Assembly: GCA_017626145.1 (NCBI GenBank)
Contig: JAGAJK010000060.1
Coordinates: 1 to 64,000, forward strand
Origin: Clostridia bacterium
Lineage (GTDB): Bacteria > Bacillota > Clostridia > RGIG6154
Direction of reading: 5' to 3'
DNA: 64,000 nt
The position numbers and the translations under genes are program-made. Below, piece after piece: positions 1 to 64,000 of the stretch. Positions within the stretch are counted from its first letter, which is position 1, and each line of letters opens with the position of its first letter. The notes under the pieces were generated by a model. The model was not told the DNA's origin. It did no database searches and saw nothing but the letters and a program-made list of their open reading frames with translations.

Positions 1-2841
1 AAAAAAACGAGTTTATTGTTAGTTGTAATTTTGTTGCTCAACATTTTGAGTTTTAATGTATTTGCGGGTGATATAGAACACCTGAAATGGTTTTATTCTA
101 TTGATGATGTTGTTTATGAACCAAAGGGTTCAGGTGTTGTAAAAATTAACGATTCAATAATGGTTTCTATAAACGAATTTTGCGGACTTTTAGGATATGT
201 TATTTCGGAGGGAAACGGAAAAGTTACTATAACTGAAGGTAAACCATGTATAAACAATGAAGGAAAAATAAAACAAATTGACTTTGAAGTTGGCAAAAAT
301 ATAATCAAATTAACCGAGAAATCAGGAAAGATTCAACATTTGGAAAGTCTAACAGATGTATCTATCACATACGGTTACGAGAACGAAATATATGTATCGG
401 CAGATGATTTACAGAGAATATTTGATTTAAAGTTTGACAGAAGTTCTTATGATAAAAACGAAATTATAGTATATACACAAAATTACTTGTCAGGCATTGC
501 AAATAACATCAAAACATTTGATGAATTAACAAATTTATCTCAAAAAAACATTGCGGAGATTAGTATTAGAAAACAAGCTGATGAGGTTATAATAACTTCT
601 CCGTTAATTATATCTGATATTGCTGATACAGTTAAAAATTTGCAGCTCCGTCAAAACTATGACTCAGGAGCAGGCGGATGGTTATATTGGGTTAAATTCA
701 AAACTGATACAGGGGAAATTATTGAATATACCGTTTCTACCGGAGAAAGAATTGATGGTATTCAATATCGTGCAATAGATGATACAGAAGTTAGAAATTG
801 CCTTGAACACTATTATAATCTTTACAAAAGTATTAACAGTAGTGAATGGGCAACGGATATTATTGCAGAAGCCGTAAACCTCGGAATTATAAACGAGAAT
901 AACAGTTGGAACTTCCCTTCGTCAATCTGTCGTGAGGATTTTTGCAACATATCAGTTAGAATGATAGAATCTGCCGGAATTATACTTCCCACAGAAAATC
1001 CACAAAGACCTCTCGGTATAAAAGATACAAACAATATAAATGTGCTTAAACTATATAAGGCAGGAGTTATTTTAGGCAAAGAACAACACAAAACAGGTGT
1101 TACATTTGCACCGGGAGATTTTATTACTCGTGAGGAAGCTGCTACGATTCTTGGAAGGATAGCAACATATTTCAAAATTTCTTCAAAGGAAAATATTCCT
1201 TATGCAAATTATAGCGATAGCTCAAGTATTTCTGATTGGGCAAGAGTTGCTGTTAGCACAATGTATCAATTAGGCGTTATGACAGGTGTCAGCGAAACAG
1301 AGTTTTCGCCCAAAGGACTTTATACTGTTGAACAAACAGTTGCAACTATGGTAAGACTTTATAATGTCATAGATAAATCAAAAGCTTTAGATATAATGCA
1401 ACCATTGGGATGTGATGATTATAATGGTCAGGTGTTTATAGACTCATATCCTAAAGCATGGCAAGGCTTTGATTCAAAACCCATTGCATCTTCAAATGGA
1501 TATTTTAATATTCTCCCTGGCAAGTTATTGTACTCTTATGATAGAGAAAATTGGAATTTGCTCTATGAAGATGTTGACGGCGAAAGAGTTTATCACAACT
1601 TGCCTGATGATGTTGATATTGGCGGAGCAAGGTATGCTTGGGAATATAACTGTTTTGTAAATGCCCCGTTTGATGTGAATAAGAGCTATTATTCTTATGA
1701 CAATAAAGAATGGATTAAGGGAAAACCCGAAAGCAAAGAAACTGTAAGTTCAGTTGATTCCATAATAGCAGATATTTTACCGTATGGCATCCCAAAAGAG
1801 TCGGTAATTTATGATTCTGAAAGCGGATTATATCTTGCTTGGCAACCTTATGAAGAAAATGATTATTTTTCAGAACGATATCAAACAACATTAACAGAAG
1901 TTAAGTGTGACACTATTTGGGCATCAGTAGATGCGAAAGAATGGGCAAAAATTACAATTCCTGAGGAAGTTCTGTTTTTCACAAGTGCCGGAATAAACAC
2001 ACAAGCCAAAGCACTTATCATTGATGCTGCGATTAAATTTACAGATGAAGAAAAAGCATTCCTTGATGAAGAAGAAATAAAGGCTAAAAAGTTAAAGCAA
2101 GGCTATGACAAACCGAAATATAAGATTGAAAAATATATCGTTATGCTTTCAAACTTGAGAGATATATTATGTGCTGAATCGAGTGTTGAACAATGTTTCT
2201 TCGCTGAACATATGAGCTTGAGTGATGTTCAGGAACTTCAGAATTTAGTTAATGAAGGTCACATGAGTTGGAGAACTGATGTGGATTTAGTAGTAAAAGC
2301 CTTTATTACAAACAAGACAAGAAAGGATGCAGAAAACGGGAAAATAGTTGAACTTGCAGGCGGTTCTGAAAGGTGTAGTGTGAAATTTGAATTAGACGGA
2401 ACTACATACAGCTTGGAATTGGTAAGACCAATAGATAAAACCGATAACGGTGTTTGGGTTGTAGAAACCTTTGTAAACGAAGCGAATAAAGAAATATTCT
2501 TTTATGAGCCAAGCATCGAAAAGACACCCGTAGAAAAACAAGATGATGGTTGGTATAAGTTTCCTGAAAAGGTTGTAGCATTATTCCCGTTCCCAAGTTT
2601 TGATTATGAAAAGCCAATATCTGTAACTGCTATTTTCACTCCAACGGGAACAGAAACGGATATAATGGCAAAAGAAATTGCTAAAATTGAACCACCTTAT
2701 GTGTATGAAACTATGGCAGAAGTTCTTAATATGGAAATTTCATTGCCATCAGATGCAACACGAGGACATCTGTTCTTCAGATTTGAATTTGAAGATGGCT
2801 CAGTTATGGACTCCCAATATTTCAATGTTTATCAGGAATAA
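1..2841 (+). CDS. Secreted SLH-domain protein, 5' end outside window
   Basis: The frame is open from base 1 (Lys-Lys-Thr-Ser-Leu...), so the start codon lies just upstream; a TTG at 16 is possible but would cut off the charged start of the signal peptide. A hydrophobic stretch ending near VFAG is a signal peptide. Counting from base 16, residues 30-100 resemble a copper-amine-oxidase-N-like stalk domain. Three SLH repeats lie near 275-320, 340-390 and 398-450 (ITREEAATILGR is typical). Residues about 730-825 form a module shared with the next gene, ending in a PIDKTDNGVWVVE motif. SLH repeats bind secondary wall polymers, so this should be a large cell-surface protein. Its function beyond anchoring is unknown. 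It is a longer paralogue of the protein at 8675-10378. Confidence 0.85.
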   Translation, partial: KKTSLLLVVILLLNILSFNVFAGDIEHLKWFYSIDDVVYEPKGSGVVKINDSIMVSINEFCGLLGYVISEGNGKVTITEGKPCINNEGKIKQIDFEVGKNIIKLTEKSGKIQHLESLTDVSITYGYENEIYVSADDLQRIFDLKFDRSSYDKNEIIVYTQNYLSGIANNIKTFDELTNLSQKNIAEISIRKQADEVIITSPLIISDIADTVKNLQLRQNYDSGAGGWLYWVKFKTDTGEIIEYTVSTGERIDGIQYRAIDDTEVRNCLEHYYNLYKSINSSEWATDIIAEAVNLGIINENNSWNFPSSICREDFCNISVRMIESAGIILPTENPQRPLGIKDTNNINVLKLYKAGVILGKEQHKTGVTFAPGDFITREEAATILGRIATYFKISSKENIPYANYSDSSSISDWARVAVSTMYQLGVMTGVSETEFSPKGLYTVEQTVATMVRLYNVIDKSKALDIMQPLGCDDYNGQVFIDSYPKAWQGFDSKPIASSNGYFNILPGKLLYSYDRENWNLLYEDVDGERVYHNLPDDVDIGGARYAWEYNCFVNAPFDVNKSYYSYDNKEWIKGKPESKETVSSVDSIIADILPYGIPKESVIYDSESGLYLAWQPYEENDYFSERYQTTLTEVKCDTIWASVDAKEWAKITIPEEVLFFTSAGINTQAKALIIDAAIKFTDEEKAFLDEEEIKAKKLKQGYDKPKYKIEKYIVMLSNLRDILCAESSVEQCFFAEHMSLSDVQELQNLVNEGHMSWRTDVDLVVKAFITNKTRKDAENGKIVELAGGSERCSVKFELDGTTYSLELVRPIDKTDNGVWVVETFVNEANKEIFFYEPSIEKTPVEKQDDGWYKFPEKVVALFPFPSFDYEKPISVTAIFTPTGTETDIMAKEIAKIEPPYVYETMAEVLNMEISLPSDATRGHLFFRFEFEDGSVMDSQYFNVYQE

Positions 2842-2947
2842 AATTTGAACATAAGTGGTAATTTAATGGGAACAACAGAATGGTTCGTATTGATTGATGG
2901 CACTAATTTACCCGTATGAGTTCACTTGTGAAAGGAGAAATAATTAT

Positions 2948-4255
2948 ATGAAAAAGTTATTATGTTTTATATTGATAATGGTCTTTGGAATGTCATCAGC
3001 GGCTTTTGCCGCTAATGAAGAAAAAACAACAATAAGTTTAAATGAGGGTGAATCAACACAAATTGAAATGCTATATGTCCCTGAATATAGTGGACATTGG
3101 GAATTTACAGTTGATAATCAATGTGATGATACAATAAAATTAAAAATTATAAAAGATTCGCCTACCGGAGAGGCTGTATCCGACAGTATGATAACATTCG
3201 CAGGAGAAAGTAAAACTTTTTCCTGTAAGCCCGGACAAGAGTTAACAGATAAAGTTTATTACATAACAATAACCACAAGCGGAAATTACAATCTTAAAGG
3301 AAAAATTCACTACCGTTTTGTAAATACAGAAAATAGCGATGTAAAACTGTCCGTTGAAGGAAAAGTTAAAAACCTGATTGAACTTGGGATAGTTGAAGGC
3401 GATCTTGATGGTAATTTACGATTGGATGAAAACATAACAAGAGCAGAATTTACAAAGGTTATTTGTAAGGCATTAAATGCAGCTCCAGCTCCAACAAGTG
3501 TTGCACCGTATTTTTCTGATGTTGATGCAAATTTTTGGGCATTCGGTTATATAGAAACTGCAAGAAGATATGGACTTATTAAGGGATATGGTGATGATCC
3601 ATATCATCCAACTTTCAAACCATATAATAACATCACATATTCAGAAAGCTTTAAAATGATTGTTGAAATGTTGGGTTATGGGTTCTTCGCAGTAGATTCA
3701 GGCGGATTTCCTGATGGTTATAAAACAATAGCATTGCGGGATTTACAATTGTTCAATACTGTTGTATCTGATTATTCATCTCCGATTACAAGAGGCGAAC
3801 TTTTTGAAATCGTATATAATGCACTTGATGTACCGATAGTTGAGGTTTATGACAGAGCAAACAGAAACTTCAAAATAATGAATGGTGCTTATGATGATTG
3901 TCCGCTTCTGACACTAAGAATGAAATTATCAGATGTATCTGATGTTTATATTTCTGTTCCTGAGAAGATGACATTGGCACAGGCAGAGAGTTTACAAAGA
4001 TTAGTGAATTACGGTTATGAACAATGGCGTAAAAATCCTGAATTGGTAGCAAAAAATTTCGTTAGCGATTATTTTTCATCTAATTGGAATAATCCCGAAA
4101 TAATATCGTTGCATGATGATGGAGAAAAGTTTACTTACATGTTACAATCGGGAAAAATGATATGTACCATAGAACTGTTTAAGCCTGTTGATAAAACGGA
4201 AAACGGAATATGGGTTGTGGAAAGTATTGTTAACATATTTGAAGAAATGAATTAA
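2948..4255 (+). CDS. Secreted SLH-domain protein
   Basis: 435 residues. The ATG at 2948 follows GAAAGGAG and gives a clean signal peptide (MKKLLCF... ending SAAFAA); an in-frame ATG 54 bases upstream lacks this. Residues 20-130 form an all-beta N-terminal domain like a bacterial pre-peptidase C-terminal fold. SLH repeats lie near 137-178 (ELGIVEGDLDGN), 188-240 and, more degenerate, 248-295. Residues 328-435 repeat the C-terminal module of the upstream protein: SL..LQ.LVN.G...WR followed by KPVDKTENGIWVVES. It is same-strand with the whole cluster. Role inferred: wall-anchored surface protein; ligand unknown. Confidence 0.85.
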   Translation: MKKLLCFILIMVFGMSSAAFAANEEKTTISLNEGESTQIEMLYVPEYSGHWEFTVDNQCDDTIKLKIIKDSPTGEAVSDSMITFAGESKTFSCKPGQELTDKVYYITITTSGNYNLKGKIHYRFVNTENSDVKLSVEGKVKNLIELGIVEGDLDGNLRLDENITRAEFTKVICKALNAAPAPTSVAPYFSDVDANFWAFGYIETARRYGLIKGYGDDPYHPTFKPYNNITYSESFKMIVEMLGYGFFAVDSGGFPDGYKTIALRDLQLFNTVVSDYSSPITRGELFEIVYNALDVPIVEVYDRANRNFKIMNGAYDDCPLLTLRMKLSDVSDVYISVPEKMTLAQAESLQRLVNYGYEQWRKNPELVAKNFVSDYFSSNWNNPEIISLHDDGEKFTYMLQSGKMICTIELFKPVDKTENGIWVVESIVNIFEEMN

Positions 4256-4302
4256 GCATATAGAAGGAATTTAAGTAGATTAAATGATTGGAGGATGAGA
4301 TT

Positions 4303-5415
4303 ATGAAAAAAATAATATCATTAGTGTTAGTAGGAATTATGATGCTTTCGAGCATAAGTGTATTTGCGGAAGATATATCTTCCGGTGTATTTGGAACAGA
4401 ATATTTAGAAGGTGCAAAGGAACTTGAATTCACTTGGAATATAACAGAAAGCAGTTATTGGGAACTCTATGCTTACAATCATAGTGAAGAAAGCATGAAA
4501 ATTATAATTAACATAGGAACAAGAGATATACATAAACTTGAAGTTGCACCGAAACAGACTGCTGAAATATATGCCGAAGAAAAATTTAACAAAGGTACAT
4601 ATACAATTAAAGCAGTTTCATTAGGTGAAGAAAATCTCTGCGGAAAACTCTCATATCAAATTACAAATAACAAAGATAACCTTCAGAGAAAAGCACCTGA
4701 AAGTTTAACGGATATGAGTGGCGTAACAGGTAATTTTAATAATACACCAATTGTTGTTTATAGAGAGAACGAAATTGCAAAAATAAATACCGAAAAAGTT
4801 CTTCCTGATAGAATTATTGAATTAAAGCCTGCTCCTGCAACTGCTGCAGTAAATGAACTTTTTGAATATGGAATAATGAAGGGCGATCCTGATGGAAACC
4901 CAAGACCTACCGATGAAATTACAAGAGCTGAAGCAGTTGCTTTACTCGTAAGAACAAATGCAAACTACAACGATATTTTGAAAGATTATCTATATAGACC
5001 TGTTTTCGATGATGTTGGAAATCATTGGGCAGCAAGAGAAATTTCATTTGCATACGATAATGGATTAGTAGAAGGCACAAGCGAAACTACATTTGAGCCT
5101 GAAAGAAAAGTTACCATTCAGGAATTTGTCAAAATGATTGTTACTCTTTTGGGATATAAAGAAAGAGCAGAACAACAAGGCGGCTTCCCTCACGGTTATA
5201 TTATGACAGCAACTTCTCTTGGCTTAATGGATAATCTTAATAAGGAAACTACAAAAAATGCTTTTCGTGAAGATGTTGCATTGATGATTGCAAATTCTCT
5301 TGATGTACCTCTTATGAAACAATCAGGTTTTGGTGCTAATACTGAATATATCGTAATGGATGGTAAAAATGGTGTTGCACTCGAAACCTTCAGGACAATT
5401 TTAGAAGCAAAATAA
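4303..5415 (+). CDS. Secreted SLH-domain protein
   Basis: 370 residues from an ATG at 4303 preceded by TTGGAGGA; a TTG at 4288 is in frame but lies on the Shine-Dalgarno itself. Signal peptide ends near SVFAED. An N-terminal beta domain (25-115) resembles those of the flanking proteins. SLH repeats lie near 182-220 (GDPDGNPRPTDEITRAEA) and 235-287 (DVGNHWAAREISFAYDNGLV), with a degenerate third at 297-340. The tail with GFGANTEYIVMDGKNG is nearly repeated in the next SLH protein (GFGANAEYAIADGKNN), which shows the two are recent duplicates. It is probably a non-catalytic surface protein. Confidence 0.85.
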   Translation: MKKIISLVLVGIMMLSSISVFAEDISSGVFGTEYLEGAKELEFTWNITESSYWELYAYNHSEESMKIIINIGTRDIHKLEVAPKQTAEIYAEEKFNKGTYTIKAVSLGEENLCGKLSYQITNNKDNLQRKAPESLTDMSGVTGNFNNTPIVVYRENEIAKINTEKVLPDRIIELKPAPATAAVNELFEYGIMKGDPDGNPRPTDEITRAEAVALLVRTNANYNDILKDYLYRPVFDDVGNHWAAREISFAYDNGLVEGTSETTFEPERKVTIQEFVKMIVTLLGYKERAEQQGGFPHGYIMTATSLGLMDNLNKETTKNAFREDVALMIANSLDVPLMKQSGFGANTEYIVMDGKNGVALETFRTILEAK

Positions 5416-5439
5416 TTTTACGGAGTATGATGATTAAAA

Positions 5440-5592
5440 ATGGAACAAGCTTGGTCCGTATGGATAAACGAGAATAAAAAAGTTATAACAATTAAGGAAT
5501 CACCAAATGCAAAACAAATATTCTTTGAAAACAAAGAAATCGGTATGCAGAAAGTTACCGAGTTTGTTTCTAAAGGATATAAAATAGGATGA
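5440..5592 (+). CDS. Small 50-residue protein of unknown function
   Basis: ATG at 5440 to TGA at 5592, between two SLH genes. It begins MEQAWSVWINE and ends VTEFVSKGYKIG. It has no signal peptide or membrane segment, so it would be cytosolic unlike its neighbours. Upstream, CGGAGT at about 5421 is far for a Shine-Dalgarno; an overlapping 16-codon ORF begins at 5427 in another frame. Evidence that it is real: the last 12 codons and stop reappear, with substitutions mostly conservative in protein sequence, after the next SLH gene (6967-7005). Its length and composition recall short uncharacterised proteins of Clostridia, but I cannot name a family. Confidence 0.5.
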   Translation: MEQAWSVWINENKKVITIKESPNAKQIFFENKEIGMQKVTEFVSKGYKIG

Positions 5593-5610
5593 TTTTAAGG
5601 AGGAAATATT

Positions 5611-6963
5611 ATGAGCAAATTAAGAAAAATTATGGCAATGGTATTAAGTTGTATGATGCTTTTATCTGTTATTAGCATTACGGCTATGGCTGATGACGGT
5701 CAATGGACAACAGTAGAACTTGATGGAACAAAAAAAGTAGTTGAAATTGAATGGAATTTGGAACAAGATATGTGGCATTGGTTTGAGATAATCAACAAAG
5801 GCGAAGATGAAATTAAGTTCGCAGTTATAGGAACCAAAGACCAAGTTTTACCTGAAGGTGTTGCATCACCGGGAATTGGAATGGGGATTGGCAGTAAAGG
5901 CGGTTCTAAACCATTATCTGCAGGAAAATATACCGTAAAAATAGAATCACTCGGTAAAAATAATCTAAAAGGTATTTTCAAGTATAAATTGTCAGCAATT
6001 GCACCAACAGATAGTGATAAAATAATAATTGTTGAACCGGCTAAACCGATGTTAGTTTACGATAATACCTCACTTGAAAAGGCACCGGTTGAACACATAT
6101 TGACATTTGCTGCAAATCCCGATACCGAAATTATGTATGAGTTGCAAAAATATGGTATTATCGAAGGCGATCCTAACGGAGATTTCAGACCTTATACAAC
6201 AATCACAAGAGCAGAAATGGCAAAAGTGCTTTGCAAAGTATTAGGACTTCCTAAAATGGATAATGGTAAATCTGCTTTTTCAGATATGACTTCAGCACAT
6301 TGGGCATATGGTTATATTGAAGCTGCTTATGCTTCAGGACTTATTGACGGAAATGAAGATGGCACATTTGCTCCTGATAACGATGTGAAATTTAGTGAAG
6401 CAGTAAAAATGATTGTAACTGCACTCGGATATAAACCTATGGCTGAACAAAGAGGTGGATTCCCTCATGGTTATGCACAGATAGCTTCTCAAAATGGAAT
6501 TACAAAAGATATTGACCATGCTTTAGATGTTCCTTGCAATAGAAATATTGTATTTAAGATGTTACATAATGCTCTTGATGTGCCAAGAATGATTCAAACA
6601 GGCTTTGGTGCAAATGCAGAATATGCAATAGCAGATGGTAAAAATAATACACCATACCAAACCCTTCGTTCTTTGATTACCGGCACGGAAATAATTCCGG
6701 GGCAAAATTATGACAAAGAATACTTAGATGAACTCAATAAGTTTATGGAAGGTGGCGAATACTACGATGAAATTGCTGCCGAGCTTGAGGAATTTTGGAA
6801 GCCTGAAGGATTCAACGGAACATATACTTTTGAAATTGTTTATGCGGAACTAAATAGTGATGCAACAAATATTTCGCTGAAAGTAAAAATTATCCCTGAT
6901 AATGGCGAAGTTTGTTATGTGCATCTTGGATACGCAAAAGTTGACGGTAAATGGAAATTCTAA
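5611..6963 (+). CDS. Secreted SLH-domain protein with C-terminal extension
   Basis: 450 residues, ATG at 5611 after AAGGAGGA. Signal peptide ends near ITAMADD. N-terminal beta domain to about 130. SLH repeats lie at 175-213 (GDPNGDFRPYTTITRAEM), 224-275 (SAHWAYGYIEAAYASGLI) and a degenerate one at 285-330. It is a paralogue of the 4303-5415 protein up to the shared GFGANAEY tail near residue 330. It then adds about 100 residues (350-450; acidic helix, then a beta-rich end with GYAKVDGKWKF) that the paralogue lacks. That ending resembles small alpha+beta lipoprotein-type domains, but I do not assign one. Confidence 0.85.
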   Translation: MSKLRKIMAMVLSCMMLLSVISITAMADDGQWTTVELDGTKKVVEIEWNLEQDMWHWFEIINKGEDEIKFAVIGTKDQVLPEGVASPGIGMGIGSKGGSKPLSAGKYTVKIESLGKNNLKGIFKYKLSAIAPTDSDKIIIVEPAKPMLVYDNTSLEKAPVEHILTFAANPDTEIMYELQKYGIIEGDPNGDFRPYTTITRAEMAKVLCKVLGLPKMDNGKSAFSDMTSAHWAYGYIEAAYASGLIDGNEDGTFAPDNDVKFSEAVKMIVTALGYKPMAEQRGGFPHGYAQIASQNGITKDIDHALDVPCNRNIVFKMLHNALDVPRMIQTGFGANAEYAIADGKNNTPYQTLRSLITGTEIIPGQNYDKEYLDELNKFMEGGEYYDEIAAELEEFWKPEGFNGTYTFEIVYAELNSDATNISLKVKIIPDNGEVCYVHLGYAKVDGKWKF

Positions 6964-6966
6964 TTT

Positions 6967-7005
6967 GTTGCCAAGTTCATTTCTAAAGGGTACAAAATAG
7001 GATAA
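6967..7005 (+). pseudogene. Relic of the 50-residue ORF 3' end
   Basis: Thirteen codons, reading VAKFISKGYKIG then stop, directly follow the SLH gene stop. They match the last twelve residues (VTEFVSKGYKIG) and stop position of the small ORF at 5440-5592. No start codon or upstream part remains. The simplest reading is that an SLH gene plus its small downstream ORF was duplicated and the second small ORF was then lost, possibly when the SLH gene gained its C-terminal extension. Confidence 0.6.
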
Positions 7006-7010
7006 ATATA

Positions 7011-7048
7011 AAATTGGCACCCTTTAATTTTTGAAGGGTGTCAATTTG
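7011..7048 (+). terminator. Stem-loop after SLH gene
   Basis: AAATTGGCACCCTT and AAGGGTGTCAATTT pair across a short T-rich loop, with one G-T pair. No U-run follows, so termination may be partial or the hairpin may mainly protect the 3' end. Confidence 0.6.
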
Positions 7049-7173
7049 CATATAATGGTATTTATTCAAGTAGCAACAATTACGATAGGTATTTTCATTT
7101 GCTATGCCGATTGAAAGAAAAGCCATTATCTGATATAATATTTTATAAGGAAAATCACCGGAGGTATTTGCCG

Positions 7174-7665
7174 ATGAAAAAGAAAATATTTAAAACAACT
7201 GCTATTATTCTATTTGTTGTTTTAATATGTATGCAACTTGGTTCAATCTATAAAACTAATGAGCAACAACATAGAATCAACTATGAGTTTATGAATAATT
7301 ACACAAATTTAATACTAACCTTACTCAATAAGACAGAAGCTCTTGATGCAAAAGATATGCATAAATGGGATATAGACAATACAAAGTACGGATATACTTT
7401 GACAAAATTGTATCCTCATATATCATATTACAAGGACGGAAATGTTAGTGCCATTATAGATACAATAGATTATGTTTCAGGGTGTGATGCGGTGTATGAA
7501 ATAAACTTTTCAAAAGAATTATATGACACGCTAAAAGAATTTGGACAACATCTTTTTGAGGATACTTGTACGGAAGAAATTGCTAAAACAACTTGGAAAG
7601 CGTTAGAAAAATCAGTTGATTTTAAAAAGGTAAAACAAACAAAGAGTTATATTACCGAAGATTAA
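7174..7665 (+). CDS. Membrane-anchored small extracellular protein
   Basis: 163 residues. The ATG at 7174 is preceded by GGAGGT; a longer frame from 7099 would hide the membrane segment. Residues 1-25 are a signal-anchor (KKKIFKTTAIILFVVLICMQLG), followed by a soluble, helical domain. There is no lipobox Cys and no SLH repeat. It lies 12 bases before the next gene, so the two are probably cotranscribed. Function unrecognised. Confidence 0.7.
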   Translation: MKKKIFKTTAIILFVVLICMQLGSIYKTNEQQHRINYEFMNNYTNLILTLLNKTEALDAKDMHKWDIDNTKYGYTLTKLYPHISYYKDGNVSAIIDTIDYVSGCDAVYEINFSKELYDTLKEFGQHLFEDTCTEEIAKTTWKALEKSVDFKKVKQTKSYITED

Positions 7666-7677
7666 GGAGGTAGCACA

Positions 7678-8670
7678 ATGAAAAAGTTAATATGTTTATT
7701 GGGTGTTTTTGTGATTACACTTACAATGTCTATATCAGTTTTTGCGGGGGATGTTCCTGAAGGATTGTTATATGAAGATAATGCAAAAGTTTTTCTTGGT
7801 ACTGTCGCAAACTATACAACAAAAGATATTCCATCAGCTCCATATACCATAATTGATACAGTTGAAGTTATTCCTACTGAGAAAATTAAGGGTGATGTTG
7901 AAATTGGAGTTAAAGAAACTTATTCAAGATGTCATAGTTCATTAGAACTCAAGTCAGACACGGAATATTTGTTTGGATATTTTGATGAGAACAATTTCTA
8001 CATATATGAAATAGAGTCAAGAAACGACGGGCGATTTAAGTTGGTCGGTTCGGACGATTATGATATGACAATGAGATTTGAGGAATATCTTAATGACGGT
8101 TTATATGCTGATGCAGAAAAGGAACGCAGCACGATTGGTCTTGAAGTAACACTTTCTGAATATATGGAAGCTGAAATTGATATAGCTGAAAAGGTTACTT
8201 TTAATATCGGCGGCAATAGGTATGAGATTGACAAGGATGCGTTTTTTAAGTTGGCAGATGAAATTAAGGTTGAAAATGTAAAGAATGATGCTTTAAAGCA
8301 ACCGGATACCGGAGATAATTCTTGGCAGGAAAATATGATTTTTATAACAGTTGATCTCAAGGAAGGACATACAGTTTATAAAGGTGAATTTCCCTTTGCT
8401 ATGGCAGCTATTTCAAAATACGGAGAAGTGAGCCATAATGCGTTGGAAATGAGCTTGCTTCCGTCAAAAGACTATCAAATGGAAATTGAAGATGTTGCAA
8501 AATTATATAAGCTTCTCCCTCTTGAAGTAAGTGAAAAATATGTAGAACCTACTGTTGAAGAAAAAACTGAACTCAATAATAGAAATAATGTAATTGTCGG
8601 AGTTTCAGTTTCTATACTTGTTATTGGCTTAATTGGATATTTTGTATTCAAGAAAAAAACAAGGAGGTAA
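7678..8670 (+). CDS. Type I membrane protein, secreted N-terminal domain
   Basis: 330 residues after AAGGAGGT. A signal peptide ends near SVFAGD. The ectodomain first has a beta-rich part (25-110; a conserved-looking SRCHSSLELKSDTEYLFGYF segment suggests a netrin/TIMP-like OB fold, unproven) and then a second domain. A single C-terminal membrane helix (about 305-325, VIVGVSVSILVIGLIGYFVF) is followed by KKKTRR, a stop-transfer pattern. The stop overlaps the Shine-Dalgarno region of the next SLH gene, suggesting translational coupling. Function unknown. Confidence 0.75.
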   Translation: MKKLICLLGVFVITLTMSISVFAGDVPEGLLYEDNAKVFLGTVANYTTKDIPSAPYTIIDTVEVIPTEKIKGDVEIGVKETYSRCHSSLELKSDTEYLFGYFDENNFYIYEIESRNDGRFKLVGSDDYDMTMRFEEYLNDGLYADAEKERSTIGLEVTLSEYMEAEIDIAEKVTFNIGGNRYEIDKDAFFKLADEIKVENVKNDALKQPDTGDNSWQENMIFITVDLKEGHTVYKGEFPFAMAAISKYGEVSHNALEMSLLPSKDYQMEIEDVAKLYKLLPLEVSEKYVEPTVEEKTELNNRNNVIVGVSVSILVIGLIGYFVFKKKTRR

Positions 8671-8674
8671 TGAT

Positions 8675-10378
8675 ATGAAACGGATATTATCTATTATTTT
8701 ATCGGTTATTATAATCCTTTCAACGGCAGTAGTTGTGTTTGCTGAAGAACCGAAGGGTGACGGAACTCCACCAAGATATTATACTTTTGAAGAACTTACC
8801 GGACTATCAAGAGAGGATGTTGACCACATAGTTATCAGAAGCGGTGTTGATGGTGTTGGATATTCAACTGCTTATGATAAAATTATAACCGACATATATA
8901 ATTTCATAAATACAAAATCTTTTTTAACCTATCCTCTTGAGGATGTCAGAGATGGTTGGAAATATGCAATTATGTTCTTTGACAAAAACAATAATACATC
9001 AACCTATACAATTTCATCAGGTATAATAGTTCCCGGTAAAGATGGATTTATGTTTAAAACCGTAAATGAGGGAGCTTTAGAAATTGCCGTAGAAAAAGCT
9101 TATAAGCAGATGGCTTTAAACTGCACAAATTGGGCATCCGATTATATAATCGAAGCAAATGATTTGGGTATTACGGAAGATTTAGCTGATTTAGAATATA
9201 AAAAGCCTATTACCCGTGAGAAGTTCTGTGAAATGATTTATAATATGCTTGATAAATCAATGACAGTTGAGTGGAAAAAAGTTTCTCCTAACCCATTCAG
9301 AGATACGGTTAATGAAAGAGTTTTTTCACTTTGTTTAGAAGGAATAATTGAAGGGAAAGGCGAAAATACATTCGCTCCTGATGACTTTCTTACTCGTGAA
9401 GAAGCTGCAACAATTCTAATACGCACGGCACAGTTTATGGGTATTGGTATGCCTGAAAATGCTTATGATAGCAAAGTTTATGATGATGAAAACAAAATTT
9501 CCGATTGGGCATTTGCATCTGTGCATTATTGCCGCAAATTGGGTGTAATGATAGGAACAAGCGAAACAGAGTTTTCTCCCCAAGATGAATATACCGCAGA
9601 GCAAGCAATAGCAACGATATTGAGATTGTATGAAAAGTCGAAGTGTAAAATCGAAAAGGCTGTTCTGAAACTTGTCGATAAGGATTGCAATATTATCTTG
9701 ACCGAAAAGGATGTTATCGAGTGCAGAAGATATGAATTTAGTCCACAAAGTAGTGGTCCGGCGGTTATGGTTCAGGCGATAGATGTTTATATTACAGATG
9801 AAGGTAGAGAAAATCTAAAAATGGCAACCAAAAAGATTGCTAAATATTCTACCGATGAAAATTACATTTCTGTTTTGATTGATGACGAAGAAATATATAA
9901 AATGAGTGTATATGATGAGCTTGATTCAAATGTATTTAGAATTGGAAGTCTTGGTATAATGCAGATGAATTATGTTGCACAAAAAATTAACTATTCACTT
10001 AAAGAAGAGCAAAGGAACGTGCAAACAAAAGCTTTCTTTAGCGGTAAAGAGAATACATTTGAGATAGGATTTATTGTTGAGAATGAAAATAACCTTCCTA
10101 TTTCTTTTAAAAGCAATACAAGTGATTTTATAGACATAGAGATATATAACTCAAATGGAGAAAAGATTAGTTTGGAACAAAATTCTCTTTCAGTATTAAG
10201 CGAAGAAATAATTGAGAAAAGAGGAATGATTTTTGAGGAATATCCAAAGGATAAATTGCTTAAAGGTTCATACAAGGCGGTTATAAAATGGAATTGTCAA
10301 GCTGCCATTGACAAAGGAAACGGAGAGTTTGAGAGAATCCATCTTATTGACCGTGAAATTCAATTTGAAATCAAATAA
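8675..10378 (+). CDS. Secreted SLH-domain protein
   Basis: 567 residues. The ATG at 8675 follows AAGGAGGT, which lies in the last codons of the preceding gene. Signal peptide ends near VVFAEE. Residues 28-140 match the domain before the SLH repeats of the first protein in the window (TFEELTGLSREDVDHIVIRS here, TFDELTNLSQKNIAEISIRK there). SLH repeats lie near 152-196, 207-253 (APDDFLTREEAATILIR) and 269-320. The C-terminal 120 residues are beta-rich with a GTFEIG/LPISF-like pattern that resembles BsuPI-type domains; this is tentative. A wall-anchored paralogue with a different C-terminus. Confidence 0.85.
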   Translation: MKRILSIILSVIIILSTAVVVFAEEPKGDGTPPRYYTFEELTGLSREDVDHIVIRSGVDGVGYSTAYDKIITDIYNFINTKSFLTYPLEDVRDGWKYAIMFFDKNNNTSTYTISSGIIVPGKDGFMFKTVNEGALEIAVEKAYKQMALNCTNWASDYIIEANDLGITEDLADLEYKKPITREKFCEMIYNMLDKSMTVEWKKVSPNPFRDTVNERVFSLCLEGIIEGKGENTFAPDDFLTREEAATILIRTAQFMGIGMPENAYDSKVYDDENKISDWAFASVHYCRKLGVMIGTSETEFSPQDEYTAEQAIATILRLYEKSKCKIEKAVLKLVDKDCNIILTEKDVIECRRYEFSPQSSGPAVMVQAIDVYITDEGRENLKMATKKIAKYSTDENYISVLIDDEEIYKMSVYDELDSNVFRIGSLGIMQMNYVAQKINYSLKEEQRNVQTKAFFSGKENTFEIGFIVENENNLPISFKSNTSDFIDIEIYNSNGEKISLEQNSLSVLSEEIIEKRGMIFEEYPKDKLLKGSYKAVIKWNCQAAIDKGNGEFERIHLIDREIQFEIK

Positions 10379-10390
10379 AGAGGTGCTTGT

Positions 10391-11119
10391 ATGAAGAAAT
10401 ATATATACTTAATAATCTCTTTGCTTATCGTTGTTGTTGTGTCAGGAATTATATATTTTCAAAATCATAAAGAGGATAACACGATTATTTCTTCAGGTTC
10501 GGTAATGTGTTCTGCTCAACAATTTATAAACTCAAGAAAAGATGGTGTGTGGTTAGAAATAACACTTGACAATGAAAAGCACACGAAGAAAAAACTTGCC
10601 ATAAAAGATGAAAATGTAATCAAAAAGTTAAACGATAATCCTATTGAATATGTTATTGGGGTTAATCTTAAAGCAGCAATTCCTGACAAAGCACTTGAAG
10701 GAAAAGCTGATTATTACATAAAAGATTCCATACAACTTTTAATTGATTATGATGATTATGACAAGTATTTTGAGATAGTAGATGTTTCGTTTGGTGAAGC
10801 ACCTGATGTTGTTAAAACATACGATGCAACTCCCGAAGATAAAATAACTGAATATATCAAAAACGGAGAACTTTGTTATTCTTCTACTCACTATGAAATG
10901 AGTGATGGAACATGGAAAGTTAAAGAACTTCCATATACTTACAAATACAGATTAGAACTTACGGGAAGATTGCATAATGCCGTAAAAGATTCTACTTACA
11001 TTATTTTGAGCAACAGAAACGATATTACTTTTGAACAAGCTTGGAAAGCAAGCGGACTTAGTAGTAATACAGAAGATTACTTTGATGCAAAAGATGCTAT
11101 TATAGTCGGACAAAAATAA
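10391..11119 (+). CDS. Membrane-anchored or secreted hypothetical protein
   Basis: 242 residues, ATG after AGAGGTG, 12 bases behind the SLH gene. An N-terminal hydrophobic helix (residues 4-22) anchors or exports it. The C-terminal half has a distinctive run: DGTWK, YKYRLELTGRLHNA, STYIILSN and FEQAWKASGLSSN. I believe this pattern is seen in other secreted proteins of gut Clostridia, but I cannot name the family. Last gene of the SLH cluster, followed by a strong terminator. Confidence 0.7.
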   Translation: MKKYIYLIISLLIVVVVSGIIYFQNHKEDNTIISSGSVMCSAQQFINSRKDGVWLEITLDNEKHTKKKLAIKDENVIKKLNDNPIEYVIGVNLKAAIPDKALEGKADYYIKDSIQLLIDYDDYDKYFEIVDVSFGEAPDVVKTYDATPEDKITEYIKNGELCYSSTHYEMSDGTWKVKELPYTYKYRLELTGRLHNAVKDSTYIILSNRNDITFEQAWKASGLSSNTEDYFDAKDAIIVGQK

Positions 11120-11125
11120 ATATAC

Positions 11126-11165
11126 TAAGCCTATCATTTTTTGGAGTGATAGGCTTTTTTCATTA
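11126..11165 (+). terminator. Intrinsic terminator ending the SLH cluster
   Basis: AAGCCTATCA pairs with TGATAGGCTT and runs into a T tract. It lies seven bases after the last gene of the cluster. Confidence 0.9.
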
Positions 11166-11236
11166 AAATAATGCTTTAGTTATGCAGATAAAGTCAATTT
11201 TATTACAAAAATCGTTCGACAAGATACTTTTCCATT

Positions 11237-11270
11237 ATACAGAATACCTTATTGCATTCTGTATTTTTTT
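11237..11270 (+). terminator. Orphan intrinsic terminator
   Basis: ATACAGAAT pairs with ATTCTGTAT across a ten-base loop and is followed by seven T. No gene ends immediately before it; it is a second stop behind the cluster terminator, or the tail of an unrecognised short transcript. Confidence 0.65.
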
Positions 11271-11456
11271 GTATCTATTTGTATTATTCTTTATTTTTAT
11301 AAGATAATTGCTCAAAATCAGACGATAAAAACTTCAAATCACATTCCAATTTTCGACAGACTTCTTTATCGAAAAATGGTACAATTCAGCTATATAAGAA
11401 GATAACGGTCAATATTATTGTAATGCTGATAAAAAGAGAAGAACGGAGTGGGTTTT
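11271..11456. other. AT-rich intergenic stretch, possible promoter
   Basis: No gene seen. TGGTACAAT at 11377-11385 fits an extended -10 element, with no convincing -35. It would drive the leader-ORF chain starting at 11457. The rest of the spacer between 11166 and 11456 carries nothing recognisable apart from the terminator at 11237-11270. Confidence 0.35.
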
Positions 11457-11522
11457 ATGATTTATCTGTTACATTATAAGTTAATACATAGAATGTTAAA
11501 GAAAACCGCTTGGGGTTGTTAA
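11457..11522 (+). CDS. 21-codon leader peptide upstream of attenuator
   Basis: ATG at 11457 has a well-spaced GGAG at 11445-11448. The peptide is MIYLLHYKLIHRMLKKTAWGC. Its last codons form the left arm of a terminator hairpin and its TAA lies in the loop, the geometry of a leader peptide that couples ribosome position to termination. No homologue recognised. Confidence 0.5.
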   Translation: MIYLLHYKLIHRMLKKTAWGC

Positions 11523-11545
11523 GGACCTCAAGCGGTTTCTTTTTA
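11503..11545 (+). terminator. Attenuator-type terminator overlapping leader ORF
   Basis: AAACCGCTTGGGGT and ACCTCAAGCGGTTT form a 14-pair stem (one G-T) with an eight-base loop, followed by TCTTTTT. The left arm is coding sequence of the 21-codon ORF. Confidence 0.8.
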
Positions 11546-11613
11546 TGCGAAATTTAACGATAATTATTTTTTTTAATCGACTATTGTCAAAATTTGGAAA
11601 TGAGGTGAAAGAA

Positions 11614-11700
11614 ATGTTCATTGATGCTGAAGAATGTTACGGACAATCATCACAAATAAATACTAAAGTTTTTGGCGTGGCAATTTCGCCCGCATTTTAG
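11614..11700 (+). CDS. 28-codon leader peptide
   Basis: ATG at 11614 follows GAGGTG with normal spacing. The peptide is MFIDAEECYGQS... ending AISPAF. The stop codon is seven bases before a hairpin that hides the Shine-Dalgarno of the next short ORF, so a terminating ribosome would melt the left arm. Short leader peptides upstream of regulated genes are known for erm, cat and tet(M) systems; no identity with those is claimed. Confidence 0.5.
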   Translation: MFIDAEECYGQSSQINTKVFGVAISPAF

Positions 11701-11706
11701 GTTCAA

Positions 11707-11748
11707 TTCGCTCCTTTCAACGGCGGATTGCCGTGCGGTAGGAGTGAA
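11707..11748 (+). promoter_or_regulatory. Hairpin sequestering a Shine-Dalgarno site
   Basis: TTCGCTCCT (11707-11715) pairs with AGGAGTGAA (11740-11748), with an inner ACGGC/GCCGT stem. AGGAG of the ORF starting at 11751 is in the right arm, so this ORF should be translated only when the hairpin is opened. Confidence 0.6.
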
Positions 11749-11750
11749 AT

Positions 11751-11957
11751 ATGCTTTATTTAGTCATCCCAATTTTTACAAATCAAAGAATCATTGCTCA
11801 TAATAGGACAAGCCATAAGAAGTCATCTGATGACGATTATGGAGGTCACTCATACCGTGCAGCCAAAACATCACTCTCTTATAGGGTGTGTTTTGGCTGT
11901 TTTGTTTCCTATGCAGTAATTGAATATCATTGCCGAGAGCCTCCGTACTCCAATTAA
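11751..11957 (+). CDS. 68-codon ORF spanning a terminator hairpin
   Basis: ATG at 11751 has AGGAG at 11740-11744, inside a hairpin. It encodes 68 residues (MLYLVIPIFTNQ...; His, Tyr, Ser and Arg rich) of no recognised family. The middle of the ORF is a perfect 11-pair terminator stem, and its stop lies in the left arm of another hairpin. The arrangement suggests a regulatory ORF whose translation matters more than its product. It could also be chance coding in a structured leader. Confidence 0.4.
   Translation: MLYLVIPIFTNQRIIAHNRTSHKKSSDDDYGGHSYRAAKTSLSYRVCFGCFVSYAVIEYHCREPPYSN
11860..11904 (+). terminator. Intrinsic terminator inside leader region
   Basis: CAGCCAAAACA pairs exactly with TGTTTTGGCTG, the stem can extend inward, and TTTTGTTT follows. 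Ribosomes translating the 68-codon ORF would prevent it forming. Confidence 0.75.
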
Positions 11958-11978
11958 ATTTAACAAAAATTTGATTGG
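11950..11978 (+). promoter_or_regulatory. Hairpin overlapping stop codon and next Shine-Dalgarno
   Basis: CCAATTAAATTT (11950-11961) pairs with AAATTTGATTGG (11967-11978), one T-G pair. The TAA of the 68-codon ORF lies in the left arm and the start of the GGAGG (11977-11981) for the next short ORF in the right arm. Confidence 0.5.
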
Positions 11979-11989
11979 AGGATGTTCGA

Positions 11990-12082
11990 ATGAAAAAAAC
12001 TTTAATTATTTTTTCTAATGTAAAGGTTTCCTTGACATTAGACGTGTATTATAAAAGCCGAGAAAGGGGGTGTCGGCTGTGA
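11990..12082 (+). CDS. 30-codon ORF overlapping the HTH gene start
   Basis: ATG at 11990 follows GGAGG by eight bases. The 30-residue product begins MKKTLIIFSNVKVSL. Its TGA (12080-12082) overlaps the GTG start of the HTH gene at 12079, a classic translational-coupling junction. No family recognised. Confidence 0.5.
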   Translation: MKKTLIIFSNVKVSLTLDVYYKSRERGCRL

Positions 12083-12417
12083 AAGAAAAACTAACTACAT
12101 ATGAAAGACGAGAAAATATCAAGTTGTTCTTAATTAAAGAAAAGGCTACAACTGCTCTTAGATTGTCTTTTATGTTCGATGTTTCAAGACAAACAATTAT
12201 GAATGATATTGTTTTTCTCAGCAGTCGATTGCCCATAATCACCACCAAAGGAACCGGTGGAGGTATTTTTCTCAATTCGGATTTTGATGGTCCTAAAGAG
12301 TATTTAAACTCTGAAGAAGAACAGTTATTATTGAAGTTATGTGAAAAAGTAACATCTAAAGATAAGATGATTCTTTCTAACATAATTAACAAATTTTCTG
12401 TTCCTAAGGACAAATGA
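12079..12417 (+). CDS. Small DeoR/HTH_11-type transcriptional regulator
   Basis: 112 residues from GTG at 12079, with AAAGGGGG at 12063-12070; a GTG at 12070 is too close to that site. Residues 4-55 are a winged helix-turn-helix of the HTH_11/DeoR type (TTYERRENIKLFLI, then FDVSRQTIMNDIVFLSSRLP), followed by a TKGTGGGIFL wing. There is no effector (WYL or sugar-phosphate) domain, so the protein is short for DeoR. I know compact HTH proteins of this type in Firmicutes integrative elements and take it as element-borne. It probably binds DNA near its own leader or element genes; target unknown. Confidence 0.65.
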   Translation: MKEKLTTYERRENIKLFLIKEKATTALRLSFMFDVSRQTIMNDIVFLSSRLPIITTKGTGGGIFLNSDFDGPKEYLNSEEEQLLLKLCEKVTSKDKMILSNIINKFSVPKDK

Positions 12418-12959
12418 AATCTTTTTGTGAACCTTGAAAAAGAAAGCGTGCAAGATAACGGCATTGCAGTATATGAGCATACGGATACATTCCGATAAAT
12501 TTGAGCCGGGCAATGGGTACGCCATGACGATTTTATCAAACAACCTTCATTTACCTTCTTTCTAAAGGTTGAAAATCTGAGCGAGAAATATCTGCATTGT
12601 AAAAGAGGGTTGCTCCCTTGTGGCAAAGATGGTTTATCGGCATAATGATACTTCTGCTTAGTTACAGTCCGAGCGTTAAAAGCGTCGCAGGCAATAAGAG
12701 CAGTCCGGGCGGTGCCGGGAAGGTGAAACTCCTATGGAGCAGTTACGCAAGCTGACATCCGTTTTTGCTTTAATTATTTGTATGGTTTGATGGTATTAAA
12801 AAAGGGATCGGTATGCATAGTCCCCCTAAAAATACAAATATAGGTATGTGTGCACCTGTTACTTTGTTGTATTGTGTATTGGTCCCTTTCTTAATGCTAT
12901 CAAATCGGAATATTACAAACTACGATACACATAAAATGAAGAAAGGACGGTGTTGCTTT
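12418..12959. other. No identified gene; G+C-richer, possibly structured or decayed segment
   Basis: Between the HTH gene and the short ORF at 12960 I see no supported gene. 12600-12765 is visibly richer in G+C than its surroundings and holds small inverted repeats (CTCC-tat-GGAG near 12730). Short open stretches occur in different frames (for example 12650-12757, ending KVKLLWSSYAS) but without consistent Shine-Dalgarno sites. It may be decayed element genes, a transfer origin or a structured RNA; none can be chosen from sequence alone. Confidence 0.3.
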
Positions 12960-13133
12960 GTGGATGATAAGTATGTTGTGACTTGTGAAGATGATAATAT
13001 CCAAAATGATAAAGAATTTATTCTTAACATTCAGAAGGCAATGCTTGTTACTTTGTTTGAAAGTAAAAAAATAAACCACTTTCAATACGAATACGCAATA
13101 GAATTGCTTGAAAAAAATTTTAGAAAGAAGTAA
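12960..13133 (+). CDS. Short SHOCT-like protein upstream of integrase
   Basis: 57 residues from GTG at 12960, with GAAAGGACGG about ten bases upstream. The frame is open from 12813, but the upstream part reads as non-coding. The C-terminal half (NIQKAMLVTLFESKKINHFQYEYAIELLEKNF) has the SHOCT-type pattern of a helix, a short 'K.I...QYE.A' turn and a second helix. Short ORFs like this often sit just before large serine recombinases in Firmicutes elements. Function unknown; possibly helps control of the recombinase. Confidence 0.55.
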   Translation: MDDKYVVTCEDDNIQNDKEFILNIQKAMLVTLFESKKINHFQYEYAIELLEKNFRKK

Positions 13134-13191
13134 TTTTTTTGCGAATATTCAAAGCAGATGGTAAAATTTTATTGAAAGGAGTTGGTTTATA

Positions 13192-14805
13192 ATGCTAAAT
13201 GTAGCAGCATATTGTCGAGTTTCAACCGACAAAGACGATCAGGCAAACAGTTTTGAAAGTCAAAAGTTGTATTTTGAGGAATATATAAAAAGAAATCCTG
13301 AATGGGAACTTTATGAAATCTATGCAGATGAAGGCTTGACGGGTACAAGTACAAAAAAGAGAAAAGCTTTCAATAAAATGATTGCAGATGCACACTTAGG
13401 AAAATTTGACCTGATTATCACAAAAGAAGTAAGCAGATTCGCAAGAAACACCGTAGATACTCTGCAATATACAAGAGAATTAAAATCTCTAAATATTGGT
13501 GTTTACTTTGCTCTTGATAATATCGACACTCTTGCACCGGACGGAGAATTAAGACTTACAATCATGGCTTCGTTGGCTCAGGAAGAAAGCAGAAAAACAT
13601 CTGAACGAGTTAAATGGGGACAAAAGCGACAAATGGAAAAAGGTGTTGTATTCGGACGAGATATGCTTGGATATGATGTTGTAAATGGTGTTCTGCATAT
13701 CAATGAAGATGGAGCAGAGATTGTAAGATTGATATTTCATAAGTTTGCAATAGAGAAAAAAGGTACATACACCATAGCAAGAGAACTTCGTGAAGCAGGA
13801 TATAAAACTATAACGGGAAATGCAATATGGACAAATACTGTTATTCTGAAGGTTCTGAGGAACGAAAAGTATTGTGGTGACCTTATTCAAAAGAAAACTT
13901 TTACGCCTGATTTTCTTACACATCAAAAAAAATACAATCGTGGTGAAGAAGATTTTGTTGTGTTAAGGGACCATCACGAGCCTATTGTTTCAAGAGAACT
14001 TTGGGATATGGCACAATATGAACTTGATAAACGCTCACCGTCTGAAGAAATCAAATTAAGACATAGTAATCGTTATCCACTATCGGGAAAAATAGAATGT
14101 GGTTGTTGTGGAAACAGATTTGTGTCAAGAACAAAAAAAAGAAAAGACGGAAGCAGATATAAAGCTTGGCGATGCTATGAAGCAGCACAACATGGCTTGC
14201 CGAAAGTTGATGCTGCAGGGAATCAAATCGGATGTAATGTTAATTCTCAAATTCGTGATGAAGATTTTATGCTTGCGATTCAGAAAGTTATTGAAAATTT
14301 GAAAGCAAACAGAAAAGTAATTTTAGATGGAGTCCTTGAAGTCTTAAAAATTGTATTCGATGCAGGAGAAAGCAAACAACTTGATGAAGATGCAATCAAA
14401 AAGAGAATTGAGAATCTTACATCTAAATCGGAAAGATTGCTTGACTTGTATTTGAGTGAGGATTTGACAAAAGAACAATATCGGCAAAAGAAAGAGAGCT
14501 ACGAAAAAGAGATTGCGGAGTTAAATTACTCTTTAACACAAAGCAATAAGGAGAAATACAACTCATACGATAGCGAACAGATAATTGCCGATGTGAAAGA
14601 ATATCTGTCAGATTTACTCTATGCAAGAAAGCAAGACGATATTTTTTATAAAACAATCATTGAAAAGATTGTAGTTTATGATAGAAAGCATTTTGATGTT
14701 TATTTAAATTTGCTCCCACACAGATGGAAAGTAGTGCTAAATTCAGCGTTAGAGCCGAATGACCTGTGTGGGAGCATTAAACACACGACATACCAATATC
14801 GGTGA
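13192..14805 (+). CDS. Large serine recombinase (site-specific integrase)
   Basis: 537 residues, ATG after AAAGGAG. The N-terminal resolvase domain (2-150) holds YCRVSTD with the nucleophile Ser11, plus the Arg-rich SRFARN motif. A recombinase domain (160-280) and a zinc ribbon (C.CCG...C, near 303-345) follow, then a coiled coil (about 400-460) typical of large serine integrases. It inserts or excises DNA by cutting both strands at a short core. Its gene ends at the right edge of the element: the last four codons and TGA lie in cotJC sequence. No tyrosine recombinase or excisionase is visible. Confidence 0.93.
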   Translation: MLNVAAYCRVSTDKDDQANSFESQKLYFEEYIKRNPEWELYEIYADEGLTGTSTKKRKAFNKMIADAHLGKFDLIITKEVSRFARNTVDTLQYTRELKSLNIGVYFALDNIDTLAPDGELRLTIMASLAQEESRKTSERVKWGQKRQMEKGVVFGRDMLGYDVVNGVLHINEDGAEIVRLIFHKFAIEKKGTYTIARELREAGYKTITGNAIWTNTVILKVLRNEKYCGDLIQKKTFTPDFLTHQKKYNRGEEDFVVLRDHHEPIVSRELWDMAQYELDKRSPSEEIKLRHSNRYPLSGKIECGCCGNRFVSRTKKRKDGSRYKAWRCYEAAQHGLPKVDAAGNQIGCNVNSQIRDEDFMLAIQKVIENLKANRKVILDGVLEVLKIVFDAGESKQLDEDAIKKRIENLTSKSERLLDLYLSEDLTKEQYRQKKESYEKEIAELNYSLTQSNKEKYNSYDSEQIIADVKEYLSDLLYARKQDDIFYKTIIEKIVVYDRKHFDVYLNLLPHRWKVVLNSALEPNDLCGSIKHTTYQYR

Positions 14806-14977
14806 GAAGAGCTCTCATAGAACTTTTCGGCATAGCGAAACGCTGTGAAAGGTAACGAAGAGAGGCACCAAGTTCTCCATTCGGTCCACCATATTGCGTA
14901 ATGATTAATTTTGCCATTCTTGGGTCGGGATTTTTAATATTTACAGGGTATTCGAGATTTTTTTGGTAATTCCACAT
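14777..14977 (-). pseudogene. cotJC: cotJC, N-terminal fragment interrupted by element
   Basis: CotJC is a manganese-catalase-like spore coat protein of about 190 residues. Here residues 1-62 are intact (MWNYQKNLEYPV, DPRMAKLIITQYGGPNGEL, RYLSQRF, RALLTDIG). The family then continues with a metal-binding Glu-rich stretch (TEELAH...), but this frame reads MSCV and stops at the edge of the serine-recombinase element. The start has AGGAGTG upstream and is 20 bases behind cotJB. The missing part is not on this strand anywhere in the window. If the element excises, the gene could be restored; if not, it is dead. See findings. Confidence 0.85.
14785..14799. other. Element/cotJC junction (attachment site half)
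   Basis: cotJC homology stops after the Gly codon at 14792-14794 (complement), so the crossover core of the serine recombinase lies at about 14790-14795. Only one junction is in the window, so the exact core dinucleotide cannot be set. Confidence 0.6.
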
Positions 14978-14996
14978 TTATATAGTCACTCCTTTC

Positions 14997-15245
14997 TTAA
15001 TTATACATATTTTCCCATGGCCATGGACCTGAGATCCAGTGCCAGTTAGATGTGTCTGGAGAACCAGGAAATAATTGATGACCATTTTTTTCTATCATTT
15101 TTACTAGCTCATCGTATTCTTTTTTCATTTCTGTATATTCTTTGATTGCTTCTGAGTCGTTAGGATGAGTATCGAGGTATAAATTCAGATCTATCATATA
15201 AAATTGTACAGCCATTAACTGACATAAATAGTTATTATTTGCCAT
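14997..15245 (-). CDS. cotJB: Spore coat protein CotJB
   Basis: 82 residues. It has the CotJB pattern: LYLDTHPNDSEAIKEY followed by a Tyr/Trp/Pro-rich end (HWISGPWPWENMYN). In Bacillus subtilis, CotJB is part of the cotJABC operon, made in the mother cell under sigma-E and assembled into the coat. Its start overlaps the end of cotJA by 11 bases, which argues for coupled translation. cotJC follows after 19 bases but is interrupted. Confidence 0.85.
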   Translation of the reverse strand: MANNNYLCQLMAVQFYMIDLNLYLDTHPNDSEAIKEYTEMKKEYDELVKMIEKNGHQLFPGSPDTSNWHWISGPWPWENMYN

Positions 15246-15405
15246 TTTTCTTCCACCTTCCTACATAAGGCATATCAAGTTTAGGGTATATTGTTCCCGC
15301 TTTTAAGGCATCCATTGGTTCATATGTGTCTTCATTGTAGTTTTGATAGACTACAAATGCCGTTGCATAAGGAAGCATATTTGATAAATTTGTTTCATTT
15401 TTCAT
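15235..15405 (-). CDS. cotJA: Spore coat associated protein CotJA
   Basis: 56 residues, too short for many gene finders. ATG at 15405 follows AAGGAGTC. The sequence MKNETNLSNMLPYATAFVVY, then YEPMDALKAGTIYPKLDMPY, matches the CotJA signature (Y.P..AL..GT.FP.L..PY). First gene of the cotJ operon, overlapping cotJB. CotJA is needed in B. subtilis for CotJC assembly into the coat. Confidence 0.8.
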   Translation of the reverse strand: MKNETNLSNMLPYATAFVVYQNYNEDTYEPMDALKAGTIYPKLDMPYVGRWKKNGK

Positions 15406-15446
15406 TATGAAAGACTCCTTTCACAATTAGATTATGTTAACTTAGT

Positions 15447-15475
15447 AATATATGTGAAAAATTTTTATATAATTA
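15447..15475 (-). promoter_or_regulatory. Candidate sigma-E promoter for cotJ operon
   Basis: On the complement, CATATATT (15447-15454) matches the sigma-E -10 CATACAnT at all but one base, with ATA-rich sequence upstream in place of the -35. It is 42 bases before cotJA. The -35 is weak, so this is tentative. Confidence 0.4.
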
Positions 15476-15489
15476 TTTGAGGTGATTCT

Positions 15490-16146
15490 GTGCGGGAATG
15501 TTATCTAATAAAAAACTCTAAGTCAGTTAAAAGAATTATATCTAACAGTTATAAGTTAAATGTACCCAATCTTATGGTATTGGAGTACATTTTTCCACAA
15601 AACTACATATATGCCTTTATAAAAAGATTATTTGTTCGAAAACTTTTAAAAAGAGGAGTTTTTCTTATAAAAAATTACAAATCTGAAAGGAAAATATTGG
15701 AACGTTGTTTTTTTTATGTTTTAAAATTTATTTTTGAAGTGTATGGTTTTAATAATAGTACAGATGAAATTGGGATAGTGATCGAACAAACGAATACAGA
15801 TGTTGAGAAATTTATTAAATATGTATCATTCTTCGCGAGATTTTTGGTTATTTATGGTTTAGAAAAAATTAAATATGAATATTTGTTCAATGAACTTGGA
15901 GTATGTGCAATATATTCGTCATCAGATTTCCCAACAGAAAAGGTGGTTATATATATAGAAAATGAAATACAAATTAGTATTTTAGGGACAAAATATAATG
16001 ATGTTGATATAGAATTTAATGTAGAGGAATCTTGTGTAGATATGAATGAATTTGCATTTATATGTCGTGAGTTTGCTACAGAAGATGAGTACATTAATCT
16101 TTTTGAAAACAAATGTGTCAAAAAAATGGTACTTAAATCAAAATAA
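15490..16146 (+). CDS. Hypothetical protein divergent from cotJ
   Basis: 218 residues from GTG at 15490, with GAGGTG at 15479-15484. It is basic and Lys/Ile/Phe/Tyr-rich in the first half (FIKRLFVRKLLKRGVFLIKNY) and acidic in the second. Residues 85-150 read like a mixed alpha/beta fold (DEIGIVIEQTNTD...VKYVSFFARFLVIYGLEKI), but I do not recognise a family. No signal peptide or clear membrane helix. It is transcribed away from the cotJ operon with overlapping promoter space, which hints at a sporulation role without proving it. Confidence 0.65.
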   Translation: MRECYLIKNSKSVKRIISNSYKLNVPNLMVLEYIFPQNYIYAFIKRLFVRKLLKRGVFLIKNYKSERKILERCFFYVLKFIFEVYGFNNSTDEIGIVIEQTNTDVEKFIKYVSFFARFLVIYGLEKIKYEYLFNELGVCAIYSSSDFPTEKVVIYIENEIQISILGTKYNDVDIEFNVEESCVDMNEFAFICREFATEDEYINLFENKCVKKMVLKSK

Positions 16147-16151
16147 TGTAG

Positions 16152-16180
16152 TTGACAAAATATAATTTAATACTTATAAT
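16152..16180 (+). promoter_or_regulatory. Sigma-A promoter of greA
   Basis: TTGACA (16152-16157), 17-base spacer, TATAAT (16175-16180): perfect consensus, 40 bases before greA. Confidence 0.85.
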
Positions 16181-16220
16181 ATAAATATTGTGTTATAAGA
16201 ATGTGAAAGGAAATGGTTAA

Positions 16221-16700
16221 ATGTCAGGTAAAGAAATTACCATAACCAAGGAGGGTTATGAAAAACTTTTGGCTGAACTTGACCGCTATAAAACAGTGGT
16301 TAGGAAAGAAGTTGCCGAAAAGTTAAAACTCGCACGTTCATATGGTGATCTTTCGGAAAATTCAGAGTATGACGAGGCAAAAGAGGAACAAGCAAGGGTT
16401 GAGAACAAGATTGCTGAAATGGAAAATACCATTAAGAACGCAGTTATTGTTAATACCGAATGTGCTGATAAGTCACTTGTTTCTTTTGGTGCAACAATTA
16501 AAGTTTATGACATAGAGTTTGATGAAGAAATTGAATATACAATCGTTGGCAGCAAAGAAGTAGATCCTATGAACAACAAAATATCATCTGAATCTCCTGC
16601 CGGCAAGGCAATGATTGGTAAAAAAGTAGGCGAAATTGCCCAGGTTACCGATAATGATGGTCAAGTTATTAGTGAGTTTAAAATTCTTGAAATTCTATAA
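16221..16700 (+). CDS. greA: Transcription elongation factor GreA
   Basis: 159 residues, the usual GreA length. The N-terminal coiled coil (1-75) carries the tip residues in AKLKLARSYGDLSENSEYDEA, the acidic Asp-Leu-Ser-Glu-Asn motif that enters the RNA polymerase secondary channel. The C-terminal globular domain has SPAGKAMIGKKVGE. It rescues backtracked RNA polymerase by stimulating transcript cleavage. Monocistronic: consensus promoter before it and a terminator after it. A divergent paralogue is at 28937-29437. Confidence 0.95.
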   Translation: MSGKEITITKEGYEKLLAELDRYKTVVRKEVAEKLKLARSYGDLSENSEYDEAKEEQARVENKIAEMENTIKNAVIVNTECADKSLVSFGATIKVYDIEFDEEIEYTIVGSKEVDPMNNKISSESPAGKAMIGKKVGEIAQVTDNDGQVISEFKILEIL

Positions 16701-16738
16701 AATAAAGGTATCTCCTTGTGGAGATACCTTTATTTTAC
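16700..16738. terminator. Bidirectional terminator between greA and DUF1540 gene
   Basis: AAATAAAGGTATCTCC pairs with GGAGATACCTTTATTT across a TTGT loop. It has A/T tracts on both sides and serves the two converging genes. Confidence 0.9.
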
Positions 16739-17073
16739 TGTTTTTCGAATGATGAACAACATGTCTGCTGCGGTGTTTCACAGTTACAGGAATTGCAAGT
16801 GCAGTTTACGTCTATAGTGTTTAAATTGCAGTTACAGTCTTCGTTGTATTTACAATTTGTGGCTTCGCAGTTTATTATTGTTTTACCGCTACAGTCGATT
16901 GATGATAATGCATTTGTCAATACATTAGATTTAGTAGTAAAAGTATCACATACTGTTTCGTTACATTCGGTTGCATATTCACCTGTAACATTGATTTTTT
17001 TGCTTATACAACAATTTGAATCGTTGTACTTGCATGTTGTTACACTACATTTAACCATATGATTTTTATCCAT
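16735..17073 (-). CDS. DUF1540 cysteine-rich protein
   Basis: 112 residues. Two DUF1540 units are visible: residues about 8-46 (KCSVTTCKYNDSNCCISKKINV ... ETVCDTF) and 65-100 (INCEATNCKYNEDCNCNLNTIDV), each with the spaced Cys pattern expected of a small metal-binding or disulfide fold. A GGAGATAATT site precedes the start. DUF1540 proteins are widespread in Clostridia; a spore or stress role has been suggested but function is unknown. Confidence 0.85.
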   Translation of the reverse strand: MDKNHMVKCSVTTCKYNDSNCCISKKINVTGEYATECNETVCDTFTTKSNVLTNALSSIDCSGKTIINCEATNCKYNEDCNCNLNTIDVNCTCNSCNCETPQQTCCSSFEKQ

Positions 17074-17166
17074 ATAATTATCTCCTTAATATATTTTTTG
17101 TGTTGCATAAATATTATTGAGCGAAAATGAAAAAGATATACTTGAAAATTTATTAAAGGTGATTAT

Positions 17167-18063
17167 ATGCTCATAGCAAGTGTGTTAGTTGGTTTAATTA
17201 TATTGTATCTGGTAGCTAATTCTGTATATTCATACGGTTTTTCACGAAAAAAAGATTATGTTGATTTACATGAGATTGAATTTGAAAAACATAAAAAACA
17301 ACTTCCTGTACCTTTTTCCAAGGTTATTAAAGCCAATGATGGAGTGGAGTTATATGGGGATATATATATGAACAGAAACAACTTTTCCTCCAAAATAGCA
17401 ATAATCATACATGGCTATGGTTTTAGTAGAAAAAGCGTTATAGGAATAGCAGATGCATATTATAATGATTTTGGATACTCTGTATTACTACCGGATTTAA
17501 GAGCTCACGGAGAAAGCGGCGGTAAATATGTTGGCTTTGGTTGGAGTGACAGTAAAGATATATTGAATTGGATTTTATATGTTAAAGAAATGTTTGGCGA
17601 AAATGTTCAGATAGTACTCCATGGAATATCGATGGGAGGAGCTACTGCTTTGCTTACAGGCGCAAAAAGAAGCGAAGATATTAGTGCTATTATTTCTGAC
17701 TGCTCATTTTCATCAATTAAAGATATTTTGATACTAAGATTACGCAAAGATTTAAATTTACCTAAATTTCCATTCATTTATATCGTTGATTTTATAATGA
17801 GAATCAGATGTAAATATTCAATCAAAGATGGAAATGTTAAAGAGGAAGTCAAGAAAATACGTTGCCCTGTTTTTTATATACATGGACAGGATGATGATTT
17901 TATTCCTGTAGGTGCCGTATATGCTTTATACGAAAACACTAAAAGTTATAAAAAGCTTTATATATGTCCCGCTGCAGGACATGCTCAAAGTGCTCTAATA
18001 GACCCGGAAGAGTATCGGAATCGAATTTCGAACTTTTTAAAATATGTATTCGGCAGAATATAA
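17167..18063 (+). CDS. Alpha/beta hydrolase, membrane-anchored
   Basis: 298 residues, ATG after AAAGGTG. An N-terminal membrane helix (1-22) precedes an alpha/beta-hydrolase fold. The nucleophile elbow GISMGG puts the Ser at about 155, the acid is in HGQDDDFIP (about 240) and the His in AAGHAQS (about 270); HGYGFSRKS forms the oxyanion loop. It resembles the YqkD-type family of Firmicutes. Substrate unknown. It is followed after 40 bases by bofA. Confidence 0.85.
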   Translation: MLIASVLVGLIILYLVANSVYSYGFSRKKDYVDLHEIEFEKHKKQLPVPFSKVIKANDGVELYGDIYMNRNNFSSKIAIIIHGYGFSRKSVIGIADAYYNDFGYSVLLPDLRAHGESGGKYVGFGWSDSKDILNWILYVKEMFGENVQIVLHGISMGGATALLTGAKRSEDISAIISDCSFSSIKDILILRLRKDLNLPKFPFIYIVDFIMRIRCKYSIKDGNVKEEVKKIRCPVFYIHGQDDDFIPVGAVYALYENTKSYKKLYICPAAGHAQSALIDPEEYRNRISNFLKYVFGRI

Positions 18064-18104
18064 TCAGGACAAACAGCATATGATTAATTAAAGGGGCTGT
18101 TTTT

Positions 18105-18371
18105 ATGATTAACAATAAATTTATAGGTGCATATTCAATTGGGCTTATATTATTGTTTTTGGTTTTGAGAGTATTTTATACCCCGTTAAAGGTTGTTTTT
18201 AAGCTTTGTGTTAATACCTTAGCAGGAGGATTTATATTAATATTGATTAATTTTATAGGGAAATTTGTAGGAATAAACATTGGTATGAATGTTTTAACTT
18301 CGCTTGTTGTTGGAATACTGGGAATACCTGGCGTATCCTTGATGCTTATATTACAAACTGTTGTGTCTTAA
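18105..18371 (+). CDS. bofA: Pro-sigma-K processing inhibitor BofA
   Basis: 88 residues with an AAAGGGG site. Two or three membrane helices carry the family pattern: VNTLAGGFILILINFIG, then GINIGMNVLTSLVVGILG and PGVSLML. In B. subtilis BofA is a polytopic inner-forespore-membrane protein that, with SpoIVFA, holds back the SpoIVFB protease until engulfment is complete. No sigK or spoIVFB is in the window, so the partner is inferred. Confidence 0.85.
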   Translation: MINNKFIGAYSIGLILLFLVLRVFYTPLKVVFKLCVNTLAGGFILILINFIGKFVGINIGMNVLTSLVVGILGIPGVSLMLILQTVVS

Positions 18372-18426
18372 TATGTTGAAAAGTGCTAAAAATTTATCGA
18401 ATTCTTATGAAAAACATCCAAAACTA

Positions 18427-18455
18427 TTGACTTTTTTTCACAATGATTATACAAT
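18427..18455 (+). promoter_or_regulatory. Sigma-A promoter of glgBCD
   Basis: TTGACT (18427-18432), 17-base spacer, TACAAT (18450-18455), 45 bases before glgB. Confidence 0.7.
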
Positions 18456-18500
18456 AAAGTAAAGGGTATTAAATTCATATAGCCATTCCGGAGAAAAGAT

Positions 18501-20375
18501 ATGAAAAATAATTTTTTTAAAACGCATTCAGAGAACATAAAAAAATTTAACAATGGAGAATGTGTTAATGCTTATGAATTTCTAGGGGCACATTATAAAG
18601 ATGATTATACTGAATTTGTACTTTGGGCACCACATGCTACCGAGGTTAGACTTATTGGAAGCTTCAATTCATGGAATGGCAAAAATTATCAGATGGAACG
18701 TTATAAAGATTTTTGGTATATCAAGGTTGATAATGCAAAAATTGGTGACACGTATAAATATGAGATTTATAATGGACAAAATATATTGGTAAAAAGTGAT
18801 CCGTTTGCTTTTTGGTCTGCTCTAAGACCTGATACTGCATCGTCTATATATTCACTTGAGAATGATTTAAATATAGTTACCAATCTTGAAAACATTAATG
18901 AAGATGTACTTAACATTTATGAAATTCATATAGGTTCATTTATCACTAATAACGATGGTACGTTTTTAAATTATAAAGAACTTGCACCAAAGCTAACGAA
19001 TTATCTTATTGAGATGGGGTATAACTGTGTTGAATTTATGCCTTTATGTGAGTATCCATTCGATGCTTCATGGGGATATCAGATAACCGGATTTTATTCT
19101 CTTACATCGCGCTATGGAAGTCCTGATGATTTTAAATATTTAATTCAAATGCTTCATTCTGCCAATATACGTGTTATAATAGATTGGGTTCCCGGGCATT
19201 TTTGCAGAGATAGTCACGGATTATTTCAATTTGACGGACAAGCTCTTTACGAAAATGAACATGCAATAATAGCCGACAATCCTTGTTGGGGGACAACAAA
19301 TTTTGATTTTTCAAAGCCTCAGGTTAATTCATTTTTGATATCAAATGCAGTATTTTGGCTGAAAGAGTACGGAATAGATGGTATAAGGGTAGATGCAGTT
19401 GCTAATATTTTATATTCGAATTTCGGTAAAAATGATAATCCATTACTAAAAAACAAGTATGGTAATTTTGAGAACATTGATGGAATTTTGTTTTTAAAAA
19501 GGTTGAACAATACTATTTCTGAATTATTTCCAAATGTAATTATGATTGCTGAAGATTCGACAGACTGGCCTTATGTAACAAAGCCTGTTGAAATAGGCGG
19601 ATTAGGTTTTGATTATAAATGGAATATGGGATGGATGAATGATACTCTTTCGTATATGAAGCTTGATCCAATATACAGGAGTTATGAGCATGATAAGCTT
19701 ACATTCCCTATGTGTTATGCTTTCAATGAGAAGTTTATTTTGCCAATTTCTCATGACGAGGTAGTTCACGGCAAATGTTCGATGTTAGAAAAAATGCCGG
19801 GTTTTCGTTTTGATAAATTTGCACAACTTCGTGAATTTTTAGTATATATGTATGGGATACCGGGGAAAAAATTGATTTTTATGGGAAATGAATTTGGTCA
19901 TTCGCTTGAGTGGCGTCACTATCAACAGCTTGAATGGAATTTGTTGGAATATGACGAATATAGTGGTATGAAAAGATTTACTTCTGATATAAATCATTTG
20001 TATTTGAACAATTCTTCATTCAAATCTGATTTATGTGGTTGGGAAGGCTTTAAATGGTGTAACGCAAATGATAATGATAGAAGTATGCTATCTTTTGTCA
20101 GATTTTCACCAGACAAAGAGGAATTTTTAGTTTTTGTAATAAATTTTACACCGGTTAAATATGATGATTTTCTTATTGGTGTTCCTGTTTTTTGTGATTA
20201 TCAGGAAATCATTAACTCAGATAATATAATTTATGGCGGAAAAAATGCACTCAATAGAGGTTTGATAATTCCGAAAGTATGTGAAGTTGGTGAAATGCCA
20301 TTCAGTATTTCTCTGAATATTCCGGCTTTCGGAGGAATTATTCTGAAACCTTTAATAATAAGAAAAGAGGATTGA
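18501..20375 (+). CDS. glgB: 1,4-alpha-glucan branching enzyme GlgB
   Basis: 624 residues. Makes alpha-1,6 branches in glycogen. N-terminal CBM48-like beta domain (residues 20-110), GH13 catalytic barrel with [17 protein letters not shown] (nucleophile Asp near 299), MIAEDST (acid Glu near 350) and [10 protein letters not shown], then a C-terminal beta domain. It lacks the long N1 domain of enteric GlgB, as do many clostridial enzymes. It is the first gene of glgB-glgC-glgD; its stop overlaps an unused TTG before the glgC start. It uses a consensus-like promoter at 18427-18455. Confidence 0.95.
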
Positions 20376-20380
20376 ACTTA

Positions 20381-21538
20381 ATGATGAAAAAAGAAATGGT
20401 TGCGATGATTCTTGCAGGTGGACAAGGTTCAAGATTAAAAGAGCTTACTCATAATGTTGCCAAGCCCGCTGTTGCTTTTGGTGGAAAGTACAGAATTGTC
20501 GATTTTGTGCTTAGTAACTGTACTAATTCAGGTATTGATACCGTAGGTATACTTACGCAATATAAACCTTGGGCACTTAACAAACACATAGGTGTAGGTA
20601 GATCATGGGATCTTGATACTTCGTATGGTGGTGTTAGTTTACTTCCTCCATATATGAGTGAAGCAGGTGGTGATTGGTATAAGGGTACAGCGGATGCAAT
20701 ATATCAGAATCTGGCATTCCTTGATGACCATTCTCCTGAATATGTTTTGATTTTATCCGGTGATCATATATATAAAATGGATTATGCTAAGATGCTTGAA
20801 TATCATATTGAACATAAATCTGATGCGACAATTGCTGTAATTGATGTTCCTTTAAAAGAAGCATCACGTTTTGGTATTATGAATGTTAATGATGATTACA
20901 GTATATATGAATTTGAAGAAAAGCCTTCTAATCCTAAAAGTACACTTGCATCAATGGGTATCTATATTTTTACATATGATGCTTTGAAAAAATATTTAAT
21001 TGAAGATGCAGTAAAATCCGATTCCGCACATGATTTCGGAAAAAATATTATTCCTCAGATGTTAAAAGACGAAAAAACAATGTTTGCTTATCCCTTTGAC
21101 GGATATTGGCGTGATATTGGAACTATTGACAGCATATGGGAAGCTAATATGGATTTACTTAATCCTGATAATGAATTAAAACTATACGACGATGAATGGA
21201 AAATTTATACAAAATCAGAAGTTGTTCCTCCTGAATATATAGGCGAAAATGCTACTGTTTCAAATAGCTTGATTTCGGAGGGAACAGTTATTCTTGGCAA
21301 AGTTGAAAATTCTGTTATTTTTCCAGGAGTATATATAGCTGAAAATTCAAAGGTTTCTAATAGCGTTGTTATGAGCGGTGTCCGAATTTTGTCAGATGCC
21401 AAAGTGGACAGGGCTATAATAGGGGAATCAACTGTGATTAATGAGAATAATTGTTTATGCGGTCAAGATGAGATTATTCTTATTGGTGATAATATCAACG
21501 TAAAACCGGGAACTTACAGAGAGGAGGAAACAAACTGA
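20381..21538 (+). CDS. glgC: Glucose-1-phosphate adenylyltransferase catalytic subunit GlgC
   Basis: 385 residues. Makes ADP-glucose for glycogen. Nucleotidyltransferase motif [16 protein letters not shown] near the start, [23 protein letters not shown], and a C-terminal left-handed beta helix ([18 protein letters not shown]). The ATG at 20381 has AGAGG 10 bases upstream. The stop overlaps glgD start (TGATG), so the subunits are made together. GlgC with GlgD forms the heteromeric enzyme of Firmicutes. Confidence 0.95.
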
Positions 21539-22656
21539 TGCTTAGAAATTATTTAGGTATTATAAACCTTGATGAAGATACAAAGGATATCAGAGCTTTA
21601 ACTACTAGAAGAAATACAGCTTCTGTTCCTATCGGAGGAAGGTACAGAGTAATTGATTTTGCTCTTTCTAATATGGTTAATGCAGGAATTAATCATGTAT
21701 GTGTTTTTTCTGAGAATTCTACAAGATCGCTTTCTGATCATTTGTCTAATGGAAGACCCTGGGATCTTGATAGAAAAATCGGTGGATTATATATAATTCA
21801 CAATGGTCTTATGGAAGATATTTTAAATTCAGATAAAAGAGTGTTCGAAAATAATATGGATCTTCTTGATAAAATTACTGAAGATAATATTATTATTTCA
21901 TCTTCGTATATGCTGTGTAATATAGATCTGGAAGCTGTTGCAGAAGCACATGAAAAAGCCGGTGCGCAAATTACAGCAGTATATAAAAGTGTTACTGATG
22001 CCGATATTCATTTTGTGAATTGCAATACTTTTAATATAACGAAAACAGGTAAAATCAGTAGTGCTGCAAGAAATATCGGACGAAAAAAAGAAGCTGATAT
22101 ATGCATGGAAATTTTCGTTATGAAGAAAGAGTTGTTATGTGATTTGTTATTTAAGGCAGCTAATGAAGGATTAAGATCAAAACTTAAAGATTACATCGCT
22201 GCACACATTTCTGAGTATGATGTTTACGGTTACAAATTCGAAGGATATCTTTCTTGTGTAAATACTATTGACAATTTTTATCGTACAAATATGGATATGC
22301 TCAATATTGCGACTATGGGGTCTTTGTTTAATAAAACCAGACCGATATATACTAAAACAAAAGATTCTCCTCCGGTAAAATACTATAAAAACAGTTTTGT
22401 TTCCAACTCATTAGTTGCTGATGGAACGGTTGTTAAAGGTAAAATCGTGAACAGTGTAGTTTCAAGAGGTGTTATAATCGAAGAAGGTGCTGAAATTGAT
22501 GGGTGTGTTATTTTGCAAAATGCTATCATAGGCAAAGACGCAAAACTTATAAATGTAATTGTTGATAAGGGTGTTGTTATAGAAGAAAATTCTGATATCA
22601 GATGCCCGAAACATAATCCTTTGACATTGGAAAGAAAAAGTAGATTTAAAGGATAA
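21538..22656 (+). CDS. glgD: ADP-glucose pyrophosphorylase regulatory subunit GlgD
   Basis: 372 residues. GlgC-like but lacking the full GGXGXRL pyrophosphorylase loop (NLDEDTKDIRALTTRR in its place), the family sign of the non-catalytic subunit. It keeps GGRYRVIDFALSNMVNAG and a C-terminal beta helix. It is a partner and activator of GlgC. Follows glgC with overlapping stop/start and ends at a terminator. Confidence 0.93.
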   Translation: MLRNYLGIINLDEDTKDIRALTTRRNTASVPIGGRYRVIDFALSNMVNAGINHVCVFSENSTRSLSDHLSNGRPWDLDRKIGGLYIIHNGLMEDILNSDKRVFENNMDLLDKITEDNIIISSSYMLCNIDLEAVAEAHEKAGAQITAVYKSVTDADIHFVNCNTFNITKTGKISSAARNIGRKKEADICMEIFVMKKELLCDLLFKAANEGLRSKLKDYIAAHISEYDVYGYKFEGYLSCVNTIDNFYRTNMDMLNIATMGSLFNKTRPIYTKTKDSPPVKYYKNSFVSNSLVADGTVVKGKIVNSVVSRGVIIEEGAEIDGCVILQNAIIGKDAKLINVIVDKGVVIEENSDIRCPKHNPLTLERKSRFKG

Positions 22657-22663
22657 TTTGTGA

Positions 22664-22701
22664 AAAAACAACGAAATTTAAATATTTCGTTGTTTTTTTT
22701 A
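22664..22701 (+). terminator. Intrinsic terminator of glgBCD
   Basis: AAAACAACGAAATTT pairs with AAATTTCGTTGTTTT-like sequence (AATATTTCGTTGTTTTTTTT) and ends in a T-run. Confidence 0.85.
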
Positions 22702-22709
22702 TGTTTTCT

Positions 22710-22738
22710 TTGCAAATAGAGAAAATTTGTGGTATAAT
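22710..22738 (+). promoter_or_regulatory. Sigma-A promoter of PucR/CdaR-type gene
   Basis: TTGCAA (22710-22715), 17-base spacer ending TGTGG, TATAAT (22733-22738). Confidence 0.75.
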
Positions 22739-22796
22739 ATCATTGTATTTTGTTTTAGAAAAATGATTCTAATAATATTGATTTTTGGAGGTTGCT

Positions 22797-23837
22797 ATGT
22801 CAATTGCAATGTATCAGAAATATTTTGAGGCCTTAAGAGAAAATCTGGCTATAAAGATGGGTGTTAGTGATATCTCAAATATAGTAATTGCATCTAACGA
22901 AAATTCTTTGATTGGACTTTCTTTAAATGAACTTGAATTTAAATATACTTCTTATCCTCTGGAATGCGATAGAGTGGACAGATTATCGTTTTTTATTGAA
23001 AACAGTGAAGCGTATGACACGAGAACCATTGCTGGTGTCGTTTTATCTTCATTAGGAGCTATGAAAACGTTTGATAGGGATTTCGATGATGTCGAGTATT
23101 TCTATCAGCAGGTTATAAGCGGTAACCTTGAAAATAAGTCATGGCGGACTCAATGTTTAAATATCGAGGATGAGGTATTAAGAGTCGTTTTTGTTATTGA
23201 TGTTTCAAGTAAGCATATTGAAATGGCAAAACAAATTGTAGATGAATGTGCACCTTTAAGAGAACAAGACTGTAGTTTTATAAATGATTCTGATGAAATA
23301 GTTCTGATAAGAAGCTGCAAAACAGAACCCTCTGGAAATAAGCTTATGAGTATTGCACAGCAGATTTCTCTTGCAATTATGTCTGAAATTTTTGAACAGC
23401 CTTCTATTGGTATAGGATGTGTCAGCGACAGACTTAATAATCTTGACAAAGCTTATAAAACTGCAAAGGATGCGCTTGAAATCGGATATACCTTTGAGAA
23501 CAGAGCTAAAATATATTCATATATGAATCTTGGTATAAGTCGACTTATATCTTCAATTTCTGTTGAAAAATGCAAAGCTTTTCTCAATGAAATCTTTCCT
23601 CAGGATATATTAAGAGAAATTGATGCAGATACAATGAATACAATTCAGCGTTTCTTTGATTTTGATTTAAATATCTCTTTGGCTGCACGTGAATTGTATA
23701 TTCATCGAAACACACTTGTTTACAGATTGGACAGAGTTCAGAAGCTTACAGGTCTTGATGTAAGAAAATTTGACGATGCTTTGTTATTTAAAATGGCAAT
23801 GCTTATACAGAAGCATTTAATTTCTAACCGCAGATAA
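22797..23837 (+). CDS. PucR/CdaR-type helix-turn-helix regulator
   Basis: 346 residues from ATG at 22797 (GGAGG at 22787-22791; an upstream TTG overlaps the site). The C-terminal 60 residues have the PucR-type HTH: LNISLAARELYIHRNTLVYRLDRVQKLTG. The middle (170-270) resembles a GGDEF-like domain found in CdaR proteins. These activate uptake or catabolic operons or respond to small molecules; the target here is unknown. It sits 12 bases before ftsE, so it may be cotranscribed with it. Confidence 0.75.
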   Translation: MSIAMYQKYFEALRENLAIKMGVSDISNIVIASNENSLIGLSLNELEFKYTSYPLECDRVDRLSFFIENSEAYDTRTIAGVVLSSLGAMKTFDRDFDDVEYFYQQVISGNLENKSWRTQCLNIEDEVLRVVFVIDVSSKHIEMAKQIVDECAPLREQDCSFINDSDEIVLIRSCKTEPSGNKLMSIAQQISLAIMSEIFEQPSIGIGCVSDRLNNLDKAYKTAKDALEIGYTFENRAKIYSYMNLGISRLISSISVEKCKAFLNEIFPQDILREIDADTMNTIQRFFDFDLNISLAARELYIHRNTLVYRLDRVQKLTGLDVRKFDDALLFKMAMLIQKHLISNRR

Positions 23838-23849
23838 CTGGAGGAAGAT

Positions 23850-24536
23850 ATGGTAATTGCAAGAAATGTTTGCAAAACTTATGATGAAGGAAATAAAGTT
23901 TTGCAGGACGTAAATTTTATTATTGACAAAGGTGAATTTGTATTTTTAGTAGGTGCTTCCGGTGCCGGAAAATCAACACTTATAAAAATGTTTCTTCGTG
24001 AAATTACTCCGACAACAGGAGAATTTATTGTAAACAACAAAGATATTGCTAAAATAAAGCACAAAGAAATACCTTTTTTCAGAAGAACTATAGGTGTTGT
24101 TTTTCAGGATTTTCGTCTTCTGGAAGATAAAACTGTAAAAGAGAATATTGAATTTGCGATGATTGTTGTAGGAGCACCTAAAAGCTTGAGAAGAAAAAAA
24201 ATACCGGAAATTTTAAGCTTGGTTGGACTTACACATAGAGCGAAGGCTTATCCTAAAAATCTTTCCGGTGGTGAAAAGCAACGTGTTGCGATAGCACGAG
24301 CTATTGTTAATAATCCTTCTATGCTTATTGCAGATGAACCTACAGGTAACCTTGATCCTGAAACAGCGTGGGAAATTATGCACTTATTGGATGACATAAA
24401 TAAAAAAGGTACAACCGTCGTTGTTGCGACCCATGCAAAAGAAATTGTAGATACAATGAAAAAACGTGTCATAGCTATTGAAAACGGAACCATTGTCAGA
24501 GATGAAGAGAAAGGAGTCTATGGCTATGATGAGTAA
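23850..24536 (+). CDS. ftsE: Cell division ATP-binding protein FtsE
   Basis: 228 residues. ABC ATPase: Walker A GASGAGKST near residue 37, Q-loop VVFQDFRLLED, signature LSGGEKQR near 139, Walker B MLIADEPTG near 160. The fold and the neighbour assign it to FtsE. With FtsX it forms a complex that turns on peptidoglycan hydrolases. ATG after TGGAGGA. Confidence 0.95.
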   Translation: MVIARNVCKTYDEGNKVLQDVNFIIDKGEFVFLVGASGAGKSTLIKMFLREITPTTGEFIVNNKDIAKIKHKEIPFFRRTIGVVFQDFRLLEDKTVKENIEFAMIVVGAPKSLRRKKIPEILSLVGLTHRAKAYPKNLSGGEKQRVAIARAIVNNPSMLIADEPTGNLDPETAWEIMHLLDDINKKGTTVVVATHAKEIVDTMKKRVIAIENGTIVRDEEKGVYGYDE

Positions 24537-25413
24537 TAAGATTAAATACTATATTGGTGAGGCATTCAAAAGCATAGGTAAAAACAGAATAACAAGTATT
24601 GTTTCCGTTTCTACAGCAGTAGCAACAATGTTTATCTTAGGTTTATTTTTAATATTATCTTTAAATGTTAATGATGTTGCTGTTCAGGTTTCGAGAGACT
24701 GTGAAATACAGGTTTTCATATCCGATGATTGTGATATGAATGCTTACGAAAGCATCGGAAACGAAATTAAAAAGATTCAACATGTTTCAGATGCACTGAT
24801 GTATACAAAGGAACAAATTTTTGAAGAGGTTAAAATTAAACTTGGCGATAAGGCTGATATGCTTGTAGGTCTTGAAAACGATAACCCTTACAGAAATTCA
24901 TTTAAGGTTAATCTTGATGATTTGGCTTATGTAAATGAAGTATCAGATGCTCTTGCAAAAATCAACGGTGTAGAGAAAGTAAGCGACGTACAGAGTCTTG
25001 CAAATACCATTGTTAATGTTGTTAATGCTATTCAAAATGTAAGTTTATGGTTAGTATTACTTTTATGTATTGTTACAGCATTTATTGTTTCAAATGCAAT
25101 TAAAGTGTCAGTTTATGCTCGAAGAAAAGAAATCAACATTATGAAATACATAGGTGCAACTGATGCCTTTATAAGATGGCCATTCATTATCGAAGGGATA
25201 ATTATTGGATTAATTGGTGCAATAATAAGCTTTCTGCTCATTTGGACTTTGTATTCGAGAATTCCCGCTCAAGTTTCAGAATATGTTACTTTTTTCAAAC
25301 TTCTGGCTTTCGAAAATATAGCATTAACCGTAATAGGAACTTTTTCAGTTGTTGGAATTGTGATTGGTGTTTCAGGAAGCATTATGTCTTTACGCAAACA
25401 TCTCAGAGTATAA
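24526..25413 (+). CDS. ftsX: Cell division protein FtsX
   Basis: About 295 residues. The start is at ATG 24526 with AAGGAG at 24511-24516 (spacing nine); an ATG at 24520 is only three bases away. It overlaps ftsE by 11 bases. Four membrane helices: one near 25-45, then three in the C-terminal half, with an extracellular loop of about 110 residues between (SRDCEIQVFISDDCD...). In Gram-positives this loop contacts the hydrolase or its coiled-coil partner, which is very likely the next gene. Confidence 0.93.
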   Translation: MMSNKIKYYIGEAFKSIGKNRITSIVSVSTAVATMFILGLFLILSLNVNDVAVQVSRDCEIQVFISDDCDMNAYESIGNEIKKIQHVSDALMYTKEQIFEEVKIKLGDKADMLVGLENDNPYRNSFKVNLDDLAYVNEVSDALAKINGVEKVSDVQSLANTIVNVVNAIQNVSLWLVLLLCIVTAFIVSNAIKVSVYARRKEINIMKYIGATDAFIRWPFIIEGIIIGLIGAIISFLLIWTLYSRIPAQVSEYVTFFKLLAFENIALTVIGTFSVVGIVIGVSGSIMSLRKHLRV

Positions 25414-25429
25414 TCACGGAGGAAATTAT

Positions 25430-26551
25430 ATGAATAAAAAATTCACATCTTTTATTTCTGTAATTATAGTTATTTGCCTATTGTTAGCTGTAGTTGCATC
25501 CTTGATAGCTTCATTGAATGCTTTTGCGGCTCCTACCCAAAGCGATATAAATGAAGCGCAAAGAAAAGTTGAGGAAGCCGATAAAAAGAAGAAAGAAGCC
25601 GAGAATCAAAAGAAAAGTGTTCTTGCTGAAAAAAGCGAATTGGAACTTGAAATTGGTGTTATTCAGGAAAAACTCGACGAAGTGAACGCAGAGCTTGATG
25701 CCAAAACTCTGGAGCTTCAAGAAGCTGAAAAAAAGGCGGAGAATCAATATAGTGCAATGAAACTTCGATTAAGAACTATGTACGAAGACAATTCTGCTTC
25801 ATATATCGAATTGATATTCAGTGGTGAAAGTATTTCAGATGCGATTTTTAATTATGAATTGATCAAGCAGCTTATTACTTACGACAATAATATGTATGAA
25901 GAATTATGTAAGACTCAAGCTCGAATTGAAGTGGTAAAAAACGAAATTGAACAAAATAAGAATACAATTGAGTCTGAAAAGAATAAATTGCAGGAAAAAA
26001 ATAATGCTTTACAGGTAACTATTGATAAGCTTAATAATGATATTCAGGATAGTCAGGCTGAAAAGGATGCGGCTGAGCAGGAAATGCAAAGGTTGAAGCA
26101 ACAGTATGCAGCGTCATTAAGAACAACAGCTCCAGCAGCAGGTGGGGCAGTTTATACCGGCGGTAAATTGCAGTGGCCGACACCGAGTACGTATTACATT
26201 ACAAGTGAATACGGTTATAGATTTCATCCGACTTTAAAGGTATGGAAAGGTCATACCGGAGTTGATATCGGAGCCGGTTACGGAGCGTCGGTTGTTGCTG
26301 CTGAAGATGGAACGGTAACTGTTGCTGGATATAATGTTGCATATGGTTACTATATCATAATAAATCATGGTGGGGGACTTAGTACTTTATATGCTCATAA
26401 TTCCTCATTACTTGTTTCAAGCGGACAGAATGTAACACGAGGACAGACTATTGCCAAAGTCGGCAGTACAGGTTATTCTACAGGTCCACATTGCCATTTT
26501 GAAGTTATAGTTAATGGTGTTACTACTGATCCTATGCCATATCTTCAATAG
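25430..26551 (+). CDS. Secreted coiled-coil M23 peptidase (EnvC-like)
   Basis: 373 residues from ATG 25430 (GGAGG). Signal peptide ends at NAFAAP. A long coiled coil (residues 32-245) is followed by a LytM/M23 domain: GYRFHPTLKVWKGHTGVDIGAG holds the first metal ligands (H..D), and HCHFEVIVNG the last. All zinc-binding residues appear present, so unlike E. coli EnvC it may be a true endopeptidase. Behind ftsEX, it is the likely FtsX-activated hydrolase, as with PcsB or CwlO. Confidence 0.9.
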   Translation: MNKKFTSFISVIIVICLLLAVVASLIASLNAFAAPTQSDINEAQRKVEEADKKKKEAENQKKSVLAEKSELELEIGVIQEKLDEVNAELDAKTLELQEAEKKAENQYSAMKLRLRTMYEDNSASYIELIFSGESISDAIFNYELIKQLITYDNNMYEELCKTQARIEVVKNEIEQNKNTIESEKNKLQEKNNALQVTIDKLNNDIQDSQAEKDAAEQEMQRLKQQYAASLRTTAPAAGGAVYTGGKLQWPTPSTYYITSEYGYRFHPTLKVWKGHTGVDIGAGYGASVVAAEDGTVTVAGYNVAYGYYIIINHGGGLSTLYAHNSSLLVSSGQNVTRGQTIAKVGSTGYSTGPHCHFEVIVNGVTTDPMPYLQ

Positions 26552-26610
26552 CATTTTATTAGAATAATTGAATAGAATATAATGTATTTTATAAATTTGA
26601 GGTATGATTT

Positions 26611-27762
26611 TTGAAAGTTATTGATTGGTTAAAAAAACATAAAATAATATTATTAGCTTGTTTTATTACAGCGATTGTATCAATATTGCTTACATCTGTT
26701 TCTATTTTATTCAGAGGAAATTTTTCTGTCTGGTATGCCAGATTTCTTATAGACAAATTCTATGTGGATCCTGTTTCTGACAAGGATATAAAAGAGGGAA
26801 TTGTAAATGGTATGGTTCAGTCTCTTGATGATGACTTTTCTATATACATTCCTTCTTCCTATGGATATGATAAATATGACAGTAGTGTAAGTGGTGAATT
26901 TGAAGGTATTGGCATATCTATCAGTTATGTGGATGGAAATTCACAGGTAGTTGAAGTGTATGAAAATTCTCCTGCTTATAAAAAGGGTGTACTTGAAGGC
27001 GATATTATCATTAGATCTGATGATATTGATTTGAAAGGTAAAATTCCTTCTGAGGTATCTGAAGTTTTGAGAGGCAAGGCAGGAACAACCGTAAATATGA
27101 CAGTTCTTCGTGATGGAAAAGAATTGACGATTAATGATATCAGACGAGAAGCTATAAATACACCAAGCGTAAAATCAAAGATGATTGGTGATATTGGTTA
27201 TATTTATGTAAGTAACTTTGATAATGATACTGATATAGAATTGACTGAAAAACTTGATATTCTTAAAGACTCGCAATCATTAATAATTGACTTGCGTGAT
27301 AATCCCGGAGGACGTTTGGATGTTGTTTTGAATTCGTTAGATCTTTTTCTTGATGAAGGTGTCGTTTTGATAGCTAAATATAAAGACAATGAAGAACAAA
27401 TTTATAATTCTTCAGAAGGAACGGCTTATGAAAAACCTGTTGTCGTTCTTGTAAATGAAAATAGCGCAAGTGCAGCAGAGATATTTGCTGCCGCATTGAA
27501 GGAAAGAGACAGAGCTGAAATTGTAGGAGTTAACACATATGGCAAAGGTTCGATTCAACGAAGCTTTATATTGCCTGATAATTCCGGTATTAATATAACA
27601 GTAGGAAGATTTTATTCTCCAAATGGAAATAAAATAGATAAAGTAGGCGTTGAGCCTGATGTAGTTATTAAATTATCTGATGAGTATCTGTATACCGAAG
27701 TTGCGGAAGTTCCGTTTGAAGATGATTTACAATTAAATAAAGCAATTGAGTTGTTACAGTGA
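26611..27762 (+). CDS. S41 carboxy-terminal processing protease (CtpA/CtpB-like)
   Basis: 383 residues from TTG at 26611 with GAGGT upstream. An N-terminal membrane helix (10-35) is followed by a PDZ domain (about 95-165; EGIGISISYVDGNSQVVEV) and the S41 catalytic core: NENSASAAEIFAAAL has the nucleophile Ser near 288, and YGKGSIQRS the general-base Lys near 312. It is exported. In Bacillus, CtpB-type proteases process SpoIVFA during sporulation, and others trim wall hydrolase activators; the ftsEX-M23 context supports the latter. Confidence 0.9.
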   Translation: MKVIDWLKKHKIILLACFITAIVSILLTSVSILFRGNFSVWYARFLIDKFYVDPVSDKDIKEGIVNGMVQSLDDDFSIYIPSSYGYDKYDSSVSGEFEGIGISISYVDGNSQVVEVYENSPAYKKGVLEGDIIIRSDDIDLKGKIPSEVSEVLRGKAGTTVNMTVLRDGKELTINDIRREAINTPSVKSKMIGDIGYIYVSNFDNDTDIELTEKLDILKDSQSLIIDLRDNPGGRLDVVLNSLDLFLDEGVVLIAKYKDNEEQIYNSSEGTAYEKPVVVLVNENSASAAEIFAAALKERDRAEIVGVNTYGKGSIQRSFILPDNSGINITVGRFYSPNGNKIDKVGVEPDVVIKLSDEYLYTEVAEVPFEDDLQLNKAIELLQ

Positions 27763-27781
27763 TATGCACAAAGGAGACATT

Positions 27782-28927
27782 ATGAAAGAATTTGATATTA
27801 AAACTAAAATTTATTTTGGAGAAGATGCTTTAGACCGATTAAGACAAATTAATTACAAAAAAGTTATGATTATTACCGATCCGTACGTTATCAGTAGCGG
27901 TATGATAAGACTTGTTGAAGATAAGCTTAAAGCTGCAGGTATTGAATATACTGTATTTTCGGATGTAGTACCTGACCCGCCTATTTCCAAAATTACAATC
28001 GGTGTAAAAGCACTTCAGGATGTATGTCCCGAAGCAGTTATAGCTATAGGTGGAGGTTCTGCAATAGATTCTGCAAAGGCTATAAAGGAAATTTATTCAA
28101 AAGGAAATAAATTACCTTCATTACCACTTATCGCTATTCCGACAACAAGTGGTACAGGTAGTGAGGTAACAGCTTTTTCTGTAATTTCTGATCCTGAGCA
28201 AGGTAAAAAGTTCCCTTTAATTTCAGATGATATGATTCCGGAAGAAGCGATTCTGGATGTTGAATTTGTTAAAAGTGTTCCGGCTGACATAACTGCTAAT
28301 ACCGGAATGGATGTTCTTACGCATGCTATTGAAGCTTATGTCAGTAAAAATAATAACGAGTTTTCGGCTGCTCTGGCAGAAAAATCTGTTGAAATTTGTG
28401 GTGCTTTCCTATTGAGATCTTATTTAAGTAATAATGATATACATGCCAGAACTAAGATGCATGTAGCATCGTGTTTAGCAGGACTTGCGTTTAATTCTGC
28501 TTCTTTAGGTATTAACCATAGTATTGCACACGCATTAGGTGCTCGTTTCCATATTCCTCACGGAAGAGCCAATGCTATGTTGTTGCCGCATGTTATAGAA
28601 TTTAACAGCGATATCAACAAACATTCTAAAAGTAAAAAAGAGTACCTTCCTTGTGTAAAAAAATACATAAACCTTGCCAAGATGCTTGGTTTGTATAATT
28701 TTAACGAAATTACTACAGTACGAGCTTTGGTAAACTGGATTCAGTTTATGAACAAGGAAATGGAAATACCTACCTCCATTTCCCAATGTGGTATAGATAA
28801 AGACGAGTATATGTCTTGTCTTGATGAGTTAGCAGACAATGCTCTTAAGGATTCTTGTACTGCTACTAACCCCAGAGTACCTTCAAAAGAAGATATAATG
28901 AGAATACTGATAGATTTATATGATTAA
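27782..28927 (+). CDS. Iron-containing alcohol dehydrogenase
   Basis: 381 residues from ATG 27782 (AAAGGAG). Group III Fe-ADH fold: NAD-binding GGGSAIDSAK in the N-terminal half, PTTSGTGSEVT, TGMDVLTHAIEAYVS, and metal-binding His residues in NHSIAHALGARFHIPHGRANAMLLPHV. It resembles the propanol/ethanol dehydrogenases of the EutG/PduQ type, but no microcompartment genes are near. Likely an NAD(P)H-dependent aldehyde reductase in fermentation; substrate uncertain. Confidence 0.9.
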   Translation: MKEFDIKTKIYFGEDALDRLRQINYKKVMIITDPYVISSGMIRLVEDKLKAAGIEYTVFSDVVPDPPISKITIGVKALQDVCPEAVIAIGGGSAIDSAKAIKEIYSKGNKLPSLPLIAIPTTSGTGSEVTAFSVISDPEQGKKFPLISDDMIPEEAILDVEFVKSVPADITANTGMDVLTHAIEAYVSKNNNEFSAALAEKSVEICGAFLLRSYLSNNDIHARTKMHVASCLAGLAFNSASLGINHSIAHALGARFHIPHGRANAMLLPHVIEFNSDINKHSKSKKEYLPCVKKYINLAKMLGLYNFNEITTVRALVNWIQFMNKEMEIPTSISQCGIDKDEYMSCLDELADNALKDSCTATNPRVPSKEDIMRILIDLYD

Positions 28928-28936
28928 GGAATAATT

Positions 28937-29437
28937 ATGTACGATGAATTGACAAAAATGGATATTGAAAAAATGCAGGAGGAAATTGAGTATCGTAAGG
29001 TAGTCTTAAGACCTCAACTTTTGGAAGAGGTAAAAACTGCACGAGCTTTTGGTGATTTAAGCGAAAACTATGAATATAAAGAGGCTAAGCGTCTTAAAAA
29101 TAAGAATGAAGGACGTATTCGTTATCTTACAAATATGATCAAAACTGCTAAAATCATTGAAGATATTTCCACAGAAGATACTGTCGGTTTATTTGATATT
29201 GTTGAATGTTATATGGATGATATAGATGAAGTTATGACCGTTCAGCTTGCTACTAATGTAAGAATAAACGTTTCTGAAGGAATTTATAGTAAAGATTCAC
29301 CGATAGGCAGAGCTCTTCTGGGGAAGAAGGTAGGCGATAAAGTGGAAATTGAATCTCCCGACGGCGGATATGTTGTTGAAATTAAAAGTATTACAAAATC
29401 TTATGATGATGGTTCTGCTCCCATACTTTCATATTAA
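28937..29437 (+). CDS. GreA/GreB-family protein, second copy
   Basis: 166 residues. The coiled coil has VKTARAFGDLSENYEYKEAKRLKNKNEGRI: the acidic tip (Asp-Leu-Ser-Glu-Asn) is kept, so it could stimulate RNA cleavage like GreA. The C-terminal domain has SPIGRALLGKKVGDKVEIESP. It is more divergent than the 16221-16700 GreA and lies 9 bases after the alcohol dehydrogenase gene. It may be a Gfh-like regulator; retention of the acidic pair argues for activity. Confidence 0.85.
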   Translation: MYDELTKMDIEKMQEEIEYRKVVLRPQLLEEVKTARAFGDLSENYEYKEAKRLKNKNEGRIRYLTNMIKTAKIIEDISTEDTVGLFDIVECYMDDIDEVMTVQLATNVRINVSEGIYSKDSPIGRALLGKKVGDKVEIESPDGGYVVEIKSITKSYDDGSAPILSY

Positions 29438-29461
29438 ACATAAATACAATGAGGTGCTATT

Positions 29462-30886
29462 ATGAGTAATTTTATTGAAAAGGCTACACCGGAATCCTGT
29501 GGCGTAAGTTCAAAGAATATGATTAAATTTATTGAGCAAATTTGTCAGGCTCTGCCAAATCAGGAAACACATTCGTTTATGCTTATCAGACACGGCAAGC
29601 TTTTGTTTGAAGGATATTTTTCACCTTACAACGAAGATACTGAGCATTCTTTATTTTCAGTAAGTAAATCTTTTGCAAGTACAGCAATAGGATATTTAGT
29701 TATGGAAGGAAAAATTTCTGTTAATGACAGTATTTCTGATTATTTTCCTGAACTCATTGAAGACGGTATAAATAAAGAAAATCTTAAAATTAAAATTCAC
29801 GACCTTCTTTCTATGTCCTTTGGTCAGCAAGGTGGAGCAGTTCACGAAAGTCAGAAACGTAGTGATATGTCAGATGTAATGCTTTATGACTTTTTCTATC
29901 GAAACAAAGATATAGAGTGTGGTACAAAATTCAGATATGATTCTTATGGAACATATATGCTCTCTGCGCTTGTAAATAAAGTTACAGGACAAACTGTTGT
30001 TGAATATCTTATGCCTAAGCTGTTTGAACCTCTTGGTATTAAGGAGCCTTATTATATTAAAGACAAACTGGGGATAAGTATCGGATATACCGGTATGAGA
30101 TTAAAACTCCAAGACCTTGCAAAAGTCGGTCTTACATATCTTAACGGTGGAAAATGGGATGGAAAGCAAATTATTCCCGAAGAATGGATTAACCTTGCTA
30201 TGAAGAAACATACGCCTACGGATGGTTGTGGAACCGGTCTTGACTGGCAGGAAGGTTACTGTTACCAATTCTGGAAAGGTAGATATAATACAAATCGTTT
30301 TTGCGGTGCCTATGGACAGATGTGTGTAATTATGCCGGAATATGATGCGATATTCGCTATTAATTCAGGATACGATAATGACAAGCTTTCATACATTTTG
30401 GATACATTTTATCAAAATATAATGTTCAATATGCAGGATGTTGCTTTACCGGAAGATACTGAAAGCAACCTGAAGCTTCAAAATATTTTATCAAATCTCT
30501 CAATTACCTGTGAATTTTCAGAAATGTCACCAATGTCGCAATTTGTTTCTGGTAACACCTATGAAATCGATGAAAAAGGTGGATACAAAGCAATAAAATT
30601 TATTTTTGACGATAATACGGTAGAGGTTACTTTAATTTCCAATCAAGAAAATTATACATTTAAAGCGGGATTTGATAAAATTATATGGGGCAGAGCAGAT
30701 GGAACACATTTTGCTTCATTGGAAAATTCTGATTGCTCTGAAACTTTTGCAACAGCAGCATGGCATACCAAAAAGGATCTTGAGATTACCTTAAGGTTAT
30801 TCGGAACTCCGTCTATTGTCAAAGTTAAAGCAGATTTTTCAAAAGAACCAAAGGTAAGTCTTCTTACACACAGATGCAAATTTTAA
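29462..30886 (+). CDS. Beta-lactamase-fold serine hydrolase
   Basis: 474 residues. Class C beta-lactamase/esterase family: FSVSKSFAS near residue 66 gives the Ser-x-x-Lys motif, YDSYGTYM near 160 the Tyr motif, and the C-terminal extra domain (350-474) is beta-rich. It has no signal peptide, so it is cytosolic. Family members include esterases, D-aminopeptidases and penicillin-binding-like proteins; the substrate cannot be read here. GAGGTG precedes the ATG; it overlaps the non-used start region of the aminotransferase. Confidence 0.85.
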   Translation: MSNFIEKATPESCGVSSKNMIKFIEQICQALPNQETHSFMLIRHGKLLFEGYFSPYNEDTEHSLFSVSKSFASTAIGYLVMEGKISVNDSISDYFPELIEDGINKENLKIKIHDLLSMSFGQQGGAVHESQKRSDMSDVMLYDFFYRNKDIECGTKFRYDSYGTYMLSALVNKVTGQTVVEYLMPKLFEPLGIKEPYYIKDKLGISIGYTGMRLKLQDLAKVGLTYLNGGKWDGKQIIPEEWINLAMKKHTPTDGCGTGLDWQEGYCYQFWKGRYNTNRFCGAYGQMCVIMPEYDAIFAINSGYDNDKLSYILDTFYQNIMFNMQDVALPEDTESNLKLQNILSNLSITCEFSEMSPMSQFVSGNTYEIDEKGGYKAIKFIFDDNTVEVTLISNQENYTFKAGFDKIIWGRADGTHFASLENSDCSETFATAAWHTKKDLEITLRLFGTPSIVKVKADFSKEPKVSLLTHRCKF

Positions 30887-30903
30887 GTAATAGAGGTGAT
30901 ATT

Positions 30904-32094
30904 ATGGCAGATTTCAATAGTAATATGCAAAAACTTGGCACGGTTAGATCCGTTATTCGCGAAACTTTTGAATACGGTAATAAAAGGGCTAAAGAGATAG
31001 GGAGGGAAAATGTTTTTGACTATAGTTTAGGAAATCCAAGTGTTTCTCCTCCTGAAATTGTTGACAAGAAAATATCAGAATTAGTCAGTGTAGAAAATAC
31101 CGTAAGTGTGCATGGATACACTTCTGCACAAGGTGCTGAAGATACGCGAATTGCAATTGCTGACGATATTAATTCGCGTTTTTCGGCAGGTATTACAAAG
31201 GATGATATTTATATAACATGTGGTGCAGCTGCATCTCTTACAGTTACATTAAATGCACTTGTTTGTCCGGGTGATGAAATTATGGTTATTGCTCCTTTCT
31301 TTCCGGAATACAGAGTTTTTGCTGAAACTGCGGGAGCAAAAGTCGTTATCGTTCCTGCTGATTTAGAAAACTTTCAGATAAATTTTTCAGAGATGGAAAA
31401 GCTTGTTACCGCAAATACGAAAGCAGTAATAATAAATACACCTAACAATCCTACCGGTGCTGTTTTTTCAAAAGAGACCATTAAAATGATGTGCGAGCTT
31501 TTAGAAAATAAACAGAAAGAATTTAATAAAAAAATCTTTTTGATTTCCGATGAACCATATCGGGAATTGGTCTATGATGACATTGAGCTTCCCTATCTTA
31601 CCAATTGTTATAATAATACAATTGTTTGTTATTCGTACAGTAAATCTTTATCTCTTCCGGGAGAAAGAATAGGTTATATTGTAGTTTCTAATAAAATAGA
31701 TTGCCATAACGATATTTATGCTGCAGTTTGCGGTGCGGGACGTGCTTTGGGTTTTGTTTGTGCACCAAGTATGATGCAGAAGGTAATTAAAGATTGTGTG
31801 GGCAAGACGGCGGATGTTTCTATTTACCGTAAAAACAGGGATTTACTTTACAATGCTCTTACAGATTATGGATACGAATGTGTTCATCCTGATGGTGCAT
31901 TCTATCTTTTTGTAAAGTCCCTTGATGAAGATGCCAATACATTTTGCCTCAAAGCCAGAGATTATGAACTTTTACTGGTTCCTTCTGATAGTTTTGGATG
32001 TAAAGGTTATATACGACTTTCGTATTGTGTGTCAACAGAAATGATTGAAAAATCATTACCTGCTTTCAAGAAACTTATAGAATCATATAAATAA
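30904..32094 (+). CDS. PLP-dependent class I/II aminotransferase
   Basis: 396 residues from ATG 30904 after GAGGTG. Fold-type I: NTPNNPTGAVF, SDEPYRELVYDD, the PLP Lys in YSYSKSLSLPGERIG (near residue 246) and a C-terminal Arg in RLSYC. This is the aspartate-aminotransferase-like group in which substrate specificity (aspartate, aromatic or branched-chain) is hard to tell. It overlaps or abuts the serine hydrolase gene, and a bidirectional terminator follows. Confidence 0.88.
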   Translation: MADFNSNMQKLGTVRSVIRETFEYGNKRAKEIGRENVFDYSLGNPSVSPPEIVDKKISELVSVENTVSVHGYTSAQGAEDTRIAIADDINSRFSAGITKDDIYITCGAAASLTVTLNALVCPGDEIMVIAPFFPEYRVFAETAGAKVVIVPADLENFQINFSEMEKLVTANTKAVIINTPNNPTGAVFSKETIKMMCELLENKQKEFNKKIFLISDEPYRELVYDDIELPYLTNCYNNTIVCYSYSKSLSLPGERIGYIVVSNKIDCHNDIYAAVCGAGRALGFVCAPSMMQKVIKDCVGKTADVSIYRKNRDLLYNALTDYGYECVHPDGAFYLFVKSLDEDANTFCLKARDYELLLVPSDSFGCKGYIRLSYCVSTEMIEKSLPAFKKLIESYK

Positions 32095-32096
32095 GT

Positions 32097-32130
32097 AAAA
32101 GCTCAGAAGAAATTCTTCTGAGCTTTTTTA
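32097..32130. terminator. Bidirectional terminator, aminotransferase/feoB
   Basis: AAAAGCTCAGAAGAA pairs with TTCTTCTGAGCTTTT. T/A tracts on both sides; the 3' arm touches the feoB stop. Confidence 0.9.
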
Positions 32131-34140
32131 TAATAACAAATTAAGCAAGAAACAAATTGATATACCTATAAAAGTTGGGATTATAAATGAATATAGCATC
32201 CACTTAATACTTTTAGTTTCTTTATAGACGGTAAGTAATGTAGTTGAGCAAGGCCAATGGAAAAGTGTGAAAGCAATATAACATAAAGCGGTTTTTATAG
32301 TCCATCCATTGGTAATAAGTAAAGTTATAACTGATTCCAAATTACCTATCTCGGTTAAAGCGTTTGTACCTGAATATAACATTATTGCGAGAGGAAGAAT
32401 GATTTCATTTGCGGGTATACCTAATATGAAGGAGCTTATAATTACGCCGTCAAGTCCTATTAAATTTCCAAAATTTTTAAATAAATTTATAAGATAATTT
32501 ACTGTTATTACGCCGTTAATTGAAGTATTAGTTAAAATCCATATTAATGCTCCGCACGGAATAGCAACAGTTACAGCTCGCCACATAACGGTAAATGTTC
32601 TGTTAATCAAAGAATGTACTATTATCTTACCGGGTTGAGGTGTTCTGTATGGAGGTAATTCTAAAGTAAAAGAAGATGGTATTCCTTTGAGAAGTGTTTT
32701 AGAAAGAATATAAGAAAAAATAAATGTCATTAATATTCCTGAACAAATAACGATTAACATATATAATGTTGTTGTTAACCCTGAATATTTTGAAGACCAG
32801 GAAAAAAATATTGTAAGAATAACTATTATTGATGGAAATCTTCCGTTGCAAGGTACAAATGAATTAGTTAAAATTGCAATTAACCTTTCTCGTTTTGAGT
32901 CTATAATTCTGCAGCCGGTTACGCCAACTGCGTTGCATCCAATACCCATACACATAGTTAAAGCTTGCTTGCCACATGATTTTGAACAGGCAAAGCATTT
33001 GTCAAGATTAAAAGCTATTCTTGGCAGATATCCAAAATCCTCAAGAATAGTGAATAACGGAAAAAATATAGCCATAGGTGGCAACATTACTGATATTACC
33101 CATGTTGTAACTTTATATATTCCGTCAATTATAAAGCTTTGAACTAAGGGATTTAAATTAATTTTAATGAAAAAATTTTTTATATAATACTCTAAGTTTT
33201 CGAATAAATATGATAAGAGTTTAGAAGGGTAATTTGCACCTTTAACAGTCAGCCATATTATAATGGTAAGAAATATTAACATACACGGAATAGCTGTATA
33301 TTTTCCTGTGAAAATTTTGTCAAGTAAATAGTCTTTGTCGGACTTTTTTTCAGTTATTTTAGTTGTAGCTTTTTTAACCTTTGTTGCATATTCATAAATT
33401 GTTTCTGCAATAATATCAGATATATTGTCTGATTCGCCAAACAGATTTTTCTCTTTTTGCATCAATTGAATAAGTTTGTCATTACTATAAAAATCATAAT
33501 TTTTATATTTGATTAATGAAGCTATGAAATCATTATTGTTTTCAAGAAGTCTTAAAGCTATCCAACGTTTATTATCAATAAATTCTGGTAAACTTTTTTC
33601 AATTTCGTTTATTGATTCCTCTATAGCAGGGGAGTATTTCAGTTTGAATTCTTTAAATTCTAACGTCGGTAGTTTATCTATCATTTCCTTAATTCCTTTG
33701 CCTTTTTTTGCTGTGACGCCGAAAACAGGCATATTAAGTAATTCTGAAAGTTTATTAATATCTATAGCTATTCCTTTTTTCTTAGCTTCATCTAACATGT
33801 TAAGACATAAAACTGTTTTTTTATTAAGCTCCGCTATTTGAATAACAAGATTTAAGTTTCGCTCCAAATTAGTTGCATCACATACAACTATTATATACTC
33901 ACTTTCTTCAAAGCACAAGAAATCTCGAGCTATTTCTTCTTCGGGCGAATTAGAATGCAGCGAATAAGTCCCGGGAATATCTGCTATAAAAAATTCTTTA
34001 TATTTACCTGTTGCATTAGCAACGGTTTTGCCGGACCAATTACCTGTATGCTGGTTCATTCCGGTTAAGAAATTAAATATAGTGCTTTTGCCAACATTGG
34101 GATTTCCTGCCAATGTTATAATTTTATTTTTATTCTTCAT
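32128..34140 (-). CDS. feoB: Ferrous iron transporter FeoB
   Basis: 670 residues. N-terminal G domain: GNPNVGKSTIFNFLTG (G1, about 12-27), DIPGTYSL (G3), NMLDEA (G4). The helical linker spans 170-260, then about 10 membrane helices with two Gate motifs (IPCMLIFLTIIIW; MCMGIGCNAVGVTGC). It takes up Fe(II) under anoxic conditions. The start overlaps feoA by 11 bases (feoA upstream on this strand). It carries no C-terminal FeoC. Confidence 0.95.
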   Translation of the reverse strand: MKNKNKIITLAGNPNVGKSTIFNFLTGMNQHTGNWSGKTVANATGKYKEFFIADIPGTYSLHSNSPEEEIARDFLCFEESEYIIVVCDATNLERNLNLVIQIAELNKKTVLCLNMLDEAKKKGIAIDINKLSELLNMPVFGVTAKKGKGIKEMIDKLPTLEFKEFKLKYSPAIEESINEIEKSLPEFIDNKRWIALRLLENNNDFIASLIKYKNYDFYSNDKLIQLMQKEKNLFGESDNISDIIAETIYEYATKVKKATTKITEKKSDKDYLLDKIFTGKYTAIPCMLIFLTIIIWLTVKGANYPSKLLSYLFENLEYYIKNFFIKINLNPLVQSFIIDGIYKVTTWVISVMLPPMAIFFPLFTILEDFGYLPRIAFNLDKCFACSKSCGKQALTMCMGIGCNAVGVTGCRIIDSKRERLIAILTNSFVPCNGRFPSIIVILTIFFSWSSKYSGLTTTLYMLIVICSGILMTFIFSYILSKTLLKGIPSSFTLELPPYRTPQPGKIIVHSLINRTFTVMWRAVTVAIPCGALIWILTNTSINGVITVNYLINLFKNFGNLIGLDGVIISSFILGIPANEIILPLAIMLYSGTNALTEIGNLESVITLLITNGWTIKTALCYIAFTLFHWPCSTTLLTVYKETKSIKWMLYSFIIPTFIGISICFLLNLLL

Positions 34141-34378
34141 AATCTTTTCCCTCCGGAGTATTTACAATTATTTTTTTTGCGTCTGCATTTCGTAAAGCAA
34201 TAACTGAACCTTTGATTCTGTATGCAGTAGGATCTCCTGAAAAACTTTTATATAAGCAGGTAACAGTTGCGTTTTTGACGAATCCCAGATCTTTAAGTCT
34301 TCTTTTTAAAGCCGGATAAGCAGAAATACTTATGATTTTGCATTTTTCTCCGGGGTTAATAGTATTTAGAGAAACCAT
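34130..34378 (-). CDS. feoA: Ferrous iron transport protein FeoA
   Basis: 82 residues, SH3-like beta fold typical of FeoA: NPGEKCKIISISAYPALKRRLKDLGFVKNATVTC, then DPTAYRIKGSVIALRNADAKKI. Small cytosolic partner of FeoB. ATG at 34378 after AGGAGGTC. The promoter upstream holds a 19-base palindrome (34410-34428). Confidence 0.92.
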   Translation of the reverse strand: MVSLNTINPGEKCKIISISAYPALKRRLKDLGFVKNATVTCLYKSFSGDPTAYRIKGSVIALRNADAKKIIVNTPEGKDYEE

Positions 34379-34405
34379 CTTTGACCTCCTGAATATTGCT
34401 ATTAC

Positions 34406-34434
34406 AGTATATGTAATTTATTTACATAAGTGAA
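34406..34434 (-). promoter_or_regulatory. feoAB promoter with palindromic operator candidate
   Basis: On the complement: -35 TTCACT, 17-base spacer, -10 TATACT. The spacer is almost entirely a perfect 7-5-7 palindrome, TATGTAA-5-TTACATA (34410-34428), which would let a repressor block the promoter. An iron-sensing Fur or DtxR-type regulator is plausible but not shown; the site does not match the standard Fur box. Confidence 0.5.
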
Positions 34435-34470
34435 TAATGTTTTCTATTGCAAAATTTCTGCTGATATGGT

Positions 34471-34475
34471 ACAAT
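34471..34475 (+). promoter_or_regulatory. Sigma-A promoter of stalk-domain gene
   Basis: TTGCAA (34447-34452), 17-base spacer ending TATGG, TACAAT (34470-34475), extended -10. Confidence 0.7.
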
Positions 34476-34510
34476 TAACTTGTATAATTATGAAAAAGAG
34501 AGGTTAAGTT

Positions 34511-35509
34511 ATGAAACGATTAGTTTGTTTGTTATTAGTAATTTTTATAATGTCTGCTTCATTTGTTGCTGTTGCAGATGAGAACACTATCGAAGTGTTA
34601 GTTGATGGAGAATTTATTTCATTTCCAGATCAACCGCCTGTAATGGTGAATGACCGTGTTCTTGTTCCACTCAGAGCAATTTTTGAAGCTTTAGGTGCAC
34701 GTGTTTATTATGACGATGAAACCAGTCTTATAACTGCTAAGAGAAATCTCACTACAATTGAACTGACTGTGGGTTCAGACAAGCTTTACATAAATGGTGA
34801 AGAGACTGTAATAGACGTTCCTGCATTTGTTCAGAATGGCAGAACCTTAGTACCTGTCAGAGCTGTTTCCGAGGCGCTTGGTGTAACTGTTGACTGGGAT
34901 GAAGAAACGCCTTGCGTTGTTATAAGCAGTTTGTTTTGGGAGCATTATACAAAAATCGAATCTATAGTTGAAAATTACAGTGTCGACGGAAAAAACGTTA
35001 CGATTGAATGTTATTATCCACAATTAAGATCAGGTAAAGAAAAAATACTAAAATTCAATAAATTATTGAAAAAAGATGCTGAAACTTACATTTCTGATGT
35101 TAAAACTAATGTTACCGATTATAGTGAAACTGAATTGAATTTTACCAGAGATTATTTAATTACTTATGATTATGCGGATTGTTTTTCGTATATAGTACAG
35201 GATACTGTTAATAACAAGAATATTTATCAGACATCTTTTAATTATGACATACCTTCTTGCAAAAGTTTGAAGATTACTGAATTTGAAATATCGGATGTTA
35301 ATGGAAATCCAAGGGATTATAAAACTATATTCAAATATTATATCAGTAATTCTCCGGAAATGTTTTATGATAATGCAACTGAGATAATTGACAGCATAGA
35401 ATTAATTAAAGATTATTATTTAACCTTTAAAGGATTTGCATATTTTATAAATCCTGGTGTTATTTCGCCGGAAGAAAATGGAATTATAACAATTGAAGTT
35501 GAAAATTAA
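34511..35509 (+). CDS. Secreted copper-amine-oxidase-N (stalk) domain protein
   Basis: 332 residues with a signal peptide (MKRLVCLLLVIF, ending AVADEN). Two repeats of the stalk motif (VMVNDRVLVPLRAIFEALGARVYYDD; FVQNGRTLVPVRAVSEALGVTVDWDEE) are typical of surface-associated proteins of Firmicutes. The C-terminal part (150-330) resembles the DUF3298/DUF4163 (RsiV-like) fold: YYPQLRSGKEKILKFNKLL, then TSFNYDIPSCKSLKITEF. Extracellular role, unknown ligand. Followed after 19 bases by fkp, so possibly one operon. Confidence 0.85.
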   Translation: MKRLVCLLLVIFIMSASFVAVADENTIEVLVDGEFISFPDQPPVMVNDRVLVPLRAIFEALGARVYYDDETSLITAKRNLTTIELTVGSDKLYINGEETVIDVPAFVQNGRTLVPVRAVSEALGVTVDWDEETPCVVISSLFWEHYTKIESIVENYSVDGKNVTIECYYPQLRSGKEKILKFNKLLKKDAETYISDVKTNVTDYSETELNFTRDYLITYDYADCFSYIVQDTVNNKNIYQTSFNYDIPSCKSLKITEFEISDVNGNPRDYKTIFKYYISNSPEMFYDNATEIIDSIELIKDYYLTFKGFAYFINPGVISPEENGIITIEVEN

Positions 35510-35528
35510 AGTTTAGGAGTGCTAATAA

Positions 35529-38393
35529 ATGGATAGCAAAAAGATAGAGAATCTTTTTCTTAGGCAAAGTTATATTGACGCATGGAGTGATTATAAAGCC
35601 AGCTTGACTAAAAAATCTCTAAAAAAGTGGGATTATATAATACTTACTGCATCTAATAATGAGCAGGCTAAGACTTATATGAGTCAGATTCAAATTCGTT
35701 TGGAAAAAGGGTTATTGCCTAAAGAAATTCATTATGCAGTTATTCCTGATCCTGAAGGGAAAAGAGTAGGTTCCGGTGGAGCAACCTTAAATGTTCTTAA
35801 ATATGTTAAGGATGATTCTGTTACCGGTGACCCTTTTAAAAACAAGAGAATCCTTGTAATTCACTCAGGGGGGGACAGCAAACGTGTACCACAGTATTCT
35901 GCTTGTGGAAAGTTGTTTTCACCTGTTCCACGTGAACTTCCGGATGGAAGGCATTCTACTTTGTTTGATGAATTTATCATCGCTATGAGTGGTGTTCCAT
36001 CCCGAATCAAAGATGGAATGCTTGTTCTTGCCGGGGATGTGTTGTTGTTATTTAATCCATTGCAAATTGACTTTCAGCTTGATGGCGCTGCCGCTATATC
36101 CATAAAAGAACACGTTAATACAGGTAAAAATCATGGTGTTTTTTTAGCTGATAATAAAATGAATGTAAAACGCTTTTTGCACAAGCAGAGCATAGAATCG
36201 TTAAAAAATCACGGCGCAGTTGACAATTCTGAAATGGTTAATATTGATACCGGTGCTGTATTGATGGACAGTACAATACTTAATGATTTGTATAGTCTTA
36301 TTTCTACTGATGATAAATTTAATGAATTTGTCAACGAAAAATCACGTATAAGTTTTTATGGAGATTTTTTATATCCTTTAGCTGAAAAATCAACTTTAGA
36401 CGAATATTATCTTGAAGCACCAGAAGGAGAATTTACTGAAGAGCTTAAGGAGTGCAGAACAAAGATATGGAACGTTCTCAGAAAACACAGACTTAAAATG
36501 CTTAGTTTGTCTCCGGCGCAGTTTATTCATTTTGGAACTACAGGCGAACTTTTAAATTTACTAACTGAAGAAATTGAACAATATACATTTTTAGATTGGA
36601 ATAAAAAAGCAATTTACAATAAAGACAATACATCAAATTTCGCCTGTATAAACAGTTATGTAGATACTAAAAGTTCTGTTGGAGAAAAATCATATATTGA
36701 AAACAGTTATATTTTAGGTGAGTGCAATATTGGTAACAATTGTGTAATTTCTAATGTTCGTTTAGAAAACCAAACTATTGAAGACGGAACCGTACTTCAT
36801 GGCCTTAAACTGAAAAATGGGAAGTACGTTGTAAGAAAATATAACATAGATACAAATCCTAAGGTAAATGATTTCTGGAACGAAAAGCTTTTCTATGAAT
36901 CTGATACAATTGAGGATGCAGTAAATGCTTGTGATGGAAACAAAACAAGTTTATGTGAAAGCTTTAATAATGCGGATACTGATTTTATTATTAAATGGCA
37001 CGATGAAATTGAAAGTACTATAAGAGTTAAAAATTTTATAAATGCGGTTCAAAACAGAGTGTTTGTTGATGAGGCTCTTAAAGAATTTGGGAATGCCGGT
37101 ATCGGCAAAAGTGAGCTCACTAAATTGTTAAAGTATGCAGATAACGCAAGCTTTTCTGATAAGATTCGAATTTACTATTATCTTTCAAAAACTGATAAAA
37201 TCAGCGATTCTGTCGTTACTTCGGAGTTACTTGAAAATAAATGCTTTTCTACTATAAGAAATGCAATACTTGACGAGAATATAAAAGGTGTTTCTTATAA
37301 TGACAAATTTCTTATAAAAAAAGATTATGTTAAAATTGACCTTCCTGTACGTGTGAACTGGGGAGGCGGGTGGTCTGATACACCTCCGTATTGTAATGAA
37401 AATGGTGGTTGCGTAATAAATGCTGCAATTAAATTAAATGGTATTAATCCAATTGTTGTTGAAGTTAAAAAACTTGACGATTACGTAATTGAATTTGAAA
37501 GCACCGATGCGGGAAATCACGGAATTTATACGGATATTAACGATATTGTTAATTGTTCTAATCCATTTGATATGTTTGCGCTACATAAAGCGGCGTTGAT
37601 TGCTTGTGGTGTTGTTCCTGCTGATGGAAGCATTTCTCTTGAAGATATATTGAGGAAAATTGGTGGTGGAATTTATTTATCCACATGTGTTGTTGATGTA
37701 CCAAGAGGCTCAGGGCTTGGTACAAGCAGTATTCTCTCGGGTGCTTGCGTGAAAGCCATATTAGAATTCTTTGATGTAAACTATACTTTAGATGAACTTT
37801 ATGACCGTGCTTTATGTATGGAGCAAATTATGAGCACCGGTGGTGGTTGGCAGGATCAGGTCGGTGGATTAACAAATGGTATTAAAATGTTGACTACGAA
37901 AAAAGGTCTTGCTCAGAAAATTAAGATTGAAAATGTTGAACTGTCAGAAGAAACATTAAAGGAATTGTCTGAACGATTTGCATTAATTTACACAGGGCAA
38001 AGAAGACTTGCCAGAAATCTTTTGAGAGAAGTTGTTGGTAAATATATTTCATCAAGCCCATCTATCAACGATGTGATGCATAATATTCAAAAGCATGCTG
38101 TTTTGATGAAGTTTGAGCTTGAAAAAGGTAATATTGATGAGTTTGCTAAGCTTCTTACTTCACATTGGGAATTGTCTAAAAAGTTAGATTCAGGATGCAC
38201 AAATACTTGTATTGATCAGATTTTTATGGCAATCGATGATATGATAGACGGAAAATTTATTTCCGGAGCAGGTGGAGGCGGATTTTTACAGGTTATTATT
38301 AAAAAAGAGTATACTCGCGATATGGTTCAGGAAAGACTACGTAGTGTTTTTAAAGACAGCGGTATCAAAATATGGGATACAACTTTTGTATAA
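35529..38393 (+). CDS. fkp: Bifunctional fucokinase / L-fucose-1-P guanylyltransferase (Fkp)
   Basis: 954 residues, the Fkp length. The N-terminal half is the pyrophosphorylase: GKRVGSGGATLNVL near residue 80, LVLAGDVLLL, and a left-handed beta-helix region. The C-terminal half (from about 590) is a GHMP kinase: VNWGGGWSDTPPYCNENGG, VPRGSGLGTSSILSG (near 727), GGGWQDQVGG. Reactions: L-fucose + ATP to fucose-1-P, then + GTP to GDP-fucose, for fucosylated surface glycans. Known from Bacteroides and some Firmicutes. The window also encodes fucI, for fucose catabolism, about 24 kb away. Confidence 0.93.
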   Translation: MDSKKIENLFLRQSYIDAWSDYKASLTKKSLKKWDYIILTASNNEQAKTYMSQIQIRLEKGLLPKEIHYAVIPDPEGKRVGSGGATLNVLKYVKDDSVTGDPFKNKRILVIHSGGDSKRVPQYSACGKLFSPVPRELPDGRHSTLFDEFIIAMSGVPSRIKDGMLVLAGDVLLLFNPLQIDFQLDGAAAISIKEHVNTGKNHGVFLADNKMNVKRFLHKQSIESLKNHGAVDNSEMVNIDTGAVLMDSTILNDLYSLISTDDKFNEFVNEKSRISFYGDFLYPLAEKSTLDEYYLEAPEGEFTEELKECRTKIWNVLRKHRLKMLSLSPAQFIHFGTTGELLNLLTEEIEQYTFLDWNKKAIYNKDNTSNFACINSYVDTKSSVGEKSYIENSYILGECNIGNNCVISNVRLENQTIEDGTVLHGLKLKNGKYVVRKYNIDTNPKVNDFWNEKLFYESDTIEDAVNACDGNKTSLCESFNNADTDFIIKWHDEIESTIRVKNFINAVQNRVFVDEALKEFGNAGIGKSELTKLLKYADNASFSDKIRIYYYLSKTDKISDSVVTSELLENKCFSTIRNAILDENIKGVSYNDKFLIKKDYVKIDLPVRVNWGGGWSDTPPYCNENGGCVINAAIKLNGINPIVVEVKKLDDYVIEFESTDAGNHGIYTDINDIVNCSNPFDMFALHKAALIACGVVPADGSISLEDILRKIGGGIYLSTCVVDVPRGSGLGTSSILSGACVKAILEFFDVNYTLDELYDRALCMEQIMSTGGGWQDQVGGLTNGIKMLTTKKGLAQKIKIENVELSEETLKELSERFALIYTGQRRLARNLLREVVGKYISSSPSINDVMHNIQKHAVLMKFELEKGNIDEFAKLLTSHWELSKKLDSGCTNTCIDQIFMAIDDMIDGKFISGAGGGGFLQVIIKKEYTRDMVQERLRSVFKDSGIKIWDTTFV

Positions 38394-38405
38394 TGATTTA
38401 AATAA

Positions 38406-38447
38406 AAGGAAGCACTCTAAGCATTAGCTTAGAGTGCTTCCTTTTTT
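38406..38447. terminator. Terminator of fkp overlapping lgt 3' end
   Basis: AAGGAAGCACTCTAAGC pairs with GCTTAGAGTGCTTCCTT, then a T-run. The right arm is also the last codons of lgt on the other strand (KKEAL, stop), so the two convergent genes share it. Confidence 0.85.
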
Positions 38448-39214
38448 GTTATAATGAGAAAATATATAATTCCTAATAATGCTGTGACTATGCCTAAGAC
38501 CTGTGAAATTCTTAATGGTCCGAGGTATAAACTGTCGGTACGTAAACCTTCAATAAGAGCTCGTCCGATTCCGTACCAGATTAAGTAAGAAAAAAAGGTA
38601 TCGCCATTTCTTTTTTTATGTTTATTTATTTTCAAAAGAATAAACAAGCCAATTAAATTCCAAAGGCTTTCATATAAAAATGTAGGATGAACAGCAGATA
38701 CGGCACCACTGTTAATAATCTCCATACGCCAGGGCATAGTTGTTTCGGTTCCATATGCTTCTGCATTAATAAAGTTGCCCCACCGTCCAATTATCTGCCC
38801 GGTTATAACTCCTAGAATACCAATGTCAAATATCTGTTTCCAATTAAGCTTTTTTATTTTGCAATAGATTCCGGTAGAAATTATTGCACCAATGATACCG
38901 CCGTATATTGCTATGCCGCCCTTCCAAACAGCGATAATTTCTTCAGGGTGTTCAATATAGTATGGTAATTTAAAAATACAGTAATACAATCTACCGCAAA
39001 TTAATGCACTGGGTACACCGAAAATCAAGAGATCTAAAATTGTATCAGTCTTTATGTCTTCTTTTTTTGCTGCATTTAAACTTATTAATGTGCCCATAAA
39101 TACGCCTAAAGCAATTATAATACCATACCAGTAGACTTCTTTATCTCCAATATTGAATGCTACAGGATTTATAGTTAAAGCAATATTTAACCCTGGAAAC
39201 GCTATATAATTCAT
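38429..39214 (-). CDS. lgt: Prolipoprotein diacylglyceryl transferase Lgt
   Basis: 261 residues, seven membrane helices. Signature GRWGNFINAEAYG (the Lgt motif with catalytic Arg) near residue 145. It transfers diacylglycerol to the lipobox Cys of prolipoproteins. The start is 16 bases after yfmH, so it belongs to the yfmF-yfmH-lgt operon. The gene end lies inside the fkp terminator stem. Confidence 0.95.
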   Translation of the reverse strand: MNYIAFPGLNIALTINPVAFNIGDKEVYWYGIIIALGVFMGTLISLNAAKKEDIKTDTILDLLIFGVPSALICGRLYYCIFKLPYYIEHPEEIIAVWKGGIAIYGGIIGAIISTGIYCKIKKLNWKQIFDIGILGVITGQIIGRWGNFINAEAYGTETTMPWRMEIINSGAVSAVHPTFLYESLWNLIGLFILLKINKHKKRNGDTFFSYLIWYGIGRALIEGLRTDSLYLGPLRISQVLGIVTALLGIIYFLIITKKEAL

Positions 39215-39230
39215 ACCAAGGCTCCTTTCA

Positions 39231-40508
39231 TTACATAGGATTAATTACTGAAAGAACCGAATATTCTTCACTTAATTTGTTGATTGCGTTATTTATATCA
39301 TCACAAGTAACAGAATTGTATATATCCAGCGAATTGTAAAGATTAAAATCGTTGAAATGTGATTCCATAATTGCTCGTGATATTTCTTCTATGTTGTTGA
39401 ACTGGCATATAAAAGAACCTTTAGCAATATTTTTCTGTCTAGTTAATTCGTGTTCTGTAATTTCGCTTTTTTGATAATATTTAATTGTTTCAAAGGCTTC
39501 GTTGTACACCTCTTCGGGGTTACAACTTTCACCCGACAGTATGCTGTGTGCATATTGTTTTTCAAGTGAATATTCTATATCAAAGCTTTCGTTAATCAAA
39601 CCTTTAGCATAAAGTCTATCGTAGAAATTACTGCTTCTGCCGAAAAGTATGTCCAGTACGATTTTACCAATAAGATTCTTTTTGATAAATTCATCACCGT
39701 TGCATCTGAAATCATTATCTTTAAATCCAATATTGAAAATAGGCATACTTACTGATAATTTCTGCTCAGTATAGCTTTTAAGAACTTTTTCCGGTTCAGC
39801 ATCAAATTTACTTTCTATATTGATTCCCGGAACCAGTCTGTCAAGTAACGTTTCTATATATACCGCCATTTTTTGAGGATTTACGTCACCGCAAATGCAT
39901 AGTACCATATTGGATGCATTGTAGAAATTGTTGTAGCATTCATATAATAGTTCAGGTGTAATTTGAGAAATGCTTTCAATAGATCCTGCAATATCTTTTC
40001 TGACCGGGCAGATATGATACATAGCTTCGAGCATATTGAAATATACACGCCATCCCGGATTGTCTAAATACATATTAATTTCCTGGCCGATAATTCCTTG
40101 TTCTTTAGCGACATTTTCAGCTGTAAAATACGGGGTTTGCATTAAGTCGGTAAGAATCTTAAGATTTGCTTCAAAGTTGTCGGTGCATGTGAAATAGTAT
40201 GCTGTGTGAGTAAATGAAGTATAAGCATTTGCGCTTGCACCTGTTGCAGCATACTTTGTAAAAGCATCTCCATCTTCACTTTCAAACAATTTATGTTCAA
40301 GAAAATGAGCGACTCCATCAGGAATAGTAGTGCAATTTTCACCTGAAACATAAGTGTTATTTATCGATCCGAAATTTGTAGCAAAATATGCACTTTTTTT
40401 TGTGTATCCTTTTTTGGGGGATATATATATTGTAAGTCCACTTTTATGTTTGTAAATATATGTGCATTCATCTATAAAAGAATTTTTGATGATTTTTTCA
40501 TTCATCAT
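39231..40508 (-). CDS. yfmH: M16-family metallopeptidase, YfmH type
   Basis: 425 residues. Zinc-binding HFLEHKLFESEDGD (H..EH, near residue 68) is present, so it is the catalytic-type member of the pair. It is probably cytosolic. YfmF/YfmH pairs in Firmicutes have been linked to EF-P 5-aminopentanol modification. Start overlaps the yfmF stop by one base (TAATG-type), so the subunits are coupled. Confidence 0.88.
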   Translation of the reverse strand: MMNEKIIKNSFIDECTYIYKHKSGLTIYISPKKGYTKKSAYFATNFGSINNTYVSGENCTTIPDGVAHFLEHKLFESEDGDAFTKYAATGASANAYTSFTHTAYYFTCTDNFEANLKILTDLMQTPYFTAENVAKEQGIIGQEINMYLDNPGWRVYFNMLEAMYHICPVRKDIAGSIESISQITPELLYECYNNFYNASNMVLCICGDVNPQKMAVYIETLLDRLVPGINIESKFDAEPEKVLKSYTEQKLSVSMPIFNIGFKDNDFRCNGDEFIKKNLIGKIVLDILFGRSSNFYDRLYAKGLINESFDIEYSLEKQYAHSILSGESCNPEEVYNEAFETIKYYQKSEITEHELTRQKNIAKGSFICQFNNIEEISRAIMESHFNDFNLYNSLDIYNSVTCDDINNAINKLSEEYSVLSVINPM

Positions 40509-41776
40509 TAAACATCACGTCCTTTCAGAAAGAAAACTGTATCAGGAATAACAGTATTTGCTGCTTTGATAATATCGCCCTTTGTTACTTTGTTAATTCT
40601 ATCGATTATTTCTTCAATTGTAAGAAATGTTTTAGTGAGAGTTTGAGATGAATAGAAATTTTCCATAGCCACTGCACTGTCTTTTACGCTATTGTAAGCA
40701 TTTATAATTGAAAGTTTTGAGAATTTTATATCTTGTTCTGTGAATATTCCGGATTTTACATCATCAAGCTGTTTCAAAATTTCTTTTAGTGCTATTTCAT
40801 AATTTGAAAATTCAATCCCACTGTTAATCAGTATAAAACCTTTGTGTGCATCGTAAGCAGAACCAGCGTAGTAAGCTAATGACATTTTTTCACGAACATT
40901 AAGGAAAAGCTTTGAATGTACAGACCCACCATAAAGATTGTTCATAACAATCATAGCAAAATATAGTGGAGAATTGATAGTTACATTTGTACGCATACCT
41001 ATTGATAATTTTCCTTGAGTAACATCAGCAGCTTCTTCAATTTTTCTGATTTCATTACTATATTTACCGAAATCGGCAGGGGAGTAATTAAATACATTTT
41101 TTTCGAAGTTAAAGTAAGAATTTATAAAATTATTACATTCTTCTACATTAACCGGACCCGTTACAAAAATTTCCCATAATCCTTCTGTGATAAGTTTTTT
41201 ATAATAGGAATATAGGTTTTCAGGTGTAATTTGATCAAGTTCTTCTACGTATCCGTTGGAAAAAATACCATAATCTTCTTTTGAAAACATTTCATTGATT
41301 AATTTAATTTTAGCATATTCTCTTTTATCATTTATAACGCTTTCAATATATTGCCTTAAGTTTTCTTTTTCACGATTTACGTATTCATTGTCAAATGCAT
41401 TATCCTTCACTAAAGGATTGAAAAGAATTTCAGCGGCTAATTTCAGAAGTTTATCAAAAGGCTTTGAATTTGGTGCATATCTGTCGGAGATAGTATTAAA
41501 ATTAATTACAATAACTTGATAATTGCCTCTTTTTTTTATTCCATATGATATATTTGCACCATATAGATCGTCGAGATATATATTAAGATCTTTTGTAACA
41601 GGAAATTTTGCTGAACCTTGTCTTAAAACAGCAGGTATTAAGGTATTAAACGTAACGTCCGGTCTTTTAATCGGTACGGTTATATTTACAGTAAAATTTA
41701 CATTTTTGAACCTGTCTGCACTAATGTAATGAACATAAGTACCATTTTTTAACTGATGTGTTTCTATATCTTTCAT
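40508..41776 (-). CDS. yfmF: M16-family peptidase-like protein, YfmF type
   Basis: 422 residues. Same fold as its partner but the H..EH site is absent: the place reads LRQGSAKFP. That is the expected inactive partner of YfmH, likely forming a heterodimer. First gene of this operon, with GAGGTG before the ATG, divergent from the XRE regulator. Confidence 0.88.
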   Translation of the reverse strand: MKDIETHQLKNGTYVHYISADRFKNVNFTVNITVPIKRPDVTFNTLIPAVLRQGSAKFPVTKDLNIYLDDLYGANISYGIKKRGNYQVIVINFNTISDRYAPNSKPFDKLLKLAAEILFNPLVKDNAFDNEYVNREKENLRQYIESVINDKREYAKIKLINEMFSKEDYGIFSNGYVEELDQITPENLYSYYKKLITEGLWEIFVTGPVNVEECNNFINSYFNFEKNVFNYSPADFGKYSNEIRKIEEAADVTQGKLSIGMRTNVTINSPLYFAMIVMNNLYGGSVHSKLFLNVREKMSLAYYAGSAYDAHKGFILINSGIEFSNYEIALKEILKQLDDVKSGIFTEQDIKFSKLSIINAYNSVKDSAVAMENFYSSQTLTKTFLTIEEIIDRINKVTKGDIIKAANTVIPDTVFFLKGRDV

Positions 41777-41811
41777 ATGACACCTCTATATTTTAAATTT
41801 ATAAATTGTTG

Positions 41812-41840
41812 TTGACAAATTTTGTCGAAAAAACTATAAT
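41812..41840 (+). promoter_or_regulatory. Consensus sigma-A promoter with palindrome over -35
   Basis: TTGACA (41812-41817), 17-base spacer, TATAAT (41835-41840): perfect. GACAAA-T-TTTGTC (41814-41826) is a perfect inverted repeat covering the -35, a likely operator for the downstream XRE protein. Confidence 0.75.
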
Positions 41841-41861
41841 TATGTTGTAAGGAGTGTTAGT

Positions 41862-42524
41862 ATGGACTATCTTAAAGTCGACTGGGATGAAATTGATAAA
41901 AGTAAATTTCCTCACGTTTTGAAACGGTATCGTTTGTACAGAGGATATACACAAGCTGAACTTGCGAAAAAAGTCGGCATAAAGAATACCACAATATCTA
42001 ACTATGAAAATGGAATTTCTCTTCCTGATTTAAATACTATTGTAAAAATTGCCCGTGTTTTGAAAGTAGATCCCGGTGAGTTTTATGTTGGTTGGCAAGT
42101 CACGAGATTTCGTAGCGAAGATGATTGCTCAGATGTTATTCCCGCAATTATTCAGGTTGAAAGAGATTTTGTTTCTTGTGAACTTACTAAATGGTTTGTA
42201 GCTATGCCGGCTGTGGGAGATTTTTATAAATACAGAGCAGTAATTGTTCCACGTAAGCTTGTACGTGAAGACGATAAAAATTTGTATTTTGTAGTAGTAG
42301 ATTCTGTTGGTGAGTACAAAGAAGGCGATGTTGTTGTTGCAGTTGTCAACAAAAACGAAACGTTTATCGGTGTTTACGGTATCTCAAAATCCGGCAATAA
42401 AGTTCTAAAGCCAATTAAGAAATGGAATCCGGATAATAAAACAGGCGTATTAATCGAACGTTGTGTATCCTGTAATATTATCGGAAAAGTAATTTCTTAT
42501 CACTCTTACGAATTCGCTATCTGA
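41862..42524 (+). CDS. XRE-family transcriptional regulator with C-terminal domain
   Basis: 220 residues. The N-terminal Cro/C1 HTH (residues 15-70: LKRYRLYRGYTQAELAKKVGIKNTTISNYENGISLPD) is followed by a beta-rich domain of about 140 residues (VGEYKEGDVVVAVVNKNETFIGVYGI...) that resembles a LexA/S24-type sensor fold, but I see no clear Ser-Lys cleavage motif. It likely represses itself through the palindrome over its promoter. Its 3' end overlaps murC by 19 bases, convergent. Confidence 0.75.
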   Translation: MDYLKVDWDEIDKSKFPHVLKRYRLYRGYTQAELAKKVGIKNTTISNYENGISLPDLNTIVKIARVLKVDPGEFYVGWQVTRFRSEDDCSDVIPAIIQVERDFVSCELTKWFVAMPAVGDFYKYRAVIVPRKLVREDDKNLYFVVVDSVGEYKEGDVVVAVVNKNETFIGVYGISKSGNKVLKPIKKWNPDNKTGVLIERCVSCNIIGKVISYHSYEFAI

Positions 42525-43882
42525 TTTGATATTTTATAAATGTCACCGGCTCCTATGGTAATGAAAATATTGCCGGGAGCTGAATTTTTTTTGATATATT
42601 GACATATATCATCGAAATCCGGTATATATTCTGCATCTACTCCGTTAATTTTTAAAGCATTTACAAGATCGTTCGCATGAATTGTTCCATCATCTTTTTC
42701 TCGTGCAGCATAAATGTCTGTTATTATTACTTTATCAGCTTTGTAAAATGCGTTAGAAAAATCATTTAATAAAGCTTTTGTTCTTGTATAAGTATGTGGC
42801 TGGAATATTGCAATTATTGATTTATGGCTGATGTTTTCAGCAGTATCCAATGTTGCTTTAATCTCGGTAGGGTGATGAGCATAATCGTCTATTATAATTG
42901 ATTCTTCAAATTTACCTTTATACTCAAAGCGTCTTTCAGCTCCGTAAAATTTTGAAAGCCCTGAAGCTATTGAAGCATAACTACAACCTTGATCTAAAGC
43001 AATAGCTGCTGCTGCCAAACTATTTGAAACGTTATGCTTACCCGGGACATTTAATACTATTTCTGTAAGCTTCTTGCCACAACTCATCAAATCATAAGAT
43101 GCACATCCCTTTTCATTATATACGATATTCTCAGGATAATAAGTGTTATTTTTGCTCATACCATATTTAATTATGTTCGCTTTTGTTTCGTTTAGGGCTT
43201 TTAAAGAGTTGGAGTCATCTGCGTTAACAACTATTGTTCCGTTTTCATCTATCAGATTTGCAAATTTTCTGAATGCAGAAATTATGTGATCGATATTTTT
43301 ATAATAATCAAGATGATCTTCATCTACATTGAGTATAACAGCTTTTGTTGGAAAAAATTTAAGAAAGCTTTCTACATACTCACACGCTTCGGCGACCATT
43401 ACATCATTTTTTCCTATTCTGTAGTTCCCGTTTAATTCTTTTACTTCAGCACCGATTAGTGCTGTAGGATCCAGGTTTGCATCAATCATTATGAGAGATA
43501 CCATAGAAGAAGTTGTTGTTTTTCCATGTGTGCCTGTAATACAGCAAACATCTTTGTATTTTTTCATTAATTCTCCCAATAATTCACAACGTTCAACAAC
43601 TTTTGCTCCGGAATTAATTGCAGCAATATATTCTTCATTATCGTGACTGATTGCGGCTGTATATACCACAAGATCCGGTGATTGAATATTTGACGATTTT
43701 TGAGTGTAATATATACGTATATCATTTGATTCCAATTTATCGGTAAGGTTAGTTCTTTTTACATCACTTCCTGAAACCAGGTATCCGTTTTTTTTGAGAA
43801 TAATTGCGAGTGAAGACATACTTACACCACCGATACCGATAAAATGAATTTTAGCTCCATTGTTTAAGTTATATATGTTCAT
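42506..43882 (-). CDS. murC: UDP-N-acetylmuramate-L-alanine ligase MurC
   Basis: 458 residues from ATG 43882 (GGAGG; a longer start would begin before the site). ATP motif GTHGKTTT near residue 110; N-terminal HFIGIGGVSMSSLA; DDYAHHPTEIKAT. It adds L-alanine to UDP-MurNAc in peptidoglycan synthesis. Alone in its orientation next to proS, which has its own terminator. Confidence 0.95.
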   Translation of the reverse strand: MNIYNLNNGAKIHFIGIGGVSMSSLAIILKKNGYLVSGSDVKRTNLTDKLESNDIRIYYTQKSSNIQSPDLVVYTAAISHDNEEYIAAINSGAKVVERCELLGELMKKYKDVCCITGTHGKTTTSSMVSLIMIDANLDPTALIGAEVKELNGNYRIGKNDVMVAEACEYVESFLKFFPTKAVILNVDEDHLDYYKNIDHIISAFRKFANLIDENGTIVVNADDSNSLKALNETKANIIKYGMSKNNTYYPENIVYNEKGCASYDLMSCGKKLTEIVLNVPGKHNVSNSLAAAAIALDQGCSYASIASGLSKFYGAERRFEYKGKFEESIIIDDYAHHPTEIKATLDTAENISHKSIIAIFQPHTYTRTKALLNDFSNAFYKADKVIITDIYAAREKDDGTIHANDLVNALKINGVDAEYIPDFDDICQYIKKNSAPGNIFITIGAGDIYKISNQIANS

Positions 43883-43949
43883 AAAATCCTCCACAGATAT
43901 ATATTGTAATTATAAACTATTCAATTCCATAAGAATTTATTTAATTAAT

Positions 43950-43980
43950 TAAAACACAGGAAACCGGTCCTGTGTTTTAT
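43950..43980. terminator. Terminator after proS
   Basis: AAAACACAGG pairs with CCTGTGTTTT around AAACCGGT; ends with T/A tracts on both sides. It is downstream of proS, on the complement. Confidence 0.85.
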
Positions 43981-43983
43981 TAT

Positions 43984-45423
43984 TTAGTAAGCTTTGCCCC
44001 AATAAACCATTTTATCAGCAGGTTTTCCGCAACATACACATTTATCAGAAAGCTTTTCTTGTTCGAAAGGAATACATCTGGATGAAGCTCCTGTTAAATC
44101 TTTGATTTTAAGTTCACAAGCTTCGTCGCCGCACCACATAGCTTTTATGAAACCGGGAGTTTCTTCGAGCTGTTTTGTAAATGCTTCCATATCTGTAACG
44201 GAAAATGTTCTTTCTTCTACATGTTTTTTTGCGGCATTAAACATATCATTCTGAATTGTATCTAATAATTCAGAAATTTTTGTAGCTATTTCGTCAAGAC
44301 ACACCGTATATTTTTCACCTGTGTCTCTTCTTGCCAAAATTGCTTGATTATTTTCAATATCTTTAGGACCTATTTCAAGTCTTAAAGGTATTCCTCTCAT
44401 TTCCTGATCGCTGAATTTAAATCCGGGACTTTTATCGGAATCATCAATTTTTACTCTTACATTACCCGCAAGTTTATTATATATGTCATTAGCTTTCTCA
44501 AGAACGCCGGGTTTATGTTGAGCAATAGGGATAATCATAAGCTGAACAGGAGCTACAGCAGGGGGAAGAACGAGTCCATTATCATCTCCGTGAACCATAA
44601 TTATAGCGCCGATAAGTCTTGTAGTAACACCCCAGGATGTCTGATGAACATATTTTAACTTGTTGTCTTTATCTGTGAACTGAATTTCGAATGCTTTTGC
44701 AAAGCCATCACCAAAATTATGCGATGTTCCTGCTTGTAAAGCTATACCGCTGTGCATAAGACTTTCTATTGTAAAAGTGCTTTCGGCACCGGCGAATTTT
44801 TCTTTATCAGTTTTTTGTCCTTTAATAACCGGCATTGCAAGAATGTTTTCACAGAACCAAGCATAAACGTTGAGCATACGCTTTGTTTCTTCCATAGCTT
44901 CTTCAGCAGTAGCGTGAGCTGTGTGACCTTCCTGCCAAAGGAACTCACAAGAACGCAGAAAAGGTCTTGTTGTTTTTTCCCATCTTACAACAGAACACCA
45001 CTGATTATATAGTTTCGGAAGATCGCGATATGATTGTATAATATTTTTGTAGTGGTCACAAAATAAAGTTTCGGAGGTGGGACGAACACATAGTCTTTCC
45101 TGTAATTTCTCATTTCCACCATGAGTAACCCAGGCAACTTCAGGTGCGAAACCTTCAACGTGGTCTTTTTCTTTCTGAAGTAAACTTTCCGGGATAAACA
45201 TAGGCATATATACATTTTCGTGCCCGAGTTCTTTAAATTTTGAATCAAGTGTTTTCTGAATGTTTTCCCAGATAGCATAACCGTATGGTCGTATAATCAT
45301 ACAACCTTTGATATGTGAATAATCTACAAGATCAGCCTTCTTTACAATATCGGTATACCATTTCGCAAAGTCCACATCCATTGGTGTTATATCTTCAACA
45401 AATTTTTTCTGTTCCTGTGCCAT
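43984..45423 (-). CDS. proS: Prolyl-tRNA synthetase (short, archaeal/eukaryotic-type)
   Basis: 479 residues: the short type-3 ProRS, which lacks the bacterial editing insertion. Class II motifs are visible: [23 protein letters not shown] (motif 2 region), and [16 protein letters not shown], then a C-terminal anticodon domain and a Zn-binding-like end ([18 protein letters not shown]). This type is common in Clostridia. It charges tRNA-Pro. Its stop is followed by a terminator; its start abuts ispF. Confidence 0.94.
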
Positions 45424-45897
45424 TTAATCTTCCTTTCTTTTCAGGAGGCAAACTGCGTGAGCTTCGATTCCTTCTCCGGAACCGCAGTAACCCATACCTT
45501 CTGTAGTAGTAGCTTTTATGTTTATGTTAGAAACATCAGTTCCTATGGTTTCCGCAATACAATATTCCATTTTTTCAATGTATGGCAGAAGTTTTGGTTT
45601 TTGTGCAATTACAGTTGCATCGATATTAACTATTTCCAAAGGCAAAATAATTTCAATGCATTTTTTTAAAAGTATAAGACTAGAAATGTTTTTATATTGT
45701 GGATCTTTATCACTGAAATGATATCCTATATCGCGTTTGGCAGCAGCTCCTAACAGAGCATCACAGATTGCATGAACAAGTACATCTGCATCTGAGTGAC
45801 CGTCAAGACCATAGTCATAAGGAATATCTATTCCGCCTAAAATTAATTTTCTGTCTTTAACAAGTCTGTGAAAATCAATACCATGTCCTATTCTCAA
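45424..45897 (-). CDS. ispF: 2-C-methyl-D-erythritol 2,4-cyclodiphosphate synthase IspF
   Basis: 157 residues. The start MRIGHGIDFHRL holds the metal ligands Asp8 and His10; later DGHSDADVLVHAICDALLGA. It makes MEcPP from CDP-ME-2-phosphate in the non-mevalonate isoprenoid pathway. Overlaps ispD by four bases, so the two steps are coupled; proS follows directly. Confidence 0.94.
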   Translation of the reverse strand: MRIGHGIDFHRLVKDRKLILGGIDIPYDYGLDGHSDADVLVHAICDALLGAAAKRDIGYHFSDKDPQYKNISSLILLKKCIEIILPLEIVNIDATVIAQKPKLLPYIEKMEYCIAETIGTDVSNINIKATTTEGMGYCGSGEGIEAHAVCLLKRKED

Positions 45898-46628
45898 TTT
45901 AATTTCTCCTCGCTTAAAATATATGCAGATATAAGTAAAAAATCTTCTTGAACAGTTAGTTTAATATTTGTTGATTTACCTTTAACTGCAGTTACGTTAT
46001 AACCACACATTTCGGCAAGGGTGCTTTCATCTGTAGCTGTATATCCGCATTCTGTTGACTTGCGCAAGACATCTTGGAGTATATCTTTTTTAAAGGTTTG
46101 AGGTGTCCTTACCAAAAATAATTGATTTCTATCGGATGTTCCACAGAAAACATCAGAGTTGATTTTTTTGACCGTATCAGTAGGAGATATACCTGAACAA
46201 GCAATGCCGTTTTTGAGAGCGGCATCAATTGTGTCGGAAATTTCATCATTTGTAACAAGTGGGCGAGCTGCATCGTGTATCAAGACAATTTCGGTATCTT
46301 CTGATATAGCATTAAATCCTCTGATTACACTTTCTTGACGTGTAGCACCGCCGATTACTATGTTTGTTACTTTTCTGTATCCGAAATCTTCAACAATATC
46401 TTCGATCATTTCTACTTCATTCGGACTCGCTACTATAATGATTTCTGAAATCTTATTACACAACTCAAATGCATCAAGTGTATAAGCGAGTATTGGCTTA
46501 TCATTTATTGAAAGAAATAATTTATTAAAACCTATACCCATTCTTTTTCCGCAACCTGCTGCAGGAATTATAGCTGTAGTTTTGTGTGTTGGAGATTTAT
46601 CAAAAATTCCGTGAAGAACTATTCCCAT
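45894..46628 (-). CDS. ispD: 2-C-methyl-D-erythritol 4-phosphate cytidylyltransferase IspD
   Basis: 244 residues. Nucleotidyltransferase motif IIPAAGCGKRMG near residue 20, HDAARPLVTNDEI, and a late KLTVQEDF. It makes CDP-ME. The first 15 residues precede the usual start, but AGAGGT lies before the ATG at 46628. First gene of ispD-ispF-proS. Confidence 0.93.
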   Translation of the reverse strand: MGIVLHGIFDKSPTHKTTAIIPAAGCGKRMGIGFNKLFLSINDKPILAYTLDAFELCNKISEIIIVASPNEVEMIEDIVEDFGYRKVTNIVIGGATRQESVIRGFNAISEDTEIVLIHDAARPLVTNDEISDTIDAALKNGIACSGISPTDTVKKINSDVFCGTSDRNQLFLVRTPQTFKKDILQDVLRKSTECGYTATDESTLAEMCGYNVTAVKGKSTNIKLTVQEDFLLISAYILSEEKLN

Positions 46629-46705
46629 ATATACCTCTGAAATTACTTTTTAGATTTACTTACCGAAGTAATATTTTACCACATTTTTTATTAGATGTCA
46701 AAATA

Positions 46706-48043
46706 TTATTTAATTGCATTAATAGCATCATGGATGTTTTTTACACCTATTATTCCTTCTTTGTTTTTTAACTCTCTGAAATTTGTATATGGAACTATTA
46801 TTTTTTTAAATCCAAGTTTTCTTGCTTCATTAATTCTGTTTTCACATAGTGGAATATTACGCACTTCGCCTGTAAGACTAATTTCACCTAATGCAATTGT
46901 ATCGGAATTAATAATAAAATCTTTTAGTGTTGAATATATTGCAAGTAGAACCGCTAAATCGGAAGCCGGTTCAGTTAATTTCATTCCACCAACGATGTTT
47001 ATGTATGTGTCGTATGTAGATAGATTTACTTTTGTATTTTTTTCAAGTACTGCGAGCAACAGAACAACTCTGTTGTAATCAAGCCCGGATGCGGTTCTTC
47101 TCGGGGAAGGGAAGAAGGTTGGTGTTACTAATGCTTCTATTTCTGAAATAAGTGGCCTTGTACCCTCCATTGTACATGTTATGCAAGTCCCCGGACTTTG
47201 TTGTTTATCTTTATCAAGAAGATATTCAACTGGATTCGAAATACTTTTAAGACCTTCATCATTCATTTCAAATAAACCAACTTCATTTGTGGAACCGAAA
47301 CGATTTTTAACAGCGCGTAGAATTCTGAAAGTATTGTAACGATCACCTTCAAAATATAAAACGCAATCAACCATGTGTTCCAAAACTCTTGGACCCGCAA
47401 TGGAACCTTCTTTGGTAACGTGACCTACTATAAATACGGTAATTCCAAGCTTTTTTGCGCAAGTCAAAATTTCCATTGTACATTCTTTTATCTGTGAAAC
47501 ACTACCGGGAGCTGTGGATACTTTAGATGAACACATAGTATGTATTGAATCAATAATTACAACCTTCGGAGTATCAGTTTCCATAGAACTTAATGTATTG
47601 TCAATGCTTGTATTACATAGTATTTTCATCAATGTGTTGTCAACCTTAAGCCTTGAGGCACGGAGTTTGATTTGTGTATAAGATTCTTCTCCGGATACAT
47701 AAAGTACCTTGTCAGTTACATTATTGCAGATTTGCATAAGTAGCGTAGATTTACCTATTCCCGGTTCTCCACCTACCAGAATCAGAGAACCTTCAACGAC
47801 CCCGCCACCGAGAACACGGTCAAGTTCAGAAATTCCACTCGGGAATCGAGTCTCGGTGTTTGTTTTGATATTCATTAACGCTATAGGTTTTTCGGTAACG
47901 ATTTTTATTTCAGCAGAAGCGGACAGAGGCTTAACAGTTTCTTCTTCAAGTGTATTCCATTCTCCGCATTCCGGGCATTTGCCTGACCACTTTGCAGATG
48001 AGTGACCGCAGTTTGTACAAATAAATAATGTTTTTGATTTCAA
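46706..48043 (-). CDS. radA: DNA repair protein RadA
   Basis: 445 residues from TTG 48043: AAGGTG precedes it at the right distance, whereas the GTG at 48052 lies on that site. N-terminal C4 zinc finger CTNCGHSSAKWSGKCPECGEW, RecA-like core with GGEPGIGKST (Walker A), KNRFGSTNE motif (RadA-specific), C-terminal Lon-like domain. Helps branch migration in homologous recombination. Separated from ispD by a short gap. Confidence 0.94.
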   Translation of the reverse strand: MKSKTLFICTNCGHSSAKWSGKCPECGEWNTLEEETVKPLSASAEIKIVTEKPIALMNIKTNTETRFPSGISELDRVLGGGVVEGSLILVGGEPGIGKSTLLMQICNNVTDKVLYVSGEESYTQIKLRASRLKVDNTLMKILCNTSIDNTLSSMETDTPKVVIIDSIHTMCSSKVSTAPGSVSQIKECTMEILTCAKKLGITVFIVGHVTKEGSIAGPRVLEHMVDCVLYFEGDRYNTFRILRAVKNRFGSTNEVGLFEMNDEGLKSISNPVEYLLDKDKQQSPGTCITCTMEGTRPLISEIEALVTPTFFPSPRRTASGLDYNRVVLLLAVLEKNTKVNLSTYDTYINIVGGMKLTEPASDLAVLLAIYSTLKDFIINSDTIALGEISLTGEVRNIPLCENRINEARKLGFKKIIVPYTNFRELKNKEGIIGVKNIHDAINAIK

Positions 48044-48143
48044 AATTATCACCTTATCATTTTACTGTTATATATACTTTACACGAAAAACCTCCTCTTG
48101 TCCATAATTTTTTAGAAAAAATATTAATTTATTGTGAAAATAC

Positions 48144-48172
48144 TTGATTTTTTTACAAAACTGTTGTATTAT
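48144..48172 (+). promoter_or_regulatory. Sigma-A promoter of glycosyltransferase gene
   Basis: TTGATT (48144-48149), 17-base spacer, TATTAT (48167-48172), 28 bases before the start. Confidence 0.65.
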
Positions 48173-48200
48173 ATGTAAGATGAGATTGAGAGGTGTAGAA

Positions 48201-49454
48201 ATGGAAAATTTTTTGTATGTATTCAGCATGATACTGCAAATAGCAATGCTTATATTCGGTGGATATTACACTGTTATTTCACTTGTTGGATGTTTATTCA
48301 AAAAAGAACCCAAATGTAAAAATGAAACAAATATTACACACAAGTTTGCTATGGTAGTTTCTGCTCATGATGAAGAAGTAGTTATTGGTAATCTTGTGGA
48401 TTCATTGCAATCGCTTAATTACCCTAAAGATTCTTATGAAGTGTTTGTTATTGCCGATAATTGCAGCGATTCTACAGCGGATATTTCACGTCAGCACGGT
48501 GCTACTGTATACGAACGAACTGACGATGTCAAGAAGGGAAAAGGATATGCTCTTGACTGGATGTTTGAAAAGATTTTTGCAATGGATAAGCATTTTGATG
48601 CGATATGTGTGTTTGATGCCGATAATCTTGTTCATCCTGAGTTTTTAAATCAGATGAACAGGCAATTTAATCGTGGATATAAAGCAGTACAGGGCTATAT
48701 TGATACCAAGAATCCTTATGATTCGTGGATATCTATGTCGTATGCGATTTCGTTCTGGAGTATAAACAGAACCTTCCAGTATGCACGTTATGCTCTTGGT
48801 ATGTGTTGTCAGCTTTGTGGAACAGGTTTTGCTGTTGCAACTGATATTATTAAGGATATTGGTTGGGGAGCTACGTGTCTTGCAGAGGATATGGAATTCA
48901 CTATGAAGCTTACTATGAATAACTATAAAGTAGGTTGGGCGCATGACGCTATAGTTTATGATGAGAAGCCTTTGACGTTTTCTCAGTCATACAAACAGAG
49001 AGTTCGTTGGATGCAAGGTCATGCTGATGTATTAAGTAGATTTTTTGCTAAACTTATTAAAAAAGGTGTTAAAGAACGTAAACTTATTCCGATAGATTGT
49101 GCTTGTTATCTTTTCCAGCCTATAAGACTTGTTGCATTATTTTATATTACTGTAATGGGAATTTTGCAAACTTTCTTTCCTGATGGAAATTTAGGCTTTT
49201 TCCAGATGACATATCTGTTCAGCACACCTTTAATATGGAATACAATAGTTTTGTGTCAGTTGTTATTTACACCGACTGTTCTTTTCTTTGAGAAGAAGCT
49301 CAATTGGAAAGTAATTAAAGGATATATTCCGTACTACTTCTATACTTTTACATGGTTCCCGATATCTGTTGTCGGTATTCTTAAAAAGAACAATAAAGAA
49401 TGGTTTCATACTCAGCATACAAGAACTATTTCGCTTACAGATATTGAGAAATAG
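48201..49454 (+). CDS. Processive family 2 glycosyltransferase, membrane-bound
   Basis: 417 residues from ATG 48201 with GAGAGGTG upstream. An N-terminal membrane helix, then a GT2 domain with ICVFDADN (D-x-D type) near 130 and QRVRWMQGH (QxxRW) near 270, then C-terminal membrane helices. The QxxRW motif belongs to processive enzymes such as those making hyaluronan- or cellulose-like polymers. Product and sugar unknown. Followed by a strong terminator. Confidence 0.88.
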   Translation: MENFLYVFSMILQIAMLIFGGYYTVISLVGCLFKKEPKCKNETNITHKFAMVVSAHDEEVVIGNLVDSLQSLNYPKDSYEVFVIADNCSDSTADISRQHGATVYERTDDVKKGKGYALDWMFEKIFAMDKHFDAICVFDADNLVHPEFLNQMNRQFNRGYKAVQGYIDTKNPYDSWISMSYAISFWSINRTFQYARYALGMCCQLCGTGFAVATDIIKDIGWGATCLAEDMEFTMKLTMNNYKVGWAHDAIVYDEKPLTFSQSYKQRVRWMQGHADVLSRFFAKLIKKGVKERKLIPIDCACYLFQPIRLVALFYITVMGILQTFFPDGNLGFFQMTYLFSTPLIWNTIVLCQLLFTPTVLFFEKKLNWKVIKGYIPYYFYTFTWFPISVVGILKKNNKEWFHTQHTRTISLTDIEK

Positions 49455-49465
49455 TAAAGGATCTC

Positions 49466-49505
49466 AGTACAGTATGTATGCACATACTGTACTGGTATTT
49501 TTTTG
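49466..49505 (+). terminator. Intrinsic terminator of glycosyltransferase gene
   Basis: AGTACAGTATGT and ACATACTGTACT form a perfect 12-pair stem with a four-base loop, then GGTATTTTTTT. Confidence 0.9.
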
Positions 49506-49538
49506 TAATAAAAATATTATAACAGATTGGATATTCAA

Positions 49539-52022
49539 ATGAAGAAAATACTAAACATAATATTTATAACTTTTGTTGTATTGTTTTCTGCTATTTTAAA
49601 TATTAATGCTCAAAATTCAGATTATATTATTACTGCCGAATTTCTTAACAGTACTATAAAACTTATTGAAATTAATGGTGAGCAAACGCTTTTTCTTCCG
49701 TCTGGTGCAGATTTAAATAATTTGACTTTCAATATTGATGGTGTAAAAGAGTTTGAGATAGAAGGTGACAAAGGTATTATTATTGCTGAAAGTCACGAAC
49801 CGGTCAATGTTAATTCTATAGCAAAGAATAATTCTTTTGGTGAATATAAAATTAAAATAAAGATTAACGATTATGTTATCGATTTTAAAATTTTATGTTC
49901 TGATAAAATTTCATCACTTTTCATCAAAAGTGATGATCCTGTAAATTATGGACGTGATTATGTTGCTGAAGTTCGTGGCAATAAATCAAAAGGGAATATC
50001 GATGTTTATTCTGATGCAGGAGATATTATCTATAGTGGTGCAATGAAAGAAATTAAAGGCAGAGGGAATTCAACCTGGGAGGGCACTTCAAAAAAACCAT
50101 ATCAGATTAAGCTTGATGAAAATATTAACTTGCTTGATGATGGCAAAGATGAAAATGCTGATAAAACATGGATTCTCCTGGCTAACAGTTTTGATCCTAC
50201 GCTTATAAGAAACCAATTAACTTATGACTTGGCTAAAGAAGTAGGTCTGCCATATTCTCCTGAATGCACACCGGTTGATGTGTTTTATGACGGGGAATAT
50301 ATCGGTAATTACTTACTAAGTGAAAAGAATGAGATTTCATCCGGAAGAGTAAATATTAATGATTTTGAACAAGAAATCGAAAGTGTTGGATTGCCTGAAA
50401 AAATTTCTTATGGTAAAGATAAAAATATATACGGTAATACTTTTAAATATGCAGAGGGTATAGTTGTTCCTGATTATGCTGACTATGGATTTTTACTAGA
50501 ATATGAATATTCCGACAGAGTTGATGAGGAAAAATGTTGGTTTTCAACGACTAATGGGAATTACGTAGTTATTAAGAGTCCGGAAAATCTGCCAAAATCT
50601 TTGGTAAGAAAAGTAAGCGAACGTTATCAGGAATATGAAGATGCAGTTTATAATTATGGTGTTAATCCCAATAATGGAAGACCATATGAAGATTATGTAA
50701 ATATTGACAGTCTTGTAAAGATATTTGCTATTGAGCAATTCTCGAAAGATATAGATGCATTTATGTCATCGACATATATGTATATGGACAACAATATGGA
50801 GTTCAATTATGGACCGGTGTGGGATTTTGATATCTCTTACGGTATTGGAAGTAATACAGAGGCTGACGAGAATCAGAAAGTTACGGGTTTTACTGTGTTT
50901 AATACTGACTTCAGCAAAAAATTAATGAATATTCCAACGTTTCAGGAACGCTATATAAAGTTTTATAATAATCATTTTGCACCAATTATTGAAAATATTA
51001 TTTTAGGTAAAACTAGTGGAAAATATGTTCGTTCAGTTGATGATTACGTTACAGATGTCGCCAATTCTCAAAAGATGAATTATTTGATTTGGGATTTTGG
51101 TGGATTTAGCGGCAATAAAGTCGATTGGGTTTTTGATGATTATTATGAAAATGTTGACTATCTAAAAAACTTTATTAAAGACCGAAATGAATGGACGAAA
51201 AAAGCGTTAAACGAAAACATTTGTCTTAATGATATAAAAACATTGAACATATATACGTATTTTGATTCGATTTCTCAGGAAACTTATTTTTCTTTGAGTG
51301 AGAATGATTATTATGTAGCTAAAATACTTTCTGTTGAGAACGGAAATATAATCATAAAACACTTAAGCGGTATTGAATATTCTGATCAGTTTGAAGTGTA
51401 TATAAACGGCATCAGAACTAATTATACTATCGATAATGCTGAATGTATTGTTGTACCTATCCCTGCGGAGCATAATGTAATGCCATTAAAAAAAGAAGGT
51501 GTTGTTTTTAAGGATGTGCCCAATAACAGTTGGTATTATCATTATGTTTACAATGTTTATAACAATGGTTGGATGAAGGGTGTAACTGATAAAAGATTCC
51601 AACCGGAAGAATCTTTAAAAAAGGGTATGGTTATAACAGCTTTGTTCAGAATGTCAGGAAGTAAAGGTGATGTAAATAAATTTACAGTATCTTCTGAATG
51701 CTATAATGATGCAGCTACCTGGGCGGTTAAAAATCATATAATAAGTGAATTTGAAAAGGAATTTATGGAATTTAACGGAACGATTACACGAGAAGAAACT
51801 GCTGTTTTGATTTACAGAGCATACGGAAGTCCGGAAGTTCGTTTTGATTTACATTTTGTCGATTCTTCTGATATATCCGATTATTCAGTTGATGCAGTTA
51901 AATGGTGTGTTAAGAATGGAATATTCTCGGGTGATAATAAAAACAGATTTAACCCAGAAAAAGATCTTTCACGAGCTGAACTTACAAAAATTTTGAGTGT
52001 ATATGCTCAGCTTGTTAAATAA
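49539..52022 (+). CDS. CotH-kinase family protein with C-terminal SLH repeats
   Basis: 827 residues from ATG 49539 (weak Shine-Dalgarno; a TTG at 49527 is in frame). Signal peptide ends at NINAQN. An N-terminal beta domain to about 150 is followed by the CotH kinase core (170-440: GRGNSTWEGTSKKPYQIKL, LANSFDPTLIRNQLTYDLAKE, GNYLLSEKNEI, and the WDFD motif of the active site), then three SLH repeats (about 656-827: DVPNNSWYYHYVYNVYNNGWM, ITREETAVLIYRAYG, SRAELTKILSVYAQL). CotH proteins phosphorylate other proteins; in spores they phosphorylate coat proteins. Here SLH anchoring puts one on the vegetative surface. Confidence 0.88.
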   Translation: MKKILNIIFITFVVLFSAILNINAQNSDYIITAEFLNSTIKLIEINGEQTLFLPSGADLNNLTFNIDGVKEFEIEGDKGIIIAESHEPVNVNSIAKNNSFGEYKIKIKINDYVIDFKILCSDKISSLFIKSDDPVNYGRDYVAEVRGNKSKGNIDVYSDAGDIIYSGAMKEIKGRGNSTWEGTSKKPYQIKLDENINLLDDGKDENADKTWILLANSFDPTLIRNQLTYDLAKEVGLPYSPECTPVDVFYDGEYIGNYLLSEKNEISSGRVNINDFEQEIESVGLPEKISYGKDKNIYGNTFKYAEGIVVPDYADYGFLLEYEYSDRVDEEKCWFSTTNGNYVVIKSPENLPKSLVRKVSERYQEYEDAVYNYGVNPNNGRPYEDYVNIDSLVKIFAIEQFSKDIDAFMSSTYMYMDNNMEFNYGPVWDFDISYGIGSNTEADENQKVTGFTVFNTDFSKKLMNIPTFQERYIKFYNNHFAPIIENIILGKTSGKYVRSVDDYVTDVANSQKMNYLIWDFGGFSGNKVDWVFDDYYENVDYLKNFIKDRNEWTKKALNENICLNDIKTLNIYTYFDSISQETYFSLSENDYYVAKILSVENGNIIIKHLSGIEYSDQFEVYINGIRTNYTIDNAECIVVPIPAEHNVMPLKKEGVVFKDVPNNSWYYHYVYNVYNNGWMKGVTDKRFQPEESLKKGMVITALFRMSGSKGDVNKFTVSSECYNDAATWAVKNHIISEFEKEFMEFNGTITREETAVLIYRAYGSPEVRFDLHFVDSSDISDYSVDAVKWCVKNGIFSGDNKNRFNPEKDLSRAELTKILSVYAQLVK

Positions 52023-52038
52023 AAAGAGGTGAGTGGTT

Positions 52039-53271
52039 TTGTATGATGTTGCAATAATAGGTGGTGGTGCAAGTGGTATCTGTGCAGCTATCCATGCAGC
52101 TGAAAATCTGAAAAATGGTAAAGTTGTTATCCTGGAGAAAAATCAACGCACAGGCAAAAAACTTCTTACTACCGGGAATGGTAGATGCAACCTTACCAAT
52201 ATGGACATCTCTTTAAATCATTTTCACACACAGAATCCGGGTTTTGTCAAAAATATATTTGAAAATTTTGGGTTTGATGATACAAAGAATTTCTTTTCTG
52301 AAAGTGGCATCATATACTATAACGAAGGTAATAAAGTTTTCCCGAACAGTCTTCAGGCAGCTTCAGTTGTTGATATGTTAAGATTCAGAGCGACTGAAGC
52401 AAATGTTGAAGAAATATGTAACTTTAATTGCGTTTCTGTTGAATATAAAAATTGTTTTCTCATTAAAAGTAAAGATGGAAAACTTATTAGTTCAAAAACA
52501 TTGATTTTTGCTTGTGGTGGGAAAGCAGCTCCTCAGAGTGGAACAGATGGTTCATCTTATGATATTCTTAAAGTATTTGGTCATAGAATGACTCATATTT
52601 TTCCTTCACTTGTTCAACTCGTTGGTGATAGTAAAAAGACGGTTCCGTTAAAAGGCGTTAAAGTTAACGGTAATATTTCTGTTTTCGTAGATGATGTAAA
52701 TATGAAAACTGATAGTGGGGAGGTTTTATTTACTGAGTATGGTGTTTCCGGACCTCCGGTTTTTCAGATTTCAAGGATTGTTTCGGAAGCAGTTGTATTG
52801 AAAAAGAAATGTTATATAACATTAGATTTATTACCATCATATTCTGAAAATGAAGTTTATTCATTGCTTAAATCAAGAAATAAAAATCTTACTCTTGATG
52901 TATTTACAAATGGCTTATTCAATAAGGCGGTTGGCAGAGAATTGATAAAAACTGTAACTGATTACAAACTTAATTTAAAGGCAAATGTTTTAAAAGATGA
53001 GGAACTAAAAAAACTCTCAAAAACCGTTAAAGAATGGAAATTTGATATTCATGGAACTAAAGGGTGGGAATCTGCTCAGGTTACAGCAGGTGGAATTAAG
53101 CTTGATAATTTTAATTGTAATTCTATGGAATCAAAGCTATGTGAAGGTTTATTTGCTTGCGGTGAAGTTCTTGATGTTGATGGAGATTGTGGCGGTTTCA
53201 ATTTACAATGGGCGTGGAGTTCGGGTGCTGTAGCAGGCAAATCGGCTGCCCAAAAAATCAAAGGTATGTAA
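52039..53271 (+). CDS. FAD-dependent oxidoreductase, HI0933/BaiN-like
   Basis: 410 residues. TTG at 52039 follows AGAGGTG by eight bases; an upstream GTG lies on the site. FAD-binding GGGASGICAAIHAAEN at the N-terminus and the family motif GRCNLTN near 55, then GGFNLQWAWSSGAVAG at the C-terminus. The family includes enzymes reducing bile acids or other enones, but most are of unknown substrate. Two bases before the next flavoprotein, so both are one operon. Confidence 0.85.
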   Translation: MYDVAIIGGGASGICAAIHAAENLKNGKVVILEKNQRTGKKLLTTGNGRCNLTNMDISLNHFHTQNPGFVKNIFENFGFDDTKNFFSESGIIYYNEGNKVFPNSLQAASVVDMLRFRATEANVEEICNFNCVSVEYKNCFLIKSKDGKLISSKTLIFACGGKAAPQSGTDGSSYDILKVFGHRMTHIFPSLVQLVGDSKKTVPLKGVKVNGNISVFVDDVNMKTDSGEVLFTEYGVSGPPVFQISRIVSEAVVLKKKCYITLDLLPSYSENEVYSLLKSRNKNLTLDVFTNGLFNKAVGRELIKTVTDYKLNLKANVLKDEELKKLSKTVKEWKFDIHGTKGWESAQVTAGGIKLDNFNCNSMESKLCEGLFACGEVLDVDGDCGGFNLQWAWSSGAVAGKSAAQKIKGM

Positions 53272-53273
53272 TA

Positions 53274-54797
53274 ATGATTATAACAGATATTAAAACAGAC
53301 ATTTATGCATCTGAATATGAACTTGAAAAAGAAATAATTCGCAAAACAGGCTATAAGCCTTATGATTATAAAGTCAGACGTAGGTCAGTTGATTCAAGAC
53401 ATGGTAAAATTAATTATGTTTATACTGTAGAGGTTCTGAAATCCTCAAATGAAGTTTTTGAAAAAACAGCACCTGTGATTTCTGCTATTTCACCGCATAA
53501 AAGACCTGTTATTGTAGGAGCCGGACCATCGGGATTGTTTTGCGCTTATGTATTAGCGCAAGCTGGTGCAAGACCTATTGTTCTTGAACGTGGTAAGCCT
53601 GTTCATTTACGTAAAATTGATGTAGAAAAATTTTCTCAAAATGGTATACTTAATATTGACTCTAATGTTCAGTTTGGTGAAGGTGGTGCCGGAACTTTTT
53701 CTGATGGTAAGCTAATGAGTGGTATAAATGATCCACTTATGAGATATATGACTGATATATTCATTGAATGTGGTGCCAAAGAGGAAATTTCTTTTGTTGC
53801 AAAACCTCATATAGGTACTGATGCGTTAGTTGATATTGTTAAAAATCTTCGAATAAAGATTGAAGAAAATGGTGGTAATGTTATTTTTAATTCAAAAATG
53901 ACCGATATATCCATTAATAACGGCGGTATTTCAACTGTTGTGGCTGATAAAGAATATGAAACTGATGATTTGATTTTAGCAATAGGACATTCGGCTCGTG
54001 ATACTTTTTCTATGCTGAACAAAAAAGGTATAAACTTACAAGCAAAGCCTTTTTCGGTCGGTGTGCGCATAGAACATAGCCAGGATATGATTAATTCTGT
54101 AAGGTACGGAAAAGGTGCTGATATCGGTATACTTGGTGCGGCTGATTATAAGCTTTCGTATCATACTAAAGAAAACAGAGGAGTTTATACTTTCTGTATG
54201 TGTCCCGGTGGATTCGTGGTTGCTTCTTCATCTGACGAAGGCGGTGTTGTAACTAACGGGATGAGTTATTCTGACAGAGGGGGAGTAAACGCTAACAGTG
54301 CTCTTTTGGTTAGTGTAGGTGTCGAAGATTTTCAAAGGAATCATCCGTTGTCAGGTTTTGAATTTCAACGAAAAATAGAAGAAAAAGCATTTATGGAAGG
54401 TGGCGGTAATTATTTTGCACCTTGTCAGCTGTTAGGTGATTATTTAAAAAATGAACCTTCAGATAGGATTTGTGATATAAAGCCTACATATAAACCCGGT
54501 ATTAAGTTATGTAACTTAAATAAAATTTTTCCTGAGTTTATAAATGATTCTATCAAAGAGGCCATTCCTGTTTTTGAAAGAAAGTTAAAAGGGTTTGCTA
54601 ACGATAATGCTGTTTTGACAGCCCCTGAAACACGAAGTTCTTCTCCTGTCAAAATTCCTCGTGATAAGCAATTTATGTGCAATATAAATGGTATTTATCC
54701 AATTGGTGAAGGTGCGGGATATGCAGGCGGCATAACGTCTTCAGCCGTTGACGGTATTCGATGTGCATTAAACATAATAAATAAATATGTTAATTAA
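53274..54797 (+). CDS. FAD-dependent dehydrogenase, uncharacterised family
   Basis: 507 residues from ATG 53274; the frame is open further upstream but within the preceding gene. An N-terminal 75-residue domain (VRRRSVDSRHGKINYVYTVEV) is followed by PVIVGAGPSGLFCAYVLAQAGARPIVLERG (FAD loop), FGEGGAGTFSDGKL, and SSSPVKIPRD near the end. This is a well-conserved family of Firmicutes and other bacteria with no settled reaction. Cotranscribed with the previous flavoprotein. Ends at a bidirectional terminator. Confidence 0.85.
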   Translation: MIITDIKTDIYASEYELEKEIIRKTGYKPYDYKVRRRSVDSRHGKINYVYTVEVLKSSNEVFEKTAPVISAISPHKRPVIVGAGPSGLFCAYVLAQAGARPIVLERGKPVHLRKIDVEKFSQNGILNIDSNVQFGEGGAGTFSDGKLMSGINDPLMRYMTDIFIECGAKEEISFVAKPHIGTDALVDIVKNLRIKIEENGGNVIFNSKMTDISINNGGISTVVADKEYETDDLILAIGHSARDTFSMLNKKGINLQAKPFSVGVRIEHSQDMINSVRYGKGADIGILGAADYKLSYHTKENRGVYTFCMCPGGFVVASSSDEGGVVTNGMSYSDRGGVNANSALLVSVGVEDFQRNHPLSGFEFQRKIEEKAFMEGGGNYFAPCQLLGDYLKNEPSDRICDIKPTYKPGIKLCNLNKIFPEFINDSIKEAIPVFERKLKGFANDNAVLTAPETRSSSPVKIPRDKQFMCNINGIYPIGEGAGYAGGITSSAVDGIRCALNIINKYVN

Positions 54798-54798
54798 A

Positions 54799-54832
54799 AT
54801 ATGTGTTTGCTTCCAGCAAACACATATTTTTA
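54799..54832. terminator. Bidirectional terminator
   Basis: ATATGTGTTTGC pairs with GCAAACACATAT (loop TTCCA-like), T/A tracts on both sides, between convergent genes. Confidence 0.9.
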
Positions 54833-55276
54833 GTTTTTAAATTTTATAGGAAAGGAGTTTATAATTTTTACAAAAGTTGAAACTATAATTATCCCTAATG
54901 CTATTGCAGTAGCTATTTTCAGGGTTTCGGTGCCTTTTTCCGCAAATTTGATAAAATCGTTGCTAAAGAGAGCCTGCATAGTATAGTACAAAGAACTTCC
55001 GGGTATGAGGACAACGGATACAGGTATTAACACGGTGGTAGCCGGTGCTTTGTATATTCGTGCCATAAATTCAGAATATACGCCTGTTGCTACAGCGGAA
55101 ATCATATAACTTATAAAAATATTTTCGGTGCAAATAAAGGATATTATATAGCAAAACCAAACAACAGCACCACCTACGCTGTTTACTAATATCAATTTAG
55201 TTTTTGAATTAAAAACCAAAGAGAATCCTATAGTACCAATTACAGCCATCAGTATCTGAATAGTATATTCAATCAT
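54830..55276 (-). CDS. ThrE-type exporter, C-terminal subunit (DUF3815)
   Basis: 148 residues with four membrane helices (IQILMAVIGTIGFSLVF; GGAVVWFCYIISFI; AVATGVYSEFMARIYKAPATTVLIPVSVVLIPGSSLYY; ...). PGSSLYY is typical of the ThrB-like part. In most bacteria the threonine/serine exporter ThrE is one protein; here, as in many Firmicutes, it is split. Start overlaps the end of its partner gene by four bases. Confidence 0.85.
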   Translation of the reverse strand: MIEYTIQILMAVIGTIGFSLVFNSKTKLILVNSVGGAVVWFCYIISFICTENIFISYMISAVATGVYSEFMARIYKAPATTVLIPVSVVLIPGSSLYYTMQALFSNDFIKFAEKGTETLKIATAIALGIIIVSTFVKIINSFPIKFKN

Positions 55277-56025
55277 ATTGCACCTCCGAATATAAGTGTT
55301 GTCAGGAAATATCCTCCTGCTATAGCTATAGCTGTCAGAAGTGCTTCAGATATGTTTAAAAGTCCGGTCATTGTATCTCCGACAATTAAATCTCTTATAG
55401 CATTAGTGAGTGCTATTCCGGGTATAAGCAACATAATATTTCCAATTATTATTTTGTCTGAATTACAATTTAATCCTGTGAGTGCTATGTTGTAGGCAAG
55501 AGAACTTACTGTAAAACTAAGCACTATATTCGTGAAAACTCTATTTAAATTAACAGATTCTATTATCGCAAATATAAATCTTGCTATAATAGCTATTATT
55601 GATGAAAATAAAGCATCATTAAGGGTTCCACCAAAAAACATAGTGAAAGAACCTGCAACTATGAACCAGGCTACATATTTGATAAAGTTATTTTTGTTGT
55701 TTTTCTCAAGAATTTTAAGTTGTTCACTAATGTATGCTGCATCGGGTTTATTATCACATATTTCTCTTGATAAATTGTTAAGTTTATCAAAGAGTTCAAA
55801 GTCAGTTTTATGTCTTTTTATTCTTCTTGTTTGGGTTATTATTTTATTATCAATGCATACAGTCAAAACGATAGATGATGTTATTGTAAAAACATCGACG
55901 TGTTCTGCTCCATAGGCTTTACATATTCTTGAAATTGAATCTTCAACCCTGCTGACTTCCGCTCCACTGCATAGTAGCCTTTCTCCAATAGTAAGTGCAA
56001 GTGATACTAATTTTTCGCAATCCAT
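55273..56025 (-). CDS. ThrE-type exporter, N-terminal subunit (DUF1212)
   Basis: 250 residues. The first 120 residues are the soluble family domain (LALTIGERLLCSGAEVSRVEDSISRICKAYG) and the rest are membrane helices with LLIPGIALTNAIRDLIVGDTMTG (family motif). It probably exports threonine, serine or another amino acid with its partner. GAGGTG precedes the start. Divergent tRNA gene is upstream. Confidence 0.85.
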   Translation of the reverse strand: MDCEKLVSLALTIGERLLCSGAEVSRVEDSISRICKAYGAEHVDVFTITSSIVLTVCIDNKIITQTRRIKRHKTDFELFDKLNNLSREICDNKPDAAYISEQLKILEKNNKNNFIKYVAWFIVAGSFTMFFGGTLNDALFSSIIAIIARFIFAIIESVNLNRVFTNIVLSFTVSSLAYNIALTGLNCNSDKIIIGNIMLLIPGIALTNAIRDLIVGDTMTGLLNISEALLTAIAIAGGYFLTTLIFGGAI

Positions 56026-56055
56026 TTTTCACCTCGTAAAAGTATTATATAAAAC

Positions 56056-56084
56056 AAAAAGACACCTGAAAAGGTATCTTTTTG
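56056..56084 (-). terminator. Terminator of tRNA-Arg
   Basis: On the complement, AAAAAGATACC pairs with GGTGTCTTTTT around TTTTCA (one G-T pair), three bases beyond the tRNA 3' end. Confidence 0.8.
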
Positions 56085-56086
56085 CC

Positions 56087-56163
56087 TGGCACATCCGGAG
56101 GGATTCGAACCCCCGACCGACCGGTTCGTAGCCGGTTACTCTATCCAGCTGAGCTACGGATGC
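56087..56163 (-). tRNA. tRNA-Arg(ACG)
   Basis: 77 bases including encoded CCA (complement of 56087-56089). Acceptor GCATCCG pairs with CGGATGT. Anticodon loop CTACGAA between ACCGG and CCGGT gives anticodon ACG (Arg, reads CGN via inosine). TTCGAAT in the T loop and AGCTCAGCTGGATAGAG in the D arm are typical. Confidence 0.95.
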
Positions 56164-56297
56164 ATATCCAACAATTAGATATAATATCATAAATCAAAGG
56201 AAAAATCAAGTGTTTTTAATATTTTTTTAATTATTATTCAAATTACTTTAAAGTTTCAGTGTTTCCTGAAAGATTTTTATTAAATTTAACATACCAA

Positions 56298-57539
56298 TCA
56301 GTTTAAATTTGATTTCAATGTTGTATCCTGAGCATTGGTTATTTTATGTGATAAATGTGTATTTATCAGACTTGCTCTCATTATGCAGTTGTGACCGTAT
56401 TTAGCTCTTAAATCATCTATTGAATTATCGGTTTTCAACGCTTTTGAAGTTATTTCATTTGTAAAAAAACAACATTGCATATCTTCACTCGTTTGAAACT
56501 CAGTTAACGTGATTGTAATAGCTCTTATAGGCGAACAGTTCCACATTTCATTAAATATTTCTTTTGAATAATGGAATATTTCATATGTGGAAGAAACAGG
56601 AGAGTATAAAGCTTTTTGATGTGAATATGTTTTAAAATCAGAAGATTTTAAAGAAACGCTGATGACAGTAGCCGTCAATTTTTTCTTTCTTAATCTTTCG
56701 CCCACTTTTTCTGCGAGTCCAAGTAAGACACTGTAGGCTGATTTTGAAGTTGTTATATTTTTTGGTAATGTTGCTCCGTTTCCGATACTTTTAGCTTCAG
56801 ATTCTTTGTGATTCACTTTTGAGATATCAATGCCATTAGCATAACACCATGTAAGTTCACCTTGTTCTTTAAGATATGAACGTAAGAACTTACGATCACA
56901 TCGTGCTACGTCCCCAATTGTATAAAGTCCTATATTTTTAAGCTTTTCTTCAGTTTTTCTGCCGACCATAAATAATTCGGAAACTGGTAAAGGCCACATT
57001 TTGCTTTGAATTTCATCGGGGAAAAGTGTATGGATTTTATCAGGTTTTTCAAAATCGGAAGCCATTTTTGCCAGAAGCTTATTATTGGATATGCCTATAT
57101 TTACTGTAACGCCCATTTCTTTTTTTATAGCTTCACTTATAAGTTTTGCTCCATTTATGGGTGAACCGAAATGATATTCCATATTTGTATAATCCAAAAA
57201 TAGTTCATCCACTGAGAATTGTTCTACAAAAGGTGAATATTTTGTGCAAATATCTATCATTTTTTTTGAGCATTCGTTATATAATTTAAAATCAGGATGA
57301 ACAATTTTTAAATCTGGACATTTTTCTTTAGCTTTGTAAAGAGGTTCACCTGTTTGTATCCCAAATTTCTTGGCTGAGATGGATTTTGCCAGAACAATGC
57401 CAGTTCTCGAATGTTCACGTCCGCCTATAACAGCAGGAATTTCTCTTAAATCAGGAAATAAACCGTATTTGATTCTTTTTGCAGCAGTCCATGAAAGAAA
57501 AGCTGAATTAACATCTATATGAAAAATAATTCGTTCCAT
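56298..57539 (-). CDS. Y-family DNA polymerase (Pol IV/UmuC-like)
   Basis: 413 residues. Catalytic motifs: IIFHIDVNSAFLSW (first Asp) and FSVDELFLDYTNM (second acidic pair, Asp-Glu) near residue 105, then helix-hairpin-helix (VGRKTEEKLKNIGLYTIGDVARC) and little-finger domains. Does translesion synthesis. The promoter has a LexA box, so it is damage-inducible. DinB is the most likely name, but the UvrX/UmuC-type group is hard to exclude. No beta-clamp motif was assigned. Confidence 0.88.
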   Translation of the reverse strand: MERIIFHIDVNSAFLSWTAAKRIKYGLFPDLREIPAVIGGREHSRTGIVLAKSISAKKFGIQTGEPLYKAKEKCPDLKIVHPDFKLYNECSKKMIDICTKYSPFVEQFSVDELFLDYTNMEYHFGSPINGAKLISEAIKKEMGVTVNIGISNNKLLAKMASDFEKPDKIHTLFPDEIQSKMWPLPVSELFMVGRKTEEKLKNIGLYTIGDVARCDRKFLRSYLKEQGELTWCYANGIDISKVNHKESEAKSIGNGATLPKNITTSKSAYSVLLGLAEKVGERLRKKKLTATVISVSLKSSDFKTYSHQKALYSPVSSTYEIFHYSKEIFNEMWNCSPIRAITITLTEFQTSEDMQCCFFTNEITSKALKTDNSIDDLRAKYGHNCIMRASLINTHLSHKITNAQDTTLKSNLN

Positions 57540-57558
57540 TAAATCACCTCTCTATTAT

Positions 57559-57587
57559 ATTATACTCGAACATTTGTTCGATGTAAA
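57559..57587 (-). promoter_or_regulatory. SOS-controlled promoter (LexA box)
   Basis: On the complement: TTTACA, 17-base spacer, TATAAT. The spacer contains CGAACAAATGTTCG (57567-57580), with the CGAAC...GTTCG arms of the Gram-positive LexA box, so LexA would cover the promoter core. Confidence 0.85.
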
Positions 57588-57628
57588 GAGATTTTTTAAA
57601 ATATTCTAAAAAATATTATTTATATATG

Positions 57629-57657
57629 TTGAAAGTTATGAAAAAATGTGTTAAAAT
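57629..57657 (+). promoter_or_regulatory. Sigma-A promoter of cysE operon
   Basis: TTGAAA (57629-57634), 17-base spacer, TAAAAT (57652-57657), 28 bases before the TTG start. Confidence 0.65.
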
Positions 57658-57685
57658 ATAATGAAAATGATAGTGGGGTGGAATT

Positions 57686-58324
57686 TTGTTTAAAACCATA
57701 AGAGAAGATTTACAAACAATACTTGAACGTGATCCTGCTGCAAGAAATGCTATGGAAGTTTTCTTTATGTATCCTGGCTTCAAAGCGGTTATGAATCATC
57801 GTATAGCACATTGGTTTTATAAACATGGACATAAATTTATAGCCACTTCCATATCAAACAGAGTCAGAAGAAAATATGGTATTGAAATTCATCCTGCGGC
57901 ACAAATCGGCAGAGGTGTGTTTATCGATCATGGTATGGGTGTTGTTATCGGTGAAACTGCAATAATTGGGGATAACTGCACTATATATCAGGGAGTTACA
58001 TTAGGTGGCACAGGAAAACATAAAGGAAAAAGACATCCTACCATAGGAAATAATGTTTTGATAGGGTGTGGAGCAAAGGTTTTAGGGCCATTTACCGTAG
58101 GCGACAACAGCAAGATAGCTGCAAATGCAGTTGTTTTGCAGGAGGTTCCGGCAAATTGCACTTGTGTCGGCATACCGGCAAGAATTGTGAAACGTGATAA
58201 CATAAAAGTTACAACCAACTTTGATCATATTCATATGCCTGACCCTGTTTCTCAGGAACTTTGTAAATTATCACATAGAATTGATGTTCTTGAAAAATCA
58301 AATTCAGATTCGGAGGAAATTTAA
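57686..58324 (+). CDS. cysE: Serine O-acetyltransferase CysE
   Basis: 212 residues from TTG 57686 with GGGGTGG upstream. N-terminal helical part, then left-handed parallel beta-helix with DHGMGVVIGETAIIGDNCTIYQGVTLGG (catalytic His region) and the family's GTGKHKGKRHPTIGNNVLIG. Makes O-acetylserine for cysteine. Its stop overlaps the cysS start by one base: cysteine synthesis and tRNA charging in one unit. Confidence 0.93.
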   Translation: MFKTIREDLQTILERDPAARNAMEVFFMYPGFKAVMNHRIAHWFYKHGHKFIATSISNRVRRKYGIEIHPAAQIGRGVFIDHGMGVVIGETAIIGDNCTIYQGVTLGGTGKHKGKRHPTIGNNVLIGCGAKVLGPFTVGDNSKIAANAVVLQEVPANCTCVGIPARIVKRDNIKVTTNFDHIHMPDPVSQELCKLSHRIDVLEKSNSDSEEI

Positions 58325-59709
58325 TGAAACTTTTTAATACATTGACACGAAAAAAAGAAGAATTTGTACCGGTTGAATCCGGAAAAGTGAGTATGTATGT
58401 ATGCGGACCCACTGTTTATAACTATATTCACATAGGTAATGCACGTCCGATGATTGTTTTTGATACGGTTCGCAGATATTTTGAATATAAAGGTTACGCT
58501 GTAAATTATGTATCTAACTTTACAGATGTAGATGATAAAATTATAAAAAAAGCAAATGAAGAAGGTGTTGACTCTTCGGTTATTTCTGAGCGTTATATAC
58601 AAGAATGTAAAAAAGATATGGAAGCTATGAACGTTAAGGAAGCAACCACTCATCCAAAAGCAACTGAGGAAATTGATGGTATGATAGAAATGATTCAAAA
58701 CCTTATTGATAAAGGTTTTGCGTACAATGCCAACGGAACCGTTTATTTCAGAACAAGAGCTTTTTCTGATTATGGTAAACTTTCCAAGAAGAACATAGAT
58801 GAATTGCAGGCAGGTCATCGTGAAATTCAGGTTACCGGTGAAGATGGAAAAGAAGATTATTTTGATTTTGTTTTATGGAAGCCTAAAAAAGAGGGAGAAC
58901 CCTCCTGGCAGTCGCCGTGGAGTGACGGAAGACCGGGATGGCATATTGAATGTTCTGTTATGTCCAAAAAGTATTTGGGTGAGCAGATTGATATCCATGC
59001 CGGAGGCGAAGATCTTATTTTCCCTCATCATGAAAATGAAATAGCACAGAGTGAAGCTGCAAACGGAAAAGAGTTTGCTAAATACTGGTTGCATAATGGT
59101 TTTTTAAATATTGATAATGTTAAAATGAGTAAATCATTAGGTAATTTCCGTACTGTTCGTGAAATTGGTGAGCAATATGACTTACAGGTTTTAAGATTCT
59201 TTATGCTTAGTGCACATTACAGAAGTCCATTAAACTTCAGTGCAGAATTGATGGAAGCATCTAAAAACGGTCTTGAACGTATTTTGAATGCAGTAGACAG
59301 ATTGAGAGAATTAAATGGTATTGACGCCCCGGAAACTGAACTTAAGGAAGTTTCATCACTCGTTGAAAAGTTTGAAAATGCTATGGATGACGATTTTAAT
59401 ACCGCTGATGCTGTTTCTGCTATTTTTGAATTAGTAAAATATGCTAATGTAAATCTGACCGAAGAATCATCTAATGCAGATATTTTAAAAACACTTTCAG
59501 TAATTCAGGAACTTTGCGATGTTTTAGGTATAATTACCGATAAAAAAGAAGAGTTTATTGATGCAGATATCGAAGCTTTGATTGAAGAAAGACAGAACGC
59601 AAGAAAGAATAAAGATTTTGCACTTGCTGATAAAATACGTGACGATCTTAAAGCACAGGGAATCATCCTTGAAGATACACCTCAGGGGGTAAAATGGAAG
59701 AGAATGTAG
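58324..59709 (+). CDS. cysS: Cysteinyl-tRNA synthetase CysS
   Basis: 461 residues, class I: CGPTVYNYIHIGNARPM (HIGN) near 28-43, zinc-binding region near 206, KMSKSLGN (KMSKS) near 266. Charges tRNA-Cys. Overlaps mrnC by 16 bases. The cysE-cysS order is common in Firmicutes. Confidence 0.95.
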   Translation: MKLFNTLTRKKEEFVPVESGKVSMYVCGPTVYNYIHIGNARPMIVFDTVRRYFEYKGYAVNYVSNFTDVDDKIIKKANEEGVDSSVISERYIQECKKDMEAMNVKEATTHPKATEEIDGMIEMIQNLIDKGFAYNANGTVYFRTRAFSDYGKLSKKNIDELQAGHREIQVTGEDGKEDYFDFVLWKPKKEGEPSWQSPWSDGRPGWHIECSVMSKKYLGEQIDIHAGGEDLIFPHHENEIAQSEAANGKEFAKYWLHNGFLNIDNVKMSKSLGNFRTVREIGEQYDLQVLRFFMLSAHYRSPLNFSAELMEASKNGLERILNAVDRLRELNGIDAPETELKEVSSLVEKFENAMDDDFNTADAVSAIFELVKYANVNLTEESSNADILKTLSVIQELCDVLGIITDKKEEFIDADIEALIEERQNARKNKDFALADKIRDDLKAQGIILEDTPQGVKWKRM

Positions 59710-60083
59710 TAACAAAAGGTGACAGATATTCACCACTCGCTCTTGCTTTTTTGGGAGATGCAGTTTTTGAAATGTATATAAGAGAACATTTGTTAAGTAA
59801 AGCAAATGCACCTGTTGACAGTTTACATAAAAAAGCTGTAAGGTATGTAAAAGCATCTGCTCAGTGCGAAGCTTTTGATAGAATTGAACCATATCTGAAT
59901 GAAAAGGAATTAAGAGTTTTCAAAAGAGGCCGAAATGCTAAAATTAACACAAAAGCTAAAAACGCAGCTCTTTCCGAATATAAAAAAGCAACAGGTTTTG
60001 AAACTCTTTTAGGTTACCTTCATATCAATGGGGATATTTCAAGGCTTAATGAATTGCTTAGTATAGCGGCAGTTTTTAATTAA
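59694..60083 (+). CDS. mrnC: Mini-ribonuclease III MrnC
   Basis: 129 residues. RNase III catalytic domain without the dsRNA-binding domain: LAFLGDAVFEMYIREHLLSK (first acidic motif) and the FKRGRNAKINTKAKNA segment. Matures 23S rRNA in B. subtilis. Overlaps the end of cysS, so coupled. Confidence 0.93.
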   Translation: MEENVVTKGDRYSPLALAFLGDAVFEMYIREHLLSKANAPVDSLHKKAVRYVKASAQCEAFDRIEPYLNEKELRVFKRGRNAKINTKAKNAALSEYKKATGFETLLGYLHINGDISRLNELLSIAAVFN

Positions 60084-60112
60084 CGGATATAATAATTTTT
60101 AAGGAGAACAAC

Positions 60113-60967
60113 ATGGATACAAGAGAAATTAACAAGCTTAATTTAATGGCTTACAAAATCAGGAGAAATGTCATTGAAGCGGTATATAACGCAGCTTCCG
60201 GACATCCGGGCGGATCGCTTTCAATTGCTGAAATTTTATCAGTTCTTTATTTCAAAGAAATGAAAGTTAATCCTAAAAATCCCAAAGATCCTGACAGAGA
60301 CAGACTTGTTCTTTCAAAAGGACATTGTTCACCTGCGCTTTATGGTGTTCTTGCTGAAAAAGGATATTTTCCTGTAGAAGATATAAAAACCTTCAGAAAG
60401 GTTGACAGTTATCTTCAGGGTCATCCTGATATGAAAGGTGTTCCCGGTGTAGATATGTCGACCGGTTCTTTGGGACAAGGTGTAAGTGCTGCAAACGGAA
60501 TGGCTCTTGCGGCTAAAATTGACAATAAAGATTACCGTGTATATAGTATTTTAGGTGATGGTGAAATTGAAGAAGGTCAGGTTTGGGAAGCTGCTATGTA
60601 TGCATCTCATTACAAGCTTGATAACCATACTGTATTTGTTGATTTTAACGGTCTTCAGATTGATGGTCCGATAAGTAAAGTTATGTCTTCCGAACCTATT
60701 GATAAGAAATTTGAAGCATTTGGTTTTAACGTTATAACAATTGATGCTCACGACGTAGTAGCTATTTCAAATGCTATTGAGTGTGCCAAAAACTGCAAAG
60801 GTAAACCTACTGCAATAATTTGCAAATCTACAAAGGGTAAGGGTGTATCTTATATGGAAAATCAGGTTTCATGGCACGGCTCTGCTCCCAAAAAAGAACA
60901 GTATGATATAGCTGTTTGTGAGCTTGATAAAAAAATTACTGAATTGGAGGAACTTATCAATGAGTGA
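60113..60967 (+). CDS. Transketolase, N-terminal subunit
   Basis: 284 residues, the thiamine-diphosphate-binding half: GHPGGSLSIAEILSVL, SKGHCSPALYG, and ILGDGEIEEGQVWEAAMYA (TPP motif GDG...). Transketolase is split into two genes in many Clostridia and archaea. It works in the pentose phosphate pathway. Ends overlapping the partner by 8 bases. GGAG site precedes the ATG. Confidence 0.94.
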   Translation: MDTREINKLNLMAYKIRRNVIEAVYNAASGHPGGSLSIAEILSVLYFKEMKVNPKNPKDPDRDRLVLSKGHCSPALYGVLAEKGYFPVEDIKTFRKVDSYLQGHPDMKGVPGVDMSTGSLGQGVSAANGMALAAKIDNKDYRVYSILGDGEIEEGQVWEAAMYASHYKLDNHTVFVDFNGLQIDGPISKVMSSEPIDKKFEAFGFNVITIDAHDVVAISNAIECAKNCKGKPTAIICKSTKGKGVSYMENQVSWHGSAPKKEQYDIAVCELDKKITELEELINE

Positions 60968-61904
60968 TATTAAAATAGCAACAAGAGAAGCTTATGGTAA
61001 AGCACTTGCAGAACTTGGAGAAAAATATGATTTTGTTGTATTGGATGCTGACTTAAGCGAAGCTACAAAAACTAAAATCTTTGCCGATAAGTTTCCTGAA
61101 AGATTTTTTGACACAGGTATTGCTGAAGGTAATATGATTGCTACAGCTGCAGGTATAGCATCTTGCGGAAAGACAGTTTTTGCAAGCTCATTTGCAATGT
61201 TTGCAGCAGGACGTGCATTTGAACAGATAAGAAATTCTGTTTGTTACCCCAATTTAAATGTTAAAATCGGTGCAACTCATGGTGGTATTTCTGTTGGTGA
61301 AGACGGTGCTACTCATCAGTGTTTAGAGGATTTGGCAATAATGAGAACAATTCCGAATATGATTGTTATTAATCCTTGCGATGCTGTTGAAGCTAAAGCG
61401 GCTGTTGAAGCTGCAATTAACCATTATGGTCCTGTTTATTTGAGATTTTGCAGATTAGCTACACCTGTTCTTTTTGATGAAGCTACATATAAGTTTGAAA
61501 TCGGAAAAGGTATTGTTTTAAAAGACGGCAATGATGTTACAATAGTTGCTAACGGACTTATGGTTAACGATGCTTTAAAAGCTTCTGAAATGCTTGAAAA
61601 AGATGGTATTTCAGCAGCTGTAATAGATATGCATACAATTAAACCTATTGATAAGGATTTGATTGTTGAATACGCAAAGAAAACCGGTGCAATTGTTACT
61701 GCTGAAGAGCATAATATTTATGGCGGTCTTGGCAGTGCTGTTGCTGAAGTAGTTTCTGAAACAGTTCCTGTACCTGTTTTAAGAATCGGTGTTAATGATA
61801 AATTCGGAAAATCGGGCACACCTGCAGCATTATTTGAAGAATATGGATTGACTGCAGTTGAAATATATAATAAAGCCAAAGAATCAATTAAAATAAAGAA
61901 ATAG
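60960..61904 (+). CDS. Transketolase, C-terminal subunit
   Basis: 314 residues from ATG 60960 with GGAGGA 10 bases upstream; an earlier in-frame start at 60918 lies in the partner gene. Pyrimidine-binding domain ([19 protein letters not shown] with the catalytic Glu) and C-terminal domain ([17 protein letters not shown]). Forms the active enzyme with the N-terminal half. The gene before fucI, 13 bases apart. Confidence 0.94.
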
Positions 61905-61917
61905 GAGGAAGAAAATC

Positions 61918-63723
61918 ATGGCAGAAAACAGATTAATTGGTGGTTACCCAGTAATTGGTATCCGCCCAACAATCGATGGTCGTAGAGGACCACTTAAGGT
62001 AAGAGAATCATTAGAGGTTCAGACGATGAATATGGCTAAATCAGCAGCTAAATTATTCACAGAAAACCTTAAGTATTCAAACGGTGAACCCGTTAAAGTT
62101 GTAATTGCTGATACAACTATCGGTAGAGTTGCAGAAGCTGCAGCTTGTGCTGAAAAGTTCAAAAAAGAGGGTGTTGATATCACTCTTACAGTAACACCTT
62201 GCTGGTGCTACGGTTCTGAAACAATGGATATGGACAAAGATACAATTAAAGCTGTATGGGGCTTTAATGGCACAGAAAGACCTGGTGCTGTATATTTAGC
62301 AGCAGTCCTTGCTTCACACGCACAGAAGGGTCTTCCTGCTTTCGGTATCTACGGTCATGATGTTCAGGATATTGATGATACATCTATTCCTGCAGACGTT
62401 GAAGAAAAACTTTTAAGATTCGGCCGTGCTGCTGTTGCTGTTGCAACAATGAGAGGTAAGTCATATCTCCAGATTGGTTCAATTTGTATGGGTATCGGTG
62501 GTTCTATCATCGATTCACATTTCATTGAAGATTATCTCGGCATGAGAGTTGAATCTGTTGATGAAGTAGAAATCATCAGAAGAATGACAGAAGGCATCTA
62601 TGATGCTAAAGAAGTTGAAAAGGCATCAAAATGGATTAAAGAAAACTGTATCGAAGGCTTTGATAAGAATCCTGAAGATATGCAGCTTACAAGAGAAAAG
62701 AAAGATGAGCAGTGGGAATTCGTTGCTAAAATGTACTGCATAATCAAAGACCTTATGAACGGTAATAAGAACCTTCCTGAAGGTTGCGAAGAAGAAATGG
62801 TTGGTCATAACGCGATTGCAGCAGGTTTCCAGGGTCAGAGACAGTGGACAGACTTCTATCCAAACTGTGACTTCCCTGAAGCTATGCTTAATACTTCATT
62901 CGATCACAATGGTGCAAGAGAACCATACGTTTTAGCTACAGAAAATGACGTTCTTAATGGTCTTGGTATGCTCTTTATGAAACTTCTTACAAACAGAGCT
63001 CAGATTTTTGCTGATGTTCGTACATATTGGAGTGGAGATGCTGTTAAGAGAGTAACAGGTTATGAAATTGAAGGCAAAGCCAAAGAGGCTGATGGATTTA
63101 TTCACCTTATCAATTCAGGTGCAGCTTGTCTTGATGCAAACGGCGAAGCTAAAGATGCAAACGGAAACGGTGTTATTAAGCCTTGGTATGAAGTAACAGA
63201 AGCTGATCAGAAAGCTATTATGGAAGCTACAACATGGAATCCGGCTGACCTTGGATATTTCAGAGGTGGCGGCTATTCTTCAAGATTCTTAACAAGAGCC
63301 GAAATGCCTGCCACAATGATAAGACTTAACCTTGTTAAAGGTCTTGGACCGGTTCTTCAGATTGCTGAAGGTTGGACAGTTAATCTTCCTGATGAAGTAT
63401 CAGATACTCTTTGGAAGAGAACTGACTACACATGGCCTTGCACATGGTTTGCTCCAAGATGCACAGGTGAAGGTGCTTTTAAAACAGCTTACGATGTAAT
63501 GAATAACTGGGGTGCAAACCACGGTGCTATTTCATATGGTCATATTGGTGCTGACTTAATTACACTTTGTTCTATGCTCAGAATTCCTGTATGTATGCAC
63601 AATGTTCCTGAAGAGAAAATCTTCAGACCTGCTGCGTGGAATGCTTTCGGTATGGATAAAGAAGGTTCTGATTACAGAGCTTGTGAAAATTACGGTCCAA
63701 TGTATGGTAAGTGCAGTAAGTAA
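61918..63723 (+). CDS. fucI: L-fucose isomerase FucI
   Basis: 601 residues, close to E. coli FucI (591). N-terminal [39 protein letters not shown], and the C-terminal region with metal-binding His context ([19 protein letters not shown]). Converts L-fucose to L-fuculose using Mn(II). Together with the kinase that follows it opens fucose or rhamnose breakdown. The transketolase neighbour fits pentose and hexose catabolism. GGAGGA precedes the ATG. Confidence 0.94.
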
Positions 63724-63736
63724 TTTTAAAATAACA

Positions 63737-63763
63737 ACGGAAGCCGCCTTGTGTGGCTTCCGT
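63737..63763 (+). terminator. Stem-loop between fucI and sugar kinase
   Basis: ACGGAAGCC pairs with GGCTTCCGT over a nine-base loop, without a U-run after it. It could partly end transcription or stabilise the fucI mRNA so that fucI is made in excess over the kinase. Confidence 0.5.
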
Positions 63764-63782
63764 AAATTTAAGAGGTGACAAA

Positions 63783-64000
63783 ATGAAAAAGATGTTATCG
63801 TTTGACTTTGGCGCATCAAGCGGCAGAGCAATTCTCGGTACGATTGAAAACGGCGTACTTAAAACAGAAGAAATGCATCGTTTCAGCAACGATCCTGTTG
63901 AGGTTAACGGTACTTTCAGTTGGGATATTTTAAGACTTTTTTATGAAATAAAACAGGGAATTTTAAAATGTGTAAATGCCGGACACAAAGACATTGCATC
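63783..64000 (+). CDS. FGGY-family sugar kinase (rhamnulokinase/fuculokinase-like), cut by window end
   Basis: 72 codons before the right edge; MKKMLSFDFGASSGRAILG is the ATP-binding start of FGGY kinases, and FGASSGR fits the RhaB-like group; GAGGTG precedes the ATG. In a fuc locus it would phosphorylate L-fuculose. Only the N-terminus is visible, so the substrate is inferred from fucI just upstream. Confidence 0.85.
   Translation, partial: MKKMLSFDFGASSGRAILGTIENGVLKTEEMHRFSNDPVEVNGTFSWDILRLFYEIKQGILKCVNAGHKDIA

Follow-up and report, generated by a model that had tools for sequence, protein, structure and literature searches.

The window that we analyzed (64,000 nucleotides) is the start of contig C32 (C32:1) of a genome of 2.78 Mb in 98 contigs. 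It carries a cotJ operon in which cotJC is cut at codon 62 (window 14793/14794, minus strand), at the point where an element bearing a large serine recombinase (LSR) gene ends (Table 1). The preliminary description of this DNA had reported intact cotJA and cotJB genes, and both were confirmed, cotJB by Pfam CotJB and cotJA by hand reading. It had also placed the end of cotJC after LLTDIG, in agreement with the Pfam Mn_catalase match, which covers positions 1-63 only. The open reading frame listed at 14777-14977 ends in MSCV*; its last four residues belong to the element, and what derives from cotJC stops at the core GG (14793-14794). Finally, the break had been said to coincide with the end of the LSR gene, and indeed the stop codon of that gene lies inside cotJC (window 14773-14805). 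The last residues of the LSR therefore differ between the integrated and the circular form.

Table 1. Features of the interrupted cotJ operon and of the element within it (window coordinates unless a contig is named)
Feature	Position	Strand	Remarks
Window portion of intervening element	1..14792		Several S-layer-homology-domain proteins and an HTH_11 protein; runs past contig end
HTH_11-type DNA-binding protein of element	12070..12417	+	Similar HTH ORFs upstream of LSR in L007, L009
Sigma-E-like promoter	12908..12937	+	GAATATT-N15-CATAAAAT; immediately upstream of the small ORF's ribosome-binding site
Small ORF, candidate recombination directionality factor (RDF)	12960..13133	+	GTG start, 57 aa; predicted two-helix hairpin
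Large serine recombinase	13192..14805	+	537 aa; Pfam resolvase, recombinase and Zn-ribbon domains; catalytic motif YCRVS; PHROG 95 integrase
Attachment junction (attL or attR)	14773..14812		Right arm TATGTCGTGTGTTTAATGCT pairs with left arm AGCATTAGGCACACGATGTA from C60, core GG between
cotJC 5' part, Mn-catalase-type spore coat protein	14793..14977	-	Codons 1-62; Pfam Mn_catalase positions 1-63; junction aligned with 12 other loci
cotJB, intact	14997..15245	-	Pfam CotJB
cotJA, intact	15235..15405	-	56 aa; read from sequence by hand
Other end of element	C60:1-3967		Rep-like (DUF6017), ParA and ParB genes

The rest of cotJC was retrieved by a genome search on another contig of the same genome. 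The match (C60:3959-4354) is open to the natural stop, and the 3' part itself (C60:3968-4354) is an intact open frame of 132 residues with no stop, exactly the continuation by TEELAH and about 130 more residues that had been predicted. The preliminary description had made a reversible interruption depend on the existence of such a 3' part, which is present in the same genome and in the right frame. Cutting at the break positions (window 14793-14794 and C60:3968-3969) and joining at the common GG gives CTC ACC GAT ATT GG|C ACC GAA GAA CTG, that is, LLTDIG|TEELAH in frame. The joined CotJC is a full-length protein of 189 residues ending in KKYH, and its residues 4-184 match Mn catalases of known structure. 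A second Mn catalase, an intact paralogue separate from cotJC, is encoded on C22.

When the two ends of the element are joined, they form an imperfect palindrome, AGCATTAGGCACACGATGTA|GG|TATGTCGTGTGTTTAATGCT, as is typical for LSR attP sites. Because of this common core and these palindromic arms, the C60 end can be tied to the window end despite the assembly gap. The window starts at a contig end and so misses the left end of the element; the window part and the C60 part together give the element a size of at least 18.8 kb. PHROG hits in ten element proteins were S-layer-repeat matches and replication/partition genes only, with no phage structural genes among them, the middle of the element being unassembled. 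With regard to an integrative conjugative element, C60 supplies the Rep-like DUF6017, ParA and ParB genes, with the same gap in the assembly.

We found several of the characteristics by which intervening elements of sporulation genes are recognized: a split gene that can be joined in frame, an LSR beside the junction, a short core with arms, and sporulation sigma factors in the host. Indeed, sigK (C53) and sigE (C50) are intact and score above the family cut-offs in this genome, which also encodes spoIVA (C60:16137-17612) and spoIIID (C97).

The small ORF upstream of the LSR gene is a constant companion of this recombinase family. Homologues of 57 to 70 residues stand ahead of the LSR in 73 of 77 loci, and further upstream in two more. 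AlphaFold2 modeled the protein as a two-helix hairpin (mean pLDDT, 89.7), while family searches gave no match and fold and sequence searches against known RDFs returned nonspecific helical hairpins only. Just before the small ORF, the larger subfamily has a TTATATG-N15-CATA(C/T)ATT-like sequence. A strict two-box sigma-E-like pattern directly preceded the small ORF at 47 of 75 loci versus 0.2 expected (maximum of 2 in 200 shuffles), the loci in this and the other locus counts being related and hence not independent. The pattern was missing from all 19 further LSRs scored in these genomes and related ones.

As a positive control for sigma-E, the upstream regions of the cotJ operons showed no enrichment (strict motif in 3 of 98 versus 2 expected), and we therefore trained a sigma-E matrix on the upstream regions of spoIIID and spoIVA, which are sigma-E genes in model species. 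With flat spacing, 63 of 74 loci scored above 95% of the null and 31 above 99% (control tiles, 1/57). With the learned spacing of 14, 6 of 74 exceeded 99% of the null, most LSR operons having a spacing of 15. Since the matrix result depends on spacing and the cotJ upstream regions do not score, sigma-E is the best reading of the promoter motif but not a proven one. Sigma-K and sigma-G readings, judged by eye, fitted less well. A TACAA sequence directly follows the -35 box in the window (12908-12937) and in its homologues and is conserved across subfamilies. A SpoIIID site was considered here, but the match to the published consensus is partial.

To see how widely cotJC is interrupted, we took the closest 80 relatives of the window LSR from one-per-species genomes and scanned their loci with a CotJC profile. 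Pieces of cotJC were present in 74 of the 80 loci, and in 68 the LSR directly abuts a cotJC half, with the 5' half within 300 bp of the LSR 3' end in 66 and the 3' half in 2. Both pieces flanking the codon-62 break lie on one contig in 12 loci, 3.0 to 10.1 kb apart. The in-frame join at the common GG core was obtained for the window and 12 other loci; in L044 the joined frame runs only as far as the next break, near codon ~137, and in L085 the join requires the later of two possible cores. Some members of the family depart from the usual arrangement. In L011 (255-4887) and L074 (9860-12043), the orientation is reversed, the LSR lying on the cotJC strand and ending in the 3' half. In L034 (11422-11521) and L057 (11542-11642), the element ends at a GATATAGG-like site with no adjacent cotJC, that is, at a secondary attachment site.

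A second sample comprised 60 relatives, most of them from different families of the class Clostridia. We found a split cotJC in about 15 of these 60 genomes, including the single-contig genomes G029 and G041, which amounts to roughly a third of the cotJC-bearing genomes sampled. In those split-cotJC regions that were fetched, LSR genes adjoin the cotJC pieces. A short catalase piece in G024 was rejected as a split cotJC; it is a Mn-catalase paralogue with a deletion.

The break codons cluster at 31 (GG|PDGE), 62 (DIG|TEELAH) and 137 (MAA|EQKAR), and a single possible case lies at 178. These sites coincide with what we take to be the metal-ligand motifs of Mn catalases. The LSRs group by site into at least four divergent families: the window family at codon 62, a second family near 62 that is 23-27% identical to it, and others at 31 and 137. 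The break at codon ~137 comes with its own LSR family (L044:6868-7299 and 5210-6793, L252:2055-2495, L253:1988-2290), the LSR being 63% identical between two genomes. Some genes are interrupted twice. We found cotJC in three pieces, with breaks at codons 31 and ~62, in L011, L015, L042, L052, L058, L060, L080, G004 and G029, some of them with pieces off the fetched contig, and with breaks at codons 62 and 137 in L044. In L063 (1007-1546), the cotJC 3' half diverges past QRFGE (codon ~178), where a fourth insertion site or a frameshift is possible.

The smallest elements (~3 to 4.5 kb) keep the promoter, the small ORF and the LSR and are without visible transfer genes. Beyond this excision module they hold little apart from a gene of toxin-antitoxin type, which is ParE in L039 and, in L085, an AbiEii pair; L052 has a gene of PemK/MazF type. 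A gene of this type would penalize loss of the element from the germ line.

We then compared the age of the elements with that of their target. In comparisons of hosts with saturated cotJC 5' halves, the LSR genes differ at only 1 to 10% of synonymous sites, and the window LSR protein is identical to that of L047, whose MAG and cotJC are both different (pN 0.000, pS 0.038). Near-identical LSRs thus occur beside diverged cotJC genes, and therefore the family spreads horizontally into the same site. Because the insertions are recent, intact halves alone are no proof of function or of selection for rejoining, and the intact cotJC halves may just reflect young insertions. The LSR is under strong selection (pN/pS about 0.1), which, to judge from this ratio, shows a gene in use and not a role in sporulation. 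We rejected dN/dS as proof of cotJC function, as the LSRs are much younger than cotJC and few pairs have a vertically shared insertion.

We propose that the cotJC elements are probably regulated intervening elements of the skin, SPbeta and gin type that are excised in the mother cell. Both halves of the gene, their in-frame join, the attP-like ends, the conserved operon with its promoter motif, the sporulation genes of the host and the recurrence are seen directly, and from them we infer use of the promoter, the RDF function of the small protein, and excision with its timing. The cotJC codons of the Mn-ligand motif (DIG|TEELAH) would serve as the attachment site. During growth, and also in the forespore, the element would stay in place and cotJC would remain split. 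The conserved promoter would be used by sigma-E in the mother cell to transcribe both the small ORF and the LSR; the small protein would act as the directionality factor, and the LSR would recombine both ends at the GG core. The element would then leave as a circle, restoring full-length cotJC. Because rejoining would occur in a cell that dies anyway, neither host nor element would suffer a heritable loss. When we searched for excised circles, the attP pattern of the subfamily was absent from 391 genomes and both attP patterns tried were absent from viral contigs, absence from assemblies being weak evidence in either case. Going one step further, we lean slightly towards seeing cotJC as a developmental hot spot, where several unrelated LSR families would have come to occupy three or four positions, all at its best-conserved codons (those for the Mn ligands), and a gene in two or three pieces would be rebuilt only in the mother cell. 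In the minimal elements, a toxin-antitoxin module would then accompany the sigma-E-driven RDF-LSR operon and prevent germ-line loss.

The preliminary description had offered a reversible interruption as a reasonable hypothesis, with a dead insertion as the alternative, and as far as can be read from sequence, the recurrence, the attP-like ends, the conserved small ORF and the sigma-E-like promoter support the reversible reading. If the insertion were dead, cotJC would be a tolerated, dispensable target, lost for as long as the element is present, and excision would occur only when the element moves. The elements are indeed recent and mobile, and the C22 paralogue could cover for CotJC. Moreover, loss of CotJC is reported to be mild in B. 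subtilis, and C. difficile cotCB/cotD mutants lose catalase activity with no marked coat defect (both discussed in PMC12122855, PMC11222575). However, vegetative transfer would hardly call for a sigma-E-like promoter ahead of the small ORF and LSR, several unrelated LSR families converge on this one sporulation gene, and genes already split once were split again with their pieces still open. We thus regard a dead insertion as unlikely; what probability it retains comes from the dispensability of cotJC elsewhere and from our finding no excised junction.

A developmentally neutral element, whose excision would be induced by the SOS response or by conjugation, seems less likely still. The Rep-, ParA- and ParB-like genes of the window element do resemble those of an integrative plasmid or conjugative element, and the sigma-E-like motif would then be fortuitous or belong to another regulator, whose site could be the conserved TACAA beside the -35 box. 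Yet divergent subfamilies, whose flanks differ, have the motif in the same position ahead of the small ORF, and the other LSRs of these genomes are without it; the promoter, small ORF and LSR are also what the smallest elements retain when no transfer genes are visible. It is hardly credible that the split is an artefact, a chimera of binned contigs with the halves on different contigs. Both pieces do lie close to contig ends in an assembly of 98 contigs, but the two element ends have a common core and palindromic arms, and the same split occurs on single contigs in 12 loci and in G029 and G041, each a single-contig genome.

Excision in the mother cell, the reading that we favor, has precedents. 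In C. difficile skin, which interrupts sigK, the RDF CD1234 is controlled by sigma-E and SpoIIID, and the LSR CD1231 has its own sigma-A promoter (PMC5025042). Like skin, the cotJC element is an LSR element in a mother-cell gene, with a small protein behind a sigma-E-type promoter and a predicted in-frame restoration on excision. Unlike skin, it targets a coat catalase instead of a sigma factor, and one shared promoter serves the LSR and the small ORF immediately ahead of it. The SPbeta prophage in B. subtilis spsM (SprA/SprB), whose 58-aa SprB has a mother-cell promoter, similarly combines an LSR, an accessory protein of 57 to 58 residues, a mother-cell promoter (here a sigma-E-like motif) and an interrupted spore-envelope gene (PMC4191935). 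However, the cotJC element is no phage as far as seen, and the window LSR is only weakly similar to SprA (SprA structure chains, E 4.7e-13). Like gin in B. cereus gerE (GirC/GirX), it is a non-phage element in a sporulation gene (PMC5595907), but gin spans 28.6 kb and has three recombinases in one strain, whereas cotJC elements go down to 3 kb and occur in many genera. Another clostridial intervening element of a sporulation gene, yin in C. botulinum yabG, also carries an LSR and a putative RDF; unlike the cotJC elements, it is a prophage, reported from a single strain, and its promoter may be of the SigK type (PMC10747680). Convergence of unrelated LSRs on one conserved gene, e.g., prolyl isomerase, is described by Durrant et al. 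2022, whose main text mentions neither cotJC nor catalase; we found no proposal of developmental regulation there (PMC10083194). In the main texts of the open-licence literature, we found no report of an interrupted cotJC, nor of an integrase, a prophage or an excision event at this gene.

Spore formers have so far provided a handful of cases in which genes are rearranged in a developmentally programmed way. If our reading holds, it would be routine in gut Clostridia, with roughly a third of the sampled cotJC-bearing genomes split and some genes in three pieces. This would explain the broken-looking spore-coat genes of many gut genomes and an undercounting by genome-based sporulation prediction, and a gene needed only in a dying cell would be a low-cost niche for mobile elements. 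The family also supplies compact pairs of LSR and candidate RDF with defined attachment sites, and its carriers include cultured, non-pathogenic bacteria such as Parablautia muri D42-62 (L038) and Lachnospiraceae bacterium A2 (L017).

Two further observations concern other loci. The window genome (G000) has several other large serine recombinase genes, on C1, C10, C13, C21, C46, C66 and C88. In G052, spoIIID looks split, with pieces 21 kb apart (C3:213672-213809 and 234409-234549, family positions 34-79 and 1-47), perhaps by another intervening element.
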